Positions 1 to 64,000 of a stretch of DNA of 64,000 nucleotides are shown here, one piece after another. The stretch is from contig NZ_VORR01000020.1 of assembly GCF_007997085.1 (NCBI RefSeq), forward strand, positions 1 through 64,000, read 5' to 3'. Numbering within the stretch: position 1 is the stretch's first letter; the number at the start of each line of letters is the position of its first letter. Origin of the DNA: Polaribacter sp. IC066 (GTDB taxonomy: Bacteria > Bacteroidota > Bacteroidia > Flavobacteriales > Flavobacteriaceae). Position numbers and translations under genes: made by a program. Under the pieces are notes generated by a model, which searched no databases, was not told the DNA's origin, and saw only the letters and a list, made by a program, of their open reading frames with translations.

Positions 1-1
1 A

Positions 2-694
2 AATGTGGTTGGTGCTGATGAAACTGGTATTAAAGTAAATGGTAAAAATAATTGGTTTTGGACTTGGCAAAGCAAGTTTGCTACTTATGTAGTGTTCTCT
101 AAAAATAGAGGAATTGATACGATTAAAGCAAACTTTCCAAAAGGTTTTAAAGATACGATATTGGTGCATGATTGTTGGGCAAGCCATTTTCAAACCCAAT
201 GTAAAACACACCAATTATGTAGTGCACATTTATTAAGAGAACTTATATTTCTTGAACAACGTTTTGAGTCTAACTGGGCTACAAATTTTAAAAGAATGTT
301 GTTGGATGCTTTGGAACTTAAGAAAAAATTGAAACAAGAATGTTATAAATTTCCAGTCGCAGAAAGGGATAGAATAAAAAATGATTTAGTTAATTTATTA
401 GAAAAACCGCTTGTTGAAAAGCAGAAAAAACTTCGTGCTTTTCATAAGCGAATGAGAAAATACAAAGAGTATATTCTTACTTTTCTTGACCATTATAATG
501 TGCCTTCAGATAATAACGCTTCAGAAAGAGCGATTAGAAATGTGAAGGTCAAACAAAAAGTATCGGGTCAATTTAAAACTGAAAATGGTGCACAGATATA
601 TGCGGTTATTAGATCAGTAACAGATACCTGTATTAAGAATGGTCAAAATATTTTCGCTGCTTTTAAAACTATTGCTGTTTTAAAGGCTGAATAG
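2..694 (+). CDS. IS66-family transposase, C-terminal part (cut by the window start)
   Basis: The reading frame is open to the left edge, so this is the 3' part of a longer gene; the GTG at position 5 is not a real start. About 230 residues are visible and belong to the IS66 DDE transposase domain. A first acidic residue lies in VGADETG, a second in LVHDCWASHF, a cluster follows at HQLCSAHLLREL, and the catalytic Glu lies in the family-typical DNNASERAIRN followed by KVKQKVSG. IS66 transposases cut and join insertion-sequence ends. I found no convincing terminal inverted repeat between here and position 1204, so the right end of the element is not placed. The visible part has no frameshift, so activity cannot be excluded. 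Confidence 0.85.
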   Translation, partial: NVVGADETGIKVNGKNNWFWTWQSKFATYVVFSKNRGIDTIKANFPKGFKDTILVHDCWASHFQTQCKTHQLCSAHLLRELIFLEQRFESNWATNFKRMLLDALELKKKLKQECYKFPVAERDRIKNDLVNLLEKPLVEKQKKLRAFHKRMRKYKEYILTFLDHYNVPSDNNASERAIRNVKVKQKVSGQFKTENGAQIYAVIRSVTDTCIKNGQNIFAAFKTIAVLKAE

Positions 695-1204
695 TTACGA
701 TAAAAGATTAAAAACAAAAAAATGTAGATGAATAGACCAGTTTTGCAGTTAAACATTTTATATTAAATTTAAAAAACAAGGTAAAACTTCTTCTCCTGTT
801 CTTTCGGGTACTTTATTAAATGGAAGATAATTTTTATCAACTCTGATCTAAACCCGATAAAATTGTCTTTTTTTTAAAATAGATACCCAGTGCGAGTAAC
901 TTAAAATTAAAAAAAATTCTCTCTTGCAAGAGCTAAAGCCTAAATGATCAAAAAAAGGATGGCAATAAAAATGATTTTTTAATTTTTACGGGCTGTTTTC
1001 ATAGGTAAGAAAATATTTTTTAGAGTTACAATTTTAACAAACAACTATGTTTTTGAAGTGGTTTATTTCAGAAAATAAACTATTTAAAGTTTAGATAATT
1101 ACTCAAAAACTGTCACAATTTAAAAAACCTCTAGTCTTTACTTTAGCTATTATAAAGCTAAACACTTAAATTTATCCAAAAAAATCAACTTTAAATCAAA
1201 AATT
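695..1204. other. Intergenic stretch, no gene seen
   Basis: About 510 very AT-rich bases between the transposase and the GIN-domain gene. A short palindrome, CTCTTGCAAGAG, lies at 921-932. No reading frame with protein-like composition was found, and no clear IS end or target duplication could be recognised. Confidence 0.5.
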
Positions 1205-1951
1205 ATGAAATTCAAATTAAGTATTCTTTTTATCTCTTTGCTATGTTTTTCTAGCCATTTAAAAGCACAGAAAACAATAAAATTAAATAACGATTTTAAT
1301 AAAATTATTGTGAGTCCGCATATCGAGGCAATCTTTAAAAAAGGAAATGAAGCGAGTATCGTTAGCCAAGATATCAACGTTGCCCTAGAAAAATTTCAGT
1401 ACGAATTAAATAAAGGCACCTTACATGTATATTTAGAAGGAGCTAAAACATACACTAAAAATAAAAAGATTGTTATTAGAAATTCTAAAAGAAAAGTTCC
1501 TTTATACATGGGCAGAGTGGCAAAGGTAATTATTACGTACGTAGCTGTAAATACTTTTTCTTTAAGAGGAGAAGAGAAAATTACATTTCAAACTCCGTTG
1601 GTGCAAGATGAGTGTATTTTACGTATCTATGAAAATTCTGAAGTTACGGTAAACTCTATTGATGTAAATAAATTATACGTTTCTATTTACGGTGAAAGTT
1701 TTTTAAAGATGGATGCTGGTAGTATTCAAAAGCAAAAAATAACGACATACGGGGCAAGTAAAGTAATGGCGGAAAATGTTTTTTCTAAAGAAACTAAAAT
1801 AACGGCTTACGGCGACGGAGCCTTTCATGTAAACGCATCAGAAAAAATCAAAGTAACCGCGTATGGCGAGGCAACCGTACTTTATAAAGGAGATGGAAGT
1901 TTAAAAAAAGGCATTGTTATTGGCGAATCTACGATTAGAAGAGTTCTATAG
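1205..1951 (+). CDS. Exported GIN-domain (DUF2807-like) protein
   Basis: A 248-residue protein with an N-terminal signal peptide (hydrophobic residues 5-16, likely cleavage after LKAQ). The rest is rich in short beta-strand repeats. Patterns such as KITTYGASKV, KITAYGDGAF and KVTAYGEATV recur about every 19-20 residues near the C-terminus, as expected for the right-handed beta-helix of the 'head GIN' domain (DUF2807) common in Bacteroidota. These proteins are exported and often anchored; their molecular role is unknown, and an adhesin-like role is only proposed. It stands alone, convergent with purL and separated from it by a bidirectional terminator. The ATG start is supported by the signal peptide that begins there. 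Confidence 0.75.
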   Translation: MKFKLSILFISLLCFSSHLKAQKTIKLNNDFNKIIVSPHIEAIFKKGNEASIVSQDINVALEKFQYELNKGTLHVYLEGAKTYTKNKKIVIRNSKRKVPLYMGRVAKVIITYVAVNTFSLRGEEKITFQTPLVQDECILRIYENSEVTVNSIDVNKLYVSIYGESFLKMDAGSIQKQKITTYGASKVMAENVFSKETKITAYGDGAFHVNASEKIKVTAYGEATVLYKGDGSLKKGIVIGESTIRRVL

Positions 1952-2111
1952 ATTCTTGTTTTGGGCGTTACCAAAGGTCGGGCTTTCCATTATATCTTTT
2001 TATGCAGTAATATTAGAGAATTTTGTTATTATCCATTAAATAATTTTATTTCTGGTAAGAAATAGAGACTTTACTTTAGCATAAAAAGGATGCCATTCCA
2101 ATCCCTAACGC

Positions 2112-2154
2112 AAAAAAAAACAGCTTTTAGAATTTTCTAAAAGCTGTTTTTTTT
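2112..2154. terminator. Bidirectional intrinsic terminator
   Basis: A perfect 10-bp stem, cagcttttag (2121-2130) with ctaaaagctg (2137-2146), is extended by nine A on the left and eight T on the right. Either strand therefore gives a hairpin followed by a U tract. It lies between the convergent GIN-domain gene and purL and could serve both. Confidence 0.85.
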
Positions 2155-2253
2155 GAATTTTGAACTTTTATTTATAGTAGTCTTTGCGAAGAAAGTTTTT
2201 TTTACTTTCTGTGGCAATCTCACTATTAATTAGAAGTTGATATTTAATTATTC

Positions 2254-2294
2254 AAATGATACGTAATGATTTTATAAATCATTACGTATCATTT
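2254..2294. repeat. Perfect 17-19 bp inverted repeat behind purL
   Basis: The arm AAATGATACGTAATGAT at 2254-2270 is exactly complementary to 2278-2294. Two more pairs extend the stem and leave a loop of about 3 bases. It starts 9 bp beyond the purL stop. There is no U tract on the purL strand, so it is not a standard intrinsic terminator. It may be an mRNA 3'-end stabiliser, a protein-binding palindrome or a mobile palindrome. Confidence 0.7.
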
Positions 2295-2302
2295 TATAAA
2301 CT

Positions 2303-5300
2303 TTACCCTTTATTTTCAATCCATACTCTAGCATTCACAAAAGCTTCTAACCAAGGCGAAACCTCGTCTTTTCTTCCTGCAGGGTAGTTTGCCCAATTCC
2401 ATTGAAAAGTAGAACGTTCTATGTGCGGCATGGTCACTAAATGACGCCCTGTTTTATCAGATAGCATCGCGGTGTTAAAATCAGAGCCATTCGGATTATT
2501 CGGATAGCCTGCATACCCATATTTTGCAACAATATTATAGTTTTCTTCCGCTTCTGGTAAGTTAAATTTTCCTTCTCCGTGAGAAATCCAAACCCCTAAT
2601 TCCGTTCCTGCTAAACTAGATAGCATGACAGAATTATTTTCTTGAATTTTTACAGAAGTAAAAGAGCTTTCATGTTTTTTAGAATCGTTATGAACCAATT
2701 TACCATGCACTTTATGATCAGGGTTGATTAAATCTAATTCCATCCACAATTGTGCACCATTACAAATACCAACAGACAAGGTGTCTTCTCTTTTAAAGAA
2801 GTTTTTTAACGCTTTTTTTGCTTTTGCATTGTATAAAAATGCGCCAGCCCAACCTTTCGCAGAACCTAAAACATCAGAATTAGAAAAACCACCAACAGCA
2901 CCAATAAACTGTATGTCCTCTAAAGTTTCACGACCAGAAATTAAATCGGTCATGTGTACATCTTTCACATCAAAACCAGCTAAATACATGGCATTTGCCA
3001 TTTCACGTTCAGAGTTTGAACCTTTTTCACGAATAATGGCAGCTTTTGGACGCTTGCCGTCATTGCGAGGCTTTTTTGCCGAAGCAATCTCTTTATTACT
3101 AGTAGATTGCTTCACTGTGGCTGTCTTGAGCGAAGTCGAAAGGTTCGCAATGACGTCCTCTAATTTACCTGTAAAATTTTCTGGAAATTTATAGGTTAAA
3201 GGTTGCTTTTTATAATTATCAAATCGGACTTGTGCCAAACCATTTGCGGTTTGTTTTTGATCTAATAAAAAAGAAGTTTTATACCAAACATCTCTCATTT
3301 CAGCAACATCAAAAGAAAAATTATCTTCGTTGTTTTTGATGTTTACAATTCCTGAATTATTTGCAGAACCAATCGTAAAAAACTCGATATTATTTTCTAA
3401 TAAAATAGTTTCTACAGAAGCATCCGCTTGAAAAACAATTCCTGAATTTTCTGCAAATAATACTTTAATCGGGTCTTCTTCATGTAAAGAAGTAATGTTA
3501 AAATCTGCGCCTAACTTTACATCAGCAAAACACATTTCTAATAAAGTGGTCAGTAAACCGCCAGAAGCAACATCATGTCCTGCAACAATTTTATTAGCTT
3601 TAATTAAATCTTGAATTGTATTAAAGGTATTTTTTACAAAGGCAGCATTTTTTACATCAGGCGCTTCGTTTCCGATGGCATTTAATACCTGATTAAATGA
3701 ACTTCCGCCTAATTTAAAATCATCTTGAGAAATATTAATATAATAGATGTTTCCTCCATCAACTTTTAAAAGAGGCTCCACCACTTTAGAAATTTCAGTA
3801 CAATTACCAGCAGCAGAAATTATTACCGTTCCAGGAGAAAGTACTTCATCATCTTTATATTTTTGCTTCATCGATAAAGAATCTTTACCTGTTGGTACAT
3901 TAATTCCTAAATCAATCGAAAACTCTGAAACTGCCTTTACAGCTTTATACAAACGAGCATCTTCGCCTTCATTTTTACAAGGCCACATCCAATTTGCAGA
4001 CAGCGAAACACTTTTTAAGTTGTCTTTTAACGGCGCCCAAATTAAGTTGGTAAGCGCTTCTGTAATTGCAATTCTACTTCCTGCTTCGGCATCAATTAAA
4101 CCCACAATAGGAGCGTGGCCAATAGAAGTGGCAACACCTTCTTTTCCGTTATAATCTAGCGCCATTACGCCAACATTATTCAATGGAATTTGCAACGGTC
4201 CAACACATTGTTGTTTCGCAACTTTACCACCCACACAGCGATCTACTTTATTGGTCAACCAATCTTTACAAGCAACCGCTTCTAATTGTAAAACTTGCTC
4301 TAAATATATTTTTAAGTTTTTTGTTTTATAACGCGGATTTTTATAATTTCTGATGACAGTTTTGTCTGTCATAATTGTTTTTGGTGAGGAGCCAAACATA
4401 TCTTCTAACGCCAAATCCATCGGTTTTGCACCGGTTGTTTTAGATTCAAAAGTAAACCGATCATTTCCTGTAACTTCACCAACGGTGTACATTGGCGAAC
4501 GTTCACGATCTGCAATTTTCTGTAAAGTATCGATGTGTTTTTCGGCAATAATCAATCCCATTCTTTCTTGAGATTCGTTGCCAATAATTTCTTTTGCAGA
4601 CAAAGTAGGATCTCCAACGGGCAATGTATCTAAATCGATATGACCGCCAGTATCTTCTACCAATTCAGATAAACAATTTAAATGTCCGCCAGCACCATGA
4701 TCATGAATAGAAACAATAAAATTTTCTTCGCTTTCTACCATCCCACGAACTGCATTAGCAGCACGTTTTTGCATTTCAGGATTTGAACGCTGCACTGCGT
4801 TTAACTCAATTCCTGATGCAAATTCGCCAGTATCAGAAGATGAAACTGCAGCGCCACCCATGCCTATTCTATAATTTTCGCCACCAAGAATTACAATTTT
4901 ATCGCCTTCTTTCGGTGTGTCTTTTAAAGCTTGATCTGCTTTTCCATATCCAATTCCGCCAGCTTGCATAATCACTTTATCATACCCAAGCTTTCTAGCT
5001 TTTGAAGTACTTACCGCTGAATTTTCTTCATGTTCAAAAGTTAAAACTGAACCCGTTATTAAAGGTTGCCCAAATTTATTTCCAAAATCGGATGCGCCAT
5101 TCGAAGCTTTTATCAAAATATCCATTGGAGTTTGATACAACCAATCTCTAGCTTCAAATTTATTTTCCCAATATCTTTTGTCTTCTAAACGAGAATATGA
5201 AGTCATATATACCGCTGTTCCTGCTAAAGGTAAAGAACCTTTTCCGCCAGCAAGTCGATCTCTAATTTCTCCACCAGCGCCAGTTGCAGCGCCGTTAAAA

Positions 5301-6070
5301 GGTTCAACAGTTGTAGGGAAATTATGCGTTTCTGCTTTTATTGAAATTACAGATTCAAAGTCTTTCTTTTGATAAAAATCTGGTTTGTCTGCTGTTTTTG
5401 GTGCAAACTGTGCTACTTTAGGTCCTTTTATAAACGCAACATTGTCTTTATAAGCCGAAACAATATCGTTCGGAAATTGTTTCGCTGTTTCTTTGATCAA
5501 CTTAAATAATGATGTTGGCATTTCTTCGCCATCAATCACAAAAGTTCCGTTAAATATTTTATGTCTACAGTGTTCTGAATTTACTTGACTAAAGCCAAAT
5601 ACTTCAGAGTCTGTTAATTTTCTTCCTATTTTAGTTGCTACACTTTCTAAATACGTTACTTCTTCATCACTTAAAGACAAGCCTTCTTGGTTGTTGTAAA
5701 TAGCAATATCATCAATATTTAAAATAGCATCTGGCTTTACATCAATCTTAAATGATTCTTGATGCAAGCTGCTAAACTTCTCGGAAATCATTGGGTCAAA
5801 ATCAGAAAAATCTTCTGAAACTGCCATAAATTCTTCAATTCTAATAATGCCTTTGATTCCCATATTTTGAGTAATTTCTACAGCATTGGTGCTCCAAGGT
5901 GTTATCATTGCAGCTCTTGGGCCTATATAAAAAGCATCTAAAGATGTTTCTTCTATTTTAGGTTGGTCGGCAAATAACCAAGTTAATTTAGAAATCGTTG
6001 CTTTCGCTAATTCTTTTGTTGTTTGAACAGCAAATAGTGTATTGTTTTTATTTCCAAAGAAATGAATCAT
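2303..6070 (-). CDS. purL: Phosphoribosylformylglycinamidine synthase (large, fused PurL)
   Basis: A 1255-residue protein that makes formylglycinamidine ribonucleotide (FGAM) from FGAR, glutamine and ATP, the fourth step of de novo purine synthesis. It is the long single-chain form with the glutaminase fused to the synthetase. N-terminal and linker regions come first (SQVNSEHCRHKIFNGTF is the linker signature). Two synthetase halves follow (ETHNFPTTVEPFNGAATGAG, then the repeat from about residue 640). The C-terminal glutamine amidotransferase starts near residue 1008, with its nucleophile Cys in GICNGAQ (about 1103) and the partner His/Glu in MPHIERS. Residues of about 972-1005, between synthetase and glutaminase, are encoded by a palindromic repeat and are not part of the conserved protein (separate entry). 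The gene is single and has its own promoter at 6101-6133. The start ATG at 6070 gives the expected family N-terminus. Confidence 0.97.
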   Translation of the reverse strand: MIHFFGNKNNTLFAVQTTKELAKATISKLTWLFADQPKIEETSLDAFYIGPRAAMITPWSTNAVEITQNMGIKGIIRIEEFMAVSEDFSDFDPMISEKFSSLHQESFKIDVKPDAILNIDDIAIYNNQEGLSLSDEEVTYLESVATKIGRKLTDSEVFGFSQVNSEHCRHKIFNGTFVIDGEEMPTSLFKLIKETAKQFPNDIVSAYKDNVAFIKGPKVAQFAPKTADKPDFYQKKDFESVISIKAETHNFPTTVEPFNGAATGAGGEIRDRLAGGKGSLPLAGTAVYMTSYSRLEDKRYWENKFEARDWLYQTPMDILIKASNGASDFGNKFGQPLITGSVLTFEHEENSAVSTSKARKLGYDKVIMQAGGIGYGKADQALKDTPKEGDKIVILGGENYRIGMGGAAVSSSDTGEFASGIELNAVQRSNPEMQKRAANAVRGMVESEENFIVSIHDHGAGGHLNCLSELVEDTGGHIDLDTLPVGDPTLSAKEIIGNESQERMGLIIAEKHIDTLQKIADRERSPMYTVGEVTGNDRFTFESKTTGAKPMDLALEDMFGSSPKTIMTDKTVIRNYKNPRYKTKNLKIYLEQVLQLEAVACKDWLTNKVDRCVGGKVAKQQCVGPLQIPLNNVGVMALDYNGKEGVATSIGHAPIVGLIDAEAGSRIAITEALTNLIWAPLKDNLKSVSLSANWMWPCKNEGEDARLYKAVKAVSEFSIDLGINVPTGKDSLSMKQKYKDDEVLSPGTVIISAAGNCTEISKVVEPLLKVDGGNIYYINISQDDFKLGGSSFNQVLNAIGNEAPDVKNAAFVKNTFNTIQDLIKANKIVAGHDVASGGLLTTLLEMCFADVKLGADFNITSLHEEDPIKVLFAENSGIVFQADASVETILLENNIEFFTIGSANNSGIVNIKNNEDNFSFDVAEMRDVWYKTSFLLDQKQTANGLAQVRFDNYKKQPLTYKFPENFTGKLEDVIANLSTSLKTATVKQSTSNKEIASAKKPRNDGKRPKAAIIREKGSNSEREMANAMYLAGFDVKDVHMTDLISGRETLEDIQFIGAVGGFSNSDVLGSAKGWAGAFLYNAKAKKALKNFFKREDTLSVGICNGAQLWMELDLINPDHKVHGKLVHNDSKKHESSFTSVKIQENNSVMLSSLAGTELGVWISHGEGKFNLPEAEENYNIVAKYGYAGYPNNPNGSDFNTAMLSDKTGRHLVTMPHIERSTFQWNWANYPAGRKDEVSPWLEAFVNARVWIENKG
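3058..3155. repeat. REP-like palindromic repeat inserted in frame within purL
   Basis: The outer arms cgtcattgcga (3058-3068) and tcgcaatgacg (3145-3155) are perfect complements. The inner arms gaagcaatct (3081-3090) and agattgcttc (3104-3113) are too. Between inner and right outer arm lies cttgagcgaagtcgaaagg, a phrase I recognise from dispersed flavobacterial repeats. The element is translated as roughly 33 residues rich in Lys, Ser and Thr, and keeps the purL frame open. It sits exactly at the flexible junction between the synthetase and glutaminase domains. Confidence 0.8.
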
Positions 6071-6100
6071 TCGTTCTTGTTTAGAATTCTATTAAGTGCG

Positions 6101-6133
6101 CAAATTTACTTTTTTTCAATTTAAAACTTCCAA
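6101..6133 (-). promoter_or_regulatory. purL promoter (Bacteroidota type)
   Basis: On the minus strand a TAAATTTG -7 box (complement of 6101-6108) is preceded, after 22 bases, by TTG (complement of 6131-6133). This fits the Bacteroidota consensus TTG-N17-23-TAnnTTTG. It ends 31 bp before the purL ATG. Confidence 0.6.
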
Positions 6134-6180
6134 TTAATTTAGTTGAAGTTTTAGAGGCATATATTTCTGTATCAAACAAA

Positions 6181-6212
6181 AAAAAAGACTGCCTTATAAA
6201 GACAGTCTTTTT
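6181..6212 (-). terminator. Intrinsic terminator of the endonuclease gene pair
   Basis: On the minus strand the stem aaaaagactg/cagtcttttt is followed by a run of T. It lies 18 bp beyond the stop of the endonuclease gene that ends at 6231 and upstream of the purL promoter, so it separates the two units. Confidence 0.75.
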
Positions 6213-6230
6213 AAATATACTTTTCAAAAA

Positions 6231-8324
6231 TTAGTTTTTAATTAATTTTTTAGTGATCGATTTATTGTCTCGATTCATTTTAACAATAAAAACTCCTTTT
6301 GATAAATTAGAGATGTCTATGCTATTTTTGTTAGCAGTAATTTTTGCTATTTTTACTACTTTACCTAAAACATTATAAACAGTAACATTTGTGTCTTCAG
6401 TTGTTCGAATATAAAATTTATTTCCATTGGTAGGGTTCGGATAGATTTCTAAAGCTTTTAGAGAAATGTTCTTATCAATGCTTAAAGTAAAAGTGCCGTT
6501 AAAATTACCAATATCACTATAATCTATTGTCGTAGAATAGAAATCAGACCATTCGCCCTGCTCACTATAATTTATATTGGGCTCTTTTACATTTGTATTT
6601 CTTCTTAAGGTGATATTTTCTGCAAATACATCGGTACCGTCTAAATCTCCTATCATATCAATTAACACATCATTTTTATAAAGCCCAATTCTATCGTCAC
6701 CATTAAATGTCATTGGTGTCGTATTATTAACTTCTAAATCTTTTTGTTGCAATAACGTGTTGTTTGTAGCATCAGAATTTATAATCACATACACATCATT
6801 TATTGCAATATTTCCAACTAATTGCAGCGGTGCTTCCCATTCGCCTCCAGATTGTCTTTTAATTGTATAAGAAGTTAGATTGATGTTATTGCTCGTTAAA
6901 TTTACAATTTCTAGAGCTTTGTTAAAGCCAGTACCTTCTACATATTCAGAAAAGAATAGTTCAGAAACATCACTCAATCCGTTTGACGTTGTTGCGTTTA
7001 CTGCGTTCGATTTTTCAGACATATTATTTGCAGAATCTTTGGCTAAAATAGTGATACTGTATGTTGTAGAAACGGCTAAACCCGTTACATCGTAGTTTGT
7101 ATTTGTGGTTGATCCGTTTAATGTTCCGTCTACAAAAACATCATATTTTGCAACAAAAGAATCATCTGAAGAGGCAGCCCAGTTTACTCTAAAACTAGCA
7201 CCTGTTTGATTGCTAATTGTAATGTTTGCAGGAACAGAGGGCGGAGTAGTGTCTACTAAAGTTGTTCCGTTTACAGCCGTTGATAAAGCAGATTCGTTAT
7301 TTGCAATATCTTTTGCTAACACGGTAATACGATACGTTGTGTTAGAACTTAAATTTGAAATTGTATAGTTGGTGTTTGCTGTGTTACCGTTTAACACGCC
7401 ATTTGCAAAAATTTCATATTTAGTAACCGCTTCATTGTCTGTTGCCGCTGTCCAAGAAACATCGATACTTGATGTGCCAATATTACTTAAAGATACATTG
7501 GTAGGTGCGGTTGGTGCTTCTTCATCTGAAGAAGTATACAATCCCCAAGAATCGATAGCATCTGCGCCACCCCAAATTCTGGTAGCCAAATATGCGTTGT
7601 CTATAAACGGATTTCTATTTCCCTGTGCATAGGTTTCACTAGAATCGTGAAACGTATTTCTTTGTCTTTCAAAATCAGATACGGGGTCTTCTACATTCCA
7701 TTCTAAAAATAAATCAATCATGGCGTCTTCGGTATTTACCGAGCTGCCAATACCAACATTTGTAGGTAAACATTGTTCTTCTCCATAACGAATATACATA
7801 TACATCATCATTCTTGCAATGTCTCCCTTCCATTCATCACCAGGATACCAGCCACCAGAAACATTACCAGAGTTGCCATTACCATCTGCAAATCTTAAAC
7901 TACCACGTTGGCCATTATAATTGACATCTGATGGTCTTAAATGATGAGCATCTGCTCCTGGACCTGATGTGCCTAAATTAGGGTTTCCTAAAGATTTAGC
8001 ATAGGTGTGTTCTCTATTCCATTCTCCTTGATCACCACCTGTTAAACTTTTACTTCTTGTTCTTGCCGTAGTGCCAGAATCTGAATAGCCATAAATCAAT
8101 AAAACTTCAGTGTTATTATCAGGGTTTGAATCGGTAACTTTTAATGCCTCCCAAACACCAGGTGTATACACTAAAAAATTGGTGTGTTGATTAATGGTTT
8201 TTGTTGCCAATTTTTCTTTTAGGTTTTGGCCTTCTGCTGTTAAATCGACATCGCTATAATATGCTTCTTGTGCGTTTACAAAAAAGCTTAAAAAAAGAAA
8301 TGTAAAAAATAATATTTTTTTCAT
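6231..8324 (-). CDS. T9SS-secreted endonuclease I family nuclease with FN3 and lamin-tail domains
   Basis: A 697-residue secreted protein. A signal peptide (ends FFVNAQ) is followed by an endonuclease I (His-Me finger) domain over about residues 25-270, with WNREHTYAKSLG and the DAHHLRPSD motif as the active-site region. Two fibronectin type III domains follow (about 270-445), then a lamin-tail-type domain (FFSEYVEGTGFNKALEIVNL, about 450-600). The C-terminal T9SS type A sorting domain contains IYPNPTNG and ends KKLIKN. The family cuts DNA or RNA non-specifically, and secretion suggests use of extracellular nucleic acid or defence against it. It is a tandem paralogue of the next gene on the same strand, 36 bp apart, and the two probably form one transcript ending at the 6181-6212 terminator. 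Confidence 0.9.
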   Translation of the reverse strand: MKKILFFTFLFLSFFVNAQEAYYSDVDLTAEGQNLKEKLATKTINQHTNFLVYTPGVWEALKVTDSNPDNNTEVLLIYGYSDSGTTARTRSKSLTGGDQGEWNREHTYAKSLGNPNLGTSGPGADAHHLRPSDVNYNGQRGSLRFADGNGNSGNVSGGWYPGDEWKGDIARMMMYMYIRYGEEQCLPTNVGIGSSVNTEDAMIDLFLEWNVEDPVSDFERQRNTFHDSSETYAQGNRNPFIDNAYLATRIWGGADAIDSWGLYTSSDEEAPTAPTNVSLSNIGTSSIDVSWTAATDNEAVTKYEIFANGVLNGNTANTNYTISNLSSNTTYRITVLAKDIANNESALSTAVNGTTLVDTTPPSVPANITISNQTGASFRVNWAASSDDSFVAKYDVFVDGTLNGSTTNTNYDVTGLAVSTTYSITILAKDSANNMSEKSNAVNATTSNGLSDVSELFFSEYVEGTGFNKALEIVNLTSNNINLTSYTIKRQSGGEWEAPLQLVGNIAINDVYVIINSDATNNTLLQQKDLEVNNTTPMTFNGDDRIGLYKNDVLIDMIGDLDGTDVFAENITLRRNTNVKEPNINYSEQGEWSDFYSTTIDYSDIGNFNGTFTLSIDKNISLKALEIYPNPTNGNKFYIRTTEDTNVTVYNVLGKVVKIAKITANKNSIDISNLSKGVFIVKMNRDNKSITKKLIKN

Positions 8325-8360
8325 GTTGTAAATTTTGAACTAAAAAATATCGCTAGTAAG

Positions 8361-10556
8361 TTAGTTTTTTATTAATTTTTGAATTACTGTTTGTTCTCCA
8401 ATAGAAACTTTTACCATGTAAATACCTTTCGATAAACTGGTAACATCTATTGCATTCTTATTTTCAGAAAGTTGAGCCGTAAGTATTCTTTTACCTAAAA
8501 GGGTATAAAGATGCACGGTTGCATTTTCTGATATACTAAAAAACACTTCGTTACCATTCGTTGGGTTCGGATATATACTAAAATTGCTCAATACATTCTC
8601 TTTTGTGCTTAAAGTTGAAGCATGACTGCCAAAACCATCAAAAGTGCCAGCGGCCAAAATTTCCCATTCCGCTTTATCAAAACGTGTGTTTGGTGCTGCA
8701 ATAGGTGCTTTTCTACGGTACGTTTTATTTTCAATATGTTTGCTAGAATCATCTTCAAAACCAACAATATCAATTAAAACACCGTCTTTATACAAACCAA
8801 TAGGATCGTTACCATTAAAATTTAAAGGAGAACCAAAGCCGTAAGGAGAAGTATCTTCGTTTGGTGGGCCAAATAAATCGGCTTCATTTAAAAGTACTTG
8901 TTCAGTAACATCTGCATGTACAATAACAAAAACATCACCAGGAATAATATCTACATTTCCTAAAGGATAATCATCTACCCAAGTACCTCCATTTGATTGT
9001 TTCTGAATAGAATATGCTGATAAATTTATGGTAGCACCTGAAAGATTTACAATTTCAATTGCTTTTTCGTTACCGCTTGCAGGCTCTGCATATTCTGATA
9101 TAAACAATTCTGAAACTCCGTTAAACGTTCCGGCTGTTGTAGTTGCAGTAATTGCAGCACTTTTATTAGATTTATTATTATCTACATCTTTTGCTAAAAC
9201 CTCTACCGAATAACTAGTCGTTGAGTCTAAACCGCTTACCGTGTAAAAAATAGCTGAAGTAGAACCGTTTAAAGTACCATCTACAAAAACTTCATAATCG
9301 CCAACAGCATTATTATCTGAAGCAGCAGACCAAGAAACTTTAAAAGAAGAATCTGTTTGGTTACGAACCATCACATTCATAGGTGTTGTTGGTGCTTCTG
9401 TATCTTCTAGTGTTCTTGCGTTTACTGCAATACTAGCATCTGACTTATTGTTGATAAGGTCTTTTGCAATAATAGTTACGCTATAGCTTGTATTTGAGCT
9501 TAAGTTTGATAAAGAAATAGTTGTATTTGTTGTTTGTTCTTCGAGAATATCATTTACGTATACATTATAAAGAGTTACGCCAATATTATCTGTAGATGCT
9601 GTCCAAACAAAATCCAAAGAATTTAAGGTGATGTTGTTTACGGTTACATTTAAAGGCTTGGTTGGTGCCTTGGTATCTGTTTTTTTATAAAAATCCCATC
9701 GATCTTCTGCAGAGTCTCCGCCCCATATTCTTGTTGCTAAATATGGATTGTCTATAAACGGATTTCTATTTCCTTGCGCTGCATCTGCTTCCGCATTTCC
9801 GTGATAAGTATTTCTAGCAATTTCAATGGCAGAAACAGGATCTTCTGCATTCCATTGTAAAAAAAGATCAATCATTTCATCTTCTGTAAACTTTTTACTG
9901 CCTACACCCACTGCTGTTGGTAAACAAACCGAACCATATCTTATGTACATATACATAATCATTCTTGCAGCATCTCCTTTCCATTGATCACCAGGATACC
10001 AAGCGGATGTATTTGGGCCATCTAAACCTTCATGAGAATCAATAGAAGAAAAATTAGAAGTACCAGATCCTCTTCCATATTTTCTATTATTTCTAGTAGA
10101 ATTTCGGGTTCTGTCTGCAGCTCTCAAATGATGCGCATCGGTTGCGGGGCCAGGAACATTGGTATCTAGTACTGGATTTGCTAAAGATTTAGGAAAAACA
10201 TGTTCTCTGTTCCAAACAAAAGAGTTTCCGTCTGCCTTATCTTGTGCTCTATTGTCTCTAGAAAAATCGTTGGTATCATCTTGGTCAGAACCATCTTCCC
10301 AGCCGTAAAATAAAACGACATCACCAGAAAAATTTATATTGTCATCGGTAATTTTAGTAGCGTCCCAAACATCGGGTCCGCTGCTTGTATATTCTAAAAA
10401 GCGCGAATGCGCTGCGATGGTTTTAACAGCCAAAGCGTCTTTTAATTCGAGTCCATAAAGTGTTAAATCTACATCATTATAATAAGGTTGTACCTGCGCA
10501 AAAGAAAGTTGTGCAACCCATAAAATAGTGAGTACAGTAAGTAGTTTTTTTGTCAT
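8361..10556 (-). CDS. T9SS-secreted endonuclease I family nuclease, tandem paralogue
   Basis: A 731-residue protein with the same domain order as its downstream neighbour. It has a signal peptide (ends LSFAQ), an endonuclease I domain with WNREHVFPKSLA and ATDAHHLRAADR, two FN3 domains, a lamin-tail-like domain (LFISEYAEPASGNEKAIEIV) and a C-terminal sorting domain (IYPNPTNGNE, ending QKLIKN). Conserved segments such as GNRNPFIDN, YLATRIWGG, WYPGDQWKGD and MYMYIRYG are shared nearly word for word with the paralogue. FN3 and linker regions diverge, so the duplication is not recent. The catalytic His residues are intact in both. It is the promoter-proximal gene of the pair. Confidence 0.9.
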   Translation of the reverse strand: MTKKLLTVLTILWVAQLSFAQVQPYYNDVDLTLYGLELKDALAVKTIAAHSRFLEYTSSGPDVWDATKITDDNINFSGDVVLFYGWEDGSDQDDTNDFSRDNRAQDKADGNSFVWNREHVFPKSLANPVLDTNVPGPATDAHHLRAADRTRNSTRNNRKYGRGSGTSNFSSIDSHEGLDGPNTSAWYPGDQWKGDAARMIMYMYIRYGSVCLPTAVGVGSKKFTEDEMIDLFLQWNAEDPVSAIEIARNTYHGNAEADAAQGNRNPFIDNPYLATRIWGGDSAEDRWDFYKKTDTKAPTKPLNVTVNNITLNSLDFVWTASTDNIGVTLYNVYVNDILEEQTTNTTISLSNLSSNTSYSVTIIAKDLINNKSDASIAVNARTLEDTEAPTTPMNVMVRNQTDSSFKVSWSAASDNNAVGDYEVFVDGTLNGSTSAIFYTVSGLDSTTSYSVEVLAKDVDNNKSNKSAAITATTTAGTFNGVSELFISEYAEPASGNEKAIEIVNLSGATINLSAYSIQKQSNGGTWVDDYPLGNVDIIPGDVFVIVHADVTEQVLLNEADLFGPPNEDTSPYGFGSPLNFNGNDPIGLYKDGVLIDIVGFEDDSSKHIENKTYRRKAPIAAPNTRFDKAEWEILAAGTFDGFGSHASTLSTKENVLSNFSIYPNPTNGNEVFFSISENATVHLYTLLGKRILTAQLSENKNAIDVTSLSKGIYMVKVSIGEQTVIQKLIKN

Positions 10557-10622
10557 AATTTAATTTTGGTTTAATCAATGGAATTTATGTAGTAGTATTT
10601 TTAAAATAGTGCTCTAAAAAAA

Positions 10623-11834
10623 TTATTTTCTTTCTAAAAGCGCCATGTAGAATCCGTCGAAACCATCAATATGCGCTAAAACTTTTTTATCGCTTACAAA
10701 TGTAAAATCTTTTCCTGATTCTGATGTTAAGAAAGTATTCACTTGATTTTGATTTTCAGAGGGTAAAATAGAGCAGGTAGCATACACCATTTTTCCGCCT
10801 GGTTTTACCATTTTAGAATAACTTTGTAAAATTTCTTGTTGTACTTTTTTGATGTTGTCTATAAACTCGGGTTGTAATTTCCATTTAGAATCAGGATTTC
10901 TACGGATAACACCCAAGCCAGAACAGGGAGCATCGATTAAAACTCTATCTGCTTTGCCGTGTAATTTTTTAATAGGTTTTGTAGAATCAATCACACGCAT
11001 ATCTATGTTATGTGCTTTGTTTCTTTTGGCTCTAATTTTTAATTTTTTCAGTTTACTTTCGTAAATATCCATCGCAATAATTTGCCCTTTATTTTCCATT
11101 AGCGCTGCTAAATGCAAGGTTTTGCCACCAGCGCCTGCGCAAGTATCAATAACTTTCATGCCAGGTTTTACATCTAAATAAGCAGCAACTAATTGAGAGG
11201 AAGCGTCTTGCACTTCGAAAAAGCCATTGTGAAAAGCTTCTGTTCTAAAAACATTCGCTCTTTCTGGTAATAATAAAGCATCTGGATGATGCGGTACAAA
11301 TTCTGTTTCTACACCTTCTGCTTTTAATTTTTTCTGAAGAATTTCTTTAGAAACATTTAAGGTATTGGTTCTTAAAATAACACTTGCTTGCACATTTAAA
11401 GCAGCTATTTCTTTGGTCCAAATTTCTTCACCTAATTCAGAAAGGCATAATTCGTCCATCCAATCAGGAATAGATTCTCTATATTTTCTGGTTCTAGACA
11501 ATTCTGCAAAACGACCTTTTACTCTTCTTTCTGGTACATCGCCAACCTGATTCCAATCTGGTAAAGCAATACCTCTTAAAATACACCAAACAGAAAATAA
11601 TCGCCAAATATTATCTCTATCATACGGTATCTTTACTTCTGCAATTTCTGCATATAAGCGGTTCCAACGAACAATATCATAAATTGTTTCTGCAACAAAT
11701 TTACGATCTCTTGCTCCCCAGCGTTTATCGCGTTTTAAGGCTTTTTCTACGGCTTTATCAGCGTAAACACCTTCGTTAAAAATATCTCTTATACTGTCTA
11801 TAACAGCAAATGTTAAATTTCTATGTAATCTCAT
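10623..11834 (-). CDS. RsmB/NOP-family rRNA cytosine-C5 methyltransferase
   Basis: About 403 residues from the ATG at 11834. I prefer this start because the longer frame begins with a TTG that overlaps a TACCTTTA promoter-like box. An N-terminal NusB-like helical region (residues 1-140) is followed by a Rossmann methyltransferase. Motif I is DTCAGAGGKTLHLAA, motif IV is DAPCSGLGVIRR and motif VI is VYATCSILPSENQNQV. The two Cys residues in the PC and TC motifs are those used for catalysis and product release in m5C RNA methyltransferases. The likely target is 16S rRNA (the RsmB site), but the exact base cannot be read from sequence. It is monocistronic. Confidence 0.85.
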   Translation of the reverse strand: MRLHRNLTFAVIDSIRDIFNEGVYADKAVEKALKRDKRWGARDRKFVAETIYDIVRWNRLYAEIAEVKIPYDRDNIWRLFSVWCILRGIALPDWNQVGDVPERRVKGRFAELSRTRKYRESIPDWMDELCLSELGEEIWTKEIAALNVQASVILRTNTLNVSKEILQKKLKAEGVETEFVPHHPDALLLPERANVFRTEAFHNGFFEVQDASSQLVAAYLDVKPGMKVIDTCAGAGGKTLHLAALMENKGQIIAMDIYESKLKKLKIRAKRNKAHNIDMRVIDSTKPIKKLHGKADRVLIDAPCSGLGVIRRNPDSKWKLQPEFIDNIKKVQQEILQSYSKMVKPGGKMVYATCSILPSENQNQVNTFLTSESGKDFTFVSDKKVLAHIDGFDGFYMALLERK

Positions 11835-11902
11835 TTTTATAATTAAATAATCGGGGTAAAGGTACAAGAATTATAAGAGTTTCTTTAGAAAAGATAAAGG
11901 AC

Positions 11903-11928
11903 AAAAAAAGTCCTACCGAAGCAGGACT
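11903..11928 (-). terminator. Strong intrinsic terminator with UUCG loop, no gene in front of it
   Basis: On the minus strand an 8-bp stem (agtcctgc with gtaggact, one G-T pair) closes a C(TTCG)G tetraloop and is followed by seven T. It lies upstream of the rsmB-like gene, so it must end a minus-strand transcript coming from 11930-12800. No intact minus-strand gene is visible there. Confidence 0.75.
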
Positions 11929-12087
11929 AAAGATTTTCATCTACGGCATATAGCCTTATTGTGATAAGATTAAAGATTAGAAAAATTGATTTCAGTTGTT
12001 GTGTTCTTTTTTATTTATGGTTTTAAGTGATCATGTAGGAGATATTTTTTTTTGATAAAGTAAGACAGAGGCTTTGTTATTCTTTAA

Positions 12088-12213
12088 TTTATTCTAGTTG
12101 GAGAAGGCCGAAACGATTTTAACTTTGATGTTCAAGCAAAACCAGGAGTTATGTTTTTAAGAGTCGTAAGCTCTGAAACAAATTATGCCGTGACTAAAAT
12201 TATTTTTAAGTAA
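12088..12213 (+). pseudogene. Remnant of a T9SS-sorted secreted protein (C-terminal tail only)
   Basis: The frame ending in TAA at 12211-12213 encodes about 41 residues. They include FDVQAKPGVMFLRVVSSET and end KIIFK, which resembles the last strands of a T9SS type A sorting domain. The frame is closed by stops at 12061 and 12085 and has no start codon. A proper intrinsic terminator follows at 12258-12291. I read this as the surviving 3' end of a lost secreted-protein gene. It could belong to the same general class as the nucleases at 6-10 kb, but the tail alone cannot show that. Confidence 0.5.
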
Positions 12214-12257
12214 ATCTCAAATAGGATTATAAGATTGTTAAATTATTATTATTTAAC

Positions 12258-12293
12258 AAAAAAGAGAGTTGATTTATCAGCTCTCTTTTTTTT
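12258..12293 (+). terminator. Intrinsic terminator behind the T9SS-tail remnant
   Basis: The stem gagagttga (12264-12272) pairs with tcagctctc (12277-12285) with one G-T pair. It is flanked by A6 and T8, giving a classic hairpin and U tract on the plus strand. Confidence 0.75.
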
Positions 12294-12816
12294 GTTTAAA
12301 TTTGATTATCTTTTAAATTGACATTCTAGAATTGTAGCTCAAACAAGTGAATGTTTTCCGTAAAACCTCATCGCATATATTGGCGTTTTAACGATTAAGA
12401 GGCTAGCATTTCAAATAGTGAATATTCAAAATATATATAGCTGTTAAAAATTTATATTTTTTATTCAGTATTACCGTATAATTTTGTGTCTTTTAAACTA
12501 GTTTTTAAAGAACACATACCTAATATAGGTAAGTGTGATTTATTTTTAGTTCATTAATACCAAATTAGCCTTATAATGCCCTAATAAATCGTTTTTTTTC
12601 CGCTTACCTATTATCAAAAATAATTACAGTAACGATGCTATGCTAATTACTTTTCATTTCAATTAATCAAAAAATAATTCAATTTACTTGCACGTCACTA
12701 TAAAAATAAATTTATATAATATCTATGATAAGTAATAAGGTGGGTAGGTTATTCTATTCGGTACGCCATAAAAATAAATAAAATATCGTTTATAAAATCT
12801 GATTGCTGTATTTTCG
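12294..12816. other. Intergenic stretch upstream of recG, no gene seen
   Basis: About 520 AT-rich bases. The only structure noted is an imperfect inverted repeat near 12511-12535, cacatacctaatataggtaagtgtg in two facing halves. No clear TAnnTTTG promoter close to recG was found. Confidence 0.4.
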
Positions 12817-15372
12817 TTGTCTAGATTTTACAAGTTGATTTTAAGCAATCCAATAACATATATTCCCGGAATTAGTGCACAAAGAGCAAGTCTTATATAT
12901 TCAGAATTGGGTATTAAAACATGCAATGATTTACTTAACTTTTTTCCTTTTCGGTATATTGATAAAACACAGTTTTATGCTATAAAGGATTTACAACCAA
13001 ACTCTTCTGAAGTACAGATTGTTGGTAAAATAACACGCATTACATCCGTAGCACAAAAAAGAGGCAGTCGGTTAGTTGCTACTTTTCAAGATGCAACAGG
13101 AGCGATGGAGTTGGTTTGGTTTCGCGGACAAAAATGGATTAAAGATTCTTTGAAAATTAATGAACCTTATGTAGTGTATGGTAAACTGAATCATTATAAC
13201 GGTTCTTTTAGTATTCCACATCCAGAAATGGAATTGGTTACAGAGTATAAAAAGAAGTTGCAGACTAAAATGCAGCCTGTATATCCGTCTTCAGAAAAAC
13301 TTACAAATTCAGGTATTTCTAATAAGTTGATGCGCGGTTATATTCAGATCTTATTGCAGCAATTTTACGATAAAATGCAAGAAAGCTTATCACAAGAAAT
13401 TATAGACGATTTTAAATTGATGCCCAAAAAAGATGCTTTTTTAAATGTGCATTTTCCTAAAAGTCAAGAAAATTTAGCCAAAGCAGAATATCGTTTAAAA
13501 TTTGAAGAATTATTTTTTATTCAAATGCAGTTATTGAGAAAGAAACTCATCAACAAAACAAAAATTAAAGGCTTTATTTTCGAAAATGTAGGCGCTATTT
13601 TTAATGAATTTTATGCAGATAAATTACCTTTCGATTTAACCAATGCTCAAAAGCGAGTGTTAAAAGAAATAAGAAAAGATGTGGCTTCTGGTGCACATAT
13701 GAATCGTCTTTTACAAGGAGATGTAGGTTCAGGAAAAACAATTGTGGCTTTACTTTCTATGCTTTTGGCAATTGATAACGGTTTTCAGGCTACTATTATG
13801 GCGCCAACAGAAATTTTAGCAAATCAGCATTATATCGCAGTTTCAGAACTTTTACAAGGAATGGATCTTAAGGTAGATATTCTAACAGGTTCTGTAAGAG
13901 TTAAAAAGAGAAGAGAAATTCATGCAAATCTAGAAGACGGAACATTAGATATTTTAATAGGTACACATGCTTTGTTAGAAGATAAGGTGAAATTTAAAAA
14001 TTTAGGAATTGCCATCATCGATGAACAGCATCGTTTTGGAGTAGCACAAAGATCTAAATTGTGGGCTAAAGGTGGGGGAGGTCCATCCCTAACCCTTTCC
14101 GAAGGGAAGGGGACATCTGTGCGGAATCGGTATGAAACTGCCCGTCCATCAACTTATAAATTGATGAAAGAATTGCAATTAGAGCGTAAAAAGAAAACTA
14201 CGGAAGCAAAACAAGTTCTTTGGGAACAATTAAAAACTAAAAAGTTAGATATAAAATTTAGAAGGCAACATCTAATAGATGAATTTATTGTCGATTTTGT
14301 TTCTATAGAAAAAAAGTTAATTATTGAAGTTGATGGCAAATATCACAATAGCAAAGAACAACAGGAGGCCGATGAATTAAGAACAACAATTTTACAGGAG
14401 TTAGGTTTCAAAGTTATCAGATTCACCAACGAAGAAGTACTAGGAAACACAGATAAAATCGTAATACAGATAACACAGCAGTTGGAAAACCTCCCCTTCG
14501 GGGAGGTTGTAGGGGCTTCTCCTCCCCACATTCTAGTCATGACCGCAACACCAATTCCTAGAACTTTGGCAATGTCTGTGTATGGAGATTTAGATATTTC
14601 TGTGATTGACGAATTACCTCCAGGAAGAAAAGAAGTAAAAACAGTGCATCGTTTTGATAGCAATCGGTTGTCGGTTTTTAAATTTATGCGAGATGAAATT
14701 GCCAAAGGTAGACAAGTATACATCGTATATCCGTTAATTCAGGAATCTGAAACCATGGATTATAAAGATTTGATGGATGGGTTTGAGAGTGTTTCTCGCG
14801 AGTTTCCTACACCAGAATATCAAATTAGTATTGTACACGGAAAAATGAAACCTGCAGACAAAGAGTATGAAATGCAACGTTTTGTGAAGCATGAAACTCA
14901 AATTATGGTGGCCACAACTGTAATTGAAGTGGGTGTAAATGTACCCAATGCAAGTGTGATGATTATTGAAAGTTCAGAACGTTTTGGCTTATCGCAATTA
15001 CATCAATTAAGAGGGCGCGTTGGGCGAGGGGCAGACCAAAGTTATTGCATACTATTATCGAGTTTTAAGTTATCCGCAGAAGCAAAAACACGTTTAAAAA
15101 CGATGGTAGAAACTACAGACGGCTTTAAAATTGCCGAGGTAGATTTAAAGTTACGCGGTCCAGGAAATTTAATGGGAACCCAACAAAGTGGCGTATTAAA
15201 TTTAAATATTGCAGATGTTGTGAAAGACTCTAAAATTTTGGTATCTGCAAGAAATACCGCAATTGCTTTATTGCAAGACGATTCTAATTTATCGAAACCA
15301 GAAAATTTACCCATCAAAAGAACCTTTATTCAGGTTTCTAAATCCTCAAAAATTTGGAGTATTATTAGTTAA
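12817..15372 (+). CDS. recG: ATP-dependent DNA helicase RecG carrying an in-frame DUF559 insertion
   Basis: RecG remodels stalled replication forks and branched DNA. This frame has 851 residues against about 700 usual; the surplus is an insert at residues of about 419-568. The N-terminal wedge/OB region (LQPNSSEVQIVGKI) is followed by the helicase core. Walker A is GDVGSGKT (about 302-309), motif Ia is MAPTEILANQH and motif II is DEQHRFG (402-408). The insert comes next, then motif III TATPIPRT (576-583), motif V/VI region VATTVIEVGVNVPNAS, HQLRGRVGRG and the C-terminal RecG domain. Motifs II and III normally lie about 20 residues apart, so the insert splits the ATPase core. There is no ATG: the frame opens at 12796, and TTG at 12817 or 12835 is the best start. 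The helicase motifs themselves are intact, so whether the product works is open. Confidence 0.85.
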   Translation: MSRFYKLILSNPITYIPGISAQRASLIYSELGIKTCNDLLNFFPFRYIDKTQFYAIKDLQPNSSEVQIVGKITRITSVAQKRGSRLVATFQDATGAMELVWFRGQKWIKDSLKINEPYVVYGKLNHYNGSFSIPHPEMELVTEYKKKLQTKMQPVYPSSEKLTNSGISNKLMRGYIQILLQQFYDKMQESLSQEIIDDFKLMPKKDAFLNVHFPKSQENLAKAEYRLKFEELFFIQMQLLRKKLINKTKIKGFIFENVGAIFNEFYADKLPFDLTNAQKRVLKEIRKDVASGAHMNRLLQGDVGSGKTIVALLSMLLAIDNGFQATIMAPTEILANQHYIAVSELLQGMDLKVDILTGSVRVKKRREIHANLEDGTLDILIGTHALLEDKVKFKNLGIAIIDEQHRFGVAQRSKLWAKGGGGPSLTLSEGKGTSVRNRYETARPSTYKLMKELQLERKKKTTEAKQVLWEQLKTKKLDIKFRRQHLIDEFIVDFVSIEKKLIIEVDGKYHNSKEQQEADELRTTILQELGFKVIRFTNEEVLGNTDKIVIQITQQLENLPFGEVVGASPPHILVMTATPIPRTLAMSVYGDLDISVIDELPPGRKEVKTVHRFDSNRLSVFKFMRDEIAKGRQVYIVYPLIQESETMDYKDLMDGFESVSREFPTPEYQISIVHGKMKPADKEYEMQRFVKHETQIMVATTVIEVGVNVPNASVMIIESSERFGLSQLHQLRGRVGRGADQSYCILLSSFKLSAEAKTRLKTMVETTDGFKIAEVDLKLRGPGNLMGTQQSGVLNLNIADVVKDSKILVSARNTAIALLQDDSNLSKPENLPIKRTFIQVSKSSKIWSIIS
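14072..14529 (+). mobile_element. In-frame DUF559 nuclease-like element with palindromic ends
   Basis: The insert encodes a DUF559 (Vsr-like, PD-(D/E)xK-related) domain. It shows TTEAKQVLWEQLKTKKLD, KFRRQHLIDEFIVDF with an acidic residue at about 493, and LIIEVDGKYHN with E504 and D506, ending in a helix IVIQITQQL. At the left end is the hairpin ccctttcc/gggaaggg (14093-14111); at the right end is the perfect hairpin aacctcccc/ggggaggtt (14488-14508). The extremities gtgggggagg (14072-14081) and cctccccac (14521-14529) form a near-perfect terminal inverted repeat. The last bases also encode the conserved PPH of RecG. The insert is about 450 bp, a multiple of three, and contains no stop. No intein (Hint) splice residues are present. 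Confidence 0.8.
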
Positions 15373-15934
15373 AGATTCCTTTTTGCTAATTTTTATATCA
15401 AGGTGATTTTTGTGATTTTAGAATTATACCCAATAGAGTTTATAATTTTTAGTTAATCTCTAATAAAAAAGCATTCTTGTCCGATAAAAGACTCAAGATT
15501 GTTTCGTTTTTAGGATTAACTTGCCAGTCAGCCGGCAGGGAGCCAAGACTTGATCTTAACTAGCTGATAAATCTATATAGCTTAAAATAAAATTGTCTCT
15601 TTTATCTTGATGAAATTATTTTAAAAAAAGCAAGGTTTTGTTTAAAAAAAAGTCGAGAAATCTTATATTTAACAAGGTTTATCAAACTAAAAATAGTGTC
15701 GGATAACAAGCGCTTTAACATAAAGCGATTTCACTTGTTTTGTAAAATGACACCTTGTATTCGTAATTGTTTTTAAAATAAAAAATTTATCCTTGGCTTT
15801 TGTCTGATTTTAAGTTAATTAAAATCTGGCTCTGCCTCCCTGATTGCCTTTAGGCATGTTGGTTCTAAAAGCAAAGAGCTATTGTTTTTTTAACGGACAA
15901 CAATATTTTTAAATATCTAATTATTCTATTTTAT
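15373..15934. other. Intergenic stretch with a nested inverted repeat, no gene seen
   Basis: About 560 bases between recG and the Crp-type regulator. It contains a phrase, ttgccagtcagccggcaggg (about 15521-15540), of the kind found in dispersed Bacteroidota repeats. It also holds the nested inverted repeat listed separately at 15696-15753. No coding remnant was recognised. Confidence 0.4.
15696..15753. repeat. Three-layer nested inverted repeat
   Basis: GTGTC (15696-15700) faces GACAC (15749-15753), AACAAG (15705-15710) faces CTTGTT (15734-15739), and CGCTTTA (15711-15717) faces TAAAGCG (15721-15727) across a 3-base loop. The combined 13-bp stem with a bulge could be a structured RNA, a cruciform or a recombination site. 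Confidence 0.6.
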
Positions 15935-15952
15935 TTAGTGAAATTTCACTAA
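15935..15952. promoter_or_regulatory. Candidate Crp/Fnr-type operator upstream of the regulator gene
   Basis: The 18-bp sequence TTAGTGAAATTTCACTAA is a perfect palindrome of the GTGA-N4-TCAC type that Crp/Fnr-family dimers recognise. It lies 21 bp before the ATG of the Crp/Fnr-type gene, so autoregulation is the simplest guess. This is inference from position and symmetry. Confidence 0.5.
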
Positions 15953-15973
15953 TTTTATATTTAATTCAAATTG

Positions 15974-16681
15974 ATGACTACCGAAAATATTCACTACAAT
16001 AGATATTTAAAAGCTTTAATACGTTCTCCTTTTTTAAAAGATTCTACTCCAGAATCACTAAAACTCCTTTTAAGTTATATGCAGGAAGAGCGTTGGAACG
16101 CGAAAAACTTTAAAAGTAGCGCGGAAGTAAGTGCTACCTTTTATTTTATTGTTTCGGGAAGACTCAAAGTGTTTAAGTCTAATCCCGGCAGTGGCAGAGA
16201 ACATACTGTATTTGTATTATCTACTGGTGACGTTTTTGATGTTTTGTCGTTGCTAGATGCCGAACCGCATGATGTATATTGGGAGGCCTTGGATGTCTTG
16301 AAAGTTTTAAAAATTTCAGTGCCTCAAATGAGGTTATGGATTAATGAATATCCAATAAGTCATAAGGCTATTCTTTACTATTTAGGAGAGCGTATGAGAC
16401 AGCTTATGGACGTTGCAACAGATGTTACTTTGCATAGCACTTTAGTGCGCCTAGCTTCTTTGCTTCTTAAAAACATTAACGGAGAAACTCGTAAACTAGA
16501 ATTAATAAACAACTTGCCCAATGATGAAATTGCTGGGCTTATTGGCACTACTAGAGCTGTTGTGAGTCGCCACATTCAAGAGTTGAAACGTTGCGGAGCA
16601 ATCTCTGTAAGTCGCAAAAAAATTAATGTTAAGAATTTAGAGGTTCTATTCTCAATTGCAGAAGAAAAGTACATTCCTTAA
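15974..16681 (+). CDS. Crp/Fnr-family transcriptional regulator
   Basis: 235 residues from the ATG at 15974; the upstream TTG is less likely. The N-terminal cyclic-nucleotide-binding beta-roll fold covers residues of about 20-135 (FYFIVSGRLKVF, VFVLSTGDVFDV). A long dimer helix follows (about 136-165), then a C-terminal HTH of the Crp type (LPNDEIAGLIGTTRAVVSRHIQELKRCG, about 185-215, read here as two adjoining helices). There is no Cys cluster for an Fnr Fe-S centre, and the ligand is unknown. A palindromic operator candidate lies just upstream. The next genes on the same strand are the decayed aminotransferase and the amine-metabolism cluster, which it may control, though 800 bases separate them. 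Confidence 0.8.
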   Translation: MTTENIHYNRYLKALIRSPFLKDSTPESLKLLLSYMQEERWNAKNFKSSAEVSATFYFIVSGRLKVFKSNPGSGREHTVFVLSTGDVFDVLSLLDAEPHDVYWEALDVLKVLKISVPQMRLWINEYPISHKAILYYLGERMRQLMDVATDVTLHSTLVRLASLLLKNINGETRKLELINNLPNDEIAGLIGTTRAVVSRHIQELKRCGAISVSRKKINVKNLEVLFSIAEEKYIP

Positions 16682-17460
16682 TTGTATTTAGCGAGAATTC
16701 TTTAATAGTTATCTTAACTATTTCTTCCTATATTATCATATAATTATGGCGAGTGCTACTTAAGTAGCGGTTTCGACATTCTTATTTGTGTACCTTTACA
16801 ACAACCACAAAGTCAAGCCGACTAGCACCCTATAGCACCCTAAAAAAGCTAAATAACCATTTCTCCTATAAATATTTAACTTCTAGAAGTTAAAACCATT
16901 AGATAAGGTAGCTTTATATTGAGTATTAACTTCTAAAATTGTTAAAATTATCTATGATAGTATCCTTACAGCGGTTGTTCAGAAAAAATAAAAACGATAT
17001 AAATTTATTAGTTCTTAATTTATTTGTTTTAAAGTTTTCAAAGGCTACTGATGTATTATGGAAACAAATGGACTCTTCTTAATGGCATGTAAATGTTACA
17101 TGAAATAAGCAGAAATATAGTACATTGTTTAATAGCCAAGGATAATAGTAAAAGACTGCTCTTTTAATGCCTTTTGATAAAATTTCGAAACATTTGCAGC
17201 ATATTTTTGGAGAAAAACAGGGTTTCGATAGACTTCAAAAAACACGTGATGGTCAAAATTTTGACCGGAGTATTTTATGAAGTAAATTTAAATTACTTTT
17301 TAATCTTTCCGCCAAATTTATTGGTCCGGTTGCATTCTAGATAAAACAACGTACCCTTCTTGTTTAGTATCAATGTAATGGGTTAAAATAAGTTTCTTTA
17401 GGCTACCCGCTACCTATGCATAAATATTTCAAAAAAAAGAAATTTTTAAATTGATTCACG
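16682..17460. other. Long intergenic stretch with short palindromes and a 10-bp tandem repeat
   Basis: No gene was recognised. It contains a 14-bp perfect palindrome GCTACTTAAGTAGC (16755-16768), a perfect tandem pair of TAGCACCCTA (16823-16842) and a 16-bp perfect palindrome GGTCAAAATTTTGACC (17251-17266). The last lies about 210 bp upstream of the aminotransferase remnant and could be the old operator of that cluster. Confidence 0.5.
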
Positions 17461-17483
17461 CAAAAACGAAAGCTCAATAATTT

Positions 17484-18447
17484 TTTGAAAGGAGACAAAA
17501 TTTCGTGACCAACAAAGTGCGGGTATTTAATACTGGAACTTTTTAAGAAAAGGTACAAGAGATTACTAGTATGGGTCTTGACGGCAGAGAATTGATCGAT
17601 TTTGCCAGAGGTATAAGTATTGTAGATGAAGTACATCTTATAAAACAAGTGGTTGAAGCGATTATAGAGCAAGCAGGAGAATATTTACATACGCGTTTTA
17701 ATGTGGTTACTTCTGAATCTTGTATCCCTTTGTATGAGGAACTTGCTGAAATGCTGAAACCTGGTAAAAAAACGAATATAATGCTGATAAGTGCAGGGGC
17801 AGAAATTATAGAAAATGCTCTTAAAATAGGAAAGCAAGCTATTAAAAGATAAGCAATGCCTTGCTATACGGGTGCTCATCATGAGCGGTCTATGATAGTG
17901 ATTTCGTTCACTAGTAGAGAATGTTATACATCTGATTGCGGCCTTTTTACAACAGAAGTATATTGTCTTTCTTTCTCTAATTTTTATAGGTGTCGAGGAG
18001 AACGTGATATGGACAAATTTGTAGATGATGAATTAAAGAGACTCCATAAAAGCGAACTAAATTTAGCAGCTGTAAAGAGTATTGCTGCTTTTATGATGTA
18101 ACCCTTTCAAGGTGAAGGTGGTTTTCACCTCATAACTTAAAAACACCTGTTATTATATCGCGATTACAAAATTTAATGAAACAACATTCAGAAATTGTCT
18201 ACGTAAGAAGTATCGGGGGCAATGATTGTTATAGAATTTGTTATAAACAGAGACCCTAGACAATCCAATTTTGAGACCTGTCCTCAAATAGTAAAATAAC
18301 GCTCCGAAAATGGTTGGTATTCTGATTGTAGGAACCTATAAAAATGCCCTACGAATTTTATCACCTAAAGTAATTAAAGAACAACAATTAACAAAAGGGT
18401 TATCCATATTGGAAACCAAAATTAAAAAAGCAATAATAAATTTATGA
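17484..18447 (+). pseudogene. Decayed class III aminotransferase (4-aminobutyrate aminotransferase-like)
   Basis: One frame, with in-frame stops at 17544, 17850 and 18099, carries recognisable N-terminal aminotransferase sequence. It reads RRQNFVTNKV, then GRELIDFARGI, then MLISAGAEIIENALKIGKQ (the PLP-phosphate SGAEAxExAxK region). It continues through CYTGAHHERSM and FSNFYR to FQGEGGFH, equivalent to the VEPVQGEGG motif. The middle of the protein, including the catalytic Lys segment, is missing. After a frame change the C-terminal end survives (ILIVGTYKNALRILSPKVI, ending KKAIINL). Its stop overlaps the next gene's start as ATGA, so the two were once translationally coupled. The family transfers the amino group of GABA, 5-aminovalerate or putrescine-like substrates. 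The gene cannot make an active enzyme. Confidence 0.85.
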
Positions 18448-19385
18448 AACCATTCGCAATTGCAGGAATACAAATGAAAGTATCAGCCGTCGCTTCAAAC
18501 GTTGAAATGATGAAGTTAAAAATTGATATAACGATGAATTTATATCCATGGATACAGATGATTATGTTTAGTGAACTTTGTGCCTACGGACCTTTAACGC
18601 ACACTGCACAGCCAATTCCAAATAATTTTGAAGCAGAAATGCAGGCGAAAGCTAAACAATACGGAATATGGTTACTACCAGGTTCTATCTTCGAGAAAAG
18701 CGAAGGTAAAATTTATAATACCGCATCGGTAATTAATCCAAAAGGTAAAATTGTTACAAGATATCGTAAAATGTTTCCTTTTTATCCTTACGAAACAGGA
18801 GTAACACCAGGACAAGATTATTGTGTGTTCGATGTGCCTAATGTAGCAAGATTTGGTGTTTCTATCTGCTATGATATGTGGTTTCCAGAAACCATTAGAA
18901 CTTTAACAACCATGGGAGCCGAGGTTATTATGCATCCAACAATGTCTGGTACTATTGATCGTGATATAGAATTGTCTATTGTAAGAGCAATGGCCTCTGT
19001 AAATCAATGTTATTTCTTTGATGTAAACGGATTAGATACGGGAGGTTGCGGAAGATCTATCGTTTGTGGGCCAGATGGTCGTGTACTTCATCAATCCGAA
19101 GGCACTGAAGAAATTATTCCGTTAGAGTTAAATATAGAACGCGTAAAAAGAAGTCGCGAATTGGGTATTTTACGATTAGGACAACCTCTTAAAAGCTTTC
19201 GGGATCATATTCATACGAGTCAATTTGCTATTTATCAACCGGGTATACCAACTCCATACCTCGATTCTTTAGGTTCGTTAATAAAACCAACACGTTTGGA
19301 TACGTTGACAAAATTAAAAATAAAAGAAACTACTTTAGAAAAGCAAATTGCTCCAACACAATACAAAGGAGATTCAATCTTATAA
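18444..19385 (+). CDS. Carbon-nitrogen hydrolase (nitrilase-superfamily amidase)
   Basis: A 313-residue enzyme of the nitrilase superfamily with the complete Glu-Lys-Cys triad: E44 in FSELCAYG, K109 in YRKMFPFYP and C142 in SICYDMWFPE. It hydrolyses a non-peptide C-N bond. In amine pathways family members act as N-carbamoylputrescine amidase or 5-aminopentanamidase, but the substrate here cannot be fixed. The C-terminal tail (about residues 255-313) is longer than in minimal amidases. The ATG overlaps the stop of the decayed aminotransferase (ATGA), and the VOC gene starts 14 bp after its stop. It is therefore part of the same old operon as the decarboxylase. Confidence 0.8.
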   Translation: MKPFAIAGIQMKVSAVASNVEMMKLKIDITMNLYPWIQMIMFSELCAYGPLTHTAQPIPNNFEAEMQAKAKQYGIWLLPGSIFEKSEGKIYNTASVINPKGKIVTRYRKMFPFYPYETGVTPGQDYCVFDVPNVARFGVSICYDMWFPETIRTLTTMGAEVIMHPTMSGTIDRDIELSIVRAMASVNQCYFFDVNGLDTGGCGRSIVCGPDGRVLHQSEGTEEIIPLELNIERVKRSRELGILRLGQPLKSFRDHIHTSQFAIYQPGIPTPYLDSLGSLIKPTRLDTLTKLKIKETTLEKQIAPTQYKGDSIL

Positions 19386-19398
19386 AAAACAAAAACAA

Positions 19399-19809
19399 AT
19401 GGGTGATGTACGACCAGGTAAAAGAATAAAAAAAACAGAAAAAACAGAAAATTATATAAGTTGGTTTGAGATACCAGCCATGGATTTTAAAGAAGCCGTC
19501 GAATTTTATCAATATATTTTTGGAATTACCATGCAACAGCATGTTACAGCGTCTAATGCAATGGCCTATTTTCCTATGACAACAGGAATAGGGGGAGCCG
19601 TTGTGTCGGGTTCAGGTTATGTGCCTAGTGATTCTGGTTCCTTGATTTATTTGAATGCGGGTGATAACTTAAGTGTGGTGCTTGATAAAGTAGAACCCGC
19701 TGGTGGTCGCATTATAATGCCAAAAAGTTTAATTTCTATAGAGTCAGGTTACTTTGCTGTTTTTATTGATTCTCAAGGAAATAAATTGGCTTTACATTCT
19801 AAAAACTAA
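19399..19809 (+). CDS. VOC-superfamily (glyoxalase-like) protein
   Basis: 136 residues from the ATG at 19399; an upstream TTG at 19348 would overlap the previous gene and is rejected. A basic N-terminus (residues 1-18) is followed by a vicinal-oxygen-chelate fold. WFEIPAMDFKEAVEFYQYIFG is the first beta-alpha unit, FPMTTGIGGAVVSG the strand region, and VEPAGGRIIMPK with FAVFIDSQGNKLALHSKN the second unit. VOC proteins bind a metal or a small ligand, and function varies widely. It sits between the amidase and the decarboxylase on the same strand, so a role in the same pathway is likely but unproven. Confidence 0.75.
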   Translation: MGDVRPGKRIKKTEKTENYISWFEIPAMDFKEAVEFYQYIFGITMQQHVTASNAMAYFPMTTGIGGAVVSGSGYVPSDSGSLIYLNAGDNLSVVLDKVEPAGGRIIMPKSLISIESGYFAVFIDSQGNKLALHSKN

Positions 19810-19978
19810 ATGCGATAACATTAAATAATAAGAAAATTTATACGTAGTTACTCTTTTTTTTAGATGTCTAAAAAGTAGACGTTATCTACTAATATGCTCA
19901 TAAATTTGGATGATTAATCAGGTGACATAAGTCCTTTTTTTAGTGCTAAATTTCCTAAAAACAACTCATAAAATAGCA

Positions 19979-22714
19979 ATGATAAAAATACAAAATAAAT
20001 CAAAAAGTTCGCCATACTACAATATTGGTCAGTTGCGGATAGACTACTGGAATAAATTGAAAATTGAAAGTTCAGAGTTGTCACGTTGCAACCATGGTTC
20101 AGAAAATGAAAAAACTCATAAGGAAGTAGTAAAAAATTTAATTAAAGACTTAAAAGGAGTTGAATGTTATTTTGCTTCACCTGGAATAGGACGAATGTTA
20201 AAATTAGAACAGGCACTTTCTGATCATGAGCATACTTCATTATCTAATTTAATAGCTGAAACAACCAAAGATTTGGTGGGTGATAGCTATCGAAGTAATC
20301 CGGATTATATTGATTACGATGAGCATACCATGGCATCTGTTGAAGATCACCAGCAACAAAACAGTGTTCGTAAAAACCATTTTGAAGTGTTATTTGTTGA
20401 TGATATTTCTGAAAAAGAAGAGTTAATTCTAAAACAGCGTTTGATGTCATTACGGACACCAAATGACAAATTTACCTATGGAGTAACTGTGCAGCGGTCT
20501 TTTCAGGATGCGATGATTGCATTGCACTTTAATCACAATATACAAGCCGTAATTGTAAGATATGCGCCAACATATCGATCAAAAGTAATCTCGCCTCTTA
20601 TAAAACCATACATTCAAACTATTACAAAACTTGATTATTCTTCAAAATCTGAAACAGATCTTGGTCCATTAATAGGGGAATTAATCCATCAATTAAGACC
20701 AGAATTAGACGCGTACTATGTTACAGATACTTCACTAGGGCATTTAAAAGATAGTACTCTTAAATGTTTTAGGCGTATTTTTTATCAAACAGAAGATATA
20801 CAAGAATTACATCTAACCATTTTACTCGGTATTGATGAACGCTTTGAAACTCCGTTTTTTTCAGCTTTAGTAGAGTATAGTAAAAAACCAACGGGTGTTT
20901 TTCATGCGATGCCAATAGCGAGAGGTAATTCGGTTTTTAAATCGCGTTGGATTAATGACTTTGGAGATTTTTATGGAAGAAATATGTTTTTGGCCGAAAC
21001 TTCAGCTACAACAGGAGGATTAGACTCCTTATTACAACCAACTGGTCCGCTTAAAAAAGCACAAGAAATGGCAAGAGATGCCTATGGATCTCAACATACT
21101 TATTTTGTAACTAATGGAACATCAACGGCAAATAAAATAGTGATGCAGGCATTAGTAGAGCCGGGAAATGTGGTGCTTATCGATAGAGATTGTCATAAGT
21201 CACATCATTACGGATTGGTTTTGGTGGGTGCATATCCTGTATATTTAGATTCGTATCCAATAGAAAAATATTCTATTTATGGTGCGGTGCCTTTAGAACA
21301 AATAAAAGGCAGATTATTGGAATTAAAAAAAGCAGGAAGGTTAGATAAAGTAAAGACGTTGTTGCTTACCAATTGTACTTTTGACGGCATGGTTTATAAC
21401 GTAGAACGCGTTATGGAAGAAGTTTTAGCCATAAAGCCCGACATGATTTTTTTGTGGGATGAAGCATGGTTTGCTTTTGCAAGATTTGCAAATAATTACA
21501 AGCAGCGAACAGGTATGTATGTCGCTGAAAAACTTTATAATAAATACAAAAGCATTGCATACAAAAAGAAATATACTGAATATAACAAAGGATTAAAGGA
21601 GGGAGAGATTTCACTAATGCCAAATCCTGATAAAGTTCGTATTCGGGTTTATTCAACACAAAGTACTCATAAAACATTGAGCAGTTTTAGACAAGGTTCT
21701 ATGATTCATATTTGGGATCAAGATTTTCGTAGAAAAAGTGAAAACACGTTTCTGGAAGCTTATATGACACATACGTCCACATCACCCAATTATCAAATGT
21801 TAGCTTCTTTAGATGCAGGAAGACGCCAAGTTCAATTAGAGGGTTTTGAACTCGTGGAAAAAAGTATTGAAATGGCCATGGTGTTGCGTGCTAAAATAAA
21901 CGATAATCCGCAATTAAGTAAATACTTTGATATTTTAACCGTAAAAGATTTTATTCCGAATCAATACCGTCAAACAGGATTGAAAGAATATTACTCTAAA
22001 AACGAAGGTTGGAATCTTATGGATGATGCTTGGGAACAGGATGAGTTTGTGCTCGATCCTACAAAGATAACTTTACATATAGGTAAAACAGGTATTGATG
22101 GCGATACGTTTAAGAATAAATACTTGATGGATAAATTTAATATCCAAATCAATAAAACATCAAGAAATACCGTATTGTTTTTGACCAACATTGGCACAAC
22201 AAGAGGAAGTATTACCTATTTAACAAATGCTTTGTTAAAAATAGCAGATGAATTAGATGAAGAATTTAAATCATTGAACAATAAAGAAATGGAAATCCGT
22301 CAAAAGCGAATTTATTCCTTAACAAAAGAAGTACCTCCTTTGCCAGATTTTAGCTTTTTTCACCATTCATTTCAGGCAGTTCCTGGAGTACCAGGAGGTG
22401 ATTTGCGCGCTGCCTATTTTTTAGCCTATAAAGAAAAAAACTATGAGTATATTCCTTTAAATGAATGTTTAGGTGCTCTTAAAAAAGGTAAAGTTTTGGT
22501 CGCTTCCACTTTTGTAATTCCTTACCCACCGGGTTTCCCAGTGCTGGTTCCTGGTCAGGTAGTGAGTGAAGAAATTATCAATTTTATGAACGCTTTAGAT
22601 GTGAGTGAAATTCATGGTTACCGTGCAGATTTAGGATTAAGAATCTTTACTGAAAGTGTATTGGATAGACACAAAACAACAACGTCTTTGGGCGGAATGA
22701 ATAGTGAAAAATAA
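19979..22714 (+). CDS. Large Orn/Lys/Arg decarboxylase (fold-type I, PLP)
   Basis: 911 residues from the ATG at 19979; a GTG 36 bp upstream is less likely. An N-terminal extension (about 1-125) precedes a receiver-like wing (FEVLFVDDISEKEELIL). The aminotransferase-fold PLP domain follows (FYGRNMFLAETSATTGGLDSL, YFVTNGTSTANKIV, FLWDEAWFAFARF), with the PLP-linking Lys at about 565 in QSTHKTLSSFRQ. The C-terminal decarboxylase domain ends with YPPGFPVLVPGQVV. The family converts arginine, ornithine or lysine to agmatine, putrescine or cadaverine. At over 900 residues it is longer than typical enterobacterial members (about 710-760), with the surplus mainly N-terminal. The ATP-grasp gene follows after 24 bp. 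Substrate choice cannot be read from sequence. Confidence 0.85.
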   Translation: MIKIQNKSKSSPYYNIGQLRIDYWNKLKIESSELSRCNHGSENEKTHKEVVKNLIKDLKGVECYFASPGIGRMLKLEQALSDHEHTSLSNLIAETTKDLVGDSYRSNPDYIDYDEHTMASVEDHQQQNSVRKNHFEVLFVDDISEKEELILKQRLMSLRTPNDKFTYGVTVQRSFQDAMIALHFNHNIQAVIVRYAPTYRSKVISPLIKPYIQTITKLDYSSKSETDLGPLIGELIHQLRPELDAYYVTDTSLGHLKDSTLKCFRRIFYQTEDIQELHLTILLGIDERFETPFFSALVEYSKKPTGVFHAMPIARGNSVFKSRWINDFGDFYGRNMFLAETSATTGGLDSLLQPTGPLKKAQEMARDAYGSQHTYFVTNGTSTANKIVMQALVEPGNVVLIDRDCHKSHHYGLVLVGAYPVYLDSYPIEKYSIYGAVPLEQIKGRLLELKKAGRLDKVKTLLLTNCTFDGMVYNVERVMEEVLAIKPDMIFLWDEAWFAFARFANNYKQRTGMYVAEKLYNKYKSIAYKKKYTEYNKGLKEGEISLMPNPDKVRIRVYSTQSTHKTLSSFRQGSMIHIWDQDFRRKSENTFLEAYMTHTSTSPNYQMLASLDAGRRQVQLEGFELVEKSIEMAMVLRAKINDNPQLSKYFDILTVKDFIPNQYRQTGLKEYYSKNEGWNLMDDAWEQDEFVLDPTKITLHIGKTGIDGDTFKNKYLMDKFNIQINKTSRNTVLFLTNIGTTRGSITYLTNALLKIADELDEEFKSLNNKEMEIRQKRIYSLTKEVPPLPDFSFFHHSFQAVPGVPGGDLRAAYFLAYKEKNYEYIPLNECLGALKKGKVLVASTFVIPYPPGFPVLVPGQVVSEEIINFMNALDVSEIHGYRADLGLRIFTESVLDRHKTTTSLGGMNSEK

Positions 22715-22738
22715 TTAACTAAAAATAAAACAAATAGT

Positions 22739-24253
22739 ATGATTACAAAGAAAACAATACAAACTAAAAAAGTAGCAGTAACAAAAAAAGACAACAGTAT
22801 CGATGTACTTGATGGCGTTCCGGATATTAGACGTTTTTTTTATAAGAATGAAGTTCCATTATATTTTATTAGTGCTACCAATTTTAATATGTTAGGCGCA
22901 GACGAATGGATTAAAGGGTTTAAATTTATTTGTCATATTGAATGTTTTGATGGTTTACATCCCAATGTTTTTTCTCCAAATGAAGAAATTCCTCATGATG
23001 AGTTTACATGTATCGAGGATATTAACAATTATTTACTTCAGCACCCAGAGGTTCAAAATTATTTAAAAACTAGAGCTAAAGGTAAAAATGTTGGTAAGGC
23101 AATGTTTTTGATGTTTGATGAACAGACCGAGAAACTCGCTAAAAAATTAGGATTAGAAATCATGTTTCCAAGTGCAAAAATGCGAACTTTTATGGATAAT
23201 AAGGTCAATACCAATCGCATTGCAGAAAAGGCTGGGGTTCCTTGTGTTCCTTATGTTCTCTCTCAAGTTATAGATTTTAAACACCTTAATAAAGTATCAA
23301 AAGCATTAGGAACAGACCTTGTTATACAAACACCATTTGGTGATTCTGGTCACACTACTTTTTTTATCTCTAACGAAAAGGAATTCAAAAAGTATGAGAA
23401 AGAGATTGTAAAAGAGAAAGAAGTTAAGATCATGAAACGCATCAATTGCAGAGGGTCTGCTATTGAAGCTTGTGTTACGCGTCATGGAACTATTGTGGCG
23501 CCTTTGATGACAGAATTAGTTGGTTTTAAAGAAATGACTCCTTATAAAGGTGGCTGGTGCGGAAATGAAATTTATCCAGACGCATTTAGTCCAGAATTAA
23601 GAGAAAAAGCAGCAAATTACACACAATTATTTGGAAATCAATTAAGAGAAGAGGGGTATAAAGGTTATTTTGAATTAGATTTTTTAATTGATCAAGATAA
23701 TGGCGAAATTTATTTAGGCGAATTAAATCCAAGAGTAACGGGTGCAAGTTCAATTACTAATCATGCCGTTTTTGCATTGGCTGATGCGCCTCTTTTTATT
23801 TTCCATATTATGGAGTGGATGAATGTTGACTATAAATTAGATGTGAAAGCGATTAATAATCGTTGGGCAAAACAAGCAAATATTGATAGTTGGAGCCAAT
23901 TAATAATCAAGCATACAGAAGAAACTGTTGAGTATATTTCTGAAGCACCAAAATCTGGAATTTATAAAATGTTCGATAACGGTCATATTCAATTTGATCG
24001 ATTAGACACACATAGAAGAGCGGTTGAAACCGAAAATGAAGCCTTCTTTTTGCATATTTCTAAAAAAGGTGATTATTTGTATGAAGGTGCTGATATTGGT
24101 ATTTTAGTGTCTAGAGGTAGAATGATGTCGGATGATTTTGAGTTAAATGAGCGTGCTAAACAATGGATAAAAGCGATACGAGGCAAGTACGCATCTGAAA
24201 TAGTAGAAGACCATAAAGAACAAGTTTTATTATCAGGTAGTTTAACTAAATAA
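22739..24253 (+). CDS. ATP-grasp ligase (biotin-carboxylase-like), no biotin partner
   Basis: A 504-residue ATP-grasp enzyme. The N-terminal part (residues 1-130) is family-specific (VPLYFISATNFNMLGADEWI). The ATP-grasp core covers about 150-370: MRTFMDNKVNTNRIAEKAGVP opens the lid, LVIQTPFGDSGHTTFFI is the nucleotide loop, and YFELDFLID with GEIYLGELNPRVTGAS gives the Mg-binding acidic pair and Asn. A C-terminal region follows. Such proteins are often annotated as biotin carboxylase, but there is no carboxyl carrier or carboxyltransferase gene nearby. Known ATP-grasp enzymes also make amide bonds, so a ligase acting on the amine product of the upstream decarboxylase is a reasonable hypothesis. 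The gene ends just before a terminator. Confidence 0.75.
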   Translation: MITKKTIQTKKVAVTKKDNSIDVLDGVPDIRRFFYKNEVPLYFISATNFNMLGADEWIKGFKFICHIECFDGLHPNVFSPNEEIPHDEFTCIEDINNYLLQHPEVQNYLKTRAKGKNVGKAMFLMFDEQTEKLAKKLGLEIMFPSAKMRTFMDNKVNTNRIAEKAGVPCVPYVLSQVIDFKHLNKVSKALGTDLVIQTPFGDSGHTTFFISNEKEFKKYEKEIVKEKEVKIMKRINCRGSAIEACVTRHGTIVAPLMTELVGFKEMTPYKGGWCGNEIYPDAFSPELREKAANYTQLFGNQLREEGYKGYFELDFLIDQDNGEIYLGELNPRVTGASSITNHAVFALADAPLFIFHIMEWMNVDYKLDVKAINNRWAKQANIDSWSQLIIKHTEETVEYISEAPKSGIYKMFDNGHIQFDRLDTHRRAVETENEAFFLHISKKGDYLYEGADIGILVSRGRMMSDDFELNERAKQWIKAIRGKYASEIVEDHKEQVLLSGSLTK

Positions 24254-24297
24254 TACAATTAGTATTTTAAGCACATAGTTGAATTAGTAGAATTTAA

Positions 24298-24345
24298 GGA
24301 GCTTCATGAGATGCCAAACGCATAGACTCATGAAGCCTTTTTAAG
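24298..24345 (+). terminator. Intrinsic terminator of the decarboxylase/ligase operon
   Basis: A perfect 10-bp stem, gcttcatgag (24301-24310) with ctcatgaagc (24327-24336), is flanked by aagg and cctttttaag. It closes the operon about 45 bp after the ATP-grasp stop. Confidence 0.8.
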
Positions 24346-24963
24346 TTTGTTTAATTATGTTTAAGATGAGGCTGCAGCATCTAATCCAAAAGAGAAACGA
24401 AAAGAAATAGGTTGTTTGGCATTATCAGATTTCGAATTTGACGATGCCACAATGAACATTTTATAATTTAATTTTGGAAATTAATTAAACAAGGAGCAGA
24501 AATAAGAGCCTTCCGAATAACTTAAAGAAAATCGGTATTGGCAAGCGTATTCTGTTATCAAGCTTTATGAAGAATTATTGAATGTTGCGTGTATGTTATA
24601 TTAGCCTTTTTTAAAAAAAAAATCGCCTCCAGATACTATTCGCCTCAAAATTCAGGTGAAGGCTTTCAATAAAGGGACAATTTATAATTTAAGAATGTCA
24701 ACATCATCTTTTTTAGTGCGGATATTAGAAAATGATGGAATGGAAAGGCAATAAGATGATGCACCGGTTATTTGTTTATCAGATAAATTTAAACAGTTAT
24801 CCTTTAGCTGGGTATATTATCTGGAACTTTATAGAATCTAGTTTTTTATCAGAAAGTAATTCTAATATATTTACAATTTTTAGTTCTTGTAACTCGTTTC
24901 AAAAACTAAAAGGACAAAAAATCATTAATCAATAGCATTTTTAGACGGATAATTATAACAACT
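24346..24963 (+). other. Intergenic stretch with degenerate coding-like traces
   Basis: About 620 bases between the ligase operon and the aldehyde dehydrogenase. One short frame near 24366-24465 reads like protein (DEAAASNPKEKRKEIGCLAL and on to a stop). Another near 24485 reads LIKQGAEIRAF, and a shifted frame near 24530 reads AYSVIKLYEELL. In outline these resemble the C-terminal part of a TRAP-type solute-binding protein, but the evidence is thin and no intact gene remains. The 67-codon frame at 24732-24935 has no protein-like character. Confidence 0.3.
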
Positions 24964-26322
24964 ATGGAATTTAAAAGTATAAATCCTTACAACGACCAGC
25001 AAGTTGGTCAATTTATTTCACTGACGGAAGATGAGTTGGATGAAAAATTAAATAAAAGTGAAACTGCTTTTCAATCATGGAAAAAAGTACCCATTGTAGA
25101 ACGTTGTCTGCTGATTAAAAAAGCAGGGCAGGTGTTGCGAGATAATGTTGAAGAATATGCCAAAATGATTACTTTAGAAATGGGGAAACCCATTTCGGAA
25201 TCTAGGAATGAAGTAAATAAATGTGCTTCGGTTTGCGATTATTATGCTGATAATGGAGAAACTTTTTTAGCAGATGAAGTCATTGCCACAGATGCAGTAC
25301 AAAGTTTTGTAAAAAATGAACCTATAGGAGCTGTTTTCGCAATTATGCCTTGGAACTTTCCTTTTTGGCAAGTGTTTAGATATGCCGCACCAACTTTAAT
25401 CGCAGGCAATACGGGCTTGTTAAAACATGCGCCAAATGTATTTGGTTGTGCTACATTAATTGAAGAGGTATTTACAAAAGCAGGAGTACCTGAAGGTGTT
25501 TTTCAAAACTTAATTATTCATCATGAGCAGACAGAGAAGATAATCGCGCACAATGCTGTGCAAGCCGTAACCTTAACCGGAAGTGAAAAAGCAGGCTCGG
25601 CCGTTGCTGAAATAGCAGGTCGTCATATAAAAAAGACAGTACTAGAACTTGGCGGGAATAACGCTTTTATTGTTTGGGAAGATGCTGATATTGATCAAAG
25701 TGTTCAAATAGCGCTCACTGCGCGTATGTTAAATTGCGGCCAAAGTTGCATTGCCGCGAAACGCTTTATTTTAATGGAGCCAATTTATGATGAATTTGTT
25801 GCAAAATTTATAAAAGCTGTAGTTGATCTAAAATCAGGCGATCCTATAGAAGAAAAAACAAAAGTAGGACCGTTAGCGCGCAAAGATTTAGCAGATCAAT
25901 TAAATAGACAAGTGAAAGAATCTGTAAAACTAGGTGCTAAATTAGTACTTGGCGGCACTCAAAAAGAGTGCTATCATGAGCCAACGGTTCTTGGTGATGT
26001 AACGCCAGGAATGCCCGCTTTTGATGAAGAAACTTTCGGACCTTTAGCAGCCATGATAAAAGCAAAAGATATAGCTCACGCCTTTACGCTTTCAGAGCAA
26101 TCTAAATATGGACTAGGTGTTACGGTGTGCACAAAAAATATAGAAAAGGCAATTGCGTTTGCAGATAAAGTGAGCGATGGCGCTTATTTTATTAATGAAT
26201 TAGTGAAATCAGATCCTAGATTGCCTTTTGGCGGCACCAAGAGATCTGGTTATGGACGAGAATTGGCTAAAGATGGTATTTTTGAGTTTGTAAATAGAAA
26301 AACAATTTATGTAAAAAAATAA
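24964..26322 (+). CDS. NAD(P)-dependent succinate-semialdehyde-type dehydrogenase
   Basis: A 452-residue aldehyde dehydrogenase, the usual length for the compact Bacteroidota succinate-semialdehyde dehydrogenases. It has IMPWNFPFWQVFR at the coenzyme domain, the glycine motif LTGSEKAG, the general base E228 in VLELGGNN and the nucleophile C262 in NCGQSCIAAKR. It would oxidise succinate or glutarate semialdehyde, the product expected after a GABA- or 5-aminovalerate-type aminotransferase. This fits the cluster upstream, where the aminotransferase gene is broken. The ATG at 24964 follows 710 bp of mostly non-coding DNA, so it has its own transcript. Confidence 0.85.
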   Translation: MEFKSINPYNDQQVGQFISLTEDELDEKLNKSETAFQSWKKVPIVERCLLIKKAGQVLRDNVEEYAKMITLEMGKPISESRNEVNKCASVCDYYADNGETFLADEVIATDAVQSFVKNEPIGAVFAIMPWNFPFWQVFRYAAPTLIAGNTGLLKHAPNVFGCATLIEEVFTKAGVPEGVFQNLIIHHEQTEKIIAHNAVQAVTLTGSEKAGSAVAEIAGRHIKKTVLELGGNNAFIVWEDADIDQSVQIALTARMLNCGQSCIAAKRFILMEPIYDEFVAKFIKAVVDLKSGDPIEEKTKVGPLARKDLADQLNRQVKESVKLGAKLVLGGTQKECYHEPTVLGDVTPGMPAFDEETFGPLAAMIKAKDIAHAFTLSEQSKYGLGVTVCTKNIEKAIAFADKVSDGAYFINELVKSDPRLPFGGTKRSGYGRELAKDGIFEFVNRKTIYVKK

Positions 26323-26413
26323 ATAGTTTTTTTGAAACAAACTATCTTTGTTGCAGTGACTCGGCGAACTCTTTTCAATTAAAAAGCGTCTATTTTACAC
26401 CTTTTAAAAATTT

Positions 26414-27253
26414 ATGGAAACTTTAAAACATATTTTAGAATTTGAAATTTTTAGCATAAATAATTATACGATTAGAGCATCTGATTTGGTCGCTATTTTT
26501 ATGATTTTAGTGATCACTAGATTTGCGCTTTGGTTTATAAAGAAAGCCTTACTTCAAAAACATAAATTTGGTAAAATGGATACAGGTAGCACGTACGCCT
26601 TGTACCAAATTATAAAATATGTTATTTGGGTTATTTCTACCGGATTTTTACTCGAGGCGATAGGGATAAAAGTTACTTTACTATTAGCCGGTTCTGCGGC
26701 CTTATTAGTGGGTGTTGGTTTGGGTTTACAACAAACGTTTAATGATATTATATCGGGGATTATTTTACTTTCAGAACGGTCTATTAAAATTGATGATGTT
26801 TTAGAAATAGATGGTGATGTAGTAAAAATTCAAAGCATCGGTTTGCGAACCTCTAAAGCTTTAAATAGAGACGATATTTCTATCATCATTCCGAATTCAT
26901 TAATCACAACAAGCAAAGTAATCAATTGGAGTCATCAGTCCGATAAAACGCGTTTTAAAATTCAGGTTGGTGTGGCTTACGGAAGTGATGTTGACCGTGT
27001 AATCAAAATATTAGAAGAAAGCGCTTTTGAGCATCCAGAGGTTACCAATAGAGAGTTAGTAGAAGGAAGATTGATAAATTTTGGAAATTCGTCTATGGAT
27101 TTCGAACTGTTGTTTTTTAGTAAAAATATTTTTAGAATAGGGAAAGCAAAAAGCGATATTAGAAGAATTATTTGTAAAAAATTTATCGAAAATAACATCA
27201 TCATACCTTTCCCTCAAATGGATCTGCATGTAAAATCTAGAATGGACGTTTAA
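26414..27253 (+). CDS. MscS-family mechanosensitive ion channel
   Basis: 279 residues with three predicted membrane helices: about 22-43, 64-84 and the pore helix TLLLAGSAALLVGVGLGLQQTF at 88-110. The Gly/Ala-rich pattern of TM3 and the following NDIISGIILLSERSIKIDDVLEIDG are typical of MscS. A cytoplasmic beta domain (about 120-180) and a C-terminal alpha/beta domain follow. Such channels release solutes during osmotic downshock. It follows the dehydrogenase by 91 bp and is convergent with the efflux operon, with a bidirectional terminator between them. Confidence 0.9.
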   Translation: METLKHILEFEIFSINNYTIRASDLVAIFMILVITRFALWFIKKALLQKHKFGKMDTGSTYALYQIIKYVIWVISTGFLLEAIGIKVTLLLAGSAALLVGVGLGLQQTFNDIISGIILLSERSIKIDDVLEIDGDVVKIQSIGLRTSKALNRDDISIIIPNSLITTSKVINWSHQSDKTRFKIQVGVAYGSDVDRVIKILEESAFEHPEVTNRELVEGRLINFGNSSMDFELLFFSKNIFRIGKAKSDIRRIICKKFIENNIIIPFPQMDLHVKSRMDV

Positions 27254-27453
27254 AAATATGTTTAGAAGTTGGAGCTTATTCTAATGATCATAAAAAGTAA
27301 TTTTTAGAAGATTCTTTACATTAGGTTTTTATAAAATTCTGTGATTTAGTTTCAAGTAATTATCAGCATCAAAATAATTGTAAAAAATAGCATCAGGTTT
27401 AACTTTAAAAAAGTTGAGCACTAGGTAGATATTATTAGTTGTCTAAATTTGAT

Positions 27454-27487
27454 AAAAAAAAACCACTTCGTTAAAAGTGGTTTTTTT
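27454..27487. terminator. Bidirectional intrinsic terminator
   Basis: A stem of AAAAAAAA-CCACTT against AAGTGG-TTTTTTT (27454-27487) works on both strands. It lies between the convergent MscS-type gene and the RND efflux operon. Confidence 0.8.
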
Positions 27488-27511
27488 ATGATAGAAGTTT
27501 TTAATTTTTTG

Positions 27512-28948
27512 CTAATTCCAACCACCACCTAAAGAGGTGTAGATATGAATGTTTGCCATCAATTGTTCTTTTTTGGTTTCTATCAAAGCTATTTTTGCCT
27601 CTAGCGCTTCTCTTTGGGTGAGTAAAACCTCCAAATAATTTGCTCTAGCCGATGTAAATAAACGTGCAGAAATTTCTATAGATTCTGTAAGTGCTTTTAC
27701 TTGGCGCTGCTTTAAAGTGTAAATTTCTTTCAAATTTTTAATATTAGAAAGCTCGTTAGCTACTTCAAAATAAGCATTTAAGATTGTTTTTTCATATTCA
27801 AAAACAGCTTGTAATTGTCGTTTATTTGCATTTTTGTAGGTGGCTTTTATCGCATTTCTGTTGATTAGAGGCCCTATAAAATCGCCTGCAAAAGAGTAGG
27901 CCAGAGATTCAGGCGTTTTTGTAAGAAATACTGTTTTAAAAGATTCTAAACCAACACCCGCAGTAATGCCTAAAGAGGGATAAAAATTAGCTCTTGCGAT
28001 TTTTGTATTCAATTTAGAAGCTTCTAATTCAAATTCAGCTTTTTTGATATCTGTCCTGTTTTGTAATAATTGTGCAGGAAGCCCCGTATAGATAGTGTCG
28101 ATATCTATTGCTAAAAAATCGTTAGACTTTCTAGGTACCAGTTGCGGAGATTTACCGATTAAAAAGTTAATTTTATTTTCGGTAACTACTATCTTTTGCT
28201 CAATCTCAAATTTTTCACTGCTGGTTTTAAGCACTTCCGCAGTAAATCTTCTAACCGCTAATTCTGTAGTTTTAGCAGCTTCTTTTTGAACTTTTACAAT
28301 TTTTAAAGCATTTTGCTGAATTTTTAAATTTTGTTGTACAATCTCTAATTGATTATCTAACGCCATTAACTCGTAATAGGTGTCGGCAATTTCTGCAACT
28401 AAATTTGTAATCATAAAGTTTTTACCCTCTACAGAAGAAAGATATTCATAAACAGCTACTTTTTTCTCATTGCGTAACTTTTTCCAAATGTCTAACTCCC
28501 AAGAAGCCGAAAGACCTATGGAATAGTTGGTAAGAGGATCAGGGAATTTCTCTCCATCTATCGATAAATTTTCTTCAACTGCGCCATTTCTCGTATACTT
28601 ACCTACTTTTCCTATTTCGACACCACCGGTTGCATTCACAAAAGGAAGATATGCTCCTTTTTTAGCTTGAATGGTGTTTTTAAACATAGCTACTTTTTGA
28701 AGCATCATGTTTAGCTCTTGATTGTTCACCAAAGCAGTGTCAATTAAAGAGATGAGATTTGTATCAGAAAAAAATGTTCTCCATTTTGTCGTTACGGTAT
28801 TTAATGAATCTAGGCTTTTATCTGCATAGGTTTCTGGAGCTTTTTTATTTTCTTTTCGAATCTCTTTTGTCGGTGCGCAAGAATTCAAAATCAAAAGTAT
28901 GCACATACTAACAAAGACTAAAATCTTGGTTTTTATAGTATTCATCAT
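27512..28948 (-). CDS. RND efflux outer-membrane factor (TolC/OprM type lipoprotein)
   Basis: A 478-residue outer-membrane efflux protein with a lipoprotein signal (lipobox ending at C24 in LILNSC). The two repeated OEP halves are about residues 70-260 and 280-470, with long coiled-coil helices (QQNLKIQQNALKIVKVQK) and the family-typical ASWELDIWKKLRNE and ARANFYPSLGITAGVG. It forms the exit duct of the tripartite pump. Its ATG shares one base with the stop of the RND gene (TAATG), which shows translational coupling. A second ATG directly follows the first; either may start. Confidence 0.92.
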   Translation of the reverse strand: MMNTIKTKILVFVSMCILLILNSCAPTKEIRKENKKAPETYADKSLDSLNTVTTKWRTFFSDTNLISLIDTALVNNQELNMMLQKVAMFKNTIQAKKGAYLPFVNATGGVEIGKVGKYTRNGAVEENLSIDGEKFPDPLTNYSIGLSASWELDIWKKLRNEKKVAVYEYLSSVEGKNFMITNLVAEIADTYYELMALDNQLEIVQQNLKIQQNALKIVKVQKEAAKTTELAVRRFTAEVLKTSSEKFEIEQKIVVTENKINFLIGKSPQLVPRKSNDFLAIDIDTIYTGLPAQLLQNRTDIKKAEFELEASKLNTKIARANFYPSLGITAGVGLESFKTVFLTKTPESLAYSFAGDFIGPLINRNAIKATYKNANKRQLQAVFEYEKTILNAYFEVANELSNIKNLKEIYTLKQRQVKALTESIEISARLFTSARANYLEVLLTQREALEAKIALIETKKEQLMANIHIYTSLGGGWN

Positions 28949-31900
28949 TATTTCTTTTTGGTTACCTTTTTTAATAAAACTTTGAGTTCTTTAAGTTTCA
29001 GTTTTATTTTACTTTCATATTGAATAGAATGCATTATTTCTTCTGATAAAGGCTGACTAGCTTCGTCTTTAATTAAACTTTTTCCATCTGCCATCGTTGC
29101 AAAAATATAATACAAACCGGGTATAATTAATACCCCAAAAAGAGTACCAATTAGCATTCCGCCAAGTGCAGAGCCTCCAATAGTTCTATTACCAATAGCG
29201 CCTGCGCCCGTGGCAACAATTAAAGGAATCAATCCTGCTATAAATGCAAAAGAGGTCATTAAAATTGGTCGAAATCTTGCTTTAGCTCCTAGTATTGCTG
29301 CTTCTAAAATAGTAGCTCCTTGTGTACGTTTTTGAACTGCAAATTCTACGATTAATACACCGTTTTTGCCAAGCAAACCGATCAACATAATGATGCCTAT
29401 TTGTGCATACACATCATTGGCCAACCCCATATATTTTAGTAAAATAAAAGATCCAAATATCCCGATAGGTAGCGATAAAATAACAGCAAAAGGAAGTAGA
29501 AAACTTTCGTATTGAGCCGCCAATACAAAGTAAACAAAGATAATTACGATAATAAAAATATAGAGGGATTCGTTGCCTCTTTGTGCTTCGTCATAGGTCA
29601 ATCCTTCCCAAGCAATATCATATCCTTTTGGTAATTCTTTTGCAGCTACTTCTTTAATAGCATCAATAGCATCGCCACTTGTAAACCCTTTTGCTGGTAA
29701 ACCTCGTATTGCAGCAGAATTGTAAAGATTGTATCGAGTTATTTCATTTGGACCTAACTCTTTTGTAATCGACATAAATGCAGAATACGGCACCATTTCA
29801 CCTTCTTCATTTTTAACATAGAGTTTTTCTAAATCTGTTGGCAGTCTTCTATATTCTGGTGCAGCTTGCGTATACACTTTAAAAAATCGACCAAAACGAA
29901 TAAAACCCTGCTCGTAAGTACTACCAATTAAAATGTTTAGATTTTCCATAGCGTTGCCGATACTAACTCCTTTTTGCATCGCTTTTTTATTGTCTATCTT
30001 TAGTTTGTACTGCGGATAATTTGCAGAGTAAAAGGTAAACAAGCCTGTTATTTCTTCACGTTTCGATAATTTATCCATGAATTCGTTGTTAATTCTTTCA
30101 AATTCGTGATAATCTGTTGCGTTTGTTTTGTCTAACAAACGCATAGAAAATCCGCCAGAGGAACCAAAACCCGGCACAGCAGGAGGCTCAAAATACTCAA
30201 TAATAGCGCCTAAATCTTTGGTTTTCTCCTCTAGCTCTTCCATAATTTCGTGGACTGAATGTTTACGATCAGACCAAGATGTTAAGTTGATTAAACAAGT
30301 ACCCGCATTAGAGCCTCTGCCTTCCGTCATTATTTCATAACCTGCCAATGAGGTTACAGAGGCTACGCCTTCTATTTGTCCGCATATTTTTTGCAGTTCT
30401 TTAGAAACTTCATTTGTTCTTTCTAAAGTTGCGCCGGGCGGCGTTTGTATAATTGCATAAATGATTCCTTGATCTTCGTTAGGAATAAAGCCCGCAGGTA
30501 ATGTTTCATTTGTAACATAAATACCAACGCAAAAAGCGATTAAAATACCAAAGGTTAGCACTCTTCTTGCTACAATTCTATTTAAAATTTTCACATAGTT
30601 ACCTGTTAGTTTTTCAAAGCCTCGGTTAATCCAATCTATAAATTTATCGATTGGCGATTTTCTTTTTTGTTTGCCATGGTTATTTTTTAACATCATAGCG
30701 CACAAAACAGGCGTAAGTGTTAAAGCAACAATTGCAGAAATTATAATGGCACCTGCCATGGTTATAGAAAATTGTCGATAGAAAACGCCTACAGGTCCTG
30801 TCATGAAAGAAATAGGAATAAATACAGAAACCATGACCAGCGTAATTGCTATAATTGCACCACCAATTTCATTCAACGCAGCAGCAGAGGCTTGGTAGGG
30901 CGTAAGATTTTCCTCTTCCATTTTAAGATGCACGGCTTCAACAACCACAATAGCATCATCAACCACAATACCGATGGCCAAAACTAATGCAAATAAAGTG
31001 ATGAGGTTGATGGATAAACCAAACAATTGCATCACAAAGAATGCGCCAATTAACGATACGGGAACTGCAATAATAGGGATGAGGGTAGAGCGCCAATCGC
31101 CTAAAAATAAAAACACCACGATAGCCACTAAAATAAAAGCATCTCTTAAGGTATGAAGTACTTGTTCTATAGAAGCATCTAAAAAGTTAGAAACATCGTA
31201 ACTAATTTTAAATTCAATGCCGGGTGGTAAATCGATTTTTAACGCTTCTAATTTACTTTTTACAGCATCAATCACATCGCTACCATTGCTGCCAAAAGTT
31301 TGTTTTAATACGATGGATGCCGATGGTTTTCCGTCTAAATTTGAATAGATATCAAAAAATTCACTTCCTAATTCAACATCAGCAATGTCAGATAATTTTA
31401 CAAACTGCCCCTCTTTATTGGCTTTTATAATAATTTCTTTGTATTGCTCTGGCTTGTTGTATCGGTTTTCATAGGTAAGCACGTATTCTAAAGCTTGCGC
31501 TTTTTTACCAGAACTTCTGCCTAATCTACCAGGTCTTGCCAAAATACTTTGATCTTGCATGGCCTCTAAAACTTCTTCTGCAGAAATGTTATACGCTCTC
31601 ATTCGGTCTGGTTTTAGCCAAACTCTCATGGCGTATTTTCTGCTTCCTAAAATTTGTGCACTTGCAATACCATTAATACGCTGAATTTCTGGAATTACTT
31701 TGGTATACGCATAGTTGTATAAAAACTTTTCATCATTGTTTTTTTCAGTGCTAAAAAGATTCACATACATTAACATACTAGGCTGAATAGGCGTAATGAT
31801 GACTCCTTCTCTTTGCACAAGTTCAGGTAACAACGGCATCACTTGATCTACCCTAGTTTTTACGCGTACTACGGCCTGATTTGGGTCTGTACCTGGTTCG

Positions 31901-32181
31901 AAAACAATATTTAAAGTTCCTTCACCGGCACTCGTGGCATCCGAAGAAATATAACGCATTCCTTCCACACCATTGATGGCGGTTTCTAGCGGAATTAGCG
32001 TTGAGTTAACCAACACATCTGCACTAGATCCTGGATAGGCAATAAAGATACTTACGGTGGTTGGTGCAATTTGTGGAAATTGCGAAATGGGCAATTGTTT
32101 GATGGCTAATACCCCTGTAAAAACGATCATAATCGATATTACAATGGCTAAAACCGGTCTTTTTATAAATTTGGTAAACAT
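28948..32181 (-). CDS. RND efflux permease, HAE1 (AcrB-like) family
   Basis: A 1077-residue inner-membrane drug/proton antiporter. It begins FIKRPVLAIVISIMIVFTG, has twelve predicted helices around two large periplasmic loops, and carries LALVLAIGIVVDDAIVVVEAV in TM4 with the adjacent Asp pair used for proton relay. GGFSMRLLDK lies in the second porter loop. The second membrane half shows LLGKNGVLIVEFAVQ. The C-terminal cytoplasmic tail (about 40 residues) is longer than usual and Lys-rich. The operon order is fusion protein, permease, outer-membrane factor. Substrates cannot be predicted from the sequence. Confidence 0.95.
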   Translation of the reverse strand: MFTKFIKRPVLAIVISIMIVFTGVLAIKQLPISQFPQIAPTTVSIFIAYPGSSADVLVNSTLIPLETAINGVEGMRYISSDATSAGEGTLNIVFEPGTDPNQAVVRVKTRVDQVMPLLPELVQREGVIITPIQPSMLMYVNLFSTEKNNDEKFLYNYAYTKVIPEIQRINGIASAQILGSRKYAMRVWLKPDRMRAYNISAEEVLEAMQDQSILARPGRLGRSSGKKAQALEYVLTYENRYNKPEQYKEIIIKANKEGQFVKLSDIADVELGSEFFDIYSNLDGKPSASIVLKQTFGSNGSDVIDAVKSKLEALKIDLPPGIEFKISYDVSNFLDASIEQVLHTLRDAFILVAIVVFLFLGDWRSTLIPIIAVPVSLIGAFFVMQLFGLSINLITLFALVLAIGIVVDDAIVVVEAVHLKMEEENLTPYQASAAALNEIGGAIIAITLVMVSVFIPISFMTGPVGVFYRQFSITMAGAIIISAIVALTLTPVLCAMMLKNNHGKQKRKSPIDKFIDWINRGFEKLTGNYVKILNRIVARRVLTFGILIAFCVGIYVTNETLPAGFIPNEDQGIIYAIIQTPPGATLERTNEVSKELQKICGQIEGVASVTSLAGYEIMTEGRGSNAGTCLINLTSWSDRKHSVHEIMEELEEKTKDLGAIIEYFEPPAVPGFGSSGGFSMRLLDKTNATDYHEFERINNEFMDKLSKREEITGLFTFYSANYPQYKLKIDNKKAMQKGVSIGNAMENLNILIGSTYEQGFIRFGRFFKVYTQAAPEYRRLPTDLEKLYVKNEEGEMVPYSAFMSITKELGPNEITRYNLYNSAAIRGLPAKGFTSGDAIDAIKEVAAKELPKGYDIAWEGLTYDEAQRGNESLYIFIIVIIFVYFVLAAQYESFLLPFAVILSLPIGIFGSFILLKYMGLANDVYAQIGIIMLIGLLGKNGVLIVEFAVQKRTQGATILEAAILGAKARFRPILMTSFAFIAGLIPLIVATGAGAIGNRTIGGSALGGMLIGTLFGVLIIPGLYYIFATMADGKSLIKDEASQPLSEEIMHSIQYESKIKLKLKELKVLLKKVTKKK

Positions 32182-32203
32182 GTTTTTCTAGTTTAAATTC
32201 TTA

Positions 32204-33280
32204 TTATTCTGCGTACAATGACAAGTTTGAAATAACAGAATTTGGGGCTACAAATTCACTATGTATCTTTTCTTTGTTTTTTACTTTTCGAATTCCTTCA
32301 AGTAAAAATTTATCGTTTTTAGAAAGACCTTTGCTAATAATAAAGATGTTTTCTAATTCTGCACCAACCTCAATTTCTTGTTGCTTCAGTGTATTATTTT
32401 CATCAACTAGATACACATATCTTTTATCTAAAATTTCAAACGTTGCTTTTTGCGGAATCATAAGGGCGTTTTTAATAGGAGTATTCATGATGATAGTACC
32501 CGTTTCGCCGTGTCTTAAAATACCATCAGGATTTGAAAACGTTGCTCTAAAAGCAATGTTACCTGTTTGGCTATTAAATTCGCCTTCTATCGTTTCTACA
32601 ATTCCTTTTTGATGAAAAGGTTTGTTGTTCGCCATTAATAAAGCAACTTCTTGTTTGCTGTCTTTTTTAGTACTGGTGATATATTCTAAATATTCTGCTT
32701 CTGGAACATTAAAGTATACCCACATTTTACTATTATCAGATAGCGTTGTTAGCAGCGCTCCTTCCTCTAATAAACTTCCTTCTCTAACATGAAGATGATC
32801 CATAATGCCATCAAAAGGGGCTCTAATATCTGTAAAGTCTAAATGGGTTTGCGCTAATGAAACTTCTGCGCTCGCAATGTCTAATTTTGCTTTTGCCATG
32901 GCGAGTTCGTTTTGAGAAACAATATGTTCATCCGCCAATAATTTGGTGTTTTCATATTCAATTTCAGTAACTTTTTCTTCTGCCTTCGCTTTTTGAAAAT
33001 CTGCTTTATAAATATTAGGCATGATATTGAACATTTTTTGTCCTTTTTTAAGGTATTGACCTTCATCAACAGATATTTGTTTTAAATATCCTTTTTCAAT
33101 CGCTCTAATTTCGATGTGTCTTATAGAATGAATTTGACTCACATATTCTTTTACAATGGAAGTGTCTTTTTGAATTGGACTCGTAATAAGGTATTTCGCA
33201 GCAATATGTTTTGCTTCTTCTTTGTGTTGGCAACTTGTATATATAGAAACTATAAACAAGCCTATGAAAATTTTTCTCAT
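32204..33280 (-). CDS. RND efflux periplasmic adaptor (membrane-fusion lipoprotein)
   Basis: 358 residues with a lipobox ending at C17 (IYTSC), so it is anchored to the membrane by lipid. The order is a beta-barrel strand, a biotinyl-lipoyl-like half (IRAIEKGYLKQISVDEGQYLKKGQ), a hairpin of coiled coil (about 90-130), the second lipoyl half (DIRAPFDGIMDHLHVREGSLLEEG), beta-barrel and membrane-proximal domains. It bridges the permease and the outer-membrane factor. It is the first gene of the three-gene operon, 22 bp ahead of the permease. Confidence 0.92.
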   Translation of the reverse strand: MRKIFIGLFIVSIYTSCQHKEEAKHIAAKYLITSPIQKDTSIVKEYVSQIHSIRHIEIRAIEKGYLKQISVDEGQYLKKGQKMFNIMPNIYKADFQKAKAEEKVTEIEYENTKLLADEHIVSQNELAMAKAKLDIASAEVSLAQTHLDFTDIRAPFDGIMDHLHVREGSLLEEGALLTTLSDNSKMWVYFNVPEAEYLEYITSTKKDSKQEVALLMANNKPFHQKGIVETIEGEFNSQTGNIAFRATFSNPDGILRHGETGTIIMNTPIKNALMIPQKATFEILDKRYVYLVDENNTLKQQEIEVGAELENIFIISKGLSKNDKFLLEGIRKVKNKEKIHSEFVAPNSVISNLSLYAE

Positions 33281-33425
33281 TGGTTTTTTATTAAAATAAA
33301 TAATTTTTTAAAATGATAGGTTGCAGAAATGAAAATCAATTTTGATTTTCTTTCTGTTTTTAAGCGTGATAATCGTTTGGGAAATACAACAGACTGAAGA
33401 TAAATAGTCTGTTTTATGCTTTTAA

Positions 33426-33857
33426 TTAAATGATATAAACTTCAAATTTTTTATATAAATTTAAAGGTGTACTATCTGTTAAAGTCTTCTGGAATATTGA
33501 TTTTTCTTTTACTTTTAAATAAGAGTTTTCAAATACTGTCTTGAAAAAAATTGCATTTGAGTTGCCTCCAAAAAGTGATTTTTTTAAACGAAGAGAAACT
33601 TTTTTTTCATGCTTTTCAAAATCCTCAATATTTATTTCTTCTGCAAAAAATAAATCTTTATTCGATGGTAATAATGATTTGAAAAAAGAAGTAGAATCGT
33701 TAAACTCTTTGAGCTGACAATCTATTTTAATCGTTTTTTGAGAATGAAGACCGTTAGAAAATTCGTGAACATGAAAAGAAGAGTTTGCATAACTATTTAC
33801 AACACTAGCAAAGATTGCTATAAGTAAGAAGATCTTGTTGTAAATATTTTTTGTCAT
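33426..33857 (-). CDS. Small exported protein of unknown function
   Basis: About 143 residues from the ATG at 33857, which I prefer to an upstream in-frame start nine bases earlier. The N-terminus is a signal peptide (KIFLLIAIFASVVNSYA). The mature part is mostly polar, with DCQLKEF, a conserved-looking EEINIEDFEKHEKKVSLRLK stretch (read as short strands and turns) and no known motif that I recognise. It lies 145 bp upstream of the efflux operon on the same strand and may be its first gene. Its composition matches its neighbours. Confidence 0.55.
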   Translation of the reverse strand: MTKNIYNKIFLLIAIFASVVNSYANSSFHVHEFSNGLHSQKTIKIDCQLKEFNDSTSFFKSLLPSNKDLFFAEEINIEDFEKHEKKVSLRLKKSLFGGNSNAIFFKTVFENSYLKVKEKSIFQKTLTDSTPLNLYKKFEVYII

Positions 33858-34037
33858 GACAAACAAAATTATTTTAATAAAATCATTCTAGCAAGAGAAC
33901 AAGGTTTTATGTTTTGATAAACTTTAAGATTTATGAAAACAGCTATTTTTTATGCAAGAAAGTATAGTTACTGTAAATAAATAGCCTATTTTTTTTGATT
34001 TCTTTAAATTTTACAACAAAAAAGTGTTTTTTTGACT

Positions 34038-34778
34038 TTACGATTCTGTATTCATTGTAAAAACCATGCAATGCTGAATTGGTAAATTATCGATATTTTT
34101 TTCGAGCTTAAATCCTGCCGCTTTCATTTCTTTTACAGCTTGTTTTTCAGACATTTTATGAATTTTTTTTATAGCGATTGAAGGATCTTCCATTCTATAT
34201 TCAATCAAATATATTTTGCCGTTTTTCTTTAGAGATTTTTTAATCGATGCAATCATTTCTTTGGGGAAATTAAACTCGTGATACACATCGACCATTAAAA
34301 CTTTATCAAAAGTATTTTCAGGAAGGTTTACGTTTTTTTCATCACCCTGAATAAGTTCAATGTTTTTATTAGTTTGATATTCTTTGCTGTATAAAATAGC
34401 TTGTAACATTTCTGGCTGAATATCTACCGCATACACAGCTCCTTTGTTGGCAAGAGGCGCCATCTTAAAAACATGATATCCAGATCCTGCGCCTATATCA
34501 GCAATAATATCGGTGGGTTGAATATTCATGTTTTTGATGAGTTTAGAGGTATTTTCTTCCTTTTCTCGGCTAGGTCTTTCTAACCAATTGATGCCTTCAT
34601 AGCCCATTACATAAGCAATTTCTCTATCTAAATACCATTTTCCAATGCCATTATCATCACCCTTTTTAAAACTATATATTTTTTTATCAGAAGTATTGTT
34701 GTTTTGAGATTTACAAGAGCTAGCTGCAAATAGTAGAAGAAACAGTAGTTTAAACAGATTATATTTTTTCATAGCCAT
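34038..34778 (-). CDS. Lipoprotein with a SAM-dependent methyltransferase domain
   Basis: 246 residues starting with a lipoprotein signal (hydrophobic 8-20, lipobox ending at C22 in FAASSC); the ATG two codons in is an equally good start. A class I methyltransferase fold follows: motif I ADIGAGSGYHVFK (about 93-105), acidic residue D119 in YAVDIQPEM, motif IV VLMVDVYHEFNFP, and a C-terminal strand pair. The SAM site looks intact. Methyltransferases normally work in the cytoplasm, so a lipid-anchored exported one is unusual. Similar predicted proteins are common in marine Bacteroidota, but no substrate is known to me. The gene is monocistronic. Confidence 0.75.
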   Translation of the reverse strand: MAMKKYNLFKLLFLLLFAASSCKSQNNNTSDKKIYSFKKGDDNGIGKWYLDREIAYVMGYEGINWLERPSREKEENTSKLIKNMNIQPTDIIADIGAGSGYHVFKMAPLANKGAVYAVDIQPEMLQAILYSKEYQTNKNIELIQGDEKNVNLPENTFDKVLMVDVYHEFNFPKEMIASIKKSLKKNGKIYLIEYRMEDPSIAIKKIHKMSEKQAVKEMKAAGFKLEKNIDNLPIQHCMVFTMNTES

Positions 34779-34902
34779 AAAAATACAAAGAGTATTTGTA
34801 TTGAAATCATAAAATTAGAATAAATTTTTCAAGTGATTCTTATAGTTTTCAATAAATTTGTGGGTTTATATATCTGATTATCAAGTTTTAAGAATTATTA
34901 TT

Positions 34903-34921
34903 TTTATTTATTCTAAATAAA
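34903..34921. promoter_or_regulatory. Iron-locus operator-like palindrome, copy 1
   Basis: TTTATTTATTCTAAATAAA has perfect 8-bp arms around a 3-base centre. It lies directly upstream of the -33 TTG of the DUF4856 gene. The same motif, reversed, occurs at 36248-36266, and a 16/19 match occurs at 41311-41329. This points to one metal-responsive repressor such as a Fur- or DtxR-family protein. Confidence 0.6.
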
Positions 34922-34923
34922 CT

Positions 34924-34953
34924 TTGTTGATATTGATTTGAGAAGTATCTTTG
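34924..34953 (+). promoter_or_regulatory. Promoter of the DUF4856 gene
   Basis: TTG (34924-34926), 19 bases, then TATCTTTG (34946-34953) matches the Bacteroidota promoter consensus. It is 40 bp before the ATG and abuts the operator-like palindrome. Confidence 0.65.
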
Positions 34954-34993
34954 CACAAAAATAAAATATTATTTAAATTTAATCTAAATAAAA

Positions 34994-36184
34994 ATGAGGA
35001 AAGTAATTTTGTCTTTAGCAATGGTAACAGTTTTATTATCATGTGATAATAATGATAATGAAGCGGTTACACCAACAGTGCCAACTACGTATAGTTTTGA
35101 GAGAGACGGAGCATCTACCGTAAGTTTTAGTGGCCAAACTACTAGAATTAAAATGGGTGATGAGTTAGCAAAAGCGTTATTAATGGCGGATACTGAAACA
35201 GTAGCTTCTTTAAATGGCAAGTTTGCGCATACCGAAGGGGAAAGTAATTTTTCTGAAGCGGCTTTAAATGCTTCATCAAAAAGTGTAAGAAGTAAGGTTG
35301 CTAATTCGATAGATTTTTTTGCAGCAAATACTACAGATGCAACGGCAATAAAAGCAGATTTTGATTCTTGGATTGTAGGTCAGGTAGAGATTGTTTTTCC
35401 TTATTGGAATCAAGATGCTTCAAAAGGCGTTGCAGGTAAATTACAAGAAGCTGGTGGTGGGCCAGTTCGATGGGTGAATGCAAAAGGTTTAGAATATGAC
35501 CAAGCCATTGTAAAAGGTTTAATTGGTGGTTTAATGACCGATCAAATACTAAATAATTATTTAAGTACGGCTGTTTTAGATGCTGCTAGCAATATCGCAG
35601 ACAATGATAACGATGTTTTGATAAGCGGAAAGAATTATACTACTATGGAGCATAAATGGGACGAAGCTTTTGGGTATATGTATGGGAATGAATTAGATAT
35701 TACAAACCCTGTCTTAAATGTAGATCAGTACTTAAATAAATATTTAAATAGAGTAGAAGGTGATGCAGATTTTGCAGGAATTGCTGCAGACATTTATGAT
35801 GCTTTTACAATAGGTAGAGCTGCAATTGTAGCAAAAGATTATAGCACAAGAGATTTACAAGCTACTATTATTAAAGAAAAAATTTCTGAAATTATTGGAA
35901 TAAGAGCGGTCTATTATTTACAAGTTGCTAAACTTACGTTAGCTAATGACAAAGGAACTGCTTTTCATGATTTGTCTGAAGGTTTTGGTTTTATCTACAG
36001 TTTACAATTTACAAGACAACCAAATTCATCTGAGCCTTACTTTACAAAAGCAGAGGTAGATGGTTTTATAAACACCTTAATGTCAGGAGATGGTTTTTGG
36101 GATATTTCTACCGATACTTTAGATGAAATGTCTAATACAATTACTGCGAAATTTAACTTTACTTTAGAGCAAGCAGGAAGTTAA
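34994..36184 (+). CDS. DUF4856 lipoprotein of the iron-uptake locus
   Basis: 396 residues with a lipobox ending at C17 (VLLSC) and a low-complexity spacer, then a mostly helical domain. GKFAHTEGESNFSEAALNAS, EAGGGPVRWVNAKGLEYDQAIVKGL and MEHKWDEAFGYMYG (read as separate conserved blocks) match what I know of the DUF4856 family. That family sits beside imelysins in Bacteroidota iron loci and may itself be imelysin-like, with His/Glu-rich helices. The mechanism is unknown. It has its own operator and promoter, and is followed by the imelysin gene after 88 bp. Confidence 0.75.
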   Translation: MRKVILSLAMVTVLLSCDNNDNEAVTPTVPTTYSFERDGASTVSFSGQTTRIKMGDELAKALLMADTETVASLNGKFAHTEGESNFSEAALNASSKSVRSKVANSIDFFAANTTDATAIKADFDSWIVGQVEIVFPYWNQDASKGVAGKLQEAGGGPVRWVNAKGLEYDQAIVKGLIGGLMTDQILNNYLSTAVLDAASNIADNDNDVLISGKNYTTMEHKWDEAFGYMYGNELDITNPVLNVDQYLNKYLNRVEGDADFAGIAADIYDAFTIGRAAIVAKDYSTRDLQATIIKEKISEIIGIRAVYYLQVAKLTLANDKGTAFHDLSEGFGFIYSLQFTRQPNSSEPYFTKAEVDGFINTLMSGDGFWDISTDTLDEMSNTITAKFNFTLEQAGS

Positions 36185-36235
36185 TTGATAAAAAAAAATA
36201 ATGTAAAATATGAACGAATAAAGATGATTATTTAC

Positions 36236-36266
36236 TACTTTTGTATCTTTATTTAGAATAAATAAA
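36236..36266 (+). promoter_or_regulatory. Promoter box and iron-locus operator-like palindrome, copy 2
   Basis: TACTTTTG (36236-36243) is a -7 box. TTTATTTAGAATAAATAAA (36248-36266) follows it; this is the exact reverse complement of the copy at 34903. Here the palindrome lies between the promoter and the imelysin ATG (36273), a position suited to blocking transcription. Confidence 0.6.
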
Positions 36267-36272
36267 TATAAT

Positions 36273-37376
36273 ATGTTCAAAAAAATATCCCTTCTTTTTT
36301 TAATTTCAGTAGTGATGAGTGCATGTACTTCATCCGAAGAAAACGACCCAATGTTAACAGACACTTTTGATAGAGGTCTAATGTTAACAAACATTGCAGA
36401 CAATATTATTATTCCTGCTTTTGATGAGTTCACTGTTAAGTTGGCAGTTTTAAAAACGGATGGAGAAGCGTTTGTCGCAGCTCCAAATCAAACAAATTTA
36501 GAAACTGTAAGGGTTTCTTGGTTTGCAGCTTATAAAAGCTGGCAACATGTAGAAATGTATCATATTGGCAAAGCAGAAGAATTAAATTATAATTTTTATA
36601 TGAATATTTTTCCATTAACCGTTTCCGATGTTGAAGGCAATGTTGCAAATGGGGGCTATGATTTAGACAGTCCAAATAACCACGATGCACAAGGATTTCC
36701 TGCTTTAGATTATTTGCTTTATGGTGTTGCAGACTCAGATGTGGCAATTTTAGATGCCTATATTAGTAATGAAAATGCTGCTGGTTATAAGAAATATATG
36801 ACCGACGTTATAACTCAAATGAGCTCTTTAACGCAACAAGTGGTTGCCGATTGGGCTTCTTATAGAAATGAGTTTGTAACTAAAACTAGTAATACTGCAA
36901 CAAGTGGTGCAAATAAATTGGTAAATGATTTTATTTTTTACTACGAAAAAGGATTAAGAGCTAATAAATTTGGAATTCCTGCAGGTGTTTTTTCTGCAAC
37001 TGCTTTGCCAGAAAAAGTAGAAGCGTATTTCAAAAAAGAAAATTCAAAAGAATTAGCAATTGAAGCTTTGAATGGGGTAATCGATTTTTTTGAAGGAAAA
37101 TCTAAAAACGGAAATACAGCAAATGCAATTGGCTTTAAACAGTATTTAATTGCTTTAAACCGTCAGGATTTAGCAACAAAAATTTCAGATCAATTTGTCA
37201 CAGCAAAAGCACAAGTAAATTTATTGGATTCCAACTTTTACAATCAAATTGGTAGTGATAATGTGCAAATGACACGTGCTTATGACGAGTTACAAAAAGC
37301 AGTGGTTTTGATAAAAGTAGACATGTTACAGGCCTTTAATATTAGCGTAGATTATGTTGATGCGGATGGCGATTAA
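36273..37376 (+). CDS. Imelysin-family (M75) lipoprotein
   Basis: 367 residues with a lipobox ending at C18 (VMSAC). The mature part is an all-helical imelysin domain: NIIIPAFDEF, WFAAYKSWQHVEMYHIGKAE (the GxHxxE-type region, here degenerate), NYNFYMNIFPLT, and GFPALDYLLYG, which is the most typical imelysin signature. Imelysins are surface or periplasmic proteins of iron-regulated loci; iron binding is proposed rather than general proteolysis. It is preceded by the second operator copy, and a hairpin with a T run separates it from the HTTM gene. Confidence 0.85.
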   Translation: MFKKISLLFLISVVMSACTSSEENDPMLTDTFDRGLMLTNIADNIIIPAFDEFTVKLAVLKTDGEAFVAAPNQTNLETVRVSWFAAYKSWQHVEMYHIGKAEELNYNFYMNIFPLTVSDVEGNVANGGYDLDSPNNHDAQGFPALDYLLYGVADSDVAILDAYISNENAAGYKKYMTDVITQMSSLTQQVVADWASYRNEFVTKTSNTATSGANKLVNDFIFYYEKGLRANKFGIPAGVFSATALPEKVEAYFKKENSKELAIEALNGVIDFFEGKSKNGNTANAIGFKQYLIALNRQDLATKISDQFVTAKAQVNLLDSNFYNQIGSDNVQMTRAYDELQKAVVLIKVDMLQAFNISVDYVDADGD

Positions 37377-37405
37377 AACATTAAATTAAAAATTAAAAAT
37401 AATAG

Positions 37406-37448
37406 CTGAAAGTTATTCTTAAAATTTAGAATGACTTTCAGTTTTTTT
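37406..37448 (+). terminator. Terminator-like hairpin directly before the HTTM start codon
   Basis: ctgaaagt pairs with actttcag and attct with agaat, with one G-T pair between. Seven T follow at 37442-37448. The HTTM ATG at 37449 begins right after the T run. It probably trims the iron-locus transcript here or acts as a leaky attenuator. Confidence 0.65.
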
Positions 37449-38822
37449 ATGATGAAAACTAAACTTCTAAAATACTTAAATACGCCAACAGATGCAGCTC
37501 CGCTAGTTGTTTTTCGTTTGTTTTTTGGAATTATGATGCTGGCAAGTATCATTCGTTTTTGGGCAAACGGTTGGATAGAAAAATTATACATCGTTCCAAA
37601 ATTCTTTTTTTCTTATGATGGTTTTAGTTGGATACAGCCTTTGGGTAATTTTACGTATGTTTTGTTTTTTATTTGCGGATTAACAGCTTTATGCGTCGCT
37701 TTAGGTTTTAAATATCGATTGGCAATTATCCTTTTTTTCTTATCGTTTACCTATATAGAATTGATGGATAAATCAACTTATTTAAATCACTATTATTTTA
37801 TAAGTGTGATAAGTTTTTTAATGATTTTTTTACCTGCAAATGTTACTTTTTCTTTTGATGCTTTGATTTATAAAAAAAAGTATGTAAACATTCCAAAATG
37901 GACAATTGATAGCATTAAGCTGCTTTTAGGAATCGTCTATTTTTATGCAGGTTTAACAAAATTAAATTCAGATTGGTTGTTCAGAGCAATGCCTTTAAAA
38001 ATTTGGTTGCCTTCAAAATACGATTTACCTTTTTTAGGGGAGACTTTTATGCAACAAGAATGGTTTCATTACGCCATGAGCTGGTCTGGAATGTTGTACG
38101 ATTTATCGATTCCGTTTTTATTACTTTATAAAAGAACACGAATTTTTGCCTTTGTAGTTGTGGTGTTTTTCCATGTTTTTACCCGAGTTTTATTTCCGAT
38201 TGGGATGTTTCCTTTTATTATGATTATTGCTACATTGATTTTTTTTGAAGCTAATTTTCATCAAAAAATTATCAACGGAGTACACACCATTTTTTCATCA
38301 GTAAAAATAAAAACAATCGCAGTAAAAAACTACACGTTTTCAGCAACTACAAAAAAAATTATATATCCGGTTTTAGGTGTTTTTTTACTATTGCAAATTG
38401 TAATTCCGTTTAGAAGTTTAGTATATCCTGGAGAATTATTTTGGACAGAAGAAGGCTATCGTTTTTCATGGCGCGTTATGTTAATGGAAAAAGCAGGATA
38501 CACAAATTTTAAGATTGTTGATGTAAAAAATGGAACGTCCTTTATGGTTGATAATAGCGATTTTCTAACTGCTTTTCAAGAAAAACAAATGAGTCACCAG
38601 CCAGATTTTATATTAGAATATGCACATTTTTTAGGAAATCATTTTGCAAAACAGGGTCACAAAAATATAGGTGTTTTTACAGAAAGTTATGTGGCTTTAA
38701 ATGGGCGATTAAGTAGTGTTTTTATCGATCCAAAAGTAGATTTGTATCAACAAAAAGAAAGTTTTAAACACAAAGACTGGATTGTTCCATTTTCATCAGA
38801 AATAAAAATTAAAGGAATCTAA
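37449..38822 (+). CDS. HTTM-domain membrane protein (gamma-carboxylase-like)
   Basis: 457 residues from the ATG at 37449 (a second ATG follows directly). An ATG at 37431 is rejected because it lies inside the terminator-like hairpin. The HTTM domain starts TPTDAAPLVVFRLFFGIMM, has several helices up to about residue 290 and contains YIELMDKSTYLNHYYFISV. These features are shared with vitamin-K-dependent gamma-carboxylase-like proteins. A soluble C-terminal part follows (EEGYRFSWRVMLMEKAGY, about 340-455). In Bacteroidota such genes sit between imelysin and TonB receptor genes. The role is unknown; a part in iron uptake or protein modification is inferred from context. Its stop is followed by the receptor ATG after 1 bp. 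Confidence 0.8.
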   Translation: MMKTKLLKYLNTPTDAAPLVVFRLFFGIMMLASIIRFWANGWIEKLYIVPKFFFSYDGFSWIQPLGNFTYVLFFICGLTALCVALGFKYRLAIILFFLSFTYIELMDKSTYLNHYYFISVISFLMIFLPANVTFSFDALIYKKKYVNIPKWTIDSIKLLLGIVYFYAGLTKLNSDWLFRAMPLKIWLPSKYDLPFLGETFMQQEWFHYAMSWSGMLYDLSIPFLLLYKRTRIFAFVVVVFFHVFTRVLFPIGMFPFIMIIATLIFFEANFHQKIINGVHTIFSSVKIKTIAVKNYTFSATTKKIIYPVLGVFLLLQIVIPFRSLVYPGELFWTEEGYRFSWRVMLMEKAGYTNFKIVDVKNGTSFMVDNSDFLTAFQEKQMSHQPDFILEYAHFLGNHFAKQGHKNIGVFTESYVALNGRLSSVFIDPKVDLYQQKESFKHKDWIVPFSSEIKIKGI

Positions 38823-38823
38823 C

Positions 38824-41226
38824 ATGATTTTAAAAAATATATTTACACTTGTATTTATTTGTATTACCAGTAGTGTCTTTAGTCAATATAAAATTACAGG
38901 TACTGTTGTAAATAAAGATGATAACCCTATTAATAAGGTGCAGATTTTAAGTGAAAACGGACAGTTATTGGCACAAACTGGAGTTTTAGGGAAGTTTATT
39001 TTTTCGGTGGAGACAAAAGAAATTCCATTAATTTTTTATGTCGAAAATTACCGTCTAGAAAATGTTTTTTTGACTTTCAAAGATTTCACCGATTTAAAAG
39101 TAACTTTAGATTATTTTTCAGAAGAATTATCTGAAATTCAAATTAAAACAAGAAGAGAAAAAGTGTTTGAATTAAAGCGTTTAAGAGATGTAGAAGGAAC
39201 CGCTATTTATGCCGGAAAAAAGACCGAGGTTATTTTAGTAAATCAGTCTACCGCAAATTTAGCGAGTAACAATGCAAGGCAAATATTTAATCAAATTGCG
39301 GGTTTAAATATTTATCAAAATGACGATGCAGGTTTGCAATTAAATATTGGCGGTAGAGGTTTAGACCCCAATAGAACCGCTAATTTTAATACGCGCCAAA
39401 ATGGTTATGATATTAGTGCAGATGTTTTAGGATATCCAGAGAGTTATTATACGCCAGCTGCTGAAGGTTTGCAAGAAATTCAAGTAATTAGAGGTGCAGC
39501 TTCTTTGCAATACGGAACCCAATTTGGTGGTTTGATTAATTTTATCACTAAAAAACCAACAGAAAAACAAGAAATAGTTTTTAGAAATACCTTGGGTAGT
39601 TTTGGGTTGTATACCAATTTTACAAGTGTGAGCGATACGCATGGTAAATTTAGTTATTACGCATATATCAACTATAAAAAAGGAGATGGCTTTAGGCCAA
39701 ATTCAAATTTCGAATCTAAAAATGCTTTTGTACATTTAGGGTATCAAATTAATGATAAAAGTAAAATATCTGCAGAATTTACGTACTTAAGTTATTTAGC
39801 CCAACAAGCAGGGGGGTTAACAGATCAAATGTTCGCAGAAAATCCTTACCAAAGTAATAGAGCGCGAAATTGGTTTCAAGTAGATTGGTTGCTGTATAAC
39901 TTTAAATGGGAACATTCTTTTTCAGAAAACACCAATTTTTCTTTTAATTTATTCGGATTAGATGCGGCTAGAGATGCACTTGGTTTTAGAACGAACAGAG
40001 TAAGTCAGGTAGATCAAAATAGTGAAAGAGATTTGATAAAAGGAACTTTTAAAAACTTCGGATTTGAATCTCGATTGTTAAAAAAGTATAAAATTTTTGA
40101 TAAAAAAGCTACTTTTTTAATCGGAACAAAATTTTATAAAGCAAATAATACCAATACTCAAGGTCCTGGTTCGGATGGTTTTGATGCAGATTTTGAAATG
40201 CGATTGAATGAATACCCTAATTATCCTAGACAATCAGACAGTCGATTTCCAAATTTAAATGTTTCTTTATTCGGAGAAAATATCATCTATATCAATGAAA
40301 AGTTTTCAATTACACCAGGTTTTCGTCTCGAATATATAAAAACAGAAAGAGACGAAATTATTAAAGATATTGTGGTGGATGGCGCAGGAAACGTGATAAA
40401 TGAAAATTTGCGAGATGAAGAAGAATCTAATGAAAGAGCCTTTCTTTTAACAGGAGTAGGTGCTAGTTATAAAGTAAATAAAACCCTTGAGTTTTACGGA
40501 AATATTTCACAAAATTATAGATCTGTAACGTTTTCTGATATTAGTACGGCAAACCCTGCTTTTGAAATATCACCAGATATTACCGATGAAAAAGGGTTTA
40601 CCATCGATGCAGGAATACGAGGGAATTATGATAATTTTTTCTCTTATGATGCTAGTGTTTTCGGACTCTTTTATAATGATAGAATTAATATTTATACAAG
40701 AGCAGATGGCAAAGCAGAAAGAGATAATATTGGGGACGCAAGAATTTTAGGCATCGAAAGTTTAATCGATTTTAACATAAAAAAGCTCTTTACAAATAAT
40801 GCTGAATATGTGTTTAATTACTTTATAAATTCGTCTTTTATTACATCGGAATATACCAAATCTCAAATCAACGGAATTGTGGGTAATGAATTAGAATTCA
40901 TACCGAATATCAATATAAAGACAGGCATTAGGTTTGGGTATAAAAATTTTTTAAGTAGCATTCAATATTCTTATTTATCGAGTCAGTTTTCTGATGCGAC
41001 CAATGCAAAAGGGGGTAGTTTAAGTGGCGTAACAGGAGAAATACCAGCCTATGATATTTTAGATTTTTCTGCTTCTTACAAACATAAGTTTATGAAATTA
41101 GAAACAGGTATTAACAATCTTTTAAACAATGCGTATTTTACTAGAAGAGCAACTGGGTATCCTGGTCCCGGAATTATTCCGTCTTCACCAAGAAATTATT
41201 ATGTTGGGTTAGAGCTAACGCTATAG
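38824..41226 (+). CDS. TonB-dependent receptor, FecA-like
   Basis: An 800-residue outer-membrane receptor. A signal peptide (ends VFSQ) is followed by a carboxypeptidase-like regulatory domain (about 20-100, KITGTVVNKDDNPINKVQIL). The plug comes next (about 120-245: ARQIFNQIAGLNIYQNDD, LNIGGRGLDPNRTANFNTRQ, EIQVIRGAASLQYGTQFGG), then a 22-strand-type barrel ending in an aromatic-poor but typical GLELTL. The plug phrases are those of ferric dicitrate-type receptors. It imports a ferric complex using TonB energy. It is coupled to the HTTM gene (1 bp apart). A damaged copy of its last 150 codons lies at about 45.05-45.55 kb. Confidence 0.9.
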   Translation: MILKNIFTLVFICITSSVFSQYKITGTVVNKDDNPINKVQILSENGQLLAQTGVLGKFIFSVETKEIPLIFYVENYRLENVFLTFKDFTDLKVTLDYFSEELSEIQIKTRREKVFELKRLRDVEGTAIYAGKKTEVILVNQSTANLASNNARQIFNQIAGLNIYQNDDAGLQLNIGGRGLDPNRTANFNTRQNGYDISADVLGYPESYYTPAAEGLQEIQVIRGAASLQYGTQFGGLINFITKKPTEKQEIVFRNTLGSFGLYTNFTSVSDTHGKFSYYAYINYKKGDGFRPNSNFESKNAFVHLGYQINDKSKISAEFTYLSYLAQQAGGLTDQMFAENPYQSNRARNWFQVDWLLYNFKWEHSFSENTNFSFNLFGLDAARDALGFRTNRVSQVDQNSERDLIKGTFKNFGFESRLLKKYKIFDKKATFLIGTKFYKANNTNTQGPGSDGFDADFEMRLNEYPNYPRQSDSRFPNLNVSLFGENIIYINEKFSITPGFRLEYIKTERDEIIKDIVVDGAGNVINENLRDEEESNERAFLLTGVGASYKVNKTLEFYGNISQNYRSVTFSDISTANPAFEISPDITDEKGFTIDAGIRGNYDNFFSYDASVFGLFYNDRINIYTRADGKAERDNIGDARILGIESLIDFNIKKLFTNNAEYVFNYFINSSFITSEYTKSQINGIVGNELEFIPNINIKTGIRFGYKNFLSSIQYSYLSSQFSDATNAKGGSLSGVTGEIPAYDILDFSASYKHKFMKLETGINNLLNNAYFTRRATGYPGPGIIPSSPRNYYVGLELTL

Positions 41227-41310
41227 CATTTTATTTATTACACTGTATATGTAAGAAATTTTAACATACTTTTTTGAAAGATACCTCCATAAAACTCACC
41301 TATTTTTATT

Positions 41311-41337
41311 TATATTAATTCTAAATAACTATATTTG
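41311..41337 (+). promoter_or_regulatory. Iron-locus operator-like motif, copy 3, with promoter box
   Basis: TATATTAATTCTAAATAAC (41311-41329) matches the 34903 motif at 16 of 19 bases and keeps the ATTCTAAAT half site. A -7 box TATATTTG (41330-41337) follows immediately, 26 bp before the ATG of the binding-protein gene. Confidence 0.55.
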
Positions 41338-41363
41338 CAGAATTTTAAATCAAACTTGTTACC

Positions 41364-42398
41364 ATGAAAAAAATAGTATCAATAATTCTTCTATCCGTTT
41401 TAGCGATTGCGTGTAAATCAGAAAAAAAACAAGCAGATAAAAAAGAGCAAGAAGTAAATGTTTATACGCACAGACATTATGCTTCTGATCAAGAATTGTT
41501 TGCACAATTTGAAAAACAAACCGGAATAAAAGTAAATGTTGTAAATGCAAATGCAGACGAATTAATGCAGAAAATGACGTTAGAAGGAGCACAATCTCCG
41601 GCAGATGTTTTAATAACTGTAGATGCAGGTAGACTTGTAAGAGCAAAAAATAAAGGATTATTACAAGCTGCATCATCAGAATTTTTAGAGAAAACAATTC
41701 CTGCTCATTTAAAAGATGTAGATAACAATTGGTTTTCATTAACCAAAAGAGCGCGTGTTATCGTGTACAATCCGCAGAAAGTAAATGCGGCAGATTTATC
41801 TACGTATGAGGCGTTAACCGATAAAAAATGGAACAATAAAATACTAGTTCGTTCTTCTAGTAATATTTATAACCAGTCTTTATTGGCATCTATTATCGCA
41901 AATTCAGATGAAGATACTGCAACGAATTGGGCAACAGGAGTGGTTGCAAATATGGCACGTTCGCCAAAAGGCAATGACAGAGATCAAATAAAAGCGGTGG
42001 TTGCTGGCGAAGGAGATTTGGCAATTGTAAATACGTATTATATAGGAAAGTTATTAGATTCAAAAGATCCAGACGAAGTAAAAGCTGGAGAAGGAATAAA
42101 AGTCTTCTTTCCGAATCAAAATAATAGAGGAACACATATAAATGTAAGCGGAGCAGGTGTAGCAAAATATGCGCCTAACAAAGCAAATGCTATTAAATTC
42201 ATTGAGTTTTTAGCAAGCAAAGAAGCACAAAAAGTTTTTGCAGAAACTAATTTTGAATACCCAGTAAACGAAGCGGTACAAGCTTCTGAATTGTTAAAGT
42301 CTTGGGGAACTTTTAAAGAGGATAAATTATCTTTATCTAAATTAGGAGAAAATAATAAAAAAGCAGTGTTGGTTTTTGACAACGCAGGCTGGAAATAA
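41364..42398 (+). CDS. Ferric-iron ABC transporter substrate-binding lipoprotein
   Basis: 344 residues with a lipobox ending at C17 (LAIAC). A class II periplasmic binding fold follows. VYTHRHYASDQELFAQFEKQ (tyrosines 34 and 39) and VNTYYIGKL (Y225, Y226) supply the Tyr ligands used by FutA/FbpA-type ferric-binding proteins. It presents Fe(III) to the permease encoded next, 39 bp downstream. The gene has the third operator copy at its promoter. An FbpA-like role is well supported by sequence and by the neighbouring permease and ATPase. Confidence 0.9.
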   Translation: MKKIVSIILLSVLAIACKSEKKQADKKEQEVNVYTHRHYASDQELFAQFEKQTGIKVNVVNANADELMQKMTLEGAQSPADVLITVDAGRLVRAKNKGLLQAASSEFLEKTIPAHLKDVDNNWFSLTKRARVIVYNPQKVNAADLSTYEALTDKKWNNKILVRSSSNIYNQSLLASIIANSDEDTATNWATGVVANMARSPKGNDRDQIKAVVAGEGDLAIVNTYYIGKLLDSKDPDEVKAGEGIKVFFPNQNNRGTHINVSGAGVAKYAPNKANAIKFIEFLASKEAQKVFAETNFEYPVNEAVQASELLKSWGTFKEDKLSLSKLGENNKKAVLVFDNAGWK

Positions 42399-42437
42399 TT
42401 ACTATTTTTACTCAATCCTAGTGGATGTGGGGTTTCT

Positions 42438-44054
42438 ATGAAGTTAAAGCGATTATACAACATAAAAAGAGATACAAATAAATGGTCAATAATTTTATTG
42501 ACCATTGTTTTGTTTGTATCAATTCCGGTTTTATCTATTGTAATAAGTGCTTTTGATGGTCCTGGTGAGTCTTGGCATCATATTCTAACAACTGTATTAC
42601 CAACCTATCTTGAAAATTCTTTTTGGTTGGTTGTTGGTACCAGTATTTTAACCTTATTATTGGGTATTTCTTCTGCTTGGATTGTTTCTAGATATACCAT
42701 TCCTTTTAAAAAACAGTTAGAATGGCTGCTCATTTTACCCTTGGCAATTCCGTCTTATATTACCGCCTATTCCTATGCAGGTTTTTTCGATTATGGTGGT
42801 TTTTTTCTAAAAATTAGTACTTTAAAAGTAGATATTATGAATATTTACGGACTTGTTTTTGTGTTGAGTGTTTCTTTGTATCCTTATGTTTATGTAGCTT
42901 CTAGAGCTTTTTTTGTAAATCAATCTAACAATATTATAGAAGCTTCTAAATTATTAGGGGCAAGCGAACGAAAAACTTTTTTTAAACTGATTTTACCTTT
43001 AGCAAGACCCGCTTTTGTTGGTGGGTTAATTTTGGTTTTAATGGAGGTTTTAAATGACTACGGTGCTGCTAAATACTTCGGAATTAATACATTTACAACC
43101 GGTATTTTTAGAGCTTGGTTTTCTTTAGAAGAACCAGAAACCGCTATTTATTTGTCTGTAATATTATTGGTTTGTATTCTTCTTTTTATTCTAATAGAAA
43201 AAAGGCAACGTAGAAATATAGGTTATTTTAATAGCGTAAAAAATCATAGAGAAGTAAAGAAAATAAGCACTTCTAAAAATCGGCAATATTTTTTATTTTT
43301 GATAGTAGTTTTGCCTTTCTTTTTAGGATTTATAATTCCTGTAGCGCAGCTATTTTATTGGGCATTTTTAACCTATTCAGACGTATTTAATGCTAGTTTT
43401 TTATTAATCGCATTTCAAAGTTTAGGAATTTCTTTGCTTTCTGCAATCTTTACTGTTTTTTGTGCTTTGTTGTTTATTTTTGCGTCAAAATGGAATCGTT
43501 TGTCCTTTTTAAAATCTGTAGAAAAAATAGGGATTTTAGGCTATGCAATTCCCGGAGCTATTATTGCCATTGGTATTTTAATTCCTTCGTTAGCTTTAGA
43601 CAAAGCCCTGATCGTATTTTTTAAAAATGTTTTTGATATAAAAATCGGTTTTGTTTTAAACGGAACCATCATCATTTTAATCTATGCATTTGTAATTCGG
43701 TATTTAGCAGTTGCTTATTCGCCAATTGAAGCTTCTAGTTTAAAACAAGGAAACTCTTTGGTAGAAGCCTCTAAATTATTAGGAAAAGGAAATATTTTCA
43801 CCTTTTTTAAGGTAGAATTTGCCACCATTAAGCCAGCAATTTTAAGTGGTTGTATTTTGGTGTTTGTAGATGTGATGAAAGAATTACCACTAACCTTAAT
43901 CTTAAAACCTTATAATATTAACACATTGGCGGTAAAAGCCTACGAATATGCAAGTGACGAATTAATAGCCGAAGCAGCCATTCCGTCTTTATGTATTATT
44001 TTTACAGGCATTTTACCAATTATATTTTTAAACAGATTAATCTCTAAAGCTTAA
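42438..44054 (+). CDS. Ferric-iron ABC transporter permease (FbpB type, fused halves)
   Basis: A 538-residue inner-membrane protein with about twelve helices in two homologous halves. Each half carries an EAA loop: IIEASKLLGASERKTFFKLI and SLVEASKLLGKGNIFTFFKV. This two-in-one arrangement is typical of FbpB/ThiP-type permeases. It moves Fe(III) across the inner membrane with the ATPase below. The stop shares a base with the ATPase start (TAATG), which shows coupling. Confidence 0.9.
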   Translation: MKLKRLYNIKRDTNKWSIILLTIVLFVSIPVLSIVISAFDGPGESWHHILTTVLPTYLENSFWLVVGTSILTLLLGISSAWIVSRYTIPFKKQLEWLLILPLAIPSYITAYSYAGFFDYGGFFLKISTLKVDIMNIYGLVFVLSVSLYPYVYVASRAFFVNQSNNIIEASKLLGASERKTFFKLILPLARPAFVGGLILVLMEVLNDYGAAKYFGINTFTTGIFRAWFSLEEPETAIYLSVILLVCILLFILIEKRQRRNIGYFNSVKNHREVKKISTSKNRQYFLFLIVVLPFFLGFIIPVAQLFYWAFLTYSDVFNASFLLIAFQSLGISLLSAIFTVFCALLFIFASKWNRLSFLKSVEKIGILGYAIPGAIIAIGILIPSLALDKALIVFFKNVFDIKIGFVLNGTIIILIYAFVIRYLAVAYSPIEASSLKQGNSLVEASKLLGKGNIFTFFKVEFATIKPAILSGCILVFVDVMKELPLTLILKPYNINTLAVKAYEYASDELIAEAAIPSLCIIFTGILPIIFLNRLISKA

Positions 44055-44785
44055 TGAATTCTACACTTTTAGACATCAAAAATATTACTAAAACCTTTAA
44101 TAACGGTAAAGTAAAAGCTTTGAATAATGTTTCGCTTTCTTTGGATAAAGGAAAAATTGTAGCAATTGTAGGAGAGAGTGGTAGTGGTAAAACAACCCTT
44201 ATAAGGTTGATTACAGGTTTGGAAACCCAAGATACAGGAAGTATTAATTTTAAAAATAAAGTGCTTTCATCAGAAACGGTTTTTATCAATCCAGAAAAAA
44301 GAAATATTGGAATGGTTTTTCAGGAATACGCATTATTTCCGCATTTTAATGTGTTTGACAATATTTGTTACGGTATTTCTCAAAACCTTGATAAAAAAGA
44401 ACGAACAGAAGAAGTTTTAGAATTGGTAGCCTTATCAGGTTTAGAGAAAAGATATCCGCACGAACTTTCTGGAGGACAACAACAACGAGTTGCCTTGGCA
44501 AGAGCTTTGGCACCAAAGCCAGAATTATTAATTTTAGACGAACCTTTTAGTAATTTAGATGTTATTTTAAGGCATCAATTAAGAAATGATATTGTAGAAA
44601 TTTTACGAAAAACAAATGCTACTGCAATTTTTGTAACCCACGATATTAAAGACGCTTTAAAGATTTCTGACGATATTATAATACTTCAAAAAGGAATTAT
44701 ATTACAACAAGGAAATACAAAAGAAGTATTTGAAAAACCTAATTGTAATTATATAGAATTGTTATTTGATGATTATAAATTGTAA
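44054..44785 (+). CDS. Ferric-iron ABC transporter ATPase (FbpC type)
   Basis: A 243-residue ABC ATPase. Walker A is GESGSGKT (40-47), the Q-loop is VFQEYALFP (about 88-96), the signature is LSGGQQQRVALAR (138-150), Walker B is LLILDEP (158-164) and the H-loop has H196 in FVTHDI. It lacks the roughly 100-residue C-terminal regulatory domain of FbpC, so it is a minimal version. It energises the permease encoded upstream, with which its start overlaps. It is the last intact gene of the iron locus. Confidence 0.9.
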   Translation: MNSTLLDIKNITKTFNNGKVKALNNVSLSLDKGKIVAIVGESGSGKTTLIRLITGLETQDTGSINFKNKVLSSETVFINPEKRNIGMVFQEYALFPHFNVFDNICYGISQNLDKKERTEEVLELVALSGLEKRYPHELSGGQQQRVALARALAPKPELLILDEPFSNLDVILRHQLRNDIVEILRKTNATAIFVTHDIKDALKISDDIIILQKGIILQQGNTKEVFEKPNCNYIELLFDDYKL

Positions 44786-45052
44786 CATAAAGCACACACG
44801 CCTTATTTAACTTATTTTTAAATCATTGTTGGCTGAAAAAAAAATAAGAGTATTTTGCTTTTAGATGCAAGAATCAAAAACCAAGATGAGATGATTATGA
44901 ACTAAAATAAGATAAAAAACAAAGATAAATTTTTCATTTCAGAATTAATTTTAAAAATAAAGGATCTCTCTAAAATCAAGCGTAACTCTTTTATTTTAAA
45001 GCGTTTTCTGAATTTGTCCTATTTTTAAACGGACACTAATGTTTTTTATCAG
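44786..45052. other. Intergenic stretch, no gene seen
   Basis: About 270 AT-rich bases between the ferric ATPase gene and the receptor remnant. No reading frame, hairpin or promoter of note was recognised. Confidence 0.4.
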
Positions 45053-45545
45053 ATTTAAATATTGCTCGCAAACTTTAAAAATTATACGAGAACTATTAAT
45101 AAATTATTTTTTAAATTATTAAGAATACGTGTTTAAACACTTTTTAAATTCGTCAATTAATCCATCAGAATACAATAAATATTACATTGATAAAATTGGT
45201 TGTAATACATTAGAATTTATACTGAATATTAATATAAAAACAGGCGTTAGGTGCGGGTATTAAAACCTTTAAGTAGTATTCAATATTCTTATTTATCGAG
45301 TCAGTTTTCTGACACTAACAATGTAAAAGGAGTTCGTTTAAGTGTCGGAACAACAGAACTCTTTGCAGATGAAATTTTAGAATTTTCAGCAACTTTTAAA
45401 GGATACCTTTATGAAATTAGAAAAAGCGATGAACAATCGTTCAAACGATGTGTATTTTACAAGAAGAGCAACTGGGTATGGCGAACACGGAATTATTACG
45501 GCTCTAAAAATAAATTATTATGTATCTTTAGAAATCAAAATTTAA
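45053..45545 (+). pseudogene. Broken copy of the 3' end of the TonB-dependent receptor
   Basis: The segment encodes, in shifting frames, the last 150 or so residues of the receptor at 38824-41226. EYVFKHFLNSS corresponds to EYVFNYFINSS, LEFILNININIKTGVRCGY to LEFIPNINIKTGIRFGY, and YFTRRATGYGEHGII to YFTRRATGYPGPGII; the end NYYVSLEIKI matches NYYVGLELTL. DNA identity is highest near 45272-45310 against 40953-40991. At least two frameshifts separate the pieces. Short computed reading frames here are parts of this remnant. It shows a duplication flanking the ferric ABC transporter genes. Confidence 0.85.
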
Positions 45546-45621
45546 AATCATTTTAAATAAGCATCATTTAAAAATATTATTTTCTCAACACCTATTTTGT
45601 CCGTAATTTTAAACAAAAAAA

Positions 45622-46338
45622 ATGAAACTAATTAATGTACTCCAAGAGTTAAAGGAAACAAGGAAAAAATCCATTTCTTGTGATGAGTTATTTTCAGGTT
45701 ATAAACAAATATTAGCGCAAGCAGATACTAAAAGAGAGCAGACTTTAGAGAAACTAAATTTTGGGAACTCTTCAATTCCAAATAAATTTGATATTGATAA
45801 AATTGAGTCAGAACATATTTTTCATGAGAGTCAAATAAGAAAAATATGTATCGATTATAGGTTGCGTTTTTTAGATGCAGTATTTTTTAAAGAACCTTAT
45901 CCACCAGAAGCAATTAGCAAACTTCAGGCATTAGAAAAATTACATAAAACTACTTTTAATGGTTTTAAGATTATTGCTCCGATGGAAGCTTTTAAATTAA
46001 AAAAAGCAGACGATCCCTTATTGTTTGCACCCATGGGCAATGGTTATTATTATCTAATTCACAAATGGGGAACTGATTTACATCCGTTAAGAAAATTAAA
46101 ATATTGGGCATTTAAAAATATTGAGAATTTAGGGATTGCCTTAGCTGTTTTAAGTCTTTTACTAACTGCTATTTCCTATCCGCTGTTTTTTAAAAGACCT
46201 CCAACTTTTGGCTATCTTTTAATGGTGTTTATGTTTTATTTTAAAGGTATTGTTGGTATGTTCTTTATTCTTTGCGGAAGTTCTGGTAAGAATTTTAGCG
46301 AATATTCTTGGCAAAGTGAACATGATAAAATTAGTTAA
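45622..46338 (+). CDS. Conserved-looking membrane protein of unknown function
   Basis: 238 residues. A soluble N-terminal part (1-165) contains a charged helical segment (SGYKQILAQADTKREQTLEK), YRLRFLDAVFFKEPYPPEA and GNGYYYLIHKWGTDLHPLRK. Two membrane helices follow near 172-192 (LGIALAVLSLLLTAISYPLF) and 200-220 (GYLLMVFMFYFKGIVGMFF). I do not recognise the family. The codon use and AT content match the neighbours, and the frame is long and free of overlap, so it is very likely a real gene. It stands alone, followed by a strong hairpin at 46365-46413. Confidence 0.7.
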   Translation: MKLINVLQELKETRKKSISCDELFSGYKQILAQADTKREQTLEKLNFGNSSIPNKFDIDKIESEHIFHESQIRKICIDYRLRFLDAVFFKEPYPPEAISKLQALEKLHKTTFNGFKIIAPMEAFKLKKADDPLLFAPMGNGYYYLIHKWGTDLHPLRKLKYWAFKNIENLGIALAVLSLLLTAISYPLFFKRPPTFGYLLMVFMFYFKGIVGMFFILCGSSGKNFSEYSWQSEHDKIS

Positions 46339-46364
46339 AGAACTATGTAACCGTATTTCAATTG

Positions 46365-46413
46365 ATAACAAATGATTTAAATTTCTCCTGTAGATATTTA
46401 AATCATTTGTTAT
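46365..46413. terminator. Perfect 18-bp hairpin, probable terminator
   Basis: ataacaaatgatttaaat (46365-46382) is exactly complementary to 46396-46413, with a 13-base loop. It starts 27 bp after the preceding stop. It is AT-rich and has only a short T run (ttatttta), so efficiency is uncertain. Confidence 0.6.
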
Positions 46414-46561
46414 TTTAATGCTATTTATAGATCAAAAATATTCAGGATAAAAACAGCAATTTCGTTTGAAAAGACGGTTTGTTTAAGTGTCATGAGTTCT
46501 AGAAATTAATAATTTTCATCAATTTTAAGTTGTAATTTTCGATAAAATCAATTATAAGCCT

Positions 46562-46569
46562 TAAATTTG
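46562..46569 (+). promoter_or_regulatory. -7 box of guaB
   Basis: TAAATTTG matches the Bacteroidota -7 consensus and lies 25 bp before the guaB ATG. A well-spaced -33 TTG was not evident. Confidence 0.45.
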
Positions 46570-46594
46570 TTCGCAATTATATCTTAATTGCACC

Positions 46595-48070
46595 ATGATA
46601 GCACACGATAAAAAAATTATAGGAGAAGGCTTAACATACGATGATGTTCTTTTAATACCAGCTTTTTCTCAAGTTCTTCCCAGAGAAGTAAACATACAAA
46701 CAAAATTCACTAGAAATATTACAATAAACGTACCGATAGCTTCAGCAGCTATGGATACCGTTACAGAATCTGCTTTGGCAATTGCCATGGCAAGAGAAGG
46801 CGGTATTGGCGTTTTGCACAAAAATATGTCTATTGAACACCAAGCACAAGAAGTAAGAAAAGTAAAACGAGCTGAAAGCGGTATGATTATAGATCCGGTA
46901 ACGTTGCCATTAACTGCGGTTGTGTTGGATGCAAAAAGAAACATGAAAGAGCATGGCATTGGCGGAATTCCTATTGTAAATGACGAGGGAATTCTTCAAG
47001 GAATTGTAACCAATAGAGATTTGCGTTTTGAACATGATAATAGCAGACCTATTTCAGAGGTAATGACCTGTAAAAACTTAATTACTGCCGCAGTTGGTAC
47101 CTCATTAAAAGGTGCGGAAGCAATTCTTCAAAAAAATAAAATAGAAAAATTATTAATTGTTGATGATGTTTACAAGTTAAAAGGACTAATTACTTTTAGA
47201 GACATTACAAAGGTTACTCAAAAACCAATAGCAAATAAAGATACATACGGTAGATTAAGAGTTGCTGCGGCGTTAGGAGTAACAAATGATGCTGTAGATA
47301 GAGCAGAAGCCCTTGTAAATGCGGGTGTAGATGCTGTTGTTATAGATACTGCTCACGGACATACAGAAGGTGTAGTCAAAGTATTAAGAGCTTTAAAAGC
47401 AAAATTTCCGAATTTAGATGTGGTTGTTGGTAATATTGCAACACCAGAAGCAGCTAAATATTTAGTAGATGCAGGTGCAGATGCGGTAAAAGTAGGTATT
47501 GGTCCAGGCTCTATTTGTACGACACGAATTGTTGCAGGAGTTGGTTTTCCTCAATTTTCTGCGGTTTTAGAAGTTGCGCACGCCATAAAAGGCAGCGGAG
47601 TTCCTGTGATTGCAGATGGCGGAATTCGATATACAGGAGATATTCCGAAAGCAATTGCAGCAGGTGCAGATTGTGTGATGTTAGGTTCTTTATTGGCAGG
47701 TACAAAAGAATCGCCAGGGGAAACAATTATTTATGAAGGACGAAAATTTAAGTCTTATCGAGGAATGGGCTCTGTAGAAGCGATGAAACAAGGTTCTAAA
47801 GATCGTTACTTTCAGGATGTAGAAGATGATATTAAAAAATTAGTACCTGAAGGTATTGTAGGTCGTGTGCCTTACAAAGGAGATTTAGATGAAAGCATTC
47901 ATCAATTTATTGGCGGTTTACGTGCAGGAATGGGCTATTGTGGCGCAAAAGATATTGAAACTCTAAAAGAAACCGGAAGATTTGTAAGAATTACCGCGAG
48001 TGGTATAAATGAAAGCCATCCTCATGATGTTGCCATTACCAAAGAATCACCAAATTATAGCAGAAGGTAA
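46595..48070 (+). CDS. guaB: Inosine-5'-monophosphate dehydrogenase
   Basis: A 491-residue enzyme that oxidises IMP to XMP with NAD, the first committed step of GMP synthesis. A (beta/alpha)8 barrel is interrupted by two CBS domains (about 95-205: [39 protein letters not shown]). The catalytic Cys is C308 in [15 protein letters not shown]. The IMP site shows [20 protein letters not shown], and the flap has [10 protein letters not shown]. Length and motifs are normal throughout. The next gene, a membrane protein, starts 35 bp downstream and may share the transcript. Confidence 0.97.
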
Positions 48071-48105
48071 TTTCTAACATAAATATCTAGGATTAAAAAA
48101 GAAGA

Positions 48106-48984
48106 ATGAACGACCAAAATTTTATAAATTTTAAAAAACAAAGAGATTTAGGTACCATGCTTTCTGATACTTTTAAGTTTCTGAACACAGAATGGAAACC
48201 ATTTTTTGCCACTATTTTAAAAATATCAATTATACCTATTTTAATTGCTATTTGCGCCGTGGTGTATTACACCATGTCTTCGGTGTCCTTTATAGGTGAT
48301 ATTTCGGAAGCTTCGAATTATGATTCCTTAAATTTAAATTTTTCAGATTTAGTAATTCCAACTTCTGCATTGTTGCTTTCTTATTTAGTTGCGTATGCGT
48401 TAATAACCATTGCAACACTATCTTATATAAAATCGTATATAGATCATAAAGGGCTCGTAAATTATCAAGAAATACAAGACGCAACCAAAGTAAAATTTTG
48501 GCCTTATGTTGGGTTGTTTTTTCTAGTTAGTCTTATCATATTGGTGGGGTCTATATTTTGTTTTCTTCCCGGAATCTATTTTTGGGTTGTACTCTCCGTA
48601 TCTTTTTGTTTGGTTATTTTTCAGAATAAAGGGGTTCTCGAATCTATTAGTGATTCTTTTAGTTTTATAAAAGAACATTGGTGGGAAACTTTTGGTATTT
48701 TAATTGTAGTACAACTGATTATTCTCGCTATTTCTTATGTTGCAGACATACCTGCAGCTTTTTATCAAACGGCTGATATCACTACAATTTTAAAAGATCA
48801 AGATACTACAGAGTTGTTAAATGCTTTTACAGATCCAATTTATCTTACGTTAATAGCTTTTTCTTATTTCGTAAAGTTCATTTTATACATTCTTTCTACA
48901 ATCGTTACTGTTTTTGTGTTTTTTGATATTAAAGAACAAAAAAATCCATCATCAGATATAATTGATGAGATTGGTTTTGAGTAG
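48106..48984 (+). CDS. Multi-pass membrane protein of unknown function
   Basis: 292 residues with about six predicted helices. The N-terminus has the RDLGTMLSDTFKFLNTEWKPF pattern (split here across residues 13-33), seen in Bacteroidota membrane proteins related to glycerophosphodiester-phosphodiesterase membrane domains. IKEHWWETFGILIVVQLII repeats the same 'xxFxKxxWxxxF' idea in the second half, which suggests an internal duplication. No catalytic motif is visible. It lies 35 bp after guaB and is followed by an intrinsic terminator. Function is unknown. Confidence 0.7.
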   Translation: MNDQNFINFKKQRDLGTMLSDTFKFLNTEWKPFFATILKISIIPILIAICAVVYYTMSSVSFIGDISEASNYDSLNLNFSDLVIPTSALLLSYLVAYALITIATLSYIKSYIDHKGLVNYQEIQDATKVKFWPYVGLFFLVSLIILVGSIFCFLPGIYFWVVLSVSFCLVIFQNKGVLESISDSFSFIKEHWWETFGILIVVQLIILAISYVADIPAAFYQTADITTILKDQDTTELLNAFTDPIYLTLIAFSYFVKFILYILSTIVTVFVFFDIKEQKNPSSDIIDEIGFE

Positions 48985-49070
48985 GGAGTTTTATTGAATT
49001 GTATTGTTTAAAAAGATAATTCAGTTTTGAAAAATAGCGAAGCTTAAAATTCAAAATTGTATATAAAACA

Positions 49071-49120
49071 AACACCGCTTAGTACTAAACTTGTTTTAGG
49101 AGTAAGCGGTGTTTATTTTT
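49071..49120 (+). terminator. Intrinsic terminator
   Basis: aaacaccgctta (49071-49082) pairs perfectly with taagcggtgttt (49104-49115), followed by attttt. It ends the guaB/membrane-protein unit. Confidence 0.85.
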
Positions 49121-49300
49121 ACAACTGAAATGCTTTGTTTTTAAATAGTAAAAGAGATGTTCTTTTTAGATGCTTGTATGGTTTTTTTTTAAGGATTCTC
49201 TCTAAAGAAATACAAATATTTTTGCCAAACATAAAGCTAAATTAGGTTTTTTGCTATACGTATTTACAATGAACGATCCCTAACTTTATAGCTTTATTTC

Positions 49301-49750
49301 TTATCCATTTTTTCTTTTAATTTCGCCACCAAGAACCAACGCTGCTGAAATAATCATCAAATTTTTAATGATATATTGCCCTTCTAGCGTAGGAAGAAGA
49401 AAATTATTAGCTTGAAAAGTTACTTCGGTCAGCAAAACTAAAGGCATAAAAGTTCCTAACATTTGCAAAAATAAAAGTATGATGGCTATTCTAGTTGTTT
49501 TTTCAAAGAAAAAGAAAATACCAATAACAACTTCCCAAAGCCCAATAACTATTAACCAAGTATCTGCAGAACCAAAAGGCAACCAAATTACGGTTGCTTT
49601 TAGCAAACCTTCTGCTGCCGAAAGGCCTAATGGTTTTAATATTCCGAACCAAATAAATATAACACCAAAAGATAAGCGGATGGCAGGTAGGCTCGTGCTC
49701 CGCATAATTTTTATAAGGCCTCTATCTAATTTATCAAGATTTTTTTTCAT
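49301..49750 (-). CDS. DoxX/DUF417-like small membrane protein
   Basis: 149 residues with four predicted helices. RLSFGVIFIWFGILKPLG is the first, then WLIVIGLWEVVIGIFFFF, IAIILLFLQMLGTFMPLVLL, and IIKNLMIISAALVLG near the C-terminus. This layout fits the DoxX-like/DUF417 families, which include terminal-oxidase-associated and chlorine-stress-induced proteins. The role here is unknown. It is a lone minus-strand gene, convergent with the guaB unit and ending about 180 bp beyond its terminator. Confidence 0.65.
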   Translation of the reverse strand: MKKNLDKLDRGLIKIMRSTSLPAIRLSFGVIFIWFGILKPLGLSAAEGLLKATVIWLPFGSADTWLIVIGLWEVVIGIFFFFEKTTRIAIILLFLQMLGTFMPLVLLTEVTFQANNFLLPTLEGQYIIKNLMIISAALVLGGEIKRKNG

Positions 49751-50683
49751 AACTACAATAAAATTTGCTCATTCTTTGTTGAATACACTAACTTAAAACT
49801 GTTTATCAATTTTGATATATAGTTAAACAAAGTTAGCGGTTTTATCTTAAAAATGAACAGTAAAAATCTTTTTTAATGTTAAATAATCTACTAAAATTCA
49901 ATAAAATAATCCTTTATAAAAACAGTTTTTTAGAGGTTTATTTGTTTTTATTATGCTTATTTAGTAAAAATCAATTTTGAAAACTGGAGCAGTTATGAAT
50001 TCAAAATTGTAAGTAGAAATTTTCTGTCTAGCGGTGAGGCTAATCGCACTTTATGGGCTGAACCTTCTTGTCCGTTAGGTAGGCTTGTTTCAGTATTTAG
50101 CGGGATCTTGGGTTTAATATCCCCGATGCTATGCCTCGAAATATTAAAGGGGGAATTTTTTTTAATATTTCGAAGGCTTCGCCGCAAGGCTGTTTATTTA
50201 AATTATCATTGAGGTGGTTTTAAGGATAAAGGATTTTTTTGAAGCTATCAGAAATTCTAGTGTTTATAGGAAAGAATTTTGGCGGTAACTTTTAGAGATT
50301 TTTATAGAAGTAATTTATGATAATCGAAATTTTGAGGGAGCAGATTTACTGTTGGGCTTTTATGAAAAGGTTGATATGATTGCACTTTTAAAAAAACGAT
50401 ATAAACACAGCAGCACTATTAAATGTTTTCAAAGATGTTATTGAACCTGCTATCATTGCTTTTTATTTTCGTTAAATTCATTTAAGAGCTCGTTTAAGTT
50501 GTATTTTATGCTTTCATTAGCGTGGTGAAAAAATATACCAGAATGTACGTATTGAAATTGGATATAATGTACAAAGTTCAACAAGAATTTATTGCTTTCT
50601 AAAATTAACTTTAAGTAACTAAACAATCGTTTAGTTTTAGGGTAAAAAAAAACTAACTGCTATAAAATGTCATTTCAATATAG
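49751..50683. other. Non-coding region with a GC-richer island and an inverted repeat
   Basis: A more GC-rich patch at about 50020-50200 carries tcgaaatattaaa (50136-50148) facing tttaatatttcga (50161-50173). A minus-strand frame across this patch (49993-50187) has no clear protein character. Short coding-like traces occur near 50315-50420 (DNRNFEGADLLLGFYEKV) with a shifted continuation (NVFKDVIEPAIIAFYF), but no family was recognised. Confidence 0.4.
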
Positions 50684-51219
50684 TCATTTATCTATTTTTT
50701 TTTTGTTAACTCTTGTTGCTGCGGCCAAACCATGTTTAGCTATCAATAAAAAACTGGCCTGTTTTAAAACAGCTTCTTCGCTTTTGTTGGGATCCATGTT
50801 TAATTTTTCAATGAAAATTTCTTTTAAGGTATCTATAAATTCTTGTATTTGAGGATGAATCAAATCATGATTATTTTTAGAGAATTCATTGTAGCTATTT
50901 GTTATCAAACATCCTTTTTGGTTGCCTTCTTTGTAGCAAATTTGAACTGAATCATAGAAAATTTTTTTGATATCTTCAACACCATTGCATGCGTTCTTAA
51001 ATTTCTCGAATATTTCTCTTATTCTTTCTTTGTAAGCTTTTAAACTTTCTATAAAAGGCCTTGCTTGCTCCCGAAGCTTGCAAAGATAGAGAATTTATTA
51101 ATCCCCCATTCTCTTTTCTAACATTTGCATAGAAGTGATTTCGTAGCCATTTCTCCAAAAACAATTGCATTGCTTTTTCAATTACTTCTTTTTCTGTGTA
51201 TTGTTTTTTTTCTAGCCAT
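50684..51219 (-). pseudogene. Frameshifted TetR-family transcriptional regulator
   Basis: Reading across several frames from the ATG at 51219 gives a complete TetR-type protein. MARKK precedes an HTH spelled out in pieces (EKAMQLF, MLEKRMG, INKFSI.ASFGSKQGL). A ligand domain follows (KAYKERIREIFEKF, VQICYKEGNQKG), and the last 74 residues are in one open frame (LITNSYNEFSKNNHDLIHP to KKKIDK). At least three frame changes are needed, some at homopolymer runs such as the A8 near the start. The gene is therefore inactive, unless the runs are sequencing errors. The C-terminal frame alone looks like a small gene but is not one. Confidence 0.8.
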
Positions 51220-52011
51220 AATTTCTAATGCTTTGAAAATAAAAACAATCGGCTAGTAACAGCGAAATGTTTTTGATATTATTTGTTTTTCTGAAAGTTT
51301 TTTACCAATTAATTTCTATTTTTTAAGAAAATATGATCTTTTTATCTGTTGGTTTTTTGATATGTTTTTTATCTAACATGCTTTTTGATGAATGTATTTT
51401 GAGTATTTAAATTAGTTACAGCGCTTATAAAAGTATCGTTAGTTGTTTAGCCAATAAACTGTTTTGTAAAGAGTAAGATGAATATAAAATAAGCGTTTTT
51501 TAGCTGAATTTAGTCCTTATGGAGAACCAAGGATTACAAAAAGTTGAGATTTTATTTTTTAAACACCAAAACTTTTTTGTGTACATAGCGACATAATTCT
51601 CATGAGTAAGAGAAATATTACCTTTTTTAGGATGGTATGCGTTCCAAACTCCGTTCTCTTAAGCCACATCACTTTTTTACCAAGTATAATATCTTTTGCC
51701 TAGCGGCTTAAATAATTCTTACTTTTTCTGCCCTAAAATATTAAAGGCAAGTATTTTTTTTCTAGTTAACAAAGCTCCATCTCCGGTGGTTATTAATACA
51801 TCATCTGCTAAATAGGAGAGCACTTTTTTTATGTATGGAATTTTAGCGTTATATTATAGGCATTTTAATGGCTACTATTTGCTCTTTATTTGTTTAAGAT
51901 ATTAGTGCTTACGTGCTCATAAAATGCAGCGCACTGCAAAAAGGATGTGTTTCGTGTCTTTTATAACACAACGTTTTTAGCATGTGCCCTGCGCTTTCTA
52001 TTTCTAATTTT
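51220..52011 (-). pseudogene. Degenerate remnant, possibly of an NTF2-like protein
   Basis: On the minus strand, roughly 51830 to 51540, broken frames read ADDVLITTGDGALLTRKK and later WNAYHPKKGNISLTHENY. These are reminiscent of NTF2-like/SnoaL-fold (DUF4440-type) proteins. Stops and frameshifts interrupt them, and no intact gene can be built. The rest of this 790-bp stretch shows nothing recognisable. The limits given cover the whole gap; the recognisable part is about 290 bp. Confidence 0.3.
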
Positions 52012-53010
52012 CTATTTTAAAATGGCATTAATATTTGCTAGTTCTTCATCAGAAAAAACAGTATTTTCAATCGCTTTTACACTATCTATAATTTGTTCAG
52101 TTTTACTAGCACCAATCAGCACAGAGGTAATTCTATCGTCTTTTAAAATCCAGGAAATTGCCATTTGCGCTAAACTCTGATTCCTGCTTTTTGCAATTTC
52201 ATTCAAGCCTTTAATTTTTGGCAGCATTTCTAAAACTTGGTTACTATTTAAAAACGGACTATCTTTTACTGCTCTTGAATCTTCCGGTAAACCGTTGATG
52301 TATTTATCGGTTAACATTCCTTGTGCTAAAGGAGAAAAACAGATTGCTCCAATTTTTGAGTTTCCTAAAAGTTCTAACAATCCATCTTCAATCCATCGAT
52401 TAAAAAGGTTATAATTTGGTTGATGAATTAAACAAGGCGTTCCGAGATCGTTCAAGATTTTAAATGCTCTTTCTGCTTCTTTTGGTTGATAATTAGAAAG
52501 ACCAACATACAAGGCTTTTCCTTGGCGTACCATTAAATCTAACGTGCCCATAGTTTCTTCTAAAGGCGTATCATAATCGGGTCTGTGATGATAAAAAATA
52601 TCCACATAATCCAGTCCCATTCTTTGTAAACTTTGATCTAAACTTGCTACTAAAAACTTTTTAGAGCCTAAATCTCCATAAGGTCCTGGCCACATTCCGT
52701 ACCCCGCTTTTGTAGAAATAATCAGCTCATCTCTATAAGCACTGAAATCTTTCTTTAATATTTTTCCAAAATTTCTTTCGGCAGAACCTGGTGAAGGTCC
52801 ATAATTGTTTGCCAAATCAAAATGGGTAATCCCCTGATCGAAAGCACATTTTAATAAGTTTCTCGCGTTTTTAAAATTGTCTTGATCTCCAAAATTATGC
52901 CATAAACCTAAAGAAAGTTCGGGTAATAATAAACCGCTATTTCCTGTTCTTCTGTAATTCATTTTCTCATAGCGATTTTCAGCTGCTACATAATTGCTTT
53001 TTTTACTCAT
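52012..53010 (-). CDS. Aldo/keto reductase, L-glyceraldehyde-3-phosphate reductase type
   Basis: A 332-residue (beta/alpha)8 NADPH-dependent reductase. The catalytic tetrad is visible: Asp and Tyr in HFDLANNYGPSPGSAE, Lys in IISTKAGYGMWPGPYG, and His in DIFYHHRPD. The phrases MNYRRTGNSGLLLPELSLG, GSAERNFG and AICFSPLAQGMLTDKYI are those of the YghZ/Gpr group, which reduces L-glyceraldehyde 3-phosphate and methylglyoxal. An extra 16 residues precede the usual MNYRR start, and both starts are in frame. It overlaps the upstream MFS gene by 4 bp (ATGA), so the two are co-translated. A link to uptake of a sugar or polyol is inferred. Confidence 0.85.
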   Translation of the reverse strand: MSKKSNYVAAENRYEKMNYRRTGNSGLLLPELSLGLWHNFGDQDNFKNARNLLKCAFDQGITHFDLANNYGPSPGSAERNFGKILKKDFSAYRDELIISTKAGYGMWPGPYGDLGSKKFLVASLDQSLQRMGLDYVDIFYHHRPDYDTPLEETMGTLDLMVRQGKALYVGLSNYQPKEAERAFKILNDLGTPCLIHQPNYNLFNRWIEDGLLELLGNSKIGAICFSPLAQGMLTDKYINGLPEDSRAVKDSPFLNSNQVLEMLPKIKGLNEIAKSRNQSLAQMAISWILKDDRITSVLIGASKTEQIIDSVKAIENTVFSDEELANINAILK

Positions 53011-54260
53011 AATTTTTGTATCGTTTTTCTAAATCCTAAAGTTGCTAATAAACCAATAATAGGAATGATTGTAAATGTTGTAAATAATTGTTGATATGCT
53101 ATTAGTGTCGGATTTTCGCCTAACATATATCCTATAAATAAGGACATGAAAATATCTGGTGTAAAGCCAACAACAGAAATAATGCCGACTAAAGTTCCTG
53201 TCATTTGAATAGGGGTTTTTGTTTCTTCAATAATGGCAAAATACAAGCCTCTTAAAGAATAAGTTCCTAAAGCGATAAAGATAAAAACTATAAAGGACAA
53301 ATAGATGGCTTGCTGGTTAAAAAATCCGAATCCTAATATCGCAGATCCAAGTATCAAGATCGTAAAACTTGGTAGAATCATTTTTGATGGAATAAATTTA
53401 TCTGCAATCCAACCGATAGAAATAGCAGCAATTGGTCTTAAAAACTGAATAAAAACGGCAAAATAAGTTGCTTCTTCTAAAGAATAATTCCAAACATCTT
53501 TCGCATAAGTTCCGTAAACGCCTGTTAGTTTATAAGAACAATAGGCACAAAAAATAATAACGGAATGGAAAATTACTTTTCGCTGTTTCATTAAAGAAAA
53601 CGCTTTTTTAAAATTGAATTGAAACTCTTTTTCAGTTTCAAATTTATGTTCTTCTTTCGGTAGAACTTTCCAAACCAACAAGGCGACTAAAAATACAATG
53701 CAGGTGATGGTTCCGATAATATATTGCAAGGTTTCAATTTTATTTTCAAAGGTAATTTCGATGCCTTTCTCTGGAAAAAAATAGGTTAAAATTGAGGCTC
53801 CGAACAGTGCGATAGCAGCGGCGAAAAAACCTCTTCCGCCATCTAACAAACCAAAAGACAACCCTTGATTGTGTTTATTTCCCCATTGCCTTGTTGCTTT
53901 TATCAAAGAAGCCCAAAATAATAAAATAGTAGAAACTCCCCAAAAGGCGTATAAGATTTTAAGGGTAAATATCGACGGAATCATCGTCATCCAAAAGCCA
54001 CCAATAGCGGTTAAAAATAAAGAAAGTGATAAGAGTTTTTTAGGTTCCCACTTATCAGCAATAAAACCACCAAAGAAATAGGAAATTACCGCTGTAATGC
54101 CATACAACGCTTGTGCTTCTCCTATTTGAGCATCAGAAATAACAAAGGCTTCTCTAATAATTGGTTTAAAAACCCGCATTAAAATAAATGGCAATAAGAA
54201 AATTGCTTCCCCTGCAATAATGAGGGCAAACATCGTTGTTACTTTTGATTGTTTTGGCAA
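53007..54260 (-). CDS. MFS transporter
   Basis: 417 residues with twelve predicted helices in two bundles. The cytoplasmic loop 2-3 signature is FFGGFIADKWEPKKLLSLSLF. A central loop near residues 200-225 is charged (PKEEHKFETEKEFQFNFKK). GWIADKFIPSKMILPSFTIL repeats the signature in the second half. The sugar-phosphate/anion-type MFS group fits the overall layout, but the substrate is unknown. It is the first gene of a two-gene operon with the aldo/keto reductase, which makes a carbohydrate or polyol a plausible cargo. Confidence 0.85.
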   Translation of the reverse strand: MPKQSKVTTMFALIIAGEAIFLLPFILMRVFKPIIREAFVISDAQIGEAQALYGITAVISYFFGGFIADKWEPKKLLSLSLFLTAIGGFWMTMIPSIFTLKILYAFWGVSTILLFWASLIKATRQWGNKHNQGLSFGLLDGGRGFFAAAIALFGASILTYFFPEKGIEITFENKIETLQYIIGTITCIVFLVALLVWKVLPKEEHKFETEKEFQFNFKKAFSLMKQRKVIFHSVIIFCAYCSYKLTGVYGTYAKDVWNYSLEEATYFAVFIQFLRPIAAISIGWIADKFIPSKMILPSFTILILGSAILGFGFFNQQAIYLSFIVFIFIALGTYSLRGLYFAIIEETKTPIQMTGTLVGIISVVGFTPDIFMSLFIGYMLGENPTLIAYQQLFTTFTIIPIIGLLATLGFRKTIQKL

Positions 54261-54345
54261 AATTGGTTGATTAGACTTTAAATGTACAAAAACAATCGAT
54301 GAAAAGATGAAATAATTTAAAGGGAATTATTGAGTTAAAAAATAG

Positions 54346-55104
54346 CTCGATACAACATTCTAAAAAAAAAGAATTTCACTCGATGTGACAATTTGTGAAA
54401 TTAAGAACATAATGAAAATTCGAGTGATTTTTGAGGAACAAAAACAATCGATTAAAATATTAAATAATTTAAAGGTAACTATTTAATTCAAAGCATCTCG
54501 ATACAAAATTCTTAAAAAGAAGAATTTCACTCGATGTGACAATGCGCAAAAGTAAAAACATAGTGCCACTTCAAGTGAATTTTTGAAGTACAAAAACAAT
54601 CGATTAAAAGATTTAAAGGTAACTATTGAGTTGAAAGCATCTCGATACAAAATTCTTAAAAAGAAGAATTTCACTCGATGTGACAATGCGCAAAAGTAAA
54701 AACATAGTGCCACTTCAAGTGAATTTTTGAGGTACAAAAATAGCTCGATACAAAATTCTTAAAAAGAAGAATTTCAATCGATGTGACAATGCGCAAAAGT
54801 AAAAACGTAGTGCCACTTCAAGTGAATTTTTGAGGTACAAAAACAATCGATTAAAAGATTTAAAGGTAACTATTGAGTTGAAAGCATCTCGATACAAAAT
54901 TCTTAAAAAGAAGAATTTCACTCGATGTGACAATGCGCAAAAGTAAAAACATAGTGCCACTTCAAGTGAATTTTTGAGGTACAAAAATAGCTCGATACAA
55001 AATTCTTAAAAAAAAAATTCACTCGATGTGACAATTTGTGAAATTAAGAACATAGTGTCACTTCGAGTGAATTTTTGAGGAACGAAAAAATTTGTATCGA
55101 GAAG
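54346..55104. repeat. Six-copy palindromic repeat array with a 247-bp higher-order period
   Basis: Copies begin with ctcgataca at 54346, 54497, 54641, 54744, 54888 and 54991. Spacings are 151, 144, 103, 144 and 103 bp. A 144+103 pair has therefore been duplicated as one 247-bp block. Each copy contains a hairpin, CACTCGATGTGACA facing the TGTCACTTCGAGTG type, and the last copy ends with the inverted terminus tttgtatcgag. Long copies carry an extra segment that includes caatcgattaaaag. Open frames in this array are by-products of the repeat and are not genes. Confidence 0.85.
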
Positions 55105-55183
55105 ATTGTAATTAGTATCCTTTGGCTAAATAATTACATGTTAAAAATTAACAACCGAAAACTAAACATTTAAATCTAAAAAC

Positions 55184-58084
55184 TTACAATAAGGCCTCTT
55201 TTAAGATCGTTATTGGGTGTTTTGCAATTCGTTTTGTGCCATCAAAAATTTGATGCCTACAACTTGTGCCAGCTGCAGCAATTTCTGTTTCTGCACTATA
55301 ATTTCTTACTTTCGGAAATAAGGTGTCTTCGCCAACTTGCATACTTACTTTATAATGCTCTTTTTCATACCCAAAAGAACCTGCCATTCCGCAACACCCT
55401 GAACTGATCAATGTTACCGAATAATTTTTAGGAATGTTTAAAACTTGAAAACTTGAATGTGTTCCTGATAATGCTTTTTGGTGACAGTGTCCATGAATTT
55501 TAATCTCCTTTTTTTCTAATGTGAAATGATCAATATTAATATTATTGTTCTCTAACTCTTTTGCTAAAAACTCTTCAAAAGTAAATACGTTTTCTGCAAT
55601 TTTTTCTGCGGATTTTTTATCGTCTGCCAACCGAATATATTCGTCTTTAAAGGTTAAAATTGCAGAGGGTTCCACACCAATTAAAGGAGATTCTTTGGTA
55701 ATTACATCTTTAAAAATTTCGACGTTTAAATTACAAACTGCTTTTGCTTCTTTCAAAAATCCTTTAGAAATAAAACTTCTTCCAGATTCTTCATGATTGA
55801 TGATTTGTAAATTATAGCCTAATTTTTCTAATAGATAAAAAGCGTCTTTACCGATTTCTACATCATAAAAGTTGGTAAATTCATCACAAAATAGATAAAC
55901 TGTTTTGGTGTTTTTGGATTTTGGTTGTTTTTGATACCAGCTTTTTAAAGTTTTTGGCGCTAACTTGGGTACTTTTCTTTCTTGCGCAATTCCCATAAAA
56001 GCTTTTGCTAAAGAAGTACTTAACACTAAATTTGTAATTGCTGGCGCGATACTTCCTAGTTTGTTGTATTTTACATTATTGGCAAACAAATGGTTTCTTA
56101 AGGAATAGCCATTTGTTTCTTGATATTGATATAAAAATTCGGCTTTCATCGTGGCAATATCTACATTACTTGGGCATTCAGAAGCACAGGCTTTGCAGCT
56201 TAAACACAAATCAAAAACATCTTTTAATTCTTCGTGATTAAATTTATTCGTTTCGTCTGAATTGGTTAAAAACTCTCGTAAAGTATTTGCTCGCGCTCTT
56301 GTGGTATCTTTCTCGTTTTTTGTAGCTCTGTAACTTGGGCACATGGTTCCGCCAGCTTCTACCGGTTTCCTGCAATCTCCAGAACCGTTGCATTTTTCGG
56401 CTAATTTTAGAATTCCTTCACTATCAGAAAAATCTTGAATTGTTTTAATTGCTGGTTCTTTTCTGTCAACTTCATACCGAAGGTTTTTATCCATCGAAAA
56501 AGCATCCGTAATTTTTCCTTGGTTAAAAACATTGTTGGGATCAAATGCTTTTTTAATACGTCTTAAGAGTTGATAATTTTGCTCACCAATCATCAACGGA
56601 ATAAATTCTGCACGCACAATGCCGTCTCCATGTTCGCCACTAAAAGAACCTTTATATTTTTTGACTAATTCAGCAGTTTCCGTGGTGATTTTTCTAAACA
56701 GTACAACATCTTCCTTTTTCTTTAAGTTCAAAATCGGACGTAAATGCAATTCCCCAGCGCCTGCATGGGCGTAGTATACAGCGTTTTGCTGGTATTTATC
56801 CATTATTTTAGTGAATTCTACAATATAATTTGGCAAATCTTCTAAGGCTACGGCAGTATCTTCAATACAGGCAACCGCTTTTCTATCGCCAATCATATTT
56901 CCTAAAGCGCCCAAACCTGCTTTTCTTAAATAATGGACTTTTGCAATATCATCTCCATATACTTTCGGGTGATGGTATCCGAAGTTATTTTTCGTTAAAG
57001 CAGCAATTAAGTTGTCTGCTAAAATTTCTGTTTCTTCAATGGTATTTGCAGAAACTTCTAACATTAAAACCGCTTCAGGATCTCCCTGAAGAAAAAAGCG
57101 ATTTTTTGCAAGTTCGCGATTGTTTTTTGTGCAATCTAAAATGGTTTTATCCATCAATTCGCAATTGTACAAATTGTGTTTCATAGCAGTTACAGTGGCA
57201 ATTAAACTCTCATTTATACTTTTAAAATGAGAACAGACCATAATACTTTTTGCGGGTGGTAAAATGTCTAATTGCAGCGTAATTGAGGTAGAAAAAGCCA
57301 AAGTTCCTTCACTTCCAGACAAGAATTTTGCTACATTTATAGTGGGTTCTGTTCCGCCAAATAAATTAGAAGTTAAAAACTCATCAACCGCATATCCTGT
57401 ATTTCTTCTATGAATTTCTGGTTTCGGAAATTCTTTTTTTATTTCTTGTTGATTTTCTTCTGAAGAAAGTTCAGCGTAAATCGATTGGTATATTTTTCCT
57501 TCTAGGGATTTTTCTTTTGTTTTATTGATGAATTCATCCGAAGTAATTTCTTTAAAAATCGCGGTAGTTCCATCACTTAAAATAGCATCAATTTCTAAAA
57601 CTTTATCGCGTGTAACGCCGTATTTTATAGAAGTACTTCCCGAGGAATTATTGCCAACCATGCCGCCCATCATACATCGGTTAGAAGTTGAGGTATTGGG
57701 GCCAAAGAACAAACCAAAAGGTTTTAGAAAAACATTTAAAGAATCTCTAACAATTCCGGGTTCTAGGGTGATGGTTTTTGCTTGTTCATCAAAAGAAAGA
57801 ATACTCGTAAAATGTTTAGCAACGTCTACTACAATTCCGTCTCCAACACATTGCCCTGCCAAAGAAGTTCCTGCCGTTCTCGGGATTAAAGTAATGTTGT
57901 TTTTAGTTGCAAATGCAATTAAAGTTTTAATGTCTTTTGCATCTTTTGGAAAAGCAACAGCCAAAGGAATTTTACGATACACAGAGGCATCTGTTGCATA
58001 CAATGTTTTGTGTAAATTATCGAAAAGAACATCACCTGAAAGTGAGTTGTTTAAATTTTTTAAAATTGCAGTATCCATCATCAA
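55184..58084 (-). CDS. FAD-linked oxidase fused to an Fe-S/CCG-domain protein (D-lactate/glycolate dehydrogenase type)
   Basis: A 966-residue fusion. An FAD-binding (PCMH-type) domain covers about 1-250 (PRTAGTSLAGQCVGDGIVVD, CMMGGMVGNNSSGSTSIKYG), and the FAD-linked oxidase C-terminal domain about 250-540 (YYAHAGAGELHLRP, GSFSGEHGDG). Two 4Fe-4S motifs follow (CNGSGDCRKP..CP near 565, CLSCKACASECPSN near 630). A heterodisulfide-type CCG domain ends it (HGHCHQKALSG, SSGCCGMAGSFGYEKEHY). This is the architecture of membrane-associated D-lactate or 2-hydroxyacid dehydrogenases that feed quinones. The substrate among D-lactate, glycolate and D-2-hydroxyglutarate cannot be decided. The gene is monocistronic and starts at one of three neighbouring ATGs. 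Confidence 0.9.
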   Translation of the reverse strand: MMMDTAILKNLNNSLSGDVLFDNLHKTLYATDASVYRKIPLAVAFPKDAKDIKTLIAFATKNNITLIPRTAGTSLAGQCVGDGIVVDVAKHFTSILSFDEQAKTITLEPGIVRDSLNVFLKPFGLFFGPNTSTSNRCMMGGMVGNNSSGSTSIKYGVTRDKVLEIDAILSDGTTAIFKEITSDEFINKTKEKSLEGKIYQSIYAELSSEENQQEIKKEFPKPEIHRRNTGYAVDEFLTSNLFGGTEPTINVAKFLSGSEGTLAFSTSITLQLDILPPAKSIMVCSHFKSINESLIATVTAMKHNLYNCELMDKTILDCTKNNRELAKNRFFLQGDPEAVLMLEVSANTIEETEILADNLIAALTKNNFGYHHPKVYGDDIAKVHYLRKAGLGALGNMIGDRKAVACIEDTAVALEDLPNYIVEFTKIMDKYQQNAVYYAHAGAGELHLRPILNLKKKEDVVLFRKITTETAELVKKYKGSFSGEHGDGIVRAEFIPLMIGEQNYQLLRRIKKAFDPNNVFNQGKITDAFSMDKNLRYEVDRKEPAIKTIQDFSDSEGILKLAEKCNGSGDCRKPVEAGGTMCPSYRATKNEKDTTRARANTLREFLTNSDETNKFNHEELKDVFDLCLSCKACASECPSNVDIATMKAEFLYQYQETNGYSLRNHLFANNVKYNKLGSIAPAITNLVLSTSLAKAFMGIAQERKVPKLAPKTLKSWYQKQPKSKNTKTVYLFCDEFTNFYDVEIGKDAFYLLEKLGYNLQIINHEESGRSFISKGFLKEAKAVCNLNVEIFKDVITKESPLIGVEPSAILTFKDEYIRLADDKKSAEKIAENVFTFEEFLAKELENNNINIDHFTLEKKEIKIHGHCHQKALSGTHSSFQVLNIPKNYSVTLISSGCCGMAGSFGYEKEHYKVSMQVGEDTLFPKVRNYSAETEIAAAGTSCRHQIFDGTKRIAKHPITILKEALL

Positions 58085-58763
58085 AAAGTGTAAAACGTAA
58101 TTTCTCTACAAATATCTGAATAATAAACTCATTATTTTGTTCTAAAAAACTTCTTTGACTATTTTTATTGATTCTATAAAACAGCGTTTAAAATCCTGTT
58201 GGTTTTTCGAGAATAACTAAAACTAGCAAGTATTTTTAAACTTTTTAAATGAAGTTTTCTCTACTTATTTTTAAGAGTTTAATTAGGACCTTGAATTTTG
58301 GTATTCATAAACTTCTTTATTAAAGGTGCATGAGGTGGATGTTTTTATAAGTACCATTCTTTGACTTCTTGAAAAAAGAACAAAACTTTTAAATGAATTT
58401 TAGGCATGTTGAGCAATTCTTTCTTATAATTTTGATTTTGTGTTATAACCACAATTTTAGGTGCCAAAGTGATATTGTAGTATATAGCAGCAAAAATTAT
58501 TATTTTTTGGTTTGTTAGCTTGCTAAAATCTTCGCGCTTTTTGCTGATTGCTTTTGAATTATCGGTATCCATTAAAGTGGCATGATGATTCATAAACCGA
58601 TTAATTATAGTTTCTAATTTTTTTTGTGGTTTTTATTTGGTGTTGTACGAATTTTAAAGTTAACAAAAAGGAGGGAGGCGATTACCGAATTCCTCCATAA
58701 GTTCTGTAAGAATTAGAAGTTTGTTAAATCCATGTTTTATTTTTTTGTTAGAAAAACACCAAC
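58085..58763. other. Intergenic stretch with one doubtful small ORF
   Basis: About 680 bases. A minus-strand frame of 82 codons at 58345-58593 begins MNHHATLMDTDNSKAISKK and has a plausible polar start but a low-complexity end. I do not recognise it, and it may be a remnant. No clear promoter or hairpin was found otherwise. Confidence 0.35.
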
Positions 58764-59387
58764 TTAAAAATAGAAATTTACACCAATTGCCGAACTAAAT
58801 ACATCCTTAAAAGGAACCTCTTTAGATGTGAGTGCAAAAAACAAATAAGTTTCTACCGTGCCAACTTCTACATAAAAATCAGCTCCTTTAAAGATATTCT
58901 GATTTTTAAATTTTTTGTGAACTTGAACTCCTGCAAATAACGTAAAATGAATAGCGCTTGGAAGATAATAGCCTTTTGGATATTTATCAGGAAGTATAAG
59001 AAATGAGTTATTACCTGTTTCTACACTTGTTGTAAAACCAGCGATTGGCGAGAGTGTGAAATCGCCAATTTGTTTGGTGAAAATCGGAAATGTATTTTTA
59101 ATGCTAATTAAGTGAATATTTTCTGCATTTGAAACTGATTTTGGTACAAACCCATATAATAATTCTGAATACAAAACGTTCTGAGCAACCTCGTAACCCG
59201 CTCCTACAGAAAGAAGTCCTAGATTGCCTGCAAACTGCATTTTTGCATAATCTGGAATGTACCAAGCTTTTTCTTTTGCTTTGGTTTTTGTTTTTAGCTT
59301 GCTTTTTACAAAAGTAGAATCTTGTGCAAATGTGTTTACAAAAAAAGAGCATGTAAACACTGCTATACATATGTTTTTTATGTTCAT
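58764..59387 (-). CDS. Predicted outer-membrane beta-barrel protein, unknown function
   Basis: 207 residues with a signal peptide (ends VNTFAQ), a Lys-rich linker (KSKLKTKTKAKEK) and then alternating hydrophobic/polar strands. FAGNLGLLSVGAGYEV, SELLYGFVPKS, FTLSPIAGFTTSV and the C-terminal SSAIGVNFYF ending in Phe are typical of a small outer-membrane barrel. It follows the metallophosphoesterase gene after only 5 bp on the same strand, so the two are co-transcribed. Its function is unknown. Confidence 0.7.
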   Translation of the reverse strand: MNIKNICIAVFTCSFFVNTFAQDSTFVKSKLKTKTKAKEKAWYIPDYAKMQFAGNLGLLSVGAGYEVAQNVLYSELLYGFVPKSVSNAENIHLISIKNTFPIFTKQIGDFTLSPIAGFTTSVETGNNSFLILPDKYPKGYYLPSAIHFTLFAGVQVHKKFKNQNIFKGADFYVEVGTVETYLFFALTSKEVPFKDVFSSAIGVNFYF

Positions 59388-59392
59388 TTAAT

Positions 59393-60214
59393 TTATAGTT
59401 TTATTAGCTCAATCTCAAAAGAATTATCTTTTACATGTATAATACAGTATTTGGGTTTTTTAAGAGAAGGAACGGTTAAGTAATTTACACCGTCTCCGTA
59501 AGGCTTTTCATAAGAATAGCCGTGTGTATGACCATGAATAGACAACGGAACATTATTTTCTGACATTAAAGAAGTATAATTTTGTTCCATTGCATCGGTA
59601 AATTGATTGTCAGAAGGCGGAATATGTGCAATTACAAATACTTGACTAAACAGTGCATTATTGCTTAATTCTGAAGACAACCAATCAAAATCTGGGATTT
59701 TATTACTTTCCCAAACAACATTATCAAAAAGAACAAATTTGTTGTCGTTAAATTTAAAAGAGTAGTTAAAAGCACCAAACATTTCTTTATAAATAATGCC
59801 TCCATTAGAATTATAATCATGATTGCCGATAACAGTTACAAAAGGTTTTTTAAGGGTTTTTAAAATATCATAAAAAATCTCGTACTCTTTTAGCAATCCT
59901 TGCGCTGAATAATCTCCGCCAAAGATCACGAATAAAACGTCTTCTTTTTTGTTAATATCATCGAGAACAGTCTTTAAATTATCGTAAAAAAAATGAGTGT
60001 CCGTCACAAAAGCAAACTTGAAATCTTTAGATTCTGATTGGAGATCTTCTATCAATTGTAAATTTTTAGCAGTAGTATTTTTATCCTCTTCTTTAACGTT
60101 TGCCATATAAGCGCTAAAATTAAATATATTTTCGCAGGTAGTAAAAATCATTAAAATGCCGAAAAGCATGACGATTTTAGTTGTTTTTGAATAAAATATT
60201 TTTAAATATTTCAT
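59393..60214 (-). CDS. Calcineurin-like metallophosphoesterase, exported lipoprotein
   Basis: 273 residues with a lipobox ending at C27 (IFTTC), so it is exported and lipid-anchored. The metal-binding motifs are complete: D72/H74 in VTDTHF, D101 in FGGDYS, N131/H132/D133 in IGNHDY, H197 in VIAHIPP and GHTH at 228-231. Such enzymes cleave phosphomonoesters or diesters with two metal ions, here presumably in the periplasm. Together with the small barrel protein 5 bp downstream it may process a phosphorylated nutrient. No promoter could be assigned with confidence. Confidence 0.85.
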   Translation of the reverse strand: MKYLKIFYSKTTKIVMLFGILMIFTTCENIFNFSAYMANVKEEDKNTTAKNLQLIEDLQSESKDFKFAFVTDTHFFYDNLKTVLDDINKKEDVLFVIFGGDYSAQGLLKEYEIFYDILKTLKKPFVTVIGNHDYNSNGGIIYKEMFGAFNYSFKFNDNKFVLFDNVVWESNKIPDFDWLSSELSNNALFSQVFVIAHIPPSDNQFTDAMEQNYTSLMSENNVPLSIHGHTHGYSYEKPYGDGVNYLTVPSLKKPKYCIIHVKDNSFEIELIKL

Positions 60215-60737
60215 TAGTTTTTTACTGGTGTTAAATGAAACTAAAACGATCTGCTTTCATGCATACAGCTTTAGCTTCTACTTTTTTTTATGTTTTGTTA
60301 AGGAAAAATAAAATCGAAACACAGATTTTCTATCTTTAACTTTAGCGCGCGTAATCGCATAATCAGAATTTTCATCCCGATTTTAAACCCATGGATTTTT
60401 AGTCCATAGTGGTTTCGTTTATGTATTTAGTGGTTGATTATATGTATGATGTTTTTCGCTTTCATCACATATAGTGCTTCGAAATTCTTCAAAGGGCACT
60501 GCTTTTTTTCGAAGATAAGTTCGTGTAAAAAAAAATCCTTTCTTTCAATCAAAATTTTTTCCGATTTACAAAAGTGCAAAAATAATTTTTTATGAGGTTA
60601 AAGCCAAACCAATCTGACTTAGAAACCTATTTTTAACTTTTTTTTAGCAGATACACAGCGCTTATTTAAATCTATGTTAAAGTATAAAACATGTTGTTAC
60701 TGAATTCCTATATTTGTTTTACAAAAAACACACAAAC
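60215..60737. other. Intergenic stretch between divergent genes, no gene seen
   Basis: About 520 bases between the metallophosphoesterase gene (minus) and the carboxypeptidase gene (plus). It must hold both promoters, but no clean TTG-N-TAnnTTTG pair was recognised. A weak inverted repeat around catggattt/gtccatag (about 60390-60410) was the only structure. Confidence 0.35.
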
Positions 60738-63233
60738 ATGAAAAAAATAGTAGTATTCTTTTGTCTCGTCTCTTTTTCTATTTCGGCTCAAAAAGTAGAT
60801 TTGTCTTATTATTTACCAACAGATGTTACGTATAATAAAAACATACCCACACCTCAATCTGTTATTGGCCATGAAGTAGGCGAGTGGCATATTACTCATG
60901 ATAAATTAGTGCAGTATATGAAGGTGTTGGCAAAATCTTCGGATAGAATTTCGATTGAAAATAGAGGAAAAACGTATGAAGACAGACCGCTACTTTTACT
61001 AACGATTTCTTCACCAGAAAACCATCAAAATTTAGAAAGTATTAGAAAAATTCATATTGACGGAACGAATGATACTTCACTAGATGTTTCTAAAAACCCT
61101 ATTGTAGTGTATCAAGGTTTTTCTATTCATGGTAATGAACCTAGTGGCTCTAATGCCGCTTTAGCAGTGGCGTATTATTTGGCCGCAGCACAAGGAAGTG
61201 AAATTGACGATTTATTAAAAAATACGGTTATTTTGTTCGATCCTTCTTTTAATCCCGACGGATTGCAACGTTTTGCATATTGGGCAAATACCAACAAAAG
61301 CAAAAATATCAATCCAGATCCTAATGACAGAGAATATTCAGAAATTTGGCCAAGAGGCAGAACCAATCATTATCAGTTTGATATGAACAGAGATTGGCTG
61401 CCAGTTCAGTTACCAGAAAGTACCGCAAGAATTGCAAGTTTTCATAAATGGTTGCCTAATATTTTAACGGATCATCATGAAATGGGAAGCAATTCTAGTT
61501 TCTTTTTTCAACCTGGAATTCCGAGTAGAACAAACCCGTTAACGCCACAAATGAATCAAGATTTAACGAGAGAAATTGGAACTTACCATGCAAAAGCATT
61601 AGATAAAATTGGGTCATTATATTATTCTGAAGAAAGTTTTGATGACTTTTACTACGGAAAAGGGTCAACATTTCCAGACATTAACGGAAGTATTGGTATT
61701 TTATTTGAACAAGCAAGTTCTAGAGGGCATGCACAAGAAACTGTAAACGGAATATTAACCTTTCCATTTACGATTAGAAATCAGTTTACGGCAGCGCTGT
61801 CAACTTTAGAAGCAGCTAGAAAAATGCGCGTAAAAATCTTACAATATCAGCAAGATTTTTATAAAGAATCTAGAAGTACAGGCAGCAATAAAGCCATTGT
61901 TTTTGGTGATGAAAAAGATGCTGCTAAAAGTTTTCATTTGGCAGAAGTAATGAAAAAACAACATATCAAAATACACGAAGTAAAAGCTGATTTTACAGAA
62001 AATGGCAAAACTTTTAAAAAAGGATACAGTTATGTAGTGCCGATGAATCAGAAAAATCAACGTTTGGTAAAAGCAATGTTTGATGTTCGTAAAACGTTTA
62101 AAGATAGCCTGTTTTATGATGTTTCTGCATGGACTTTTAATCATGCTTTTGGTGTAGATTATGCCGAAAATGTGTCGCTTGCTAAAGCTGGCAATGAAAT
62201 TACCGATTTAAAAATGAATGCGGGTAGTGTTTCTTTTAAAAGTGATTATGGGTATTTAATGCCTTGGAATGAGTTTTATACCCCAAAAGCTTTAAATGCT
62301 ATTTTACAAAAAGGTTTGCGTGCTAAAGTATCGATGAAGAACTTTAAAAATGGCGGAATTTCTTATGATTACGGAACTGTTTTTATCCCTCTTCAAAATC
62401 AAAAATTGAACGAAACCGAGCTGTATCAATTTTTAAATGAAATTGCAACAGAAAGTCACGTGCTAATAAACGGAGTAAATACAGGTTTAAATGACGGAGT
62501 TGATTTAGGTTCTAATAATTTTAGAAATATTACAAAACCAAAAGTTGCTATGTTAGTGGGCGATGGAATTGCAGGAAACGATTCTGGAGAAATTTGGCAT
62601 TTGTTAGACCAACGTTTTGATATGGCAATTAGTCGTTTAGATACGCGTAATTTTTCTAGAATGGATATTGCGAAGTATACGCATATTGTTATTCCGAGTA
62701 GCAGCATAGAAAAAGTAGCTATTGAAAAATTAAAAACCTGGGTACAAAATGGCGGAATTATCATTGGATACAAAAACACAGCGAAATGGTTAGATAGTAA
62801 TAAAATGATTAGTCTCGATTTTGAAACCCCTAAATCAGATACCATTAAAGATGTTTCTTTTGAAAACCGTTCTTTAAAATCTGGTGCACAAGTTATTGGA
62901 GGTGCCATTTTTGAAGCAAAAGTAGATAGGTCTCATCCTATTAATTTTGGGTATAAGAATGATAAACTAGCGTTATTTAGAAATTCTACCATGTTTATAA
63001 AAGCAGACAAGCGCAGTTATAACAATCCTATTCAGTATACTTCAGATCCTTTATTAAGTGGCTATATTTCTAAAGAAAACGCAAAAGTGATTAAGAATAC
63101 AGTGCCTTTTAAAGTACAAAGATTAGGCAGTGGTAAAGTGATTGTTTTTACTGATAATACAAATTTTAGAGCTTTTTGGTTCGGAACAAATAAATTGCTG
63201 ATGAATGCTATTTTCTTTGGCGATCAAATGTAG
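60738..63233 (+). CDS. M14-family zinc carboxypeptidase, exported
   Basis: 831 residues from the ATG at 60738. The ATG 24 bp upstream would place eight polar residues before the signal peptide and is less likely. The signal peptide ends FSISAQ. The M14 peptidase domain covers residues of about 40-370. Zinc ligands are H131 and E134 in SIHGNEPSG and a His at 246-247 in LTDHHEMG. The substrate-carboxylate region is FDMNRDWLP, and the catalytic Glu is E324 in ILFEQASSRG. The remaining 450 residues include a glutamine-amidotransferase-like flavodoxin fold (VAMLVGDGIAGNDSGE, YTHIVIPSSSI). This layout is common in Bacteroidota M14 proteins. It removes C-terminal residues from peptides outside the cytoplasm. 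Confidence 0.88.
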   Translation: MKKIVVFFCLVSFSISAQKVDLSYYLPTDVTYNKNIPTPQSVIGHEVGEWHITHDKLVQYMKVLAKSSDRISIENRGKTYEDRPLLLLTISSPENHQNLESIRKIHIDGTNDTSLDVSKNPIVVYQGFSIHGNEPSGSNAALAVAYYLAAAQGSEIDDLLKNTVILFDPSFNPDGLQRFAYWANTNKSKNINPDPNDREYSEIWPRGRTNHYQFDMNRDWLPVQLPESTARIASFHKWLPNILTDHHEMGSNSSFFFQPGIPSRTNPLTPQMNQDLTREIGTYHAKALDKIGSLYYSEESFDDFYYGKGSTFPDINGSIGILFEQASSRGHAQETVNGILTFPFTIRNQFTAALSTLEAARKMRVKILQYQQDFYKESRSTGSNKAIVFGDEKDAAKSFHLAEVMKKQHIKIHEVKADFTENGKTFKKGYSYVVPMNQKNQRLVKAMFDVRKTFKDSLFYDVSAWTFNHAFGVDYAENVSLAKAGNEITDLKMNAGSVSFKSDYGYLMPWNEFYTPKALNAILQKGLRAKVSMKNFKNGGISYDYGTVFIPLQNQKLNETELYQFLNEIATESHVLINGVNTGLNDGVDLGSNNFRNITKPKVAMLVGDGIAGNDSGEIWHLLDQRFDMAISRLDTRNFSRMDIAKYTHIVIPSSSIEKVAIEKLKTWVQNGGIIIGYKNTAKWLDSNKMISLDFETPKSDTIKDVSFENRSLKSGAQVIGGAIFEAKVDRSHPINFGYKNDKLALFRNSTMFIKADKRSYNNPIQYTSDPLLSGYISKENAKVIKNTVPFKVQRLGSGKVIVFTDNTNFRAFWFGTNKLLMNAIFFGDQM

Positions 63234-63298
63234 CGCTCTCAATAGGCAGTTTTTCAGTCTTGCGTTGGCAGTTTATACATTCAATTAACAATTGTAAG

Positions 63299-63545
63299 TA
63301 GCAACACAATGTCATTTTGAGTGACTTTTGTTTTTCATCAAAATTGTACTGAAACAAATTAAGTTTACATATAGAGAAATTCTTAAAACTTTAAAGTTTT
63401 TTGAACCAATTGTAAGATCAAAAAAAGATGAGAAATAAGTAAGACCTGACAGGTTTTTAAAACCCGTTAGGTCTTTTACAATATTTACACAATCTTACTT
63501 CGAGTGATTTTGATTTTTCATCAAAATTGTATCGAGAAGTTCTAA
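63299..63545. repeat. Dispersed repeat copies related to the 54-55 kb array
   Basis: Two copies of a phrase, gagtgactttt..catcaaaattgta at about 63310-63350 and cttcgagtgatttt..catcaaaattgtatcgagaag at about 63496-63540, flank a terminator hairpin. The second shares cttcgagtga and ttgtatcgagaag with the array at 54346-55104. Confidence 0.65.
63441..63475. terminator. Hairpin of the dispersed 'AGACCT' type, probable bidirectional terminator
   Basis: aagacctgacaggttt (63441-63456) pairs with aaacccgttaggtctt (63460-63475) with one mismatch and one G-T pair. A T run follows on the plus strand. This AGACCT/AGGTCT hairpin is a form I know from other flavobacterial genomes. It lies about 210 bp after the carboxypeptidase stop. 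Confidence 0.7.
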
Positions 63546-63678
63546 ACTCTAAAGGCATAGAAACCTTTATAAACTATTTTTCCACAAATTTATTAATTTT
63601 TAATTCGTGAATTTGTGGCATTTTTTCTGTAACAAAATAGCGATGCAAACGTCTTAATTATAACTAACTATTTTATAA

Positions 63679-63837
63679 ATGAGCTTTTTTAGAGTATTCT
63701 TTGCTATTATTTTTCCGCCGTTATCTGTGATAGATAAAGGTTGTGGGTCTTTCTTTATTATTTTTTTACTCACACTTTGTGGCTGGATTCCCGGTGTAAT
63801 TGGTGCTTTGGTAATTTTAAATAATCCGAAGAATTAA
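63679..63837 (+). CDS. YqaE/Pmp3-family small membrane protein
   Basis: A 52-residue protein, MSFFRVFFAIIFPPLSVIDK at the start and GWIPGVIGALVILNNPKN at the end. Two membrane helices (about 4-16 and 24-45), the PP motif in the first and the CGWIPGxIGA stretch in the second match the YqaE/Pmp3 (UPF0057) family. These small hydrophobic proteins are linked to membrane potential and stress tolerance in other organisms. In the usual family the C-terminal half reads 'LLxxLGWxPGxIHAxYV', so the match is close. It is monocistronic. Confidence 0.85.
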   Translation: MSFFRVFFAIIFPPLSVIDKGCGSFFIIFLLTLCGWIPGVIGALVILNNPKN

Positions 63838-63899
63838 AGCAAAAACGGCGTCTTTGCAAATCAAGATTTTTTGCTTGATGCGGCAATCTCTAATTAAGT

Positions 63900-64000
63900 T
63901 TAGCGAATATTCAAAAACTCTTTTTCTTCTTTAGTCAATAAAATTTTAATGTTGCTTGTTTTTAAGTCAGGTGGCAAATTTTCATGAAAAGGTTTATAAA
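63900..64000 (-). CDS. 3' end of a gene cut by the window edge, unknown function
   Basis: On the minus strand the last 33 codons before a TAA (complement of 63900-63902) are open to the window edge. They read KPFHENLPPDLKTSNIKIL and end TKEEKEFLNIR. The composition is protein-like, so I take it as the C-terminus of a real gene. The family cannot be named from this piece. Confidence 0.5.
   Translation of the reverse strand, partial: YKPFHENLPPDLKTSNIKILLTKEEKEFLNIR

Follow-up and report, generated by a model that had tools for sequence, protein, structure and literature searches.

A probable mobile nuclease element, bounded by palindromes and read in frame, in the recG gene of Polaribacter sp. 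IC066

The recG gene of Polaribacter sp. IC066 contains an in-frame insert in which a DUF559 nuclease domain lies between two inverted palindromes. On sequence comparison, the best explanation of this insert is that it is a mobile element whose copy here is intact. It seems to be frame-transparent and non-splicing, with a nuclease and a homing-like life cycle, a reading to which a probability of about two in three can be given. A homing-type mobile element without splicing is suggested because the RecG frame is unbroken and related elements are found in many housekeeping genes of Bacteroidota. All coordinates refer to the window, the whole stretch of 64,000 nucleotides that was analysed (contig NZ_VORR01000020.1), and are collected in Table 1.

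Table 1. Positions of recG, the insert and its parts in the window
Feature	Position	Strand	Remarks
recG reading frame	12817–15372	+	851 aa, listed with a TTG start; contains the element in frame
Whole element	14080–14517	+	438 bp, GGTCCA...GGGGCT, in codon phase
Left end	14080–14112		terminal segment and hairpin CCTTTCCGAAGGGAAGG (14094–14110)
Conserved lead segment of the element	14131–14187	+	YETARPSTYKLMKELQLER
DUF559 (PF04480) nuclease-like domain	14188–14487	+	D...ExD-G residues present
Right end	14488–14517		hairpin AACCTCCCC-TTC-GGGGAGGTT (14488–14508) and terminal tail ending GTAGGGGCT

The element within recG

The interrupted gene is identified as RecG by its NCBIfam profile (872.7 bits; cut-off, 711), and its frame has no internal stops. 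The boundaries of the element were set by comparing filled and empty RecG genes, the pair G029/G034 among them. The initial annotation had rightly recognized an in-frame insert, but its limits (14072–14529) were slightly too wide; the insert comprises 146 codons, and its removal leaves 705, in agreement with the RecG of about 700 residues foreseen in that annotation. RecG inserts measure 438–474 bp. As the length of these copies is divisible by three and their frame is open from end to end, the host protein would carry an extra folded nuclease domain, and the whole RecG-insert chain is presumably translated and folds. The predicted structure of the whole RecG was poor (mean pLDDT 62, pTM 0.31) and was set aside as evidence; the insert alone gave a pLDDT of 80 and a pTM of 0.73.

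The full DUF559 domain recognized earlier is present at RecG residues 458–556, between the DEAD and Helicase_C domains; it scores well above the curated cut-off (101.7 versus 20.6 bits) and has the D...ExD residue set (D, 14293–14295; E, 14326–14328; D, 14332–14334). This nuclease frame has neither a start nor a stop of its own. It matches Neisseria PDB entry 3hrl, a stand-alone DUF559 protein (profile E 3e-28; Foldseek E 5e-7), and the homing endonuclease I-Bth0305I (3r3p; E 3e-8 by profile, 3e-5 by fold). The element thus encodes a Vsr/EDxHD-like DUF559 enzyme that probably cuts DNA.

The ends of the element are inverted GC-rich hairpins. The palindromes noticed initially are real, but to call the terminal repeats near-perfect was an overstatement, as in this copy they are 82% complementary over 17 nt (14094–14110/14490–14506); the right-end hairpin is a perfect one of 9 bp. 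The end folds exceed chance and are stronger at the right than at the left: of the 24 filled RecG genes, 22 have their strongest 44-nt right-end fold within the top 10% of local blocks, and 14 their strongest left-end fold. Cleaner ends than in this copy are found in a MetH gene containing two elements, and the LeuS elements of the genus (n = 4) have different end sequences.

Three other readings of the insert were rejected. Inteins end in Asn or Gln and are followed by Cys, Ser or Thr, whereas the RecG inserts with pattern-placed ends (19 of 24) begin with Ser or Gly and end with Ala or Val; no intein Pfam family was matched in RecG, and the initial statement that intein splice motifs are lacking holds. 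Unlike an intein, the insert must presumably remain in the host protein. A group I or II intron was rejected because no Rfam match was obtained at E ≤ 0.1 between positions 12800 and 15400 of the window. Carriage by plasmids or phages was rejected because the matches, in 35 of 72,556 plasmid records and 2 of 50,697 phage records, were all distant, with less than 60% identity.

Other host genes and intergenic palindromes

Related elements are found in frame in the genes for LeuS, IleS, ValS, MetH, HisD, HutU, HsdR, PurL and other proteins of Bacteroidota, restriction-modification proteins among them. The closest named matches are from Polaribacter and Tenacibaculum, in keeping with the Flavobacteriaceae assumed in the initial annotation. 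In the MetH gene with two copies, the mutual similarity begins and stops at the palindromic ends. A tree of 163 DUF559 domains clusters by host gene and site, with 16 changes, for a minimum of 13 and a mean of 103.6 after shuffling.

Palindromes of the same motif type as the right end are present between genes elsewhere in the same genome, as the initial annotation had proposed to check, and some of them stand in inverted pairs; they occur there without DUF559. The consensus of 17 palindromes has GAGTT before the hairpin, and no GTAG/GTGG foot was found 5' of the hairpin in it. Genomes with one to four palindromes may mostly contain the ends of the element itself.

These palindromes raise the question of which enzyme moves the ends. 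They might be mobilized by some other enzyme, such as a transposase of the Y1/RAYT type, or by host repair, with DUF559 as tolerated cargo. This alternative survives best, and it is nevertheless unlikely. It is favoured by the palindromes without DUF559, single or in pairs, which are intergenic or in frame (MetH site 2 of G453 and G233; an IcmF-like gene of the Polaribacter sp. IC066 genome), and by genome G015, in which 25 palindromes occur without any DUF559 match; genome G006 has 20, with no fused DUF559 and one stand-alone gene of another group. Insertion without target duplication would also fit a Y1 mechanism. Against it, palindromes are commoner where a genome has an intact fused nuclease (p 7e-6, 36 genomes) and have no clear link with Y1 transposase genes (p 0.08); three genomes (G001, G021 and G029) have 34–54 palindromes without a Y1 match, and no R1-type palindrome was found within 1 kb of 15 chosen Y1 genes. 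The phylogenetically independent comparison, which rests on few pairs (six), points the same way for the intact fused nuclease (5.1 of 6 pairs agree, 0.9 show no difference and none opposes; median p 0.06) and gives 1.4 pairs for and 1.3 against in the case of Y1. The ends also lack the foot of the REPs of RAYT type, GTAG or GTGG at 0–2 nt 5' of the hairpin, as specified in the available part of the source (PMC6006769). A Y1 transposase was thus not upheld as the mobilizer.

The state of the copies bears on the same question. Among 115 fused copies, 84 are catalytically intact with an end hairpin, 9 are intact without one, 2 are dead with one and 20 are dead without one. The 22 dead copies correspond to four lineages: an old LeuS group of 18, RecG of G008/G018, RecG of G012 and one HemD (L143). 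Two of these, G012 and HemD, keep a scored fold at one end, in favour of the cargo alternative; joint decay of nuclease and palindromes is therefore a tendency only.

The RecG site and the history of its insert

The RecG site is occupied patchily within the genus. Among 30 same-genus RecG genes, 13 are filled, 10 are empty and 7 have a longer linker, one of which still holds a palindrome; the longer linkers look like relics of a lost insert. The sister genes of G029 (filled) and G034 (empty) differ by exactly 450 bp, with no target duplication. On the RecG tree, the filled state requires nine changes, at least seven of them on well-supported branches. The empty relatives sought by the initial annotation thus exist, and the outcome that it had linked to an old fusion, with all relatives filled and no palindromes elsewhere, is contradicted. 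Its suggestion of a mobile element that enters genes in frame, possibly by a homing-like route, is borne out by the empty sites, the palindromes elsewhere and the many in-frame hosts.

The insert does not share the history of its host. For 21 intact copies, insert and host trees reject each other (AU p 4e-6 and 1.6e-4), and the insert tree does not follow the host tree. Single-clade tests on RecG were mixed: G004+G029 was rejected by the insert data (p 0.005) and G004+G026 by the host data (p 0.002), whereas G000+G009 on the insert (p 0.10) and the trio G000, G009 and G029 (p 0.19 and 0.23) were not rejected. Two groups of close relatives have an insert much younger than the RecG gene that carries it, with synonymous differences at 5/97 insert versus 101/436 host sites in one pair (p 1.6e-5), 17/95 versus 229/441 in a second (p 4e-10) and 18/95 versus 225/440 in a third (p 7e-9); the difference was not significant for G022/G017 (p 0.086). 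In the dead pair, insert (20/98) and host (102/441) do not differ (p 0.69). None of the four LeuS inserts is significantly younger than its host by dS, and that of the pair G013/G005 is older (p 0.002). Break-repair homing usually carries adjoining sequence with it. Synonymous divergence does not drop toward the insert in the G022/G017/G027 pairs, and the G021/G001 flanks are patchy, with one low stretch 60–120 codons upstream of the insert (1 of 41).

The RecG inserts are under purifying selection (dN/dS 0.04–0.26 for the RecG pairs computed). One alternative is that DUF559 serves its host as a Vsr-like repair or anti-phage nuclease, with embedding in a housekeeping gene guarding against its loss. 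DUF559 is frequent in Vsr-like nucleases, and a Caulobacter DUF559 protein accounts for an SOS response that arises when a methyltransferase is missing, according to the part of the source available (PMC12907096); some hosts of the element are themselves restriction-modification proteins. This function is improbable, given that the insert is patchily distributed, decays and is missing from the site in close relatives, and that it forms a unit with palindromic ends and exact boundaries. A useful helicase-nuclease fusion, which the initial annotation had considered equally, is disfavoured because of the unrelated hosts, the decay and the empty relatives. Least probable of the alternatives is a single, vertically inherited acquisition of the nuclease by RecG for the benefit of the helicase, which would suit the purifying selection, the one site shared by all 24 RecG inserts, the position of their DUF559 domains on one side of a branch (without support; SH-aLRT 3) and the retention of dead LeuS inserts as one clade of 18, but not the empty sister genomes, the relics, the tree conflict, the inserts younger than their hosts or the same module in tRNA synthetases, MetH, HisD, HutU, PurL and others, which have no common need for a nuclease.

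Proposed life cycle and implications

The preferred reading, a mobile non-splicing nuclease element, would work as follows. Two inverted GC-rich palindromic ends flank a DUF559 nuclease frame, and the unit would insert precisely into protein-coding genes, without target duplication where this can be read. In the host protein, the nuclease domain would sit on flexible linkers encoded by the palindromes. Spread would most likely be homing-like, with the Vsr/EDxHD-type nuclease making a break into which repair copies the palindrome-bounded element; we infer that DUF559 cuts at the palindromes or the empty site and thereby drives the copying. Entry into a new gene would be rare; more often, the element would move into the empty allele of a site already occupied in another species. 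Nuclease and palindromes would later decay, after which the insert would either persist as an inactive domain or disappear and leave a scar.

A wider proposal, put at a little under even odds, is that these elements form a separate selfish class widespread in Bacteroidota, in which a palindrome-bounded nuclease homes into loops of housekeeping proteins and persists as a translated domain, unspliced in both RNA and protein. The nuclease-palindrome pair would also scatter short palindrome pairs, themselves non-autonomous, through the genome, and DUF559 would then be a non-HUH equivalent of the RAYT transposases. If this is true, a nuclease-coding mobile element can enter protein-coding genes and do without splicing, since it stays open in the frame of its host and can fold as a domain in its own right. 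The lineage-specific insertions in enzymes of Bacteroidota such as tRNA synthetases, MetH and RecG would be accounted for, DUF559 would gain a role, REP-like palindromes would have a non-HUH nuclease partner and new protein domains would have a testable source.

Relation to known systems

Inteins are found in frame in conserved housekeeping proteins, at recurrent sites, and spread between species in a cycle of invasion, decay and loss. The element seems to share all these traits but has no intein family match or intein-type end residues, and its DNA ends are palindromic. The catalytic domain of I-Bth0305I (EDxHD/Vsr-like) is the second-best PDB match of the nuclease, by profile and by fold; I-Bth0305I is recorded as a mobile intron protein, whereas no intron or intein surrounds the domain of the element. 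The REP/RAYT systems resemble the element in having numerous intergenic palindromes in a genome, part of them inverted pairs, in the link of these with a nuclease gene that they also flank and in the lack of target duplication. The element differs from them in having DUF559 in place of an HUH/Y1 transposase, in lacking the GTAG/GTGG foot and in palindromes not clearly associated with Y1 genes. No description of in-frame DUF559 elements was found in the titles and abstract openings of the literature. The RPE of Rickettsia are likewise palindromic repeats in frame in unrelated protein-coding genes, as outlined in the available part of the source (PMC10969869), translation of the Polaribacter element being presumed. 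By that description, RPE differ in their size of about 150 bp and short conserved peptide, as against 438–474 bp (RecG copies) and a nuclease domain that is conserved and in most copies catalytically intact, and in their occurrence in Rickettsia rather than Bacteroidota.

Stand-alone DUF559 genes, such as that of PDB 3hrl, encode the same domain but are small genes with their own start and stop. In Flavobacteriaceae they form a mostly separate group, as most of those sampled fall outside the in-frame group. Beside 40 such loci, five weak matches to the RecG-type palindrome model were found, and the stand-alone and in-frame sorts therefore seem mostly to have different ends.

The DUF559 insert in recG

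The recG frame of the window (identity given by a profile match above the curated cut-off) encodes a DUF559 domain between its DEAD and Helicase_C domains (residues 458–556, 101.7 bits in a Pfam search of RecG). The left and right ends of the inserted unit are 82% alike as inverted repeats over 17 nt in this copy, and the domain has the D...ExD-G residue set. Structure prediction for the insert (mean pLDDT 80) gives a compact core flanked by low-confidence ends, which are the translated palindromes. In the PDB, the insert most resembles the Neisseria DUF559-type protein 3hrl (Foldseek E 5e-7; profile E 3e-28) and 3r3p, the catalytic domain of the homing endonuclease I-Bth0305I (Foldseek E 3e-5; profile E 3e-8).

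Features of the recG insert in the window
Feature	Position	Strand	Remarks
recG reading frame	12817-15372	+	851 open codons
Whole element	14080-14517	+	438 bp, GGTCCA start, GGGGCT end, both ends in codon phase
Left-end GC-rich hairpin	14094-14110		CCTTTCCGAAGGGAAGG
Right-end GC-rich hairpin	14488-14508		AACCTCCCC-TTC-GGGGAGGTT

The sequence comparisons support reading the insert as a nuclease element that is mobile, frame-transparent and bounded by palindromes, and that would be gained, decay and be lost in a homing-like cycle comparable to the one described for homing introns (PMC3943268). That DUF559 cuts, which DNA it would cut, and by what route the unit is copied without target duplication are inferences about its enzymology. 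An Rfam search of the recG locus gave no match, and a Pfam search of this RecG found no intein family. Among the nearest known kinds of element, inteins are spliced, Rickettsia palindromic elements are likewise in frame but have no nuclease, and REP/RAYT systems have an HUH enzyme where this element has DUF559. No description of in-frame DUF559 elements was found in the literature searched (subscription papers and preprints being largely outside its scope), and there is a real chance that the element is a class of its own.

Filled, empty and probable relic sites

RecG was matched in 58 of 59 genomes searched (own genome included), and in nearly all listed rows from insert-free genomes the alignment breaks near query residues 404–407 and 550–556. 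Thirty RecG genes were read from the 36 genomes of the genus in the draw, the others being G010, G011, G014 and G025 (frames of 699–708 aa), G028 (split) and G031 (no clear RecG). Thirteen are filled, with an insert region of 149–162 codons. The empty site that the initial annotation had proposed to look for in relatives does occur within the genus, as a minimal linker of four codons in 10 of the 30. The remaining seven have linkers of 7–16 codons; one (G006) keeps a right-end palindrome without a nuclease, and the other six are probably relics as well. A filled and an empty gene (G029 and G034), sisters on the RecG tree (support 96), differ by exactly 450 bp, AGCCCA...GGGGCT between AAT and TCT, and their comparison revealed no target duplication. 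The ends could be placed by search pattern in 19 of 24 RecG copies; in all 19, both ends keep the codon phase and the length is divisible by three, and 13 measure 438 bp. In G028, a genome assembled as one contig, recG (C1:1121164-1123252) is split into frames of 186 and 535 aa, which is either a sequencing error or a broken gene.

LeuS, matched in 57 of 58 genomes of the genus draw, repeats this filled/empty picture: about 31 genomes align across the insert (by eye), whereas for most of the rest the alignment is interrupted around query residues 312–322 and 441–448. The LeuS loci read comprise 4 fresh copies, 18 old copies and 11 without DUF559. Unrelated in-frame repeats (GTCATTGCGAG..CTCGTAATGAC, CTGAGCGTAGTCGAAG and CCAACAA tandem repeats) occupy the same editing-domain loop in DUF559-free genomes (L386 of G015, L392 of G028, L383/L384/L391), which suggests that this loop is an insertion hotspot. 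In the LeuS of G424 (L134), the DUF559 domain is preceded within the insert region by several repeats in tandem, such as GSNLNPEVPSGREG.

The MetH gene of G272 carries two copies of the element at two sites, whose mutual similarity begins at AGCCCCCC-nn-CCCCCAAAGGGGGA and ends at CCCCTTTGGGGGCGGGGGGGGCT. No other observation points so directly to the palindrome-to-palindrome stretch as the unit that moves. The second MetH site holds a lone in-frame palindrome in G233 and a palindrome pair without nuclease in G453.

Evidence for movement between species

On a host tree of 41 RecG genes with inserts removed, the filled state requires 9 changes, at least 7 of them on well-supported branches. Insert and host trees conflict for the 21 intact RecG copies (three decayed copies excluded): the host tree is rejected by the insert data (AU p 4e-6) and the insert tree by the host data (p 1.6e-4), and the insert data also reject the genus as a single clade (p 0.013). 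Single-clade tests on RecG gave a mixed outcome. Judged by synonymous differences, the insert is younger than the surrounding gene in three close pairs: G021/G001 (5/97 sites in the insert vs 101/436 in RecG), G022/G027 (17/95 vs 229/441) and G017/G027 (18/95 vs 225/440). The difference is not significant for G022/G017 (p 0.086), and no difference is seen in G008/G018, where the inserts are dead (p 0.69). Five further RecG pairs are more distant; two of them give a marginal result, with the insert less diverged (p 0.02 and 0.05), and the remaining three show no difference. None of six LeuS pairs has an insert significantly younger than its host, and in one (G013/G005) it is older (p 0.002). 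Divergence beside the insert is patchy in G021/G001; it does not drop towards the insert in the G022/G017/G027 pairs, and the unit therefore seems, unlike in classical homing, to have moved without flanking DNA in this group.

Site fidelity and decay

A tree of 163 DUF559 domains (few columns, many open forks, Prevotella stand-alone genes left out) groups by host gene and site, with 16 changes against a minimum possible of 13 and 103.6 when shuffled; thus new sites would rarely be colonised, and a colonised site would then spread. One group of 92 (support 96) unites copies from RecG, LeuS, IleS, MetH, HisD, the mutase and two helicase/other genes; a separate group of 40 (support 99) contains 39 stand-alone genes.

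Catalytic residues are intact in 21/24 RecG, 27/27 LeuS, 16/16 MetH and 48/48 stand-alone copies; the old LeuS group of the genus has neither intact residues (0/18) nor end hairpins (0/18). Among 115 fused copies, 84 are intact with an end hairpin, 9 intact without, 2 dead with and 20 dead without. The 22 dead copies form four lineages: the old LeuS group, RecG of G008/G018, RecG of G012 and HemD at L143. In the RecG inserts of G008, G012 and G018, inspection by eye shows no palindrome and the second catalytic Asp is gone; a fold is still scored at one end in HemD L143 and in G012 (its right end). RecG inserts evolve under purifying selection (dN/dS 0.04–0.26), as do most dead LeuS inserts (0.01–0.36), and dead inserts therefore seem to be kept for host folding. 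The window's own genome has such a dead LeuS insert without palindromes (L003/L045, C92:89409-89696), a member of the 18-copy clade.

Distribution and host genes

DUF559 is present in 30/59 relatives, 188/397 genomes of the family and 222/395 of the phylum. Among the best 150 places listed in the family scan, 59 belong to reading frames at least 300 aa long; the hosts of 58, named by eye, are LeuS (23), RecG (11), MetH (11), HemD (9), IleS (2) and HisD (2), the 59th locus being in G020. A scan of named genomes gave at least 571 relatives. The best 80 comprise 63 in frames of at least 320 aa and 17 stand-alone frames of ≤174 aa, many from Prevotella; RecG hosts among them come from Polaribacter, Tenacibaculum, Tamlana, Maribacter, Algibacter, Flavobacterium, Aequorivita, Winogradskyella and Wocania. 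Profile searches confirmed RecG, LeuS, IleS, MetH, HisD, ValS, HsdR, HutU, MazG and guanylate kinase as hosts; Pfam domains add a second LeuS site, PurL, an IcmF-type mutase, a UvrD-type helicase and ABC-F-type, Ham1-type and RNase H-type proteins. Outside the Flavobacteriaceae, several inserts (L225, L226, L228, L231-L234, L239 and L240) are carried by restriction-modification proteins, of which one, an HsdR, was verified by profile and the rest were named by eye.

Palindromes elsewhere in the genomes

The initial annotation had also looked to copies of the palindromic ends elsewhere, with or without DUF559, and these exist: a model built from 17 sequences (partly typed) matches 36 times in the window's own genome and 0–57 times in 35 other genomes of the genus, some matches being inverted pairs about 90–150 bp apart without DUF559. 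Counts run from 1 to 57 in the 13 genomes that have an intact fused nuclease, and 16 of the 23 that lack one have no palindrome (p 7e-6; when restricted to genomes ≥90% complete, p 1.4e-4). In this comparison the stand-alone DUF559 genes of G006 and G025 did not count as fused. Of six phylogenetically independent pairs, too few for significance, 5.1 agree with the link and none opposes it.

As co-conversion is not clear, the element could also be moved by excision and insertion of a REP/RAYT-like kind, or by a different mobilising enzyme. The Y1 transposase, the HUH enzyme of REP/RAYT systems, showed no clear association with palindrome number (p 0.08), and no RecG-type palindrome lay within 1 kb of 15 selected Y1 genes. 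Across 46 loci from other genera, the model gave 45 matches, about 33 of them at element ends (counted by eye).

In the window's own genome, one palindrome of the same type (L178, C85:29118-29156) lies within an IcmF-like open frame that has B12-binding, MeaB and mutase domains. In Flavobacteriaceae, stand-alone DUF559 genes (L182-L221) often lie amid nested, inverted palindromes that are longer and differ in sequence type.
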